27,392 nucleotides of DNA from a virus. The stretch's first letter is position 1; each line of letters begins with the position of its first letter. Position numbers and translations under genes: made by a program. This document shows positions 1 to 27,392 of the stretch, in pieces. Under the pieces are notes generated by a model. That model had not been told where the DNA came from and ran no database searches. It saw only the letters and a list, made by a program, of their open reading frames with translations. The stretch is taken from IMG/VR virus record IMGVR_UViG_3300018465_000013, positions 1-27,392 of that record; one strand, 5' to 3'.

Positions 1-2
1 AG

Positions 3-617
3 AAGCACACCGATCCTGTAAAGAACTACATCGATGTCAGCTACGACTTCGAGCTCTTCAAAAGAGCATACAAGGACCGCTGGCATGTGTTCGAGAACCG
101 TCCGTTGAAGGATGTCTCCGAGATGTTTCGTGTTATTCGGAAGATCGTCAACTCTGATCCGTCGCGACTGGAGATGATCAAGAAGCTCCTTACATGTCAC
201 GATCGTCTGGTCATTTTCTACAACTTTGACTATGAGTTGGAGATCCTGAGGACGCTTCATGACCATGTTCCTGTGTACGAATGGAATGGGCACCGTAAGC
301 ATGTTCTGCCTGAAGGAACAGACAAGAAGTGGGTCTACCTGGTCCAATATGTGGCAGGAGCAGAGGGATGGAACTGCACAACAACCGATGCTATGGTTCT
401 CTATTCTCTTACATATTCCTATAAGAACTTTTTGCAAGCTATGGGACGAATTGACCGTCTTGACACACCTTACACGACGCTCTACTATTACATTTTTGTG
501 TCAAATTCGATAATCGATCGGGCGATCAACCTGTCTTTGAGCAACAAAAAGAGCTTCAACGAGCGAAAATTCATACGAGATTTCGTCGATCCGGGGTCGA
601 ACCTGTTGAAAGTTTGA
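3..617 (+). CDS. SF2 DNA helicase, C-terminal part (5' end outside window)
   Basis: The frame is open from the left edge, so this is the last ~204 codons of a longer gene. Helicase C-domain motifs are visible: a VAGAEGWN segment (motif V-like) followed by QAMGRIDR (motif VI, with the arginine-finger arrangement of superfamily 2 enzymes). The tail is LSNKKSFNERKF followed by a short unstructured end. This is typical of phage SNF2/DEAD-like replication or recombination helicases, in which this half couples ATP hydrolysis to strand translocation. Walker A and B motifs would lie upstream of the window and cannot be checked. It ends before a ~300-nt non-coding region, so it probably closes an upstream operon. 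The helicase class is fairly certain; the precise role (replication or repair) is inference. Confidence 0.85.
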   Translation, partial: KHTDPVKNYIDVSYDFELFKRAYKDRWHVFENRPLKDVSEMFRVIRKIVNSDPSRLEMIKKLLTCHDRLVIFYNFDYELEILRTLHDHVPVYEWNGHRKHVLPEGTDKKWVYLVQYVAGAEGWNCTTTDAMVLYSLTYSYKNFLQAMGRIDRLDTPYTTLYYYIFVSNSIIDRAINLSLSNKKSFNERKFIRDFVDPGSNLLKV

Positions 618-925
618 GGATGGGTTAGGTGGGTCAGGACGAAAGTTCGTCAGATTTGACAAATTTGACACAACAATGGATTGTACTGAAAAACACTAAA
701 AAGACCTGTTAGAAGGGTACTAACGGGACATTTCGGTACTTTCCATTGGTGTGTCAAATTTTAAAAAAACAAAGTCTTAAAAGTCCCTGGGGAAACATGA
801 TATATATACTCTCTTCTTTTTTACGCGCGTAAAGGGGTATAGAGTATAGGGGTAACTTATTCCCAAGGAGTTCTTAGAAACAGATTTGACACGCATTTTT
901 GACACATCACGAGAGGGTAACCAAA
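618..925. promoter_or_regulatory. Non-coding regulatory stretch with TTTGACA(C) repeats and a dyad
   Basis: About 308 nt between the helicase stop and the next accepted start, with no convincing ORF on either strand. TTTGACA occurs at 655 and TTTGACAC at 664, 885 and 898, and the inverse GTGTCAAA at 751. Both forward pairs are preceded by CAGA. TTGACA is also the sigma70-family -35 consensus, so these may be promoter elements, operators or iterons. A 44-bp dyad lies at 805-848. The AT-rich stretches around 690-710 and 760-800 would suit promoter melting. I see no clear -10/-35 pair at 17-nt spacing, so no transcription start is assigned. Confidence 0.5.
805..848. promoter_or_regulatory. 44-bp dyad symmetry with nested 14-bp palindrome
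   Basis: Outer arms TATACTCT (805-812) and AGAGTATA (841-848) are perfect inverted repeats. Their centre coincides exactly with that of the perfect palindrome TTTACGCGCGTAAA (820-833). The intervening 7-nt segments do not pair. This double-dyad geometry resembles a binding site for a dimeric or tetrameric repressor, or a cruciform at an origin. The 10-mer AGAGTATAGG at 841-850 recurs at 1771-1780 upstream of the VRR-NUC gene, which hints at a shared regulatory element. The dyad is seen directly; its function is inferred. Confidence 0.5.
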
Positions 926-1078
926 ATGCGAAGATTGAAAGTTTGTGTGGAGAATTGGCCGGAATGTGAAGATGGGTTGTACAATCCGTCGTGTTGTCGA
1001 TTCCCAAAGTCATGTTCTTGTAGATCATATTCGCTTGAGCACATCAAAGAAGAAGATTTAGAAGATTTAAAAACTTGA
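926..1078 (+). CDS. Small Cys-rich protein, 50 aa, unknown function
   Basis: A short ORF starts at ATG 926, preceded by GAGAGGG at 911-917. It ends immediately before the SD of the NUMOD4 gene. It has six cysteines, including a CC pair and a CSC triplet, and a strongly acidic C-terminus (EEDLEDLK). The spacing suggests a small zinc-binding or disulfide-stabilised fold. It is not recognised as a known family. The start MRR, a WPE triplet and the CxC pattern recur in the 50-residue ORF at 1598, so the two may be distant relatives. Such mini-proteins in early phage regions often modulate host functions, but nothing here shows which. Confidence 0.55.
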   Translation: MRRLKVCVENWPECEDGLYNPSCCRFPKSCSCRSYSLEHIKEEDLEDLKT

Positions 1079-1090
1079 TTGGAGGTGATC

Positions 1091-1588
1091 ATGATTGAAG
1101 AATGGAGTACTATCAAAGAGTTTCCAAATTATTCGATTAGTAGTGCTGGTCGCGTTTATAATCATCGAGCAGACATCATCATGCGAACCAACCCGAACAA
1201 CTTTGGTCACATGAAAATCACACTTACAGATGAAAGCGGACAACGTCACGACAGATCTGTGGCTAAGCTTGTCGCTGAGGCCTTCTGTGTGCCCCCTACA
1301 GAGCTCTGTGATAAAGTTGTGGTACTTGATGGCGACCTAACCAATCTAATCGCTCAGAACCTCGTGTGGAGGTCCTCACGGTTTGCCTGGTTATATTCTC
1401 GACAGCTGAAGAAAGAACAACCAATTCATTACCACAATCTTCTTGTTCGAAATGTAACTACAGGGCACGAGTATGTCTCCATCATCGCGGCTGGTATGAC
1501 AGAGGGATTGTTGTTCGATGATATTTGGGAGTCTACCTATCGACAGAAAGAAGTTTGGCCAACTCTACATATCTTTGAGATCATCTAA
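1091..1588 (+). CDS. NUMOD4/HNH-like protein, probably catalytically degenerate
   Basis: The start is ATG 1091, placed just after the full SD GGAGGTGATC (1081-1090). The upstream TTG at 1079 lies within or before the SD and is unlikely. The N-terminus (EEWSTIKEFPNYSISSAGRV) is a classic NUMOD4 DNA-recognition motif of phage HNH endonucleases. A LVAEAF segment and D-G-D-L-T-N...NLVW follow, which is the framework of the HNH_3 domain. The usual first catalytic His of the NHxDG element is replaced (VVVLDG here), so the enzyme may be inactive or may act as a DNA-binding protein. Length is 165 aa, as in full-size family members. It may be a homing-type selfish gene or a domesticated regulator. Confidence 0.75.
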   Translation: MIEEWSTIKEFPNYSISSAGRVYNHRADIIMRTNPNNFGHMKITLTDESGQRHDRSVAKLVAEAFCVPPTELCDKVVVLDGDLTNLIAQNLVWRSSRFAWLYSRQLKKEQPIHYHNLLVRNVTTGHEYVSIIAAGMTEGLLFDDIWESTYRQKEVWPTLHIFEII

Positions 1589-1597
1589 GGAGAAATA

Positions 1598-1750
1598 ATG
1601 AGAAGAGATGAACATTGGCCTGAAGTTTGTACATTGATGGGGTGTACAAACCCAAAACTTCGAGGTCATCACCATCATTATGTTATGGGTCATATCTCAA
1701 CACAAGTTTGTAGGTGTGAACAGGTTGATGTTCGTGGAACAAAACCATGA
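1598..1750 (+). CDS. Small Cys/His-rich protein, 50 aa
   Basis: ATG 1598 follows AAGGAGAA (1588-1594), only 9 nt after the preceding stop, consistent with one operon. The protein has C-x4-C near the N-terminus, a run of four His in the middle, and CRC near the C-terminus, a plausible zinc-ribbon or treble-clef-like metal site. There is no known family assignment. It resembles the 50-aa ORF at 926 in size, its MRR start, a WPE triplet and a CxC element. It is real on the basis of SD and spacing; the function is unknown. Confidence 0.55.
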   Translation: MRRDEHWPEVCTLMGCTNPKLRGHHHHYVMGHISTQVCRCEQVDVRGTKP

Positions 1751-1863
1751 ATACAATATTTTTTATCTTAAGAGTATAGGTTAGTACGCAAAACATGTAT
1801 TGTAATGAGGGAGAGTCTCATTTTGTGGCTCTTCCACACATTCTTTATTTTTTAGGAGGTTTG
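1751..1863. other. Intergenic leader with small hairpin before VRR-NUC gene
   Basis: This 113-nt AT-rich gap contains AGAGTATAGG (1771-1780), also present in the early dyad, and a short inverted repeat AATGAG / CTCATT (1804-1809 and 1817-1822). It ends in the SD AGGAGGT. An in-frame ATG at 1795 exists but has no SD, so I treat the region as a leader that may carry a promoter. Confidence 0.35.
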
Positions 1864-2166
1864 ATGGGGATTGCGAAAGTTGAAGCCGAATACCAAGCAC
1901 ATCTTATCAAAAGAATTGAAGATCTTTTACCTGATTGTTTCATCATGAAAAATGACCCAGATCAATATCAGGGTATTCCAGATCTTCTTATTTTGTTTGA
2001 AGATAAATGGGCTATGCTTGAAGTAAAACTCGAATCGAATGGTGTTGTGCAGCCAAACCAACAACACTATGTAAATGTGTTCAATGAGATGTCGTTTGCT
2101 GCATTCATTTATCCAGAGAATGAGTCGGAGGTTCTAGGAGATCTTCTTCTTCGTTTCGGTTCGTGA
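1864..2166 (+). CDS. VRR-NUC family nuclease (PD-(D/E)XK fold)
   Basis: The start is ATG 1864 with SD AGGAGGT at 1854-1860; the in-frame ATG at 1795 has no SD. The 100-aa product has the compact VRR-NUC layout: an N-terminal helix with a conserved Glu (EAEYQAHL), then GIPDLLIL with D40, then LEVK with E53 and K55, forming the D...ExK metal-dependent active site. It then has a Q-P-N-Q-Q-H segment and a terminal beta/alpha element. Such proteins in phages act as Holliday-junction or flap nucleases or partner a helicase. Here it sits with a second nuclease (2183) and a helicase, which suggests recombination or replication-intermediate processing. The family call is strong; the exact substrate is not determinable. 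Confidence 0.85.
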   Translation: MGIAKVEAEYQAHLIKRIEDLLPDCFIMKNDPDQYQGIPDLLILFEDKWAMLEVKLESNGVVQPNQQHYVNVFNEMSFAAFIYPENESEVLGDLLLRFGS

Positions 2167-2182
2167 ATAAGGGAGGTGATGT

Positions 2183-2743
2183 TTGTTCTTCAATCAACAC
2201 CCGCAACTTTCGGGAAAACACGCTTTCCTTAGTCCAAGCAGTTCACACTGGCTTCGTTACAATGATCAGAAACTTGAGGCTAGATTCTTTGCTGCCCAAT
2301 CTGCCCGAAGAGGAAGTGATCTTCATGCTCTTGCTCACGAAGCAATTCGGTTGGGAATTAAACTAGACAAGCGGTCTAATCCGGCACTGGCGACATATGT
2401 CGCTGATGCTATCGGGTATAAGATGAACTGTGAGCAAACTCTATATTACTCTGATAACTGTTTCGGTACTGCTGACACTATTTGTTTTCGTCGAAGCAAA
2501 TTAAGGATTCATGATTTAAAAACCGGCATCACGAAGACTTCAGTTGAACAACTTGAAGTCTATGCTGGGCTTTTCTGTTTGGAGTATGGTATCAGTCCAT
2601 ATGATATTGAGATTGAGCTTCGTATCTATCAAAGGGATGATGTTCATGTATTTGATCCTATTCCAGAAGCTATTGAAAACATCATGGAAATCATTGTTGC
2701 TTTTGACCGTCAAATCGAGCGCATAAAGGAGGACCGTCTGTGA
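2183..2743 (+). CDS. RecB/Cas4-like nuclease (DUF2800-type)
   Basis: The likely start is TTG 2183 after SD GGGAGGTG (2171-2178); the nearby ATG at 2179 is out of frame. The 186-aa product shows the RecB-nuclease signature in order: GSDLHALAHEA (His48 region), E84, GTAD (D98), HDLKTG (D111, K113) and the Q-x3-Y element in EQLEVYAGL. This matches phage DUF2800/Cas4-like 5'-3' exonucleases, but there are no C-terminal Fe-S cysteines of the Cas4 type. It probably supplies a recombination exonuclease activity. Its stop overlaps the GTG of the polymerase-like gene by 4 nt (GTGA), so the two are translationally coupled. Confidence 0.8.
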   Translation: MFFNQHPQLSGKHAFLSPSSSHWLRYNDQKLEARFFAAQSARRGSDLHALAHEAIRLGIKLDKRSNPALATYVADAIGYKMNCEQTLYYSDNCFGTADTICFRRSKLRIHDLKTGITKTSVEQLEVYAGLFCLEYGISPYDIEIELRIYQRDDVHVFDPIPEAIENIMEIIVAFDRQIERIKEDRL

Positions 2744-5487
2744 TTGTTGAAGAAGATGATTATATTGCTCACTATGGTATCCTCCGTCGATCCGGTCGCT
2801 ACCCGTGGGGAAGTGGAAACAATAGCTCAACACAATCGGGTAGAAACAAGAAGTTCCTTGATTTTGTTGAAGAGATGAAAAAAAAGGGTCTCAGTGAAAC
2901 TGAGATTGCTAAAGGTCAGGGTATTTCTGTTGCACAGCTTCGTGCAGCAAAAACCTATGCGAAGAATCAGGTAAAAGCAGAGCAAATCAACATGGCCGAG
3001 CGTCTACGAGCCAAAGGTATGTCAAATCCTGCTATTGCTAAGAGGATGGGGCTTCCTGGGGAGTCTTCTGTTCGTGCTTTGTTGGCGCCAGGCGCAAAAG
3101 AGAAGAATGATCTTCTTGTAAATGTTGCAAATGAACTTAAGAAGCATGTTGATGAGAAAAAGTATATTGACATCGGTACTGGTGTTGAAACACATATGAA
3201 TATCTCTGATACAAAACTTGCAGCAGCAACTTTTATTCTTCTTGAGCAGGGTTATCAAGTTCATACCGTTCCGGTTCCTGCTATTGGTACTGGATACAAC
3301 ACTAGGCATAAGGTTCTTGTTCCTCCTGGTGTTACACAGAAAGAAGTTTGGGAGAATCGATTCAACCTCAAGCAGATTTCTACTTTTACTGATGATGGCG
3401 GTAGGCATTTTGCTAAGCAACATGATCCTGTTTCCATCGATCCTAAAAGAGTTTCTGTTCGATATGCAGAAGACGGTGGTTCAAACGCTGATGGTGTTAT
3501 TTATGTTCGACCAGGCGTGAACGATCTCTCTCTTGGTAAGAACAACTATGCTCAGGTTCGAATCAAGGTTGGTGATGGCCATTATCTTAAGGGTATGGCT
3601 ATGTACAAGGATGATCTTCCTGAAGGAACAGATCTTCTATTCAACACGAACAAGAGCAAAGCAGAATACCCAAACAAACTTGATGCTATGAAGAAGTTGG
3701 CTGCAGACAAAGACCTTCCATTTGAATCTGTAGTCAGACCAATCGTGCTTGATGTCAACTCACCTAATGAGAGAGTTGAATCTGCGATGAACCTTGTCAA
3801 TGAAGAAGGCGATTGGTTGAAGTGGACAGATACTTTGTCTAGTCAGTTTCTGTCAAAGCAAACTCCACCTGTAGTGAAGCGTCAGCTTGATGTTACTTAT
3901 GATCGTGCTCAGCGTGAGTTTGATGAGATCATGAAGTTGACGAATCCAGCAGTTAAGAAAAAGCTTCTAGAAGATTTTGCTGATTCGGCCGATTCTGCAG
4001 CTGTCCATCTCAAAGCAGCATCAATGCCTAGGCAGACATGGAAGGTAATTCTTCCTATTGAATCTTTGAAGCCAACAGAAGTGTACGCACCTACGTACAA
4101 CAATGGTGAGAATGTTGTATTAGTTAGGTTCCCTCATGCGGGTACCTTTGAGATTCCTGAGCTAACAGTTAATAACCGTCATCCTGAAGCAGTAAGACTT
4201 TTGAAGGATACGACAGATGCTATCGGCATTCATCCTTCTGTTGCTTCTCATCTGTCTGGTGCAGACTTTGATGGTGACACAGTACTTGTAATTCCAAACC
4301 CTGCAGGTAAGATCAAAATTACCCCCGCCCTCGCTGGGTTGAAGGACTTTGATCCTATTGCAACATACCCTGCCTATGATGGTATGAAAACCATGGATGG
4401 TGGTAGGTGGAATGCAAAAACTAAAACTGTTGAGTTCGAAGAAGGTAAGCGTGCTTTCTCAACTAAGCAGTTGGAGATGGGTAAGATCTCAAACCTCATC
4501 ACCGACATGACTATTCGTGGTGCTACTCACGAAGAGTTGGCTAGGGCAGTTCGACATTCTATGGTTGTGATCGATGCCGAGAAGCATCATCTAAACTATA
4601 AGTTGTCAGCACAAGTCAATGGTATTCCAGCCCTAAGTAATGAATACCAAAGTGGGCATAGAGATTCAAACCGCCCCGGTGCTTCTACGTTGCTATCTCG
4701 TAAGAAGTCTGAAGTTAAGATCCCTGAACTTAAGGGTCAACCCAACTTCCCACAAGGAGCCCCTGTAGATAGGGCTACTGGTAAGAAGCTGCAGATTCCT
4801 ACAGGTAGAACACAGAGATACAAGGATGGTAGTGTACACCTTGTCAAGAAGGACTACAAGAAGCTAGACCTTACTGATGATGCACACACTCTTTCGTCTG
4901 GTACTAAGATGGAAGAACTCTATGCTAACTATTCTAATAGGCAGAAGGCATTGGCTAACAAAGCAAGAGTAGAAGCTTTTAAGACACCCCCCTCTAAGTG
5001 GGTTGACTCTTCTAAGAAAGCTTATGCTAAAGAAGTAGCCTCCCTCGATTCTAAACTGGCCCTCGCCAAAAAGAACCGGGTACTAGAGAGGCACGCTCAA
5101 GTCATTGCCAATGCAGCAATCAAAGCTAGAGTAGACGCCAACCCAGGGCTTGATGGCGACTCCCTCAAGAAGATCAAGTATCAAGAGCTTGATCGTGCAC
5201 GTACTCGTGTGAAGTTAGATCAAACTAAGATTCGAATTGAACCTAATGAGTGGGATGCTATTCAAGCTGGTGCTATTAGTAATAGTAAGCTTACTCAGAT
5301 CCTAGCTAAGGCAGACATGGATCAGGTAAGGGAGTATGCTACACCTAGTACTAAGTTGTTGATGAACACCGCTAAGACTCAAGAAGCACGTAACAAGTTG
5401 GCTCTTGGATACACTCGGGCTGAGGTTGCAAGTCAGCTTGGTGTGTCTATCAGTACACTTGACAGATCCTTGAGTGGAGGAGGTTGA
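2740..5487 (+). CDS. Putative single-chain two-barrel RNA polymerase with N-terminal HYG tag
   Basis: GTG 2740 follows SD AAAGGAGG. Seen in the 915 aa: an N-terminal tag (acidic run, H11-Y-G-I, W23-G); two HTH-like segments (~39-73, ~85-115); a lysine element K276-V-G-D-G-H-Y-L-K284-G, then LPEGTDLLFN; R463-F-P; IHPSVASHLSGADFDGD with D509, D511, D513; G581-K-I-S-N; D612-x2-K615; and a C-terminal HTH (~888-912). Known: RNAP beta has K-x4-H-x2-K-G (E. coli K1065/K1073) and beta' has R-A-P (R425) and HPLVCAAFNADFDGD. The later LGxISN...VDxxK pattern recalls YonO and QDE-1-type enzymes. The order lysine barrel then metal barrel fits the single-chain class. Inferred: a phage-specific transcriptase. 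Odd: the Asn before ADFDGD is Gly, and the Arg-to-Asp distance is longer than in E. coli. Confidence 0.75.
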   Translation: MIVEEDDYIAHYGILRRSGRYPWGSGNNSSTQSGRNKKFLDFVEEMKKKGLSETEIAKGQGISVAQLRAAKTYAKNQVKAEQINMAERLRAKGMSNPAIAKRMGLPGESSVRALLAPGAKEKNDLLVNVANELKKHVDEKKYIDIGTGVETHMNISDTKLAAATFILLEQGYQVHTVPVPAIGTGYNTRHKVLVPPGVTQKEVWENRFNLKQISTFTDDGGRHFAKQHDPVSIDPKRVSVRYAEDGGSNADGVIYVRPGVNDLSLGKNNYAQVRIKVGDGHYLKGMAMYKDDLPEGTDLLFNTNKSKAEYPNKLDAMKKLAADKDLPFESVVRPIVLDVNSPNERVESAMNLVNEEGDWLKWTDTLSSQFLSKQTPPVVKRQLDVTYDRAQREFDEIMKLTNPAVKKKLLEDFADSADSAAVHLKAASMPRQTWKVILPIESLKPTEVYAPTYNNGENVVLVRFPHAGTFEIPELTVNNRHPEAVRLLKDTTDAIGIHPSVASHLSGADFDGDTVLVIPNPAGKIKITPALAGLKDFDPIATYPAYDGMKTMDGGRWNAKTKTVEFEEGKRAFSTKQLEMGKISNLITDMTIRGATHEELARAVRHSMVVIDAEKHHLNYKLSAQVNGIPALSNEYQSGHRDSNRPGASTLLSRKKSEVKIPELKGQPNFPQGAPVDRATGKKLQIPTGRTQRYKDGSVHLVKKDYKKLDLTDDAHTLSSGTKMEELYANYSNRQKALANKARVEAFKTPPSKWVDSSKKAYAKEVASLDSKLALAKKNRVLERHAQVIANAAIKARVDANPGLDGDSLKKIKYQELDRARTRVKLDQTKIRIEPNEWDAIQAGAISNSKLTQILAKADMDQVREYATPSTKLLMNTAKTQEARNKLALGYTRAEVASQLGVSISTLDRSLSGGG

Positions 5488-5489
5488 TC

Positions 5490-5726
5490 ATGGCAGCTGC
5501 AATGCTATCAACATCTGACAATCCATACGACCCCTTCACTCATTACGATGAATGGTTTGCTTTCGATGAGAGGATGGGATACCACACACCCTCCTTCCTG
5601 GCCAGGGTAGTAGTAACTTCTGATGAATTGTCGGAGACCGATCAGGAGCTTGCGATCGAGGAAGCGATTGATGAAATTGTTGAAAGAAACGTCCTTGGTT
5701 TGTATGTGAAGCTCACTAAAGATTAG
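5490..5726 (+). CDS. Conserved small acidic phage protein, 78 aa
   Basis: ATG 5490 lies 2 nt after the polymerase-like stop, with SD GGAGGAGG overlapping the end of that gene; an in-frame TTG at 5484 is inside the SD. The protein has an N-terminal D-N-P-Y-D-P-F-T-H-Y-D-E-W segment followed by a YHTPSFLARV strand and an acidic helical half (ELAIEEAIDEIVERN). I recall similar short proteins in phages of Gram-positive hosts but no assigned function. Tight coupling to the polymerase-like gene suggests co-expression and possibly a partner role, which is inference only. Confidence 0.7.
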   Translation: MAAAMLSTSDNPYDPFTHYDEWFAFDERMGYHTPSFLARVVVTSDELSETDQELAIEEAIDEIVERNVLGLYVKLTKD

Positions 5727-5925
5727 AAAAATTTAAAAAGTATTGTGGAGAAGGGTTGATGAAAGGGGGGGAGGGGTCGCAAAAACGACACCCCCTTTTC
5801 ATCGCCCGGCTCCCAAAAATAGCCCCGGAGGAATTTCCGGAGAAAGTTTTTGCCCTTTTGGTTCTATTGGGGCGAATGGTATATCTAAGAGTGGGGAGTT
5901 CGAGTCGACCAAGGAGGTGATCCAA
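5727..5925. other. Structured spacer between early and adsorption modules
   Basis: About 200 nt without a confident gene. It holds a strong hairpin at 5758-5803 and a second small one at 5825-5840 followed by TTTTT (5847-5851). A 53-codon ORF (5759-5920, product rich in basic and hydrophobic residues) is open across the hairpins, with a weak AGAAGGG upstream. I do not trust it, because its GC-rich part is better explained by stem pairing. The spacer ends in a perfect SD (AAGGAGGTGATCC, 5911-5923) for the next gene. Confidence 0.4.
5758..5803 (+). terminator. Long G/C-tract hairpin, possible terminator or processing site
   Basis: GATGAAA (5758-5764) pairs with TTTCATC (5797-5803). The adjoining G-run pairs with CCCCC (5791-5795), and GGGGTCG pairs with CGACaCCCC around a CAAAAA loop (one bulge). 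This gives a stem of roughly 18 bp or more. No U-tract follows directly, so it is not a textbook intrinsic terminator. A second hairpin, CCGGA/TCCGG (5825-5829, 5836-5840), is followed by five T. Together they could terminate early transcripts or protect the 5' end of late mRNA. Confidence 0.4.
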
Positions 5926-6264
5926 GTGAAATCCCAGCTTAGAAGGGTAAATGATCACGGCAAGACATACGAGTGTCTACTGTTTGTCTGTCCTGGTTGT
6001 GTGTCTGGTGGACCTGAAGGCTATGATGGAGTTCACATGCTTCCGGTTAATACCGTAGAGGACATTGGCAAACCCGTGTGGTCCTTCGATGGCAACCTCG
6101 AACTCCCCACTCTTTCCCCATCAATTCTTACAAAGAGTTATTCGGTTTGTCACTCGTATCTCAAACATGGATTGTTCGAATTTTTATCAGACAGCACACA
6201 TCCGTTGTCTGGTCAGAAAGTTCTAATCCCAGATTTGCCTGACTGGGCAGAGGAGTTGTCTTAG
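5926..6264 (+). CDS. DUF6527-like small phage protein
   Basis: The start is GTG 5926, just after AAGGAGGTGATCC; the same frame is open further upstream but has no signal. The 112-aa protein has CPGC (possible metal-binding pair), VWSFDGNLELPTLSPSI, then CHSYLKHGLFEFLSDSTH and LSGQKVLIPDLPDW. This ordered set of a zinc-like CxxC, PTLSPS, CHSY and a terminal P-D-x-P-x-W is what I know of the DUF6527 family, common in phages and without known function. It stands alone between the structured spacer and the fibre gene, possibly as the first gene of the late operon. Confidence 0.75.
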   Translation: MKSQLRRVNDHGKTYECLLFVCPGCVSGGPEGYDGVHMLPVNTVEDIGKPVWSFDGNLELPTLSPSILTKSYSVCHSYLKHGLFEFLSDSTHPLSGQKVLIPDLPDWAEELS

Positions 6265-6276
6265 AAAGGAATTTAG

Positions 6277-7590
6277 ATGAGCACTATCGAAGTCCTTTCT
6301 AGGACACAAAAGATTATTGTTAAATCTGATAGATCTATTGCTATTGTTAATGCTGGTCCGATTGGCCCACCCGGCGCTATTGGACCAGAAGGTCCACCAG
6401 GTCCACCAGGAGAACAAGGAATTCAGGGTTCACCAGGACCACAAGGGGCACAAGGAGAGGTAGGTCCTCAAGGTCCTCAAGGAGATGTTGGTCCAACTGG
6501 TAGCGTTGGACCAGAGGGTTTAGTATGGCGAGGTAATTGGGAAGCGGAAACTGTTTATGTCATTGACGACAGTGTTGGACACAATGGATCTTCTTTCATT
6601 GCTATCGCGAACAACACTGGGAGCGAACCACCGTCTTCTTCTTGGACACTATTAAGTTCACAAGGAGACGTAGGACCAACAGGCCCAATGGGCCCTCAAG
6701 GAATTCAAGGGCCTATCGGTCCAGAAGGTCCAGAAGGTCCAGAAGGTCCAGAAGGTCCTCAAGGAATTCAAGGGCCTATCGGTCCAGAAGGTCCTCAAGG
6801 AATTCAAGGAGAACCAGGAACTGATGCAGATGTAACAGCGCATACAGGCGATACTGATGGAGCACATGCAGCATCGGCAGTTTCTTTTTCTGATTCTGGT
6901 CTAGTTGTTGTAGCTGGAACAACGAATGTTCAATCAGCTATCGCAGCAATTGATGTTCTTACAAGACCAAGTTCGGGTACAATTGCAGCTCGTCCCGATC
7001 CCAGTACCGTGCCTTCTGGTAAACGGTATCTTGCTACAGATGTCGATGGTGGAACTGAGTACGAACAGATTGGTGGTGTTTGGGTACAGATTGGTGCAGG
7101 AGTCAATGGTGGTGGCGGAGGAAGAGAGCTACAACGTGTTGAATTGGCGCAGGCGGATACGTCTGGTGCCCTAGCCGATTGGCCTGGAGCGACGTTTGCT
7201 GCAGCTCTTCCTGTTTCGTCTCTTGCTGTGGACATCCATCTTCATATACCTTACGCTTTTGTGACTACGTGGGTTGGTGGAGAAACAGCTATTCTTCAAG
7301 TACTTGTTGTAGATACGGCAGGACTTGGTCATTCTGCTCAAACTTATGGTATTGTTAGTCGATTTCGACCAGCTGGCAACGCTGCCTCATCGCTTCATAC
7401 TCAACAAACAAATGCTCAGATTGTAATTCCAGAGATCATTCTTCGTCGTCCTGCCGGTGCACCAGCTGCTAATTACAAAGTACAAATTGGATCAACAGTC
7501 GGAGGAAATACGATCAGAATTACCGATTCTATTGGGACGGTCGGTGCCAACGGAAAACCTTTTATGAGCGCAAAGACGGTTGCAGCATGA
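6277..7590 (+). CDS. Collagen-like tail fibre with internal carbohydrate-binding module
   Basis: ATG 6277 with SD AGAAAGGAA. The 437 aa are arranged as: a short N-terminal region; Gly-X-Y collagen repeats (~27-82); a ~48-residue aromatic insert ([20 protein letters not shown] ... SSSWTLLS), which looks like a chitin/carbohydrate-binding module of the CBM5/12 kind; a second Gly-X-Y block (~130-182); an [13 protein letters not shown] segment typical of phage fibres; and a beta-rich C-terminal domain, likely the trimeric receptor-binding head. It would form part of the host-adsorption apparatus. The stop overlaps the ATG of the hydrolase gene (ATGA), so fibre and hydrolase are coupled. DNA repeats in the second collagen block make it prone to length change. 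Confidence 0.85.
6694..6809 (+). repeat. Direct repeats encoding second collagen block
   Basis: A 38-nt unit beginning CCTCAAGGAATTCAAGG is present exactly at 6694-6731 and 6757-6794, with a third partial copy at 6793-6809. Between the first two lie extra GGTCCAGAA units in tandem. All unit lengths keep the frame and the Gly-X-Y register. The near-identity at synonymous positions points to recent duplication rather than only amino-acid constraint. Confidence 0.85.
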
Positions 7591-8384
7591 TTCACCGTAA
7601 CGGAATTACTGCAGGATGGGGTTCAACTGGAGATCGTCACGTTATTCTATTACCTAATGGGTATAAACCAGGAACAAAACCAGGTGTTATATGGTGTGCT
7701 CCTTATGAATCCGGCGCGGCAAACGTCCTTTTTTCTGGAATAGGCTCTTGGATGGCTCAATGGGGTTATCCTGTCGTGTGTCTTGATCTAGGACAAAGTC
7801 GAATCGGTGGTGTTAGTGGTTCCGCTAGTGAATGGAATGGTTCGGATGGACCTGAGCTATTCACCGCCGACGCGCCGATGGCAGCAATTGATACTATTTG
7901 GAATACTGTTTTTCCCGCTATTGGTGCACTTAGTGGCCCTGGTGTTGGTAAATGTTACATGACTGGTGGAAGTGGTGGGGGATGTAAAGCTGTCCAATGG
8001 ACCAGATTGCATCCAGATAGAGTTGCGGCGTGTCTTACAATTATTGGTGTTGTGAATCTTCTAGAGCTTCAACAACGATCTACTGAAGCTTTACCTAGAG
8101 TTTGGGAGTGGTTGACTCCACTAGGTAATCCTGTTCCAAATTCTAGAAATCCTAGGTATGCGTATGAAGATTGGACGCCAGCACATCCTCCGTTGCGTAT
8201 GCAATATTCGCTTAATGATACGATTTGTCCTTGGACAGAAACCGTTGGTTTAGCTAATGATATCAATGCGGTTGGAGGTAGTGCAATTGCAATTGAGCAG
8301 AACCAGGGAAATCATGATTTTTACACAGGTTTAAATGAAGAAGCGGCTCATTGGCTTTTACAACACTCGACTTCACTTGTATGA
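7587..8384 (+). CDS. Alpha/beta-hydrolase (esterase-like), probable tail-associated depolymerase
   Basis: The start ATG 7587 overlaps the fibre stop by 4 nt. The 265-aa product has a nucleophile elbow G-G-S129-G-G followed by a helix ([14 protein letters not shown]), a SLND211 element and GNH243DF, giving a complete Ser-Asp-His triad in canonical order. The upstream GVIWCAPYE segment would form the oxyanion-hole strand. There is no signal peptide. Because it is coupled to a fibre gene and far from the lysis cassette, I infer a virion esterase acting on acetylated or mycolyl surface polymers rather than a LysB. LysB remains an alternative, since it is also an alpha/beta hydrolase of similar size. 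Confidence 0.75.
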
Positions 8385-8388
8385 TAGT

Positions 8389-8403
8389 ATTCTATATTAG
8401 AAT
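8389..8403 (+). other. Small AT-rich hairpin between hydrolase and next gene
   Basis: ATTCTA-TAT-TAGAAT is a perfect 6-bp stem directly after the hydrolase stop, followed by a pyrimidine-rich stretch. It is too weak for a confident terminator and may only mark the intergenic region. Confidence 0.25.
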
Positions 8404-8441
8404 GTTCTACTCTTTCAACAACAGGTAAGAACTGAGGCGAG

Positions 8442-8759
8442 ATGAAACAAATTGTGGTAAAAAAAGGCCGAACGGTTATGATTCCTGTTAGTCTTGGGTT
8501 TGATGCTTCAAACGATTCGTTTACGAGTCAGATTCGAGCAGAAAAAAATTCAGAATCTGAGCTAATTGCCACATGGAATGTATCATTTTCTACAGATGGT
8601 ATTGATGGTGAATTGGTTTTAACTCTTGACGATTCAGTAACAAGAGACATTACAAGGACAATTGGATACATGGATCTTGTCAGAATCACCGGTGGTGAAC
8701 CAATCCCGGTCTTTGATGAATTATTAGAAGTGTATTTCGAAGATAGCATTAGTGTTTGA
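8442..8759 (+). CDS. Small beta-rich tail accessory protein
   Basis: ATG 8442 with a modest SD-like GAGGCGAG just upstream. The 105 residues are predicted beta-rich, with a pattern like the N-terminal domains of baseplate/fibre accessory proteins (MKQIVVKKGRTVMIPV..., SQIRAEKNSESELIATW, LEVYFEDSISV). It has no cysteines, membrane segment or enzymatic motifs. Its location between tail adsorption genes suggests a virion or tail assembly role. Similar short Ig-like proteins are common in this position in actinophages. The exact function is unknown. Confidence 0.6.
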   Translation: MKQIVVKKGRTVMIPVSLGFDASNDSFTSQIRAEKNSESELIATWNVSFSTDGIDGELVLTLDDSVTRDITRTIGYMDLVRITGGEPIPVFDELLEVYFEDSISV

Positions 8760-8800
8760 CATAAACATATCCCTGACTAATATCAGGCAAAGGAGTTTTC

Positions 8801-9256
8801 GTGAGCGATCAAGAGTTCAAGCAATCTGCCATGATTGCTCTTCTGCCAATTACAACCGATTGGTGTAGAATTGCACTTCCACATATGACGTTGGTTTATG
8901 CAGGGGAGACAAAAGATCTAGGCCTTGGTGCATTCAATGAACTTGCTAAAGATGCTTGTTCTATTGCAATGCTTTCTCGTCCTCTAACTTTGGAAGTTCT
9001 TGGTAAAGAAGTTTTCGGTAACTGGACCGATGACCCTAATGACAAAGTTGATGTGTTTCGGTTAAGACCTACGACAGAGCTTTTGTCGATGCGTCGATTT
9101 GTGGAGCGTTGGAATGCGAGTGAGCATCCATTCAACCCACACGTCACGATTGGTCCAACAGGACAATCATATGTTGAACAACCCCGTTTCCTTACCTTTG
9201 ACCGGATCTGTGCCGGTTGGGGGGAAGAGTACCTTAACTTTTGGCTCAAGCGATAG
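8801..9256 (+). CDS. 2H phosphoesterase family protein (LigT/CPDase-like)
   Basis: Start GTG 8801 with SD AAAGGAG (8789-8795). The 151-aa product has two H-x-T motifs, H28-M-T30 (PHMTLVYAG) and H114-V-T116 (FNPHVTIGP), spaced as in the 2H superfamily of 2',3'-cyclic phosphodiesterases and RNA ligase-like enzymes. Members act on RNA ends or cyclic/2'-5' oligonucleotides, including the anti-CBASS nuclease Acb1. It lies among tail genes and has no secretion signal. Anti-defence or RNA-end repair are both possible. The fold call is strong because both motifs are intact; the substrate is inferred. Confidence 0.8.
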   Translation: MSDQEFKQSAMIALLPITTDWCRIALPHMTLVYAGETKDLGLGAFNELAKDACSIAMLSRPLTLEVLGKEVFGNWTDDPNDKVDVFRLRPTTELLSMRRFVERWNASEHPFNPHVTIGPTGQSYVEQPRFLTFDRICAGWGEEYLNFWLKR

Positions 9257-9267
9257 AGAGGAGTGTC

Positions 9268-9591
9268 ATGACTGACGGATTTTCTAGTATTACTGTTGTT
9301 CCATCTACTGCGACAGCCAAAGATAACACGGATGTTGTAGTTGACAATACTGTTGGTGGTGTTGTACTTCTTCCTAAGAATGTTCATCGTCGAAGTGCTT
9401 TGATTGTCAACACTGGTGCCGGCGCGATGCGAGTCACGACGGATGGATCTGCTCCAACATCAACTCATGGTAAACCTGTTGTTGTAGGTGGTGCTCTCGC
9501 TTTGTCTGGACCAGACTGTCCGACCGAAGCAGTAAAAGCTATTCGACAAGACGCTACTGATACAACGGCAAATGCCAGCGAGGTATTCTAA
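9268..9591 (+). CDS. Small tail/virion protein, beta-rich, 107 aa
   Basis: ATG 9268 with SD AGAGGAG (9257-9263), 11 nt after the phosphoesterase stop. The upstream in-frame TTG at 9241 would overlap that gene and has no SD. The protein is Thr/Val/Ala-rich with a central INVNTG-like strand (ALIVNTGAGAMRVTTDG) and no catalytic residues. This pattern is seen in small actinophage virion proteins next to fibres. The TAA overlaps the next ATG by 1 nt, indicating coupling. Decoration or adsorption role is inferred. Confidence 0.6.
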   Translation: MTDGFSSITVVPSTATAKDNTDVVVDNTVGGVVLLPKNVHRRSALIVNTGAGAMRVTTDGSAPTSTHGKPVVVGGALALSGPDCPTEAVKAIRQDATDTTANASEVF

Positions 9592-10388
9592 TGGGTACGG
9601 TAACTGGCTATACAGCAGAACGCATGAAGGAGATCGAGGACAACACTGTTGTAAATGGTGAAATCGATCCATATGGGCATCTCATTCTAACAAGGAATGA
9701 TGCATCCACTATTGATGCCGGTTTGATTACAACAAGTCCTAAGATCGCGACAAGTACAACTCGACCAACCGGTCCGGCTTTGTTTGCGGGTCTTGTGATT
9801 TATGAGACCGACACAAAACTGTATTGGACATGGAATGGCACTAGCTGGCTTCCTCTCCAAGGACCGTATCTTTGCACTTCGGCAACTCGTCCTGCCGCGC
9901 CTATCGAAGGCATGGAGATCTACGAGACCGATACGAACAAGAAATACATTTATGATGGTGCTGCTTGGGCTCTAGTATTTGAATTAGGAGCTTGGACTAC
10001 ATACACACCAACTGATACTGGTATTACTGTTGGTGCTGGAGGTACACGAAGAGCTGCATATAGACTGCTCGATAACAAGACGTGCGAGTTCCGATGGGCT
10101 CTTGCGCTTGGAACGGGGAGTGCTATTGGTGTCGGTGCAGCTGCTGGATTACCTTTTGCTTCTGTAGCCTTTCAAGCTGGACTTTTTCAAGTTGTTACAG
10201 CATATTATTTGGACGGTGGATCAAGAAACTACACTGGTATTGGTCGAATTCAGTCGGGTCTTCAGAAAGCTGAACTGATTCACACGGAAACAGGTGGTTC
10301 TGGTGCTGTTGATAGCATCAGTCCGTTTACCTGGTCAACAACAGGTGGTGATCATATCAGTGTTGGCGGAGTTTATGAAATTGCTTGA
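9591..10388 (+). CDS. Minor tail / fibre protein with two ATRPxxP repeats
   Basis: ATG 9591 shares one base with the previous stop. In 265 aa there is an N-terminal helical start and then two related units (TTRPTGPALFAGLVIYETDT and ATRPAAPIEGMEIYETDT), each followed by an aromatic W-x-G-x-x-W strand; these are typical phage tail fibre/knob repeats. The C-terminal ~130 residues are Gly-rich and beta-like, ending ISVGGVYEIA, likely a receptor-facing domain. It belongs to the adsorption gene group between the fibre and lysis modules. It could be a second receptor-binding protein or baseplate decoration. Confidence 0.7.
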   Translation: MGTVTGYTAERMKEIEDNTVVNGEIDPYGHLILTRNDASTIDAGLITTSPKIATSTTRPTGPALFAGLVIYETDTKLYWTWNGTSWLPLQGPYLCTSATRPAAPIEGMEIYETDTNKKYIYDGAAWALVFELGAWTTYTPTDTGITVGAGGTRRAAYRLLDNKTCEFRWALALGTGSAIGVGAAAGLPFASVAFQAGLFQVVTAYYLDGGSRNYTGIGRIQSGLQKAELIHTETGGSGAVDSISPFTWSTTGGDHISVGGVYEIA

Positions 10389-10424
10389 TAAATCATTGGC
10401 TATAAACAAAAGGAGGTGATTTGA

Positions 10425-10856
10425 ATGGGAGAGATTATCACAAACCCTGGTCAAACACAGGGTGTGATGGAGATTGCCGATGGTGGTACTGGAGCGTCTA
10501 CTGCTTTTGATGCCAGAGAAAATCTTGGTGTGGCTCCACTTGTTCCGACTATTATCGCTGATACTACAACCGCCTACACCCCCGATGTTGATGATGTTGG
10601 ACAGATTATTACTTTATCAAATGCAGCTGCTACAACACTGACATTACCACAAGATTCTGCTTCGGATATTCCCGTCGGTTCTTCTATCACTTTCATTCAG
10701 ATCGGCGCTGGACAAGTCACTGTGCAAGCGGGAGCAGGCGCGACGCTTAACAGTCCTGGTCCGACCAACAAGTTCAGGGCCCAGTACAGCACTGTTACTG
10801 CTATCAAGCGTGCGGCGAATACTTGGGTTATCGCCGGTGATCTGGCGGCATCTTGA
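10425..10856 (+). CDS. Tail fibre-like protein with GGTGAS motif, 143 aa
   Basis: ATG 10425 after SD AAAAGGAGGTGATTT. The N-terminus has ADGGTGASTAFDARENLGV, the widespread fibre-associated GGTGA...R.NLG motif. The remaining ~100 residues form a beta-prism-like decoration domain with GSSITFIQIGAGQVTVQAG and a WVIAGDL end. It likely joins or caps a fibre. The stop overlaps the next start (TGATG), giving tight coupling. Confidence 0.7.
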   Translation: MGEIITNPGQTQGVMEIADGGTGASTAFDARENLGVAPLVPTIIADTTTAYTPDVDDVGQIITLSNAAATTLTLPQDSASDIPVGSSITFIQIGAGQVTVQAGAGATLNSPGPTNKFRAQYSTVTAIKRAANTWVIAGDLAAS

Positions 10857-11581
10857 TGATTCCTGGAGTGATTGCCTCACACAACAGAGCTGGAAAAGTA
10901 TTGCCCTCGCTTAACTTGGTTGGTATTGCACAGTACAATGGTTGGGCTGCTTCTGCAGGTTCTATAAATGTTGATGTTGCAGCGCAAGTTCCATCGGTAC
11001 AAAACGGTGATCTTCTTGTCTTGCTTGCTTCCTATGGCAACAGTGGTGGAGCAGTATCTGGAGCTCCAGGAACAACACCTTCTGGTTGGGCAAAAGATGC
11101 ATATGACGGTGGTGGAAGTAGTGGCGCAGCTCTTGGTTTCTATCGTCGTACGTATGCTGGGTCTCCAGTAAGTGTTGCAACTTACACTAATGTAAATCAC
11201 AAAGGCATGATCTTTGTTTTTAGAAACTTCGATACAGTAACACCGACCAGCGGAGCGGCTTCATTTACTAACTTCTCGGCGTCTAATCCTTATGGTACAG
11301 TTACATTGCCTTCTGAAAAATCATCATGTCTTATAACTTGTCGAGTTCTTTCGAACAACGCATCATCGGACATGGAAATTCCACAAAAACCGAGCAATAT
11401 CAATGATGCTCGGACAATTTATGTCCCGCCGTCATCTAGTCGTCAATATGTGTATCCTGGTGTTTATTATCGAATGTTAACAGCAGCCGAAGGAAATGGT
11501 GCTTCTTTTGCACCAGGACAAATTGGTCCAACAGCACAATGGTCATTTGTTGGTGAGATTTTAGTAAGAGGGGCTTCGTAG
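10856..11581 (+). CDS. Virion-associated protein of adsorption cluster, 241 aa
   Basis: The chosen start is ATG 10856, overlapping the previous TGA by one base; an in-frame TTG at 10853 is an alternative. The product is Gly/Ser/Ala-rich and predicted to be a beta-sandwich. It has segments NGDLLVLLASYGNSG and GMIFVFRNF, then a C-terminal PGQIGPTAQWSFVGEILVRG. This resembles small fibre-tip or capsule-recognition proteins of actinophages, though no enzymatic motif is visible. It is the last adsorption gene before the lysis cassette. No family could be named with confidence. Confidence 0.6.
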   Translation: MIPGVIASHNRAGKVLPSLNLVGIAQYNGWAASAGSINVDVAAQVPSVQNGDLLVLLASYGNSGGAVSGAPGTTPSGWAKDAYDGGGSSGAALGFYRRTYAGSPVSVATYTNVNHKGMIFVFRNFDTVTPTSGAASFTNFSASNPYGTVTLPSEKSSCLITCRVLSNNASSDMEIPQKPSNINDARTIYVPPSSSRQYVYPGVYYRMLTAAEGNGASFAPGQIGPTAQWSFVGEILVRGAS

Positions 11582-11607
11582 ATTTTAATAAATTAGAAAG
11601 GAGTGGC

Positions 11608-11679
11608 ATGGATATTGGTGGAATTCTTATCATCGCTTTGATTGTTTTGCTCATTATTTTCGTGGCAAAGCGAGTTTGA
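11608..11679 (+). CDS. Tiny single-TM peptide, 23 aa
   Basis: ATG 11608 with SD AGAAAGGAG (11596-11604). After MDIGG the peptide is one hydrophobic helix (ILIIALIVLLIIFVA) ending in KRV, an N-out/C-in or reverse single-pass topology. The good SD and position directly before the Rpf gene suggest translation. Tiny membrane peptides in lysis cassettes often help holins. It is too short for any homology call. Confidence 0.5.
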   Translation: MDIGGILIIALIVLLIIFVAKRV

Positions 11680-11701
11680 ACAAACCTGCGGGCAGAGATA
11701 G

Positions 11702-12226
<525 letters not shown>

Positions 12227-12259
12227 TTTAATACTTATTAAAAGCAGAAAGGAGGTTTT

Positions 12260-12607
12260 ATGGACCCATCAATTATTATGGCAATTGTAGGAGGTATTTT
12301 TGGAGCCGGTGGTGTTGCCGCGATCTTAAAGACAAGATCAGATAACATGAAGACTGAAGCCGAAACAGAGATAACTCTTACTGGTGGATGGAAACTCCTT
12401 TATGAATCCACAAGAGCAGAAGTCAATGAATTGAGAGAGCGACTTGCTATAGTTGAGAAGAACGAACAAGAGTGCAAAGCTCGTCTTGCTCGATTAGAAT
12501 CTTCGGATATCGATGAAATAGAGGTAGAAAAGAAATTATCATATATGATTCAAGAAGCTATAAAGAAAAGAGGTGAAGAACTTGACAGACCATTCGGGAC
12601 CAACTGA
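12260..12607 (+). CDS. Holin-like membrane protein with coiled-coil tail
   Basis: ATG 12260 after SD AAAGGAGGTTTT. In 115 aa, an N-terminal TM segment (IIMAIVGGIFGAGGVAAIL) is followed by a long charged coiled-coil half (EVNELRERLAIVEKNEQECKA...). One TM plus a soluble helical tail between an Rpf gene and an amidase gene is a common lysis-cassette design. The 3' end overlaps the next gene. A pinholin or spanin-like role is possible; the single TM makes a classical multi-pass holin less likely. Confidence 0.6.
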   Translation: MDPSIIMAIVGGIFGAGGVAAILKTRSDNMKTEAETEITLTGGWKLLYESTRAEVNELRERLAIVEKNEQECKARLARLESSDIDEIEVEKKLSYMIQEAIKKRGEELDRPFGTN

Positions 12608-12965
12608 TGAAGAACTTTTGAAAGCTCTTGAAAAAGTTGGTTCAGATCTTGTGTTTCGAGAAAAAACGCGTCGAATCATGAGAAGAATATTTGTGCTTAC
12701 TTTATTTAGTATTGCTGTGTCTGTCATTTCTGTTGCCGCTTTGGTTAAGATAAGACAGGTTCAAATAGAAGGATGTAATAGAGATAACGCTCTTCGACAA
12801 GCGTATGTAGATCAGTGGCGCCCAATTGTTGCAGACAGTCCTATTCCAACAAAGCCCCCGGATGATGCTCCACAAGAAGCTAAAGATGCTTATGAAAGAA
12901 GTATTAGAAGTCGAGAAGCTTTTATTAAAAGTCTAGATACAGCATGGGGCCCCCGTTCCTGCTGA
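12582..12965 (+). CDS. Single-TM membrane protein of lysis cassette
   Basis: The chosen start is TTG 12582, ~6 nt after AGAGGTGA; GTG 12573 in the same frame is an alternative. Either overlaps the preceding coiled-coil gene, so expression is coupled. The ~127-aa product has a soluble helical start, a central TM helix (IFVLTLFSIAVSVISVAAL) and a C-terminal extracytoplasmic-type tail with a Cys near each end (EGCNRDN ... RSC), Pro-rich in the middle. This could be a second holin component or a membrane anchor for lysis proteins. The start choice is uncertain. Confidence 0.6.
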   Translation: MTDHSGPTDEELLKALEKVGSDLVFREKTRRIMRRIFVLTLFSIAVSVISVAALVKIRQVQIEGCNRDNALRQAYVDQWRPIVADSPIPTKPPDDAPQEAKDAYERSIRSREAFIKSLDTAWGPRSC

Positions 12966-12988
12966 AAACAACATAGAAGGGGGTTATA

Positions 12989-13165
12989 ATGGCTGATCCT
13001 TTTGATGCGTTTCTTGATCACGATGATTCACCTATTTTAGGGGATGACTCACCTACACCTGATGATGAATCGGGGTTGTTTGCTTTGTTCGCTGAAGCTC
13101 TTGACCCTAGTAACAACAAGACAATCGAAGAAGCAGAAGCTGAGTGGAAAGAGCTTCTGAAATGA
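12989..13165 (+). CDS. Small acidic protein, 58 aa
   Basis: ATG 12989 after SD AGAAGGGGG. The protein is rich in Asp and Glu (DPFDAFLDHDDSP, DDSPTPDDESG) with a short amphipathic C-terminal helix (TIEEAEAEWKELLK). Its stop overlaps the amidase ATG by 4 nt (ATGA). The acidic, disordered first half and helical end fit a regulator or chaperone-like partner for the amidase, but nothing shows this directly. Confidence 0.55.
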   Translation: MADPFDAFLDHDDSPILGDDSPTPDDESGLFALFAEALDPSNNKTIEEAEAEWKELLK

Positions 13166-14151
13166 GGGTTCTTGAGCTAGCCGACAAGGTTCGTCAACGA
13201 GTTAGAGAAAGTGGTTTGCCTATTCAAGTTATTGAAGTTGCTGGATGGCAAACACGTGGGAATGAATTCCCCATTAGGCCGGATGGTGCTCTTCGTCACT
13301 GGACTGCTGCTGGTGGAACTGGAAGAACCACATGTTTGGGTGCTGTAACTTATGGTAGAACCTCACCAACTCCTCTTGCTGGGCCTCTTTGTGAACTGTA
13401 TCAGTCTAGAAATCTAGACGGATATGATGATATTTACATCATTGCTTCTGGAAAAGCAAACCATGCTGGTGAAGGTGAGTGGAACGGTATTAAACCGGGA
13501 AACTATCAGGTTCTTGGTCTTGAGATCGAATGGGCTGGTCCAACAGAAGCTTTTCCAGCAAAGCGCAAGCTTGTAAGCGAGATTGCCATGCGTGCGCTCA
13601 TGGATTGTGTATCTGGAACCGATGATAATGACGCTTGCGAGCATCGTGAATGGGCTCTTCCTCGTGGTCGAAAAATCGACACAAATCTAGACGGTAATGA
13701 GCTTCGTCGTCGAATGGCTGAGATGAGAAATGGAGTTTCTAGCAACCCGACAAAAGGGGATGATGATTTGGATATTATTGTTAGAGGCGATGCCTCTGGT
13801 GAGTGGTGGATTACAGATGGTAAAGAAAAAGAGTATGTTGATAGTGTAGATATTGCTGGCGGATTGGTTTGGATCGGTCTTGCTCGATGGGATGATACCT
13901 TAAAAGGTCCTATTAAAGTTGGGCAAGCTTGGATTGATTCCATTCCTCAGGTCGCTACTCGGGTTGGGTTGGAGACAGGTCTTGCAAACCTCAACAAAGC
14001 TTTGACAGCATCCATTAATGGACTTGTCGACAAGATTGTCTCGGCTCTTCCACCTGGGTCCGGCGGTGGTGTTACAAAAGAGGATGTGCAGGCTGCAGCC
14101 ACTGCTGCGATTGAAGCTTCGGGTTTGACGACTCTTCTTCCGGGTAAGTAA
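13162..14151 (+). CDS. N-acetylmuramoyl-L-alanine amidase (endolysin)
   Basis: The start ATG 13162 overlaps the preceding stop; an in-frame start at 13144 would lie inside that gene. The 329-aa product has an amidase_2/PGRP core: H46 in RHWTA, SGKANH101AGEG, LEIEW and CEH161REWALPRGRK171, the Zn ligands and catalytic Lys of the family. It cleaves the peptide-glycan bond in host peptidoglycan. After ~185 a new C-terminal part follows, with a strand-rich segment (DGKEKEYVDSVDIAGG) and a helical, Gly-rich end (ASGLTTLLPGK), probably a wall-binding or multimerising domain. No signal peptide is present, so export would need the holin-like genes upstream. Confidence 0.85.
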   Translation: MRVLELADKVRQRVRESGLPIQVIEVAGWQTRGNEFPIRPDGALRHWTAAGGTGRTTCLGAVTYGRTSPTPLAGPLCELYQSRNLDGYDDIYIIASGKANHAGEGEWNGIKPGNYQVLGLEIEWAGPTEAFPAKRKLVSEIAMRALMDCVSGTDDNDACEHREWALPRGRKIDTNLDGNELRRRMAEMRNGVSSNPTKGDDDLDIIVRGDASGEWWITDGKEKEYVDSVDIAGGLVWIGLARWDDTLKGPIKVGQAWIDSIPQVATRVGLETGLANLNKALTASINGLVDKIVSALPPGSGGGVTKEDVQAAATAAIEASGLTTLLPGK

Positions 14152-14183
14152 GAACAAATTCTAAGATATCAGAAAGGAGGGAA

Positions 14184-14522
14184 ATGGCTCCGCGAAATTC
14201 TGGTCGCAAAGCACTTCGCCCCGCAACATCACCAGAAGACAGAGAGAACCAGCTCATTTCCCTGGCTTCTGATCTTGCTGAGAAACAATTAAGAGAGGGA
14301 ACTGCTAGTTCTCAAGTACAAGTTCATTTTCTGAAACTTGGCACGACAAGAGAGCGTCTCGAGCAAGAGCGTCTGCAAAACGAAAACCTTCTGTTGGCTG
14401 CAAAGGTGGATCAGCTAAGATCTGCAAAGAAGGTTGAAGAGTTGTATGACAAGGCTCTTAGAGCTATGCGAGAGTATCAAGGAGAGACTCCTGAGTATCA
14501 GGATGATTACTATGACGATTAG
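14184..14522 (+). CDS. Putative terminase small subunit
   Basis: ATG 14184 with SD AGAAAGGAGG. The 112-aa product starts with a basic arm (APRNSGRKALRP) and continues with helices DRENQLISLASDLAEKQLREGTAS and a long coiled coil (ERLEQERLQNENLLLAAKVDQL), ending acidic (EYQDDYYDD). This resembles small-terminase-like DNA-binding proteins coded before HNH and TerL genes in phages of Gram-positive hosts. The position at the head of the packaging module supports this. The specific DNA-binding motif cannot be confirmed by eye. The 3' end overlaps the HNH gene. Confidence 0.6.
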   Translation: MAPRNSGRKALRPATSPEDRENQLISLASDLAEKQLREGTASSQVQVHFLKLGTTRERLEQERLQNENLLLAAKVDQLRSAKKVEELYDKALRAMREYQGETPEYQDDYYDD

Positions 14523-14925
14523 CAGATCATATTCTGAGTTGAATCGACTTGAAATGTTTGAAGATCGATTTGAGTATTTGAAACTTAGTGGTGGTGTTGG
14601 TCGTGCTACATTCGGTTTTGATCGTCATATCAATCAACAATTCTATGCTTCTAGACAATGGCATGATGTGAGAAACTATGTAATTTATCGAGATTCTGGA
14701 TGTGATTTGGGTGTTCCAGGGTATGAAATCAACACGGAGATACTCATACATCATATGAATCCAATGACTGTTGATGATATTGTACACGGTGAAGAATGGA
14801 TTTTGGATCCAGAGTTCTTGATAACTACAACAAAGAAGACACACAATGCCATTCATTATGGTTCTGATCACAAAGAACCTAAGATCGTCACTCAGAGGTC
14901 TCCTCGAGACACTAACCTTTGGTAA
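14512..14925 (+). CDS. HNH endonuclease of packaging module
   Basis: The likely start is ATG 14512; ATG 14503 in frame is an alternative. Both overlap the TerS-like gene. In ~137 aa, R-N-Y-V-I-Y-R-D-S-G-C-D precedes IHHMNPM (HH of the His-Me finger), D-D-I and LDPEFLI, then TTTKKTHNAIHYG, which supplies the Asn and the last His. All three HNH positions look intact. In phages of HK97 type an HNH protein next to the terminase is needed for DNA cutting at packaging, and this gene's placement fits. It may instead be a free-standing homing enzyme, but location argues against that. Confidence 0.8.
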   Translation: MTISRSYSELNRLEMFEDRFEYLKLSGGVGRATFGFDRHINQQFYASRQWHDVRNYVIYRDSGCDLGVPGYEINTEILIHHMNPMTVDDIVHGEEWILDPEFLITTTKKTHNAIHYGSDHKEPKIVTQRSPRDTNLW

Positions 14926-14936
14926 GGAGGTGAGTA

Positions 14937-15296
14937 ATGGAAGAAAGCATTCTTAAGAGCACGAAGCAAATGTTGGGAATCTCTGCAAACTACACCGCTT
15001 TTGATCTTGAGATTATCACAAACATTAATTCGGTTCTTTCCAGTTTGAATCAGCTAGGTATTGGTGATGCAGTACCAATTGAAGATGAAACTAAGCTTTG
15101 GGCTGATCTTGCTATTCCTCAAGTTGCGTTGAACTGGGTTAAAACACTCATCTTCCTTAAGGTTAAACTTGCATTTGATCCTCCTGGAACTTCATACTTG
15201 ATCGAGGCAGTTACAAAGCAGATCGAAGAGCAAGAGTGGCGACTCAACACATACGCAGAGGAACTCAAAGCAGCAGAGGAGGTGGTATCACCATGA
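14937..15296 (+). CDS. Head-tail connector (gp6-like) protein
   Basis: ATG 14937 after SD AAGGAGGTGAGTA. The 119-aa helical product begins with STKQMLGI, then FDLEIITNINSVLSSLNQLGIG, a pattern I know from head-tail adaptor proteins of phages of Gram-positive hosts. A W-rich central stretch (KLWADL, ALNWVKTLIFLKVKLAFD) and a long C-terminal helix follow. It probably sits under the portal ring. It is unusual for it to be coded before TerL rather than after the capsid gene. Its stop overlaps the next ATG (ATGA). Confidence 0.7.
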   Translation: MEESILKSTKQMLGISANYTAFDLEIITNINSVLSSLNQLGIGDAVPIEDETKLWADLAIPQVALNWVKTLIFLKVKLAFDPPGTSYLIEAVTKQIEEQEWRLNTYAEELKAAEEVVSP

Positions 15297-15694
15297 CAGA
15301 TGATAGTCTTGCGCATTATGGTGTCAAAGGCATGCAGTGGGGTGTTCGACGGCAACGAAGCGCGAACGGTCGTGTTACGAAATCAAGTAGTGACTTCAAA
15401 AGTACGAAAGATCTTCGAAAGCGTCCTTCTCATACATTGAGCAATATGCAGCTCAAGCAAATAAATGAGAGAATGCAACTAGAAAGTAAATATTCTCAGA
15501 TGAATCCTAGTAAAGTTGCAAAGGGTCATGCTGTTGTAAAGAGTGTAATTGCTGCTGCGGGAACAGTTACAGCGGCAAATAAGCTTATGAGTAGTGCTGC
15601 TGGTATGGCAAGATCAAATGCCGGTAAAAAAGCAGTTAAGTTTGCAACTACTCGATCACCAGCAGAGTATGAACGCTTGTTGAGTAAACGTTAA
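15293..15694 (+). CDS. Basic virion-type protein with N-terminal HYGVKGMQWGVRR tag
   Basis: ATG 15293 overlaps the connector stop by 4 nt and follows GGAGGTGG. The 133 residues open with acidic DDS, then H8-Y-G-V-K-G-M-Q-W16-G-V-R-R, followed by a basic Ser/Lys/Arg-rich region, a helical stretch and a hydrophobic Ala/Gly-rich segment (VIAAAGTVTAANKLMSSAAG). The tag recurs at 17724 and, in modified form, in the polymerase-like protein at 2740. Known: I recall this motif in many phage structural ORFs of Gram-positive hosts, without established function. Inferred: a minor, possibly internal or ejected head protein. Its neighbours are connector and TerL. Confidence 0.7.
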   Translation: MTDDSLAHYGVKGMQWGVRRQRSANGRVTKSSSDFKSTKDLRKRPSHTLSNMQLKQINERMQLESKYSQMNPSKVAKGHAVVKSVIAAAGTVTAANKLMSSAAGMARSNAGKKAVKFATTRSPAEYERLLSKR

Positions 15695-15708
15695 AAGGAG
15701 GTGTCAAA

Positions 15709-17448
15709 ATGGAATTTGCACTAGCCAACCGAGCGACTCCTCGTTATTATGGAGAGTTTCGTGAGAGGGTTCTTTCTGGTGAAATTCCAGTTAATCGACA
15801 TATTTCCTCCGAAATGAACCGTATTGATGATCTTATTGCGAATCCAAACTTCTACTATGATGAGAATGCTGTTGAAGGATTCATCAAGTATTGCGAAAAC
15901 GAGCTTACACTGACCGATGGTAGTGATCTACATCTTTTAGATAGCTTCAAGATATGGGCCGAACAGATCTTTGGTTGGTATTATTTTGTTGATAGACAGA
16001 TCTATGATCCAGAAACAAAGACATACTCAACAAGAACGATCAAGAAACGTCTTACAACCAAACAGTATCTAATCGTGGCCCGAGGCGCAGCGAAATCTAT
16101 GTATGCGTATTGTGTGCATGCATATTTCTTGAATGTTGATGTCTCAACAACACATCAAATCAACACTGCGCCGACGATGAAACAGGCAGAAGAGGTTCTG
16201 TCACCATTCCGCACCGCGATCACAAGAGCTCGTGGGCCTCTATTCCAGTTCCTCACGGAAGGTTCAGTAAGAAACACCACTGGGCCAGCTGCTCAGCGTC
16301 AGAAACTTGTATCCACCAAGAAGGGTATTGAGAATTTCTTGACTGGTTCTCTTCTTGAAGTTCGTCCTATGACCATTAATAAATTGCAGGGGCTTCGACC
16401 AAAGATCTCTTCTATCGATGAATGGTTGTCTGGAGATATTCGTGAAGATGTTGTTGGTGCGATCGAGCAGGGCGCTTCCAAGATGGATGATTACCTTATC
16501 ATCGCGATCAGTTCTGAGGGAACTGTGCGCAATGGTTCTGGTGACACCATCAAGATGGAGCTTGAAAACATTCTCAAAGGTGAATACGATGCTCCGCATA
16601 TTTCAATCTGGTATTATCGACTGGATGACATCGAAGAGGTAAATGATCCTTCTTCTTGGTTGAAAGCGAATCCAAATCTCGGTAAAACGGTTACGTATGA
16701 TGCTTATCATCTAGATGTTGAGCGAGCTGAGAAAGCTCCCGCCTCTCGTAACGATATTTTGGCGAAGAGGTTTGGTATTCCTATGGAAGGTTACACATAT
16801 TACTTCACATACGAAGAGACCTTGCCTCATCGCCCAAGTGATTTTTCTGGTATGCCCTGTTCTCTTGGTGCTGACCTTTCACAAGGCGACGACTTCTGTG
16901 CCTTTACTTTCTTGTTCCCCCTTGGTAATGGAACATTTGGCATCAAGACTCGAAGTTATATTACAATGCTTACTCTTATGAAGCTTCCCGGCGCGATGCG
17001 AGCCAAGTATCAAGAGTTCATCGATGAAGGTAGCCTTCAGATTATGGAAGGCAACGTTCTGGACACGATGGAGGTCTTTGATGATCTGGACGCTTTCATC
17101 ATCGAAAACAACTGGGATGTTGGTGCGCTTGGCTACGATCCATACAACGCCAAAGAGTTTGTTGAAAGATGGGAAGCTGAAAACGGTCCGTTCGGGATCG
17201 TGAAAGTCATTCAGGGAGTCAAGACAGAGTCTGTTCCTCTTGGTGAACTTAAGATTCTTGCTGAAGAAAGAGCCATCATATTTGATCAATCTCTGATGTC
17301 GTTTGCCATGGGTAACGCGATTACTCTTGAGGACACAAACGGCAACCGTAAGCTTCTAAAAAAGCGAGCAGAAGAAAAGATTGATAACGTTTCTGCTATG
17401 ATGGATGCATGGATTGCTTACAAACTTAACAAGGAAACCTTCGAATAG
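15709..17448 (+). CDS. terL: Terminase large subunit
   Basis: ATG 15709 after SD AAAAGGAGG. The 579-aa protein has an ATPase half with Walker A variant R125-G-A-A-K129-S and Walker B SSID237E238W, plus LRPK and IAISSEG (coupling) elements. The nuclease half has D389 (GADLSQGDD), D477 (GYDPYNA) and D559 (EEKIDNVSAMMDAW), the RNase H-like metal triad. Length is normal for terminases of HK97-like phages. It cuts concatemers and drives DNA into the prohead through the portal. The tag protein and connector precede it; the acidic 77-aa protein and second tag protein follow. Confidence 0.95.
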   Translation: MEFALANRATPRYYGEFRERVLSGEIPVNRHISSEMNRIDDLIANPNFYYDENAVEGFIKYCENELTLTDGSDLHLLDSFKIWAEQIFGWYYFVDRQIYDPETKTYSTRTIKKRLTTKQYLIVARGAAKSMYAYCVHAYFLNVDVSTTHQINTAPTMKQAEEVLSPFRTAITRARGPLFQFLTEGSVRNTTGPAAQRQKLVSTKKGIENFLTGSLLEVRPMTINKLQGLRPKISSIDEWLSGDIREDVVGAIEQGASKMDDYLIIAISSEGTVRNGSGDTIKMELENILKGEYDAPHISIWYYRLDDIEEVNDPSSWLKANPNLGKTVTYDAYHLDVERAEKAPASRNDILAKRFGIPMEGYTYYFTYEETLPHRPSDFSGMPCSLGADLSQGDDFCAFTFLFPLGNGTFGIKTRSYITMLTLMKLPGAMRAKYQEFIDEGSLQIMEGNVLDTMEVFDDLDAFIIENNWDVGALGYDPYNAKEFVERWEAENGPFGIVKVIQGVKTESVPLGELKILAEERAIIFDQSLMSFAMGNAITLEDTNGNRKLLKKRAEEKIDNVSAMMDAWIAYKLNKETFE

Positions 17449-17465
17449 AAAAAGGAGAAATTCAA

Positions 17466-17699
17466 ATGGGTATTGAAGGCATTGAGGAGCTTGGTGAGTC
17501 TGCTGGAGATGACAACGTCTCTGACACTCAGATCACCGAGGATTCTCCTACCGAAATGACTGATCCTGATGCTCAGCCCGTTGCTGACACGCCTACTGAG
17601 ACCACTTCTCACGACGTTCCCGGTGATGAGCCGGTTCAGGTTGATGGCCCCGGAGTTCCTGAGCCTCAGACCGAGTCAACTCCTGAAGACGCGGAGTAA
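17466..17699 (+). CDS. Acidic disordered protein with no Lys or Arg, 77 aa
   Basis: ATG 17466 after SD AAAAGGAGAAA. The sequence is mostly Asp, Glu, Pro, Thr and Ser with no Lys or Arg and one His, so it is intrinsically disordered and very acidic. Short phrases recur (TPTETTS, TESTPED). It lies between TerL and the basic tag protein at 17724. The opposite charges suggest an interaction or charge neutralisation, or a scaffold-like or ejected protein. No family recognised. Confidence 0.6.
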   Translation: MGIEGIEELGESAGDDNVSDTQITEDSPTEMTDPDAQPVADTPTETTSHDVPGDEPVQVDGPGVPEPQTESTPEDAE

Positions 17700-17723
17700 A
17701 TAAGTTTAACAAGGAGGCACGAA

Positions 17724-18146
17724 GTGATTATTGATGAAGAGGTTTACCTCGAACACTTCGGTGTTAAAGGCATGCAATGGGGCGTTAGACGCCAAAGGAG
17801 AGAAGCACGTCTTAGAAATGTTGCAAGAGGAAAGGTTGGTTTAGCTGGTAAAGCAGCTCCTGTTCTTGGATATTTAGGTGGTGTTGCTCCTAGATTAGGT
17901 CCAATTGATCTTATTAAAGGACGAGGTATTCGAGGCGCAGCTCAAAGAAAATCCATTAGAGAAGCTGCTCGTTCTAAGCGATTTAAATCTGGAAAAGCAA
18001 AGGTCGGAGATTATTTGGTTCGATATGGAACACTAAGACCTTCTGATTTGATTCCAGTTAAAACAAGCAATGTTAAAAAGAAGACAATCATTGATAAGGT
18101 TACTTCTGGACAGCTAGCTGTTACTGCTATGTTAGATAAGAAGTAA
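17724..18146 (+). CDS. Basic virion-type protein with HFGVKGMQWGVRR tag
   Basis: Start GTG 17724 with SD AAGGAGG (17711-17717). The 140 residues begin with acidic DEE, then H11-F-G-V-K-G-M-Q-W19-G-V-R-R, followed by a very basic region (QRREARLRN, AAQRKSIREAARSKRFKSGK) and a Gly/Ala segment. The first residues match the 133-aa protein at 15293 almost exactly over the tag, but the remainder is unrelated. It is coded directly before the portal gene. Likely a minor capsid or DNA-binding ejected protein; a portal-docking role is possible. The function is unproven. Confidence 0.7.
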   Translation: MIIDEEVYLEHFGVKGMQWGVRRQRREARLRNVARGKVGLAGKAAPVLGYLGGVAPRLGPIDLIKGRGIRGAAQRKSIREAARSKRFKSGKAKVGDYLVRYGTLRPSDLIPVKTSNVKKKTIIDKVTSGQLAVTAMLDKK

Positions 18147-18179
18147 ATAGAAATTGAACAACAAAGGAGGTGATGATAT

Positions 18180-19475
18180 TTGGCTATCGGCGACAGGATC
18201 AGAAAGGCATGGAACGCATTTGTTAGTCCTGGGCAAGAAGAATCTGCTGTCGCTTACGGTAACAGCAGCTCATATTCTTCAAGTTCTCCTTCTCGTCAAA
18301 GGCTCGTTGGTTACAATGATCGTTCCATCATTACATCAATCTGTACAAGAATCAGCATTGATGTAGCCGACGTTCTTCTTCGTCATGTCGAACTTGATGA
18401 TCTTGGACGATATTTGAAAGACGTGGATAGTAATCTCAACTCCTGTTTGACTTGGGAAACCAATCTTGATCAAGGACCTCGTGCGTTTAGACAGGACATC
18501 GCGATGACACTTCTTGACCGAGGTGTTGCTGCACTTGTCCCTGTTGACACGACCATCGATCCAAACACAAATGAGATTTTTGACGTCTTTTCTATGCGTG
18601 TAGGTACCGTTTCGCAATGGTATGCTAAACATGTTCGTGTTGATCTATGGAACGAAGATAAAGGAAGACGTCAAGAAGTAACCTTGGAAAAGCGATATGT
18701 TGCTATTGTTGAAAATCCGCTTTACTCGGTTATGAATGGCCCTAATTCAACGTTCCAGCGTCTTATTAGGAAATTGGCGCTTCTTGATGCTGTTGAAGAG
18801 CAGGCTAGTTCTGGAAAGTTGGACATCATTGTTCAGCTACCCTACATGATCAAGTCGGACACAAAGAAAGCGGCTGCAGAGCAGCGTCGTTCTGATATTG
18901 AAATGCAACTAAGAGGTAGTCAGTACGGAATTGCCTATATCGATGGAACTGAAAAGGTCGTTCAGCTCAATCGCCCCGCAGAAAACAACCTTCTCAAAAC
19001 CGTTGAGTATCTTACTAATATGTTGTATGGCCAACTTGGTATTACCGAAGAGGTAATGAATGGTACGGCAGATGAAGCTACGATGCTCAACTATCAGAAT
19101 CGAACGATCAAACCAATCGTCGAGGCAATTGTTGAAGCTATGCAGCGAGCTTTCCTTGGGCCTGCTGGTCAAATGAAGAATCAGCGTGTTCTCTACTTCA
19201 CCGACCCGTTCAAGCTTGTCACTATGAAGGACTTTGCTGAAATTGGTGATAAGCTTACTCGAAATGAGATTGCTACGTCGAATGAGCTTAGAGGATTCAT
19301 TGGTATTCGACCCTCTGCAGATCCTAAGGCAGATGAGCTTGGCAACCCCAACATGCCACAGCCAGGAGCAGTAGTAAACGTTGGAAGAATGCAAGACAAT
19401 ATAGACGTAAACTCTGCTTCGGCTCAAACGAACGGAGCAATTAACCCGGCAGCTAACGGCCGCCGAAACACTTAG
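18180..19475 (+). CDS. Portal protein
   Basis: Start TTG 18180 with SD AAAGGAGGTGATGAT. The 431-aa product has the HK97-type portal layout: an N-terminal region, RSIITSICTRISIDVADV, a stem-like strand-rich middle, GITEEVMNGTADEATMLNYQNRTIKPIVEAI (typical of portal clip/stem helices) and a C-terminal Gln/Asn-rich tail (DVNSASAQTNGAINPAA...). Portals form the dodecameric DNA channel, dock the terminase and later the connector. Neighbours (TerL upstream, protease-capsid fusion downstream) agree. Confidence 0.9.
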   Translation: MAIGDRIRKAWNAFVSPGQEESAVAYGNSSSYSSSSPSRQRLVGYNDRSIITSICTRISIDVADVLLRHVELDDLGRYLKDVDSNLNSCLTWETNLDQGPRAFRQDIAMTLLDRGVAALVPVDTTIDPNTNEIFDVFSMRVGTVSQWYAKHVRVDLWNEDKGRRQEVTLEKRYVAIVENPLYSVMNGPNSTFQRLIRKLALLDAVEEQASSGKLDIIVQLPYMIKSDTKKAAAEQRRSDIEMQLRGSQYGIAYIDGTEKVVQLNRPAENNLLKTVEYLTNMLYGQLGITEEVMNGTADEATMLNYQNRTIKPIVEAIVEAMQRAFLGPAGQMKNQRVLYFTDPFKLVTMKDFAEIGDKLTRNEIATSNELRGFIGIRPSADPKADELGNPNMPQPGAVVNVGRMQDNIDVNSASAQTNGAINPAANGRRNT

Positions 19476-19489
19476 AAAGGAACGTCAAA

Positions 19490-21490
19490 ATGGAATGTGA
19501 TTTCAGCGGCTGGGCAACCAAAGCCAGCGTGCAGTGTAGTGACGGTAGGACCATCATGCCTAATGCTTTCCAGCATCAGGATCGTATGCAGGTTCCTCTC
19601 GTCTGGCAGCATGGACATAAGGATCCGGAGAACGTTCTGGGTCATGTGCTCCTTGAGAATCGTGATGAGGGTGTTTACGCTTACGCTTTCTTCAATGATA
19701 CTCCTAAGGCACAGCATGCCAAGAAGGCAGTCGAGCACAAGGACATCAACCAGATGTCGATCTGGGCGAACAGCCTGGTCGAGCGATCCAAGCGAGTCAT
19801 GCACGGAGCGATTCGTGAGGTCAGCTTGGTTCTGTCTGGTGCGAATCCAGGCGCTATCATTGAAAATGTTACGCTTCGTCACTCTGATGACGGAGAGCTT
19901 GAGATTCTTGAGGATGAGGCAATCATCACCATGGGTCTTGAGCTTGAGCACTCGGACCAGAAGTTCGATGTGATCGATAAGGATGACGCTAATGGCTCTG
20001 ATGACTCTCATCTGACCGAGGACGACGTCAAGGCTCTTATCCAGAGCCAGCTTGACATGGTTCATGCCGAGGATGATGAGACGATTGCGGATGTCTATGA
20101 GTCTATGTCCGATAAGCAGAAAGCAGTTCTTCATTACCTGGTCGGCACGGTCATCGAGTCGCCAGAAATTCAGCAGAGTAATCTTGACGACGATAACAAC
20201 GACCAGAAAGGTTCCGAAATGAAGCACCACAACGTGTTCGAGGATGGTGGAGAAGGTGGCGGCCCCGGGCTTGTTCTTTCCCACGATGACATGAAGGCAA
20301 TCCAGGCTGACGCGACCCGAAACGGTTCTCTCAAGAACGCTGTGGAGGCTTACGCCCTTTCCCACGGCATCGAGGACATCGATCTTCTGTTCCCGGATGC
20401 CAGGGCGGTTGACAACACCCCCGAGCTTATGGGTCGGCGTGTTGAGTGGGTTGCCAAGCTCATGGGCGGGATCAAGAAGAGCCCGTTCTCCCGAATCAAG
20501 ACACTTTCGGCGGACATCACGGTCCCTGAGGCTCGTGCCAAGGGTTACATCAAGGGCACTCTGAAGAAGGAAGAGTTCTTCCGGGTGTCGAAGCGAGTCA
20601 CTGAGCCCACCACGATCTACAAGAAGCAGAAGCTCGACCGTGATGACATGGTCGACATCACTGACTTCGATGTCGTGGCTTGGCTCAAGGCTGAGATGCG
20701 TCTCATGCTTGACGAGGAGGTCGCCCGTGCGATTCTCGTCGGTGATGGTCGCGCCGGGGACGATGAGGACAAGATCAACGAGGAGAAGATTCGTCCGGTC
20801 GCTTCTGACCACGAGCTTTACACCACGACGATCAACGTCAACATCAACGATGCCAACTCCAACATGAGTGAGGTCGCTGACGCGATCGCTCTCAACCGTA
20901 GCGCTCTTCGTGGCTCTGGTCTTCCGACCATGTTCACGACCGAGACCTACATCGCCCGTTATCTCACGCAGCGTGATTCGCTTGGTCGCCGTCTCTACAC
21001 GAGCCTCGATCAGCTTGCCACGGAGCTTCGGGTGGCGGACATCGTCGCGGTTGAGATCCTTGAGGAGTACCCGGACATCGTCGCGATCATCTTCAACCCG
21101 GCTGACTACACGGTTGGTACCACTGCCGGTGGTGAGGTCAGCATGTTCGATGATTTCGACATCGATTACAACCAGCACAAGTACCTCATCGAGGGTCGGA
21201 TGTCTGGCGCGCTCACCAAGCTGAAGTCGGCTCTGGTTGTTCGCAAGGTTGCTGGTACTGACGTGCTTGTGGCTCCCGCTGAGCCGACCTTCGATGGCAC
21301 TGATGTGACCATCGTTGATACGACCAACGTTGTCTACCGTAACGCCGACACGGATGCTGTGATGACTGCTGCTGGCAGCCCGTACACGGTTGCTCCTGGC
21401 GACACGCTCAATGTCCATGCTGAGGCTGCTCCCGGTTACTACCTTGAGTCGAGCATGGTTGACGACTGGAGCTTCACGAACGAGGCGTAA
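19490..21490 (+). CDS. Fused prohead protease and HK97-fold major capsid protein
   Basis: ATG 19490 after SD AGAAAGGAAC. In the 666-aa product: residues ~1-130 are an S78-like protease (WQH41GH, QMS90IW, IREVSLVLSGANPGA); ~131-243 are a highly acidic scaffold/delta-like region; from M244 the capsid begins (MKHHNVFEDGG, then YALSHGIEDIDLLFPDA, VGDGRAGDD and a beta-rich end). The last ~70 residues form an Ig-like add-on similar to the tail tube protein C-terminus. Inferred: autoproteolysis releases the capsid protein, which builds the head. Codons in the capsid half end in C or G far more than in neighbours, a sign of high expression. Confidence 0.9.
   Translation: MECDFSGWATKASVQCSDGRTIMPNAFQHQDRMQVPLVWQHGHKDPENVLGHVLLENRDEGVYAYAFFNDTPKAQHAKKAVEHKDINQMSIWANSLVERSKRVMHGAIREVSLVLSGANPGAIIENVTLRHSDDGELEILEDEAIITMGLELEHSDQKFDVIDKDDANGSDDSHLTEDDVKALIQSQLDMVHAEDDETIADVYESMSDKQKAVLHYLVGTVIESPEIQQSNLDDDNNDQKGSEMKHHNVFEDGGEGGGPGLVLSHDDMKAIQADATRNGSLKNAVEAYALSHGIEDIDLLFPDARAVDNTPELMGRRVEWVAKLMGGIKKSPFSRIKTLSADITVPEARAKGYIKGTLKKEEFFRVSKRVTEPTTIYKKQKLDRDDMVDITDFDVVAWLKAEMRLMLDEEVARAILVGDGRAGDDEDKINEEKIRPVASDHELYTTTINVNINDANSNMSEVADAIALNRSALRGSGLPTMFTTETYIARYLTQRDSLGRRLYTSLDQLATELRVADIVAVEILEEYPDIVAIIFNPADYTVGTTAGGEVSMFDDFDIDYNQHKYLIEGRMSGALTKLKSALVVRKVAGTDVLVAPAEPTFDGTDVTIVDTTNVVYRNADTDAVMTAAGSPYTVAPGDTLNVHAEAAPGYYLESSMVDDWSFTNEA
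20205..20221 (+). promoter_or_regulatory. Possible internal SD and start for free capsid protein
   Basis: AGAAAGG (20205-20211) lies 7 nt before in-frame ATG 20219 (M244), exactly where the capsid-type sequence MKHHNVFE begins. The same AGAAAGG core serves as SD for genes at 6277, 11608, 12260, 14184 and 19490. An internal start would give a 423-aa capsid protein without protease. It may also be chance, as capsid can be released by proteolysis. Confidence 0.45.
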
Positions 21491-21505
21491 CATTAAGGAG
21501 TTAAG

Positions 21506-21859
21506 ATGGCGCGGTTCCACGGAGAAGTTGGTTATGGCAAATCTGTAGAATCACCTCCCGATTCAGGTAAATGGATCGATGAGATTACAGAGAAAGCCTA
21601 TACCGGCGACGTTATTCGTAACACAAGAAGCTTAGAAGCTTCTGGTGAGAAACTTAATGATGATATTTCATTAGGTAACTCTATTAGTGTCGTGGCCGAT
21701 CAATACGCCATCGAAAACTACGCCTTTATCAAGTATGTGAGGTGGGACGGGGTTCTCTGGAGAGTGACTAATGTCGAAGTTCGGAGGCCCCGTCTCATCT
21801 TGAGTTTTGGAGGAGTTTACAATGGTCAGGTAGCTTTACAAACAGATCCAGGGGTGTGA
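21506..21859 (+). CDS. Head closure (stopper) protein
   Basis: ATG 21506 after SD TAAGGAGTTAAG. The 117-aa product has the pattern MARFHGEVGYG...WIDEITEKAYTGDVIRNTRSL...DDISLGNSISVVADQYA...YVRWDGVLWRVTNVEVRRPRLIL split here at its ellipses, which I know from head-closure/stopper-like proteins in phages of Gram-positive hosts. It would bind below the connector to seal the portal after packaging. It ends just before the tail terminator gene. Confidence 0.75.
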   Translation: MARFHGEVGYGKSVESPPDSGKWIDEITEKAYTGDVIRNTRSLEASGEKLNDDISLGNSISVVADQYAIENYAFIKYVRWDGVLWRVTNVEVRRPRLILSFGGVYNGQVALQTDPGV

Positions 21860-21860
21860 T

Positions 21861-22172
21861 ATGGGAACTAGAATGGAACTTCACACTCTTCTGTTGAGTT
21901 TGCTTCCGACTAATAGTAAACATGTATATTTTCAACCACCTCCTGATCTGCAGATGAGCTATCCGTGTATTGTCTACAATCGAGATGATATTCGAACTGC
22001 TTATGCAGACAATATTCCATACAAGAGGAAGAAACGTTATCAGGTGACGGTCATTGATCCTGATCCTGATAGCGATATTCCTGATAAAGTAGCGGAGCTT
22101 CCTTTGTGTTCCTTCGATCGCCATTTTACGGCCGATAACCTCAATCACGACGTATACAACCTTTACTTTTAA
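21861..22172 (+). CDS. Tail terminator / tail completion protein
   Basis: ATG 21861, only 1 nt after the preceding stop; AGGGGTGTG in the end of that gene may serve as SD. The 103-aa product contains VYFQPPPDLQMSYPCIVY and KKRYQVTVIDPDPDS, followed by FDRHFTADNLNHDVYNLYF (19 residues), the set of motifs of tail-terminator-like proteins of siphophages, which form a ring at the top of the tail and set its end. Context between head closure and tail tube fits exactly. Confidence 0.75.
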   Translation: MGTRMELHTLLLSLLPTNSKHVYFQPPPDLQMSYPCIVYNRDDIRTAYADNIPYKRKKRYQVTVIDPDPDSDIPDKVAELPLCSFDRHFTADNLNHDVYNLYF

Positions 22173-22184
22173 AAGGAGAATTCA

Positions 22185-23060
22185 ATGGTTAAACTCGCTT
22201 GGGACGAGGTCGGTACTCGAAAGTTCGAGACCGGCGTCGATCACGGCGTTCTCTACCTGCCTGATGGAGGGGGTGTTTACAGTGACGGTGTTCCTTGGAA
22301 CGGTCTTGTAAGCGTCACCGAGTCTCCGGCCGGTGCAGAACCGAACCCGCAGTATGCCGACAACATCAAGTACCTGAACCTCATCTCGGCAGAGGACTTT
22401 GCAGGTACGCTTGAGGCTTTCACCTACCCCGATGAGTTCCAGGAGTTCGATGGCCTCTCGGTCCCCGTGCCTGGTGTTACCGTTGGTCAGCAGCGTCGGA
22501 AGTCCTTTGGTCTTTCGTATCGTTCGAGGCTTGGTAACGATCTTGAGGGTGATTCCTACGGTTACAAGCTTCATCTTGTCTATGGCTGCACAGCTAAGCC
22601 CTCTGAGAAGGCTTACACCAGCGTCAACGACTCGCCTGAGGCCATCACCTTCAGCTATGAGCTTGCCACTACCCCGGTGTCTGTCGGAGGCGGCCTTCGC
22701 CCGACCTCTATTCTCACGATTGACTCCACCAAGGTCGATGCTACTGCTCTTGCTGCTCTTGAGGACCTTCTCTATGGTACGGCTGGCTCTAACCCGTCAC
22801 TGCCGACCCCCGATGCGGTCATCGCTCTCTTCAGTGGCACTATCACTGAGGTTGAAACCGAGGCTCCGACTTACAATGCCGCTACTGACATCATCACCAT
22901 TCCGGCCACGGTTGGTGTTGAGTACCTCGTTGATGGCGAGGTTGTCGCGGCGGGTCCGTATGGTCCCATCACTGAGGATACTGTCGTCACGGCTCGTCCG
23001 GCGGCTGGATACTCGTTCACTGAGACTTCTGACAGCGACTGGACCATTAACTTCGCTTAA
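22185..23060 (+). CDS. Major tail tube protein with Ig-like C-terminal domain
   Basis: ATG 22185 after SD AAAAGGAGAA. The 291 residues open with WDEVGTRKFETGVDHGVLYLPDG (first 20 only needed), a tube-protein pattern; then YPDEFQEFDGL, FGLSYRSRLGND, YGYKLHLVYG and LTIDSTKVD. After ~220 there is a ~65-residue Ig-like extension (EAPTYNAATDIITIPATVG, PAAGY, DWTINFA) resembling the end of the major capsid protein. C/G-ending codons are frequent, as in the capsid gene, which agrees with a very abundant product. A second paralogue follows the chaperone. Confidence 0.85.
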   Translation: MVKLAWDEVGTRKFETGVDHGVLYLPDGGGVYSDGVPWNGLVSVTESPAGAEPNPQYADNIKYLNLISAEDFAGTLEAFTYPDEFQEFDGLSVPVPGVTVGQQRRKSFGLSYRSRLGNDLEGDSYGYKLHLVYGCTAKPSEKAYTSVNDSPEAITFSYELATTPVSVGGGLRPTSILTIDSTKVDATALAALEDLLYGTAGSNPSLPTPDAVIALFSGTITEVETEAPTYNAATDIITIPATVGVEYLVDGEVVAAGPYGPITEDTVVTARPAAGYSFTETSDSDWTINFA

Positions 23061-23079
23061 TGGTTATAGGAGGTAAAGA

Positions 23080-23631
23080 ATGCTTAGATTAATCATCGGA
23101 GATGAGATGTTCAACGATGATACTCAAGAGTTCATCATAGCTGATCCAGTTGTGGTGGATTTAGAGCATTCTTTGCTCTCACTGTCAAAATGGGAGTCAA
23201 AGTATCAACGTCCGTTTCTCTCTTCTAATCCAAACGATAAGAAAAACAAAGAAGAGATTTACGACTATATCAAATTTATGCTAGTTACGCCTAATGTGGA
23301 CCCTGACGTTCTGGACAGGTGCTCGCAGGAGAATCTTGATGCTATCAATCGATACATCAATTCATCTCAATCTGCGACAACGTTTGGAACCCTACCAGAG
23401 CGTCAGGGTCTAGGCGAAGTTGTTACATCAGAGCTTATTTACTTCTGGTTAAGCAACTTTCACATTCCGTTCGAAGTCGAGAGGTGGCATTTGAACCGTC
23501 TCTTTGCGTTGGTCAGAATCGCCAACAACAAGAACGCTCCAAAAGGAAAGAAGATCTCACCAAGCGAACTCGCGGCAAGAAATAAAGAACTAAACGATAA
23601 GAGAAGAGCCGAGTTGGGAACCCGAGGTTGA
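23080..23631 (+). CDS. Tail assembly chaperone
   Basis: ATG 23080 after SD ATAGGAGGTAAAG. The 183-aa product contains LEHSLLSLSKWESKYQRPFL, a C-terminal SELIYFWLSNFHIPFEVERW stretch, and a basic, Lys/Arg-rich end; I know this arrangement from tail chaperones (gpG-like) coded between tube and tape measure genes in phages of Gram-positive hosts. No slippery heptamer or second overlapping ORF (gpGT-type frameshift) is obvious at the 3' end. It likely binds the tape measure before tube assembly. Confidence 0.75.
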   Translation: MLRLIIGDEMFNDDTQEFIIADPVVVDLEHSLLSLSKWESKYQRPFLSSNPNDKKNKEEIYDYIKFMLVTPNVDPDVLDRCSQENLDAINRYINSSQSATTFGTLPERQGLGEVVTSELIYFWLSNFHIPFEVERWHLNRLFALVRIANNKNAPKGKKISPSELAARNKELNDKRRAELGTRG

Positions 23632-23641
23632 AAGGAGGATC

Positions 23642-24451
23642 ATGGCGCCAATTGTTTGGGATGAAGTTGGAAGTCGAGTCTATCAAACAGGTTTGGACCG
23701 GGGTGTCTTGTATCTTCCTGATGGATCGGCTGTTCCATGGAATGGATTAGTCGAAGTAGTCGAGAAATCTTCAAAGGAATCAATTCCTGTTTACTATGAT
23801 GGCGTCAAAATCAATGACATAATCATTCCAGGACCTTTTATCGGAAACATGAAAGCACTTACTTATCCTGATGAGTTTTCTGAACTTGAAGGTCTTAGTT
23901 CTATCTCTCTTGGGCTATATGTTGGCGAACAAAGGCCACAAATCTTCGGTCTATCATATAGAACTAGGATTGGTAGCGATTTAGATGAGAATCTTGGTTA
24001 TAAGATTCATATTCTATACAATGTAAGTGCTGTTCCAACAGATAAGAACAATTCGACAAACACTGAGAATGCAAGTCTCTCTGAGTTTGAGTGGGATATT
24101 TCAGCTATCCCTGAAGAAACAACCGGGTTTCGTCCAACAGCACATGTTATCATTGATTCACGTTATATGGACCCATCTCAATTGTTAGAGATCGAGAATA
24201 ATCTGTATGGAACAGAATTCTCAGATGGTACTCTTATTCCTCTTGCGGACTTTGTCAATTACCTTTACTTCGGGTATCGGTGGAAGATCACTGACAATGG
24301 AGATGGAACTTGGACTGCGAACACCCCCATTGAGATTCTTCTTAGTTTTGATCCTCTTGATCCTGATCTGTTCACTCTTGATCAAATTAATGCGTCATAT
24401 TTGACACCTGATGTGTATCAGATCTCCGACACGTTTACTGATGACCCATGA
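23642..24451 (+). CDS. Second tail tube-like protein (paralogue)
   Basis: ATG 23642 with SD AAAGGAGGATC. The 269-aa product aligns from its first residues with the tube protein at 22185 (WDEVGSRVYQTGLDRGVLYLP, YPDEFSELEGLS, FGLSYRTRIGSD, YKIHILYN, VIIDSRYMD), so they are clear paralogues, but the C-terminal domain is different (WKITDNGDGTWTANT). AT-rich codons suggest lower expression than the first copy. Inferred: a minor tube, tail-tip initiator or adaptor ring rather than the bulk tube. The stop overlaps the next ATG by 4 nt. Confidence 0.8.
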   Translation: MAPIVWDEVGSRVYQTGLDRGVLYLPDGSAVPWNGLVEVVEKSSKESIPVYYDGVKINDIIIPGPFIGNMKALTYPDEFSELEGLSSISLGLYVGEQRPQIFGLSYRTRIGSDLDENLGYKIHILYNVSAVPTDKNNSTNTENASLSEFEWDISAIPEETTGFRPTAHVIIDSRYMDPSQLLEIENNLYGTEFSDGTLIPLADFVNYLYFGYRWKITDNGDGTWTANTPIEILLSFDPLDPDLFTLDQINASYLTPDVYQISDTFTDDP

Positions 24452-24822
24452 TACGCCTTACAAGCAAAGGTGATTACAAAAAAGCTAAAAATTGGCTGGA
24501 AAACATAAAAGTTTCAAAGTTAACAAAGAACTTTGAACGGTTTGGTGAAAGAGGTGTTCAAGCATTACGTGATGCAACACCTGTAGACACTGGTTTGACG
24601 GCAGATTCATGGGAGTATCGAGTTGTTCGAGATGGAGACAGACCGAGAATCGAGTGGTATAACACGAACGTTGTAAACGGTGTTCCTGTTGTTATTCTTC
24701 TTCAGTATGGACATGGGACCAGAAGTGGTAGCTATGTTCAAGGAAGAGACTTCATCAATCCAGCAATTGCACCTATATTTGCCGAGATCGCCGAGGACTA
24801 CTGGAAGGAGGTGACATCGTGA
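24448..24822 (+). CDS. HK97 gp10-like neck/tail completion protein
   Basis: ATG 24448 overlaps the previous stop (ATGA). The 124-aa product has RFGERGVQALRDATPVDTG, SWEYRV, LLQYGHGTRSGSYVQGRDFI split here, and an amphipathic C-terminal helix, all typical of HK97 gp10-like neck proteins. These usually lie between head closure and tail terminator; here the gene sits after the tube paralogue and before the tape measure, an unusual order. Its stop overlaps the tape measure GTG by 4 nt. Confidence 0.8.
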   Translation: MIRLTSKGDYKKAKNWLENIKVSKLTKNFERFGERGVQALRDATPVDTGLTADSWEYRVVRDGDRPRIEWYNTNVVNGVPVVILLQYGHGTRSGSYVQGRDFINPAIAPIFAEIAEDYWKEVTS

Positions 24823-27392
24823 GCTCTGAAATCGATGACAAGATTGTATCAATCACATTTGACAATGGAGAGTTTGAAAAGAAGCTTGGTCAGACAATTG
24901 CTGGTCTTGACGCTTTGAATCAAACAATTCAATTGGTTGGTGCTAAGGAAGGATTTACCGATCTCTCGAACGCCGCCGGTTCTTTCGATATCTCAAACAT
25001 GTCTGAGGGTATTGACAACATCAGCAGTAAGTTCTCTGCTCTTGGCGCAATCGGTTTCACGGTAATTCAGGATCTTACTCGAGCTGCTACTGGCTTTGTT
25101 CAGGATCTTGCAAGCAAAGTCTCAGCCCCAATTCTCATTGGCGGTAAGAACAGAGCTGAAAATATTGAGCAAGCCAAGTTTCTCTTCCGAGGGCTTGGTA
25201 TGGACATTGAAGCTACTATGGCTAGCGCTAAAGAAGCTGTTCTTGGAACTGCGTATGGTCTAGATGCGGCGGCTAAGACTGCTGCTCAGCTTGGTGGCTC
25301 TGGTATGAGAGCTGGCGCCGAGATGACTGGCGCTCTCCGTGGAATTGCTGGCGCAGCGGCCATGACAAATACTTCATTTGAAGAGATGTCTGATATATTT
25401 ACCTCAGCAGCAGGTAAAGGTACTGTTTCTGGATACGAACTTCAGCGAATTGGGCAAAGAGGTCTTAACGCAGCAGCTGCTTTGGGAAAACAATGGGGTA
25501 TGACCGAGCAGCAAGTCCGTGAAGCCGCTTCAAACGGTGAGATCAGCTTCAAGAAGTTTGCTGAAGGTATGAACGCTGCTTTCGGCGAACACGCCACCAA
25601 AGCAAATGAGACTTATACGGGCTCGCTTTCGAACCTCAAAGCAGCATTCGCTCGTCTAGGCGCAGTCTACTTTGGACCCAACCTTGAGCAACAGAGAGAC
25701 CTGTTTAACGCTATCACCCCTAAGGTTGATCAGTTAAAAGACGCTATCACTCCGTTGATCAATGTCTTTGTCTACCTTAAGAGACTAACTACAGATAATC
25801 TTATCGCGTTCTTCAATGGACTTGATTTCACTAAGTGGAAGCAGATCTTCGATCTAATTGGTGGTTCTCTTGCCACAGCCTTTGTTGCTCTAGACACTAT
25901 TGTTCGAGCAGTAAAAGACGCATTCAAAGATGTCTTTCCTGGAAGTATGGTAGACATCGTTCTCAAGATTGCCGAAGGGCTTAGGAACTTCACCGAACAC
26001 CTCAAAATGGGAGGAAAAACTGCTGCTCTTGTGACCAGCATCTTCCATGGAGTCTTCTCGGTTTGGGCCATCTTGGTTGAGATCGGTAAAGGTGTCATCA
26101 ATACCTTCAAAGCCATCTTTGATAGCCTTTCACAAGGCGCTGGTGGATCTGGTCATGAGGTTCTTCTCTTCTTTGCACGAATGGGAGAAGCGCTTTTCGA
26201 ACTTAAGAAGGCGCTTGTTGATGATGGAGGCATTGCTGCTTTCTTTGAGAAGCTTACCTGGGCGATCGCGAACCCTCGTGCCGCTTTGGAGCTTCTTAAG
26301 AACACGCTTGGCGATGTCAAGGGATCCATTCAGAATTTTGCTGATGGAATCAAAGATAGTTTGAATAGTCTCTTTGGGGATGCTAAAGAAGGTCTTCCCG
26401 GCGCATCTTCTACTGATGCTTCTCTTGGACGTGTTGGTCAACGGTTTGATCAACTTCACAGCATCATCAAATCTGTTTCTGATGCACTTCAACCTCTTGT
26501 AGAGGTGATTGGATGGGTTTGGGAGAGACTGAGCACGTGGTTTGCTGAACTAGGTAGTAAACTTGCCGCTGTCATGGACAAGGGCGACTTCAACAATGCT
26601 GTTGACATGGTTAACGCCGGTTTGATTGGTGGAATTCTCTTCTATCTGAAGCGATTTGTCGACGGTGGCCTTAAGTTGAACCTTGGAGGCATCACAGATA
26701 GAATCAACGATCTTCTTGATTCTGTTACAGAGCGTTTCAAGGCCATGCAGGTTGATCTTAAGGCGAATGCACTCCTAAAGATTGCTGGAGCAATGGCAAT
26801 CATGACCATTTCACTTGTCGCGCTCTCTATGATCGATTCTGCAGCTCTTACAAAAGCACTTATCGCTATTGTTGCTTCATTCAAGATGCTACAAGGAGTA
26901 ATGGAGGATCTTGGAGAGATTGGTGGTGCTACAAGCACTGTCAAGATCGCTATTCTTGCTTCTTCTATGATCCTTCTTGCCGGAGCAATGACTGTTCTGG
27001 CTGTTGCCATCAAGATTCTTGGAAATCTCAGCATCACGGAGCTTGCCAAGGGTTTGATTGGTGTTGGAGTTTCTCTGAAGCTTATGGTTGCGGCTATTAA
27101 CGGAATGACAAGTGATACCGGTGGGTTGATTCGAGCAGGTCTCTCGATGATGGCAATCGCTGTCGCGATGAGAATCCTTGCCAACGCCATGCAAGCGTTC
27201 GGAACCATGTCTTGGGTTGAGATTGCCAAGGGTCTAGTCGCTGTGGCTGGTGGACTTTACATCATGGTGAAGACTCTGAATGCAATTGATGCTAAAGACA
27301 TGATAAGTGCTGGAATCGGCATCGTAGCAATTGCCGTTGGTATGCGAATTCTTGCAAATGCCATGCAAGCGTTTGCCACCATGTCCTGGACT
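24819..27392 (+). CDS. Tape measure protein, N-terminal 858 codons (3' end outside window)
   Basis: GTG 24819 follows SD AAGGAGGTGAC and overlaps the gp10-like stop (GTGA). The frame stays open to the last base. Residues ~60-260 contain the tape measure N-terminal domain (KNRAENIEQAKFLFRGLG, AYGLDAAAKTAAQLGGSG, SGYELQRIGQRGLNAAAALG). The rest is helical, with several hydrophobic Ala/Ile/Met-rich segments in the last ~250 codons. It sets tail length and is ejected to help DNA cross the membrane. Near the end a 58-codon repeat appears (MRILANAMQAF...TMSW at 27168 and 27342). Confidence 0.92.
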   Translation, partial: MSSEIDDKIVSITFDNGEFEKKLGQTIAGLDALNQTIQLVGAKEGFTDLSNAAGSFDISNMSEGIDNISSKFSALGAIGFTVIQDLTRAATGFVQDLASKVSAPILIGGKNRAENIEQAKFLFRGLGMDIEATMASAKEAVLGTAYGLDAAAKTAAQLGGSGMRAGAEMTGALRGIAGAAAMTNTSFEEMSDIFTSAAGKGTVSGYELQRIGQRGLNAAAALGKQWGMTEQQVREAASNGEISFKKFAEGMNAAFGEHATKANETYTGSLSNLKAAFARLGAVYFGPNLEQQRDLFNAITPKVDQLKDAITPLINVFVYLKRLTTDNLIAFFNGLDFTKWKQIFDLIGGSLATAFVALDTIVRAVKDAFKDVFPGSMVDIVLKIAEGLRNFTEHLKMGGKTAALVTSIFHGVFSVWAILVEIGKGVINTFKAIFDSLSQGAGGSGHEVLLFFARMGEALFELKKALVDDGGIAAFFEKLTWAIANPRAALELLKNTLGDVKGSIQNFADGIKDSLNSLFGDAKEGLPGASSTDASLGRVGQRFDQLHSIIKSVSDALQPLVEVIGWVWERLSTWFAELGSKLAAVMDKGDFNNAVDMVNAGLIGGILFYLKRFVDGGLKLNLGGITDRINDLLDSVTERFKAMQVDLKANALLKIAGAMAIMTISLVALSMIDSAALTKALIAIVASFKMLQGVMEDLGEIGGATSTVKIAILASSMILLAGAMTVLAVAIKILGNLSITELAKGLIGVGVSLKLMVAAINGMTSDTGGLIRAGLSMMAIAVAMRILANAMQAFGTMSWVEIAKGLVAVAGGLYIMVKTLNAIDAKDMISAGIGIVAIAVGMRILANAMQAFATMSWT
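27168..27392 (+). repeat. 58-codon internal repeats in tape measure gene
   Basis: ATG-AGA-ATC-CTT-GCC-AAC-GCC-ATG-style coding at 27168 recurs at 27342, 174 nt (58 codons) later, encoding MRILANAMQAF-x-TMSW in both copies. A weaker relative (AVAIKILGNL) is seen ~58 codons earlier, around 27000. Hydrophobic repeats of this kind in tape measure proteins may be membrane-inserting segments. More copies probably lie outside the window. Confidence 0.7.

Follow-up and report, generated by a model that had tools for sequence, protein, structure and literature searches.

The last ~66-70 residues of the major capsid protein and of the first of two major tail proteins of the phage studied here are homologous, and both C-termini belong to one small all-beta domain family that has long been resident on both genes of this phage lineage. 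By analogy with mycobacteriophage Douge, a role in adhesion is plausible for the domain pair. Accessory sandwich domains on phage structural proteins, even in head and tail pairs, are already known; in the open literature that we searched, we found no description of this domain family, of its actinophage-wide pairing or of its kinship to repeats in host proteins, and an earlier mention is possible.

Homology of the capsid and tail protein C-termini

The window, by which we mean the whole stretch of DNA that was analysed, comprises 27,392 bases of a virus record, and its right half is a siphophage head-tail operon. The nearest named relatives of this phage have Streptomyces, Arthrobacter, Gordonia, Rhodococcus, Microbacterium and Curtobacterium as hosts, and more distant relatives have Lactococcus hosts. 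The relevant features, in window coordinates, are:

15709-17448, terminase large subunit
18180-19475, portal
19490..21490, plus strand, fusion of prohead protease and major capsid protein, 666 aa (phrog_3270; N-terminal Peptidase_S78)
about 21266..21487, plus strand, C-terminal domain of the capsid protein, ~70 aa, predicted to lie at the surface (modelled with pLDDT 95.8)
21506..21859, plus strand, DUF7253 / phrog_4270 protein, between the capsid and tail genes
21861..22172, plus strand, tail terminator (phrog_78)
22185..23060, plus strand, major tail (tube) protein 1, 291 aa (phrog_2645; core at about residues 1-222)
about 22851..23057, plus strand, C-terminal domain of tail protein 1, homologous to that of the capsid protein and likewise predicted to lie at the surface
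23642..24451, plus strand, major tail protein 2 (phrog_2645), with the domain absent and a different C-terminal extension of ~50 aa
after tail protein 2 and before the tape measure gene, phrog_5 connector protein
running off the window end, tape measure protein

The G+C content is 55-59% in the capsid and tail genes (19490-23057) as compared to 45% for the whole window. A 682-aa open frame also lies antisense to the capsid gene (19472-21520, minus strand) and is probably a by-product of codon usage.

In both proteins the domain comes after a recognizable core. For the capsid protein the phrog_3270 match covers residues 2-619 of 666, and the core that can be aligned by BLASTP stops near residue 592, with the domain following it. 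The core of tail protein 1 was confirmed to have a standard tail-tube fold (Z up to 11.8, over residues 12-182), and its domain starts at about residue 223. The phrog_2645 profile matched tail protein 1 at E 1.4e-111 and tail protein 2 at E 3.4e-69, the latter being 43% identical to the core of the former. As a preliminary description of this DNA had stated, the domain is absent from the second tube-like protein, whose C-terminus is formed by a different conserved piece of ~50 aa (ITDNGDGTWTA...DEDTYTISS). The same piece closes many homologues of tail protein 2, and in some relatives copies of the tail protein are fused to long extensions, as in DizzyRudy gp19 and Sporto gp19.

The relationship between the two termini had originally been proposed from short motifs, all of which are present at their respective ends (PYTVAPGDTL, APGY and DDWSF on the capsid protein; PYGPITEDTV, AAGY and SDWTI on tail protein 1). 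Since the identity of the window pair is low (27% in a multiple alignment), the pair alone is weak evidence; Smith-Waterman alignment of the two termini gave a score of 60 against a mean of 30.6 (sd 6.0) for shuffled sequences, 3 of 5000 of which reached 60. We also used gene position, rather than any similarity between the two sets, to gather C-terminal tails of the capsid and tail proteins of relatives. Alignment of 21 capsid tails with 25 tail-protein tails by hhalign returned a probability of 99.6 (E 3.3e-24) over 65 columns, and the common pattern is roughly PT[FY]...T..[VI]TIP...GV.Y....G.....G.....T.V.A.PA.GY.F....D.W.F. Similarly, when the capsid domain model was compared to models of viral proteins, Arthrobacter phage Qui supplied the best match through its major tail protein, the C-terminus of which bears the domain (TM 0.76 normalized by query length, 27% identity, rmsd 1.6 A; Foldseek E 0.045). 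This match stood clear of the remaining viral-model matches by both TM and rmsd. Outside the two termini, BLASTP of the window capsid protein against tail protein 1 found no meaningful similarity. The proposal that two otherwise unrelated proteins end in a related domain is thus borne out by both profile and structural comparison.

Distribution and inheritance of the domain

Distribution was counted over 206 distinct loci in which the capsid and tail protein genes are both present. The domain was found on both proteins in 150 loci, on the capsid protein only in 20, on the tail protein only in 2 and on neither in 34, and it recurs in phages of Arthrobacter, Streptomyces, Gordonia, Rhodococcus, Microbacterium and Curtobacterium. 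A consensus of the tail domain matched 219 phage records, and among the matches listed all fell within capsid or tail genes. Similarly, when the tail-domain profile was run against 35 longer phage records, in which frames were assigned by size and spacing and not by gene-by-gene annotation, all matches lay in frames whose size fits a capsid or tail protein. Across the phage records searched, the domain is confined to the capsid and tail proteins. A few tail proteins carry two copies of it, and in some uncultured relatives with the same cores the tail protein alone bears a beta-rich tail of another kind.

The two copies differ in how steadily they are kept. On a tree of both cores (108 rows) the capsid domain requires ~5 changes and the tail domain ~15. 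For example, a sister of the window phage (L105, 74% identical) has the domain on the capsid protein and not on the tail protein. The tail domain is likewise missing from Makai, MediumFry and Giantsbane and is present in Ingrid and Breylor17; Streptomyces phages Psst1 and IceWarrior and Arthrobacter phage Mudcat have both domains. Given these ~15 changes, and an absence that extends even to the sister of the window phage, the tail copy is dispensable. Where the tail copy is missing, the 900 nt that follow were searched by HMM in three frames, and no convincing remnant of a frameshift-encoded domain was revealed.

The preliminary description had further called the domain a mobile module, which proved to be mostly wrong. 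The domains sort by gene: the nearest neighbour of a domain lies on the same protein type (96% and 99%), and a domain tree of 76 rows, few forks of which are well supported, requires 5-6 label changes as compared to ~25 expected by chance. The identity of capsid and tail domains within the same phage (0.385) equals that between close relatives (0.386), which rules out that the genes underwent recent spread of the domain or gene conversion. Given this sorting by gene, the lack of extra similarity within a phage and the rarity of changes on the capsid protein, mobility is a poor summary of this history, as is also indicated by the restriction of the domain to two protein sizes. Rather, there are two old copies that are mostly inherited vertically, the tail copy being often lost or regained. 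Occasional exchange between the two genes is nevertheless probable, since ~32 capsid domains, largely from a branch of the Arthrobacter/Microbacterium/Curtobacterium type, score higher with the tail-type profile, and the tail proteins of loci L009 and L011 carry a capsid-type domain. The capsid protein of these two loci ends in a proline-rich PNERQS tail in place of the domain. Both copies diverge faster than the cores of the proteins that carry them, with mean identities of 0.43 for the domain versus 0.56 for the core in the capsid protein, and of 0.47 versus 0.62 in the tail protein.

Fold and proposed role of the domain

No solved structure was found for a sequence relative of the capsid protein, the tail protein or the domain. 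Among 46 members of the family there was no Pfam match to Big_1 or Big_2, with Big_2 sought up to E 0.5. Classical Big_2 (PF02368) was ruled out on this basis, as the control domains of mycobacteriophage Douge and Lactococcus phage P092 matched it at E 1e-7 to 3e-12. The sole recurrent, weak Pfam match was Flg_new_2 (PF18998, a divergent InlB B-repeat), to which about half of the domains show partial similarity. The two window domains scored 13.6 and 17.1 bits against it, below the curated cut-off of 23.6, and of ten capsid domains scanned singly one passed (25.1 bits). InlB B-repeats were not among the best 50 matches of the fold search, which is no evidence against a relation, and the domain may yet prove to be a distant relative of Flg_new_2. 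The closest solved folds were FN3, PKD and Ig-like sandwiches, including surface glycan-binding proteins, at Z 4-5.5. The best of these was an FN3 domain (Z 5.5), and the C-terminal domain of lambda gpV (2l04) matched weakly at Z 4.2; all lie below 8, in a range where unrelated sandwiches tie. Foldseek gave no match at E <= 0.001. The earlier label of Ig-like therefore holds for the loose shape of the predicted beta sandwich and assigns no family.

Several phages offer a comparison. Like the window phage, Douge (cluster L4; MCP gp8, tail tube gp13) is an actinobacterial siphophage with a C-terminal domain on both proteins, and its own two domains are mutually homologous (51% identity, E 9e-18). 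Unlike those of the window, they are Big_2 domains that the profile of the window family does not detect; Douge also has a separate MCP of 382 aa with no protease fusion, and only a single annotated major tail protein in the stretch covered. Both Douge domains project outward, and in recombinant form they bind M. smegmatis cells, LAM/AM and alpha-glucan (PMC13033339). Phage P092 (L058), a distant relative within the same group of phages, shares the protease-MCP fusion and tail protein families with the window phage and has a domain at both C-termini, but this is Big_2 in both places (E 4e-12 and 3e-12). In lambda gpV, T5 pb6, YSD1 and SPP1 gp17.1*, an accessory beta-sandwich likewise follows the tube core and is exposed on the tube, protruding outward in T5, lambda and YSD1 (PMC8718954). 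Unlike the window domain, these belong to the Big_2, Big_1 or FN3 families, and the comparison involves the tail protein alone.

We favor, with a probability of roughly 0.55, a reading in which one old all-beta family sits on both genes, projects outward and serves weak, multivalent adhesion to the host surface. Judging from the position of the domains and from the solved tubes of other phages, one domain would project from each capsid subunit and six from each tube ring. Through many weak contacts, they would together keep the virion on the host envelope, attached to a polymer of the cell wall or capsule, before the receptor is located by the tail tip; the tail copy would be accessory. The function is suggested by analogy, given that the Douge domains are of a different family. 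The frequent absence of the tail copy speaks against this reading insofar as the domain on the tail cannot be essential.

The main rival, which we consider unlikely, is that the domain is mainly structural, bracing capsid subunits and, in the manner of lambda, tube rings so as to stabilize the virion, with surface binding being incidental. Indeed, the stability of the capsid copy (~5 changes, as opposed to 15 in the tail copy) could equally be a sign of such a role; the Douge capsid domain takes part in subunit contacts within the capsomere (PMC13033339), and the lambda tail domain adds contacts, its removal lowering activity 100-fold (PMC8718954). However, many relatives with the same capsid core do without the domain altogether (34 of 206 loci have it on neither protein), the tail copy is frequently missing, and divergence is faster in the domain than in the core. 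The domain could also be an add-on of neutral or slightly beneficial effect, kept by inertia and having no specific ligand. This would fit the repeated loss or gain on the tail protein and has a precedent in the FN3 domain of the SPP1 tail, which is dispensable (PMC8718954). That diverged phages from six host genera have all kept the domain on the capsid protein, with core residues conserved, makes this rather improbable.

Host repeat proteins and the wider setting

Relatives of the domain are also encoded by bacteria. The plasmid search matched one protein only; a Kocuria plasmid protein whose N-terminus resembles a signal peptide has four copies of a homologue of the phage domain in tandem. 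No bacterial relative emerged when bacterial genomes were scanned with the tail-domain consensus, and four did when the Kocuria repeat served as the seed, including Arthrobacter and Pseudarthrobacter proteins; Arthrobacter is also a host genus of the phages that carry the domain. The repeat proteins of the Arthrobacter family and Kocuria, with 4-14 tandem copies, lie at:

L306:1-4104
L307:3-3563
L064:2325-4403

In one Arthrobacter-family protein, S-layer homology domains come after 14 tandem copies, and others contain FG-GAP or beta-helix domains. From these co-occurring domains we infer that these Arthrobacter-family proteins are exported, their N-termini lying outside the loci sampled. No Pfam family fits the repeat well. 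The phage domains are homologous to the tandem repeats of these large host proteins, with a modest similarity of 22-40 bits per repeat. Unlike the phage domains, the repeats are part of bacterial, multi-domain proteins, and in the 76-row domain tree they form a clade of their own.

This kinship allows two further readings. It is quite unlikely, in our estimate, that one domain family coats head and tail group-wide as the same module found in host surface repeats, in which case the virion would engage the wall ligand of those proteins, or the proteins themselves. Disguise, in which the phage copies a host surface-repeat module to reduce recognition or to make homotypic contacts with host adhesins, draws on the homologous tandem repeats in Arthrobacter, Pseudarthrobacter and Kocuria proteins, one of them with S-layer homology domains, but is very unlikely given the separate clade of the host repeats, their modest similarity and the empty scan with the tail-domain consensus itself.

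Whichever role the domain plays, the same accessory domain on head and tail emerges as a recurrent solution, reached with Big_2 in Douge and P092 and with a different family in the phage group of the window. Among the relatives the domain occurs on both proteins, on the capsid protein only, on the tail protein only or on neither, a naturally occurring series that includes the sister phage without a tail copy. The purpose of accessory phage surface domains is thereby made directly testable.
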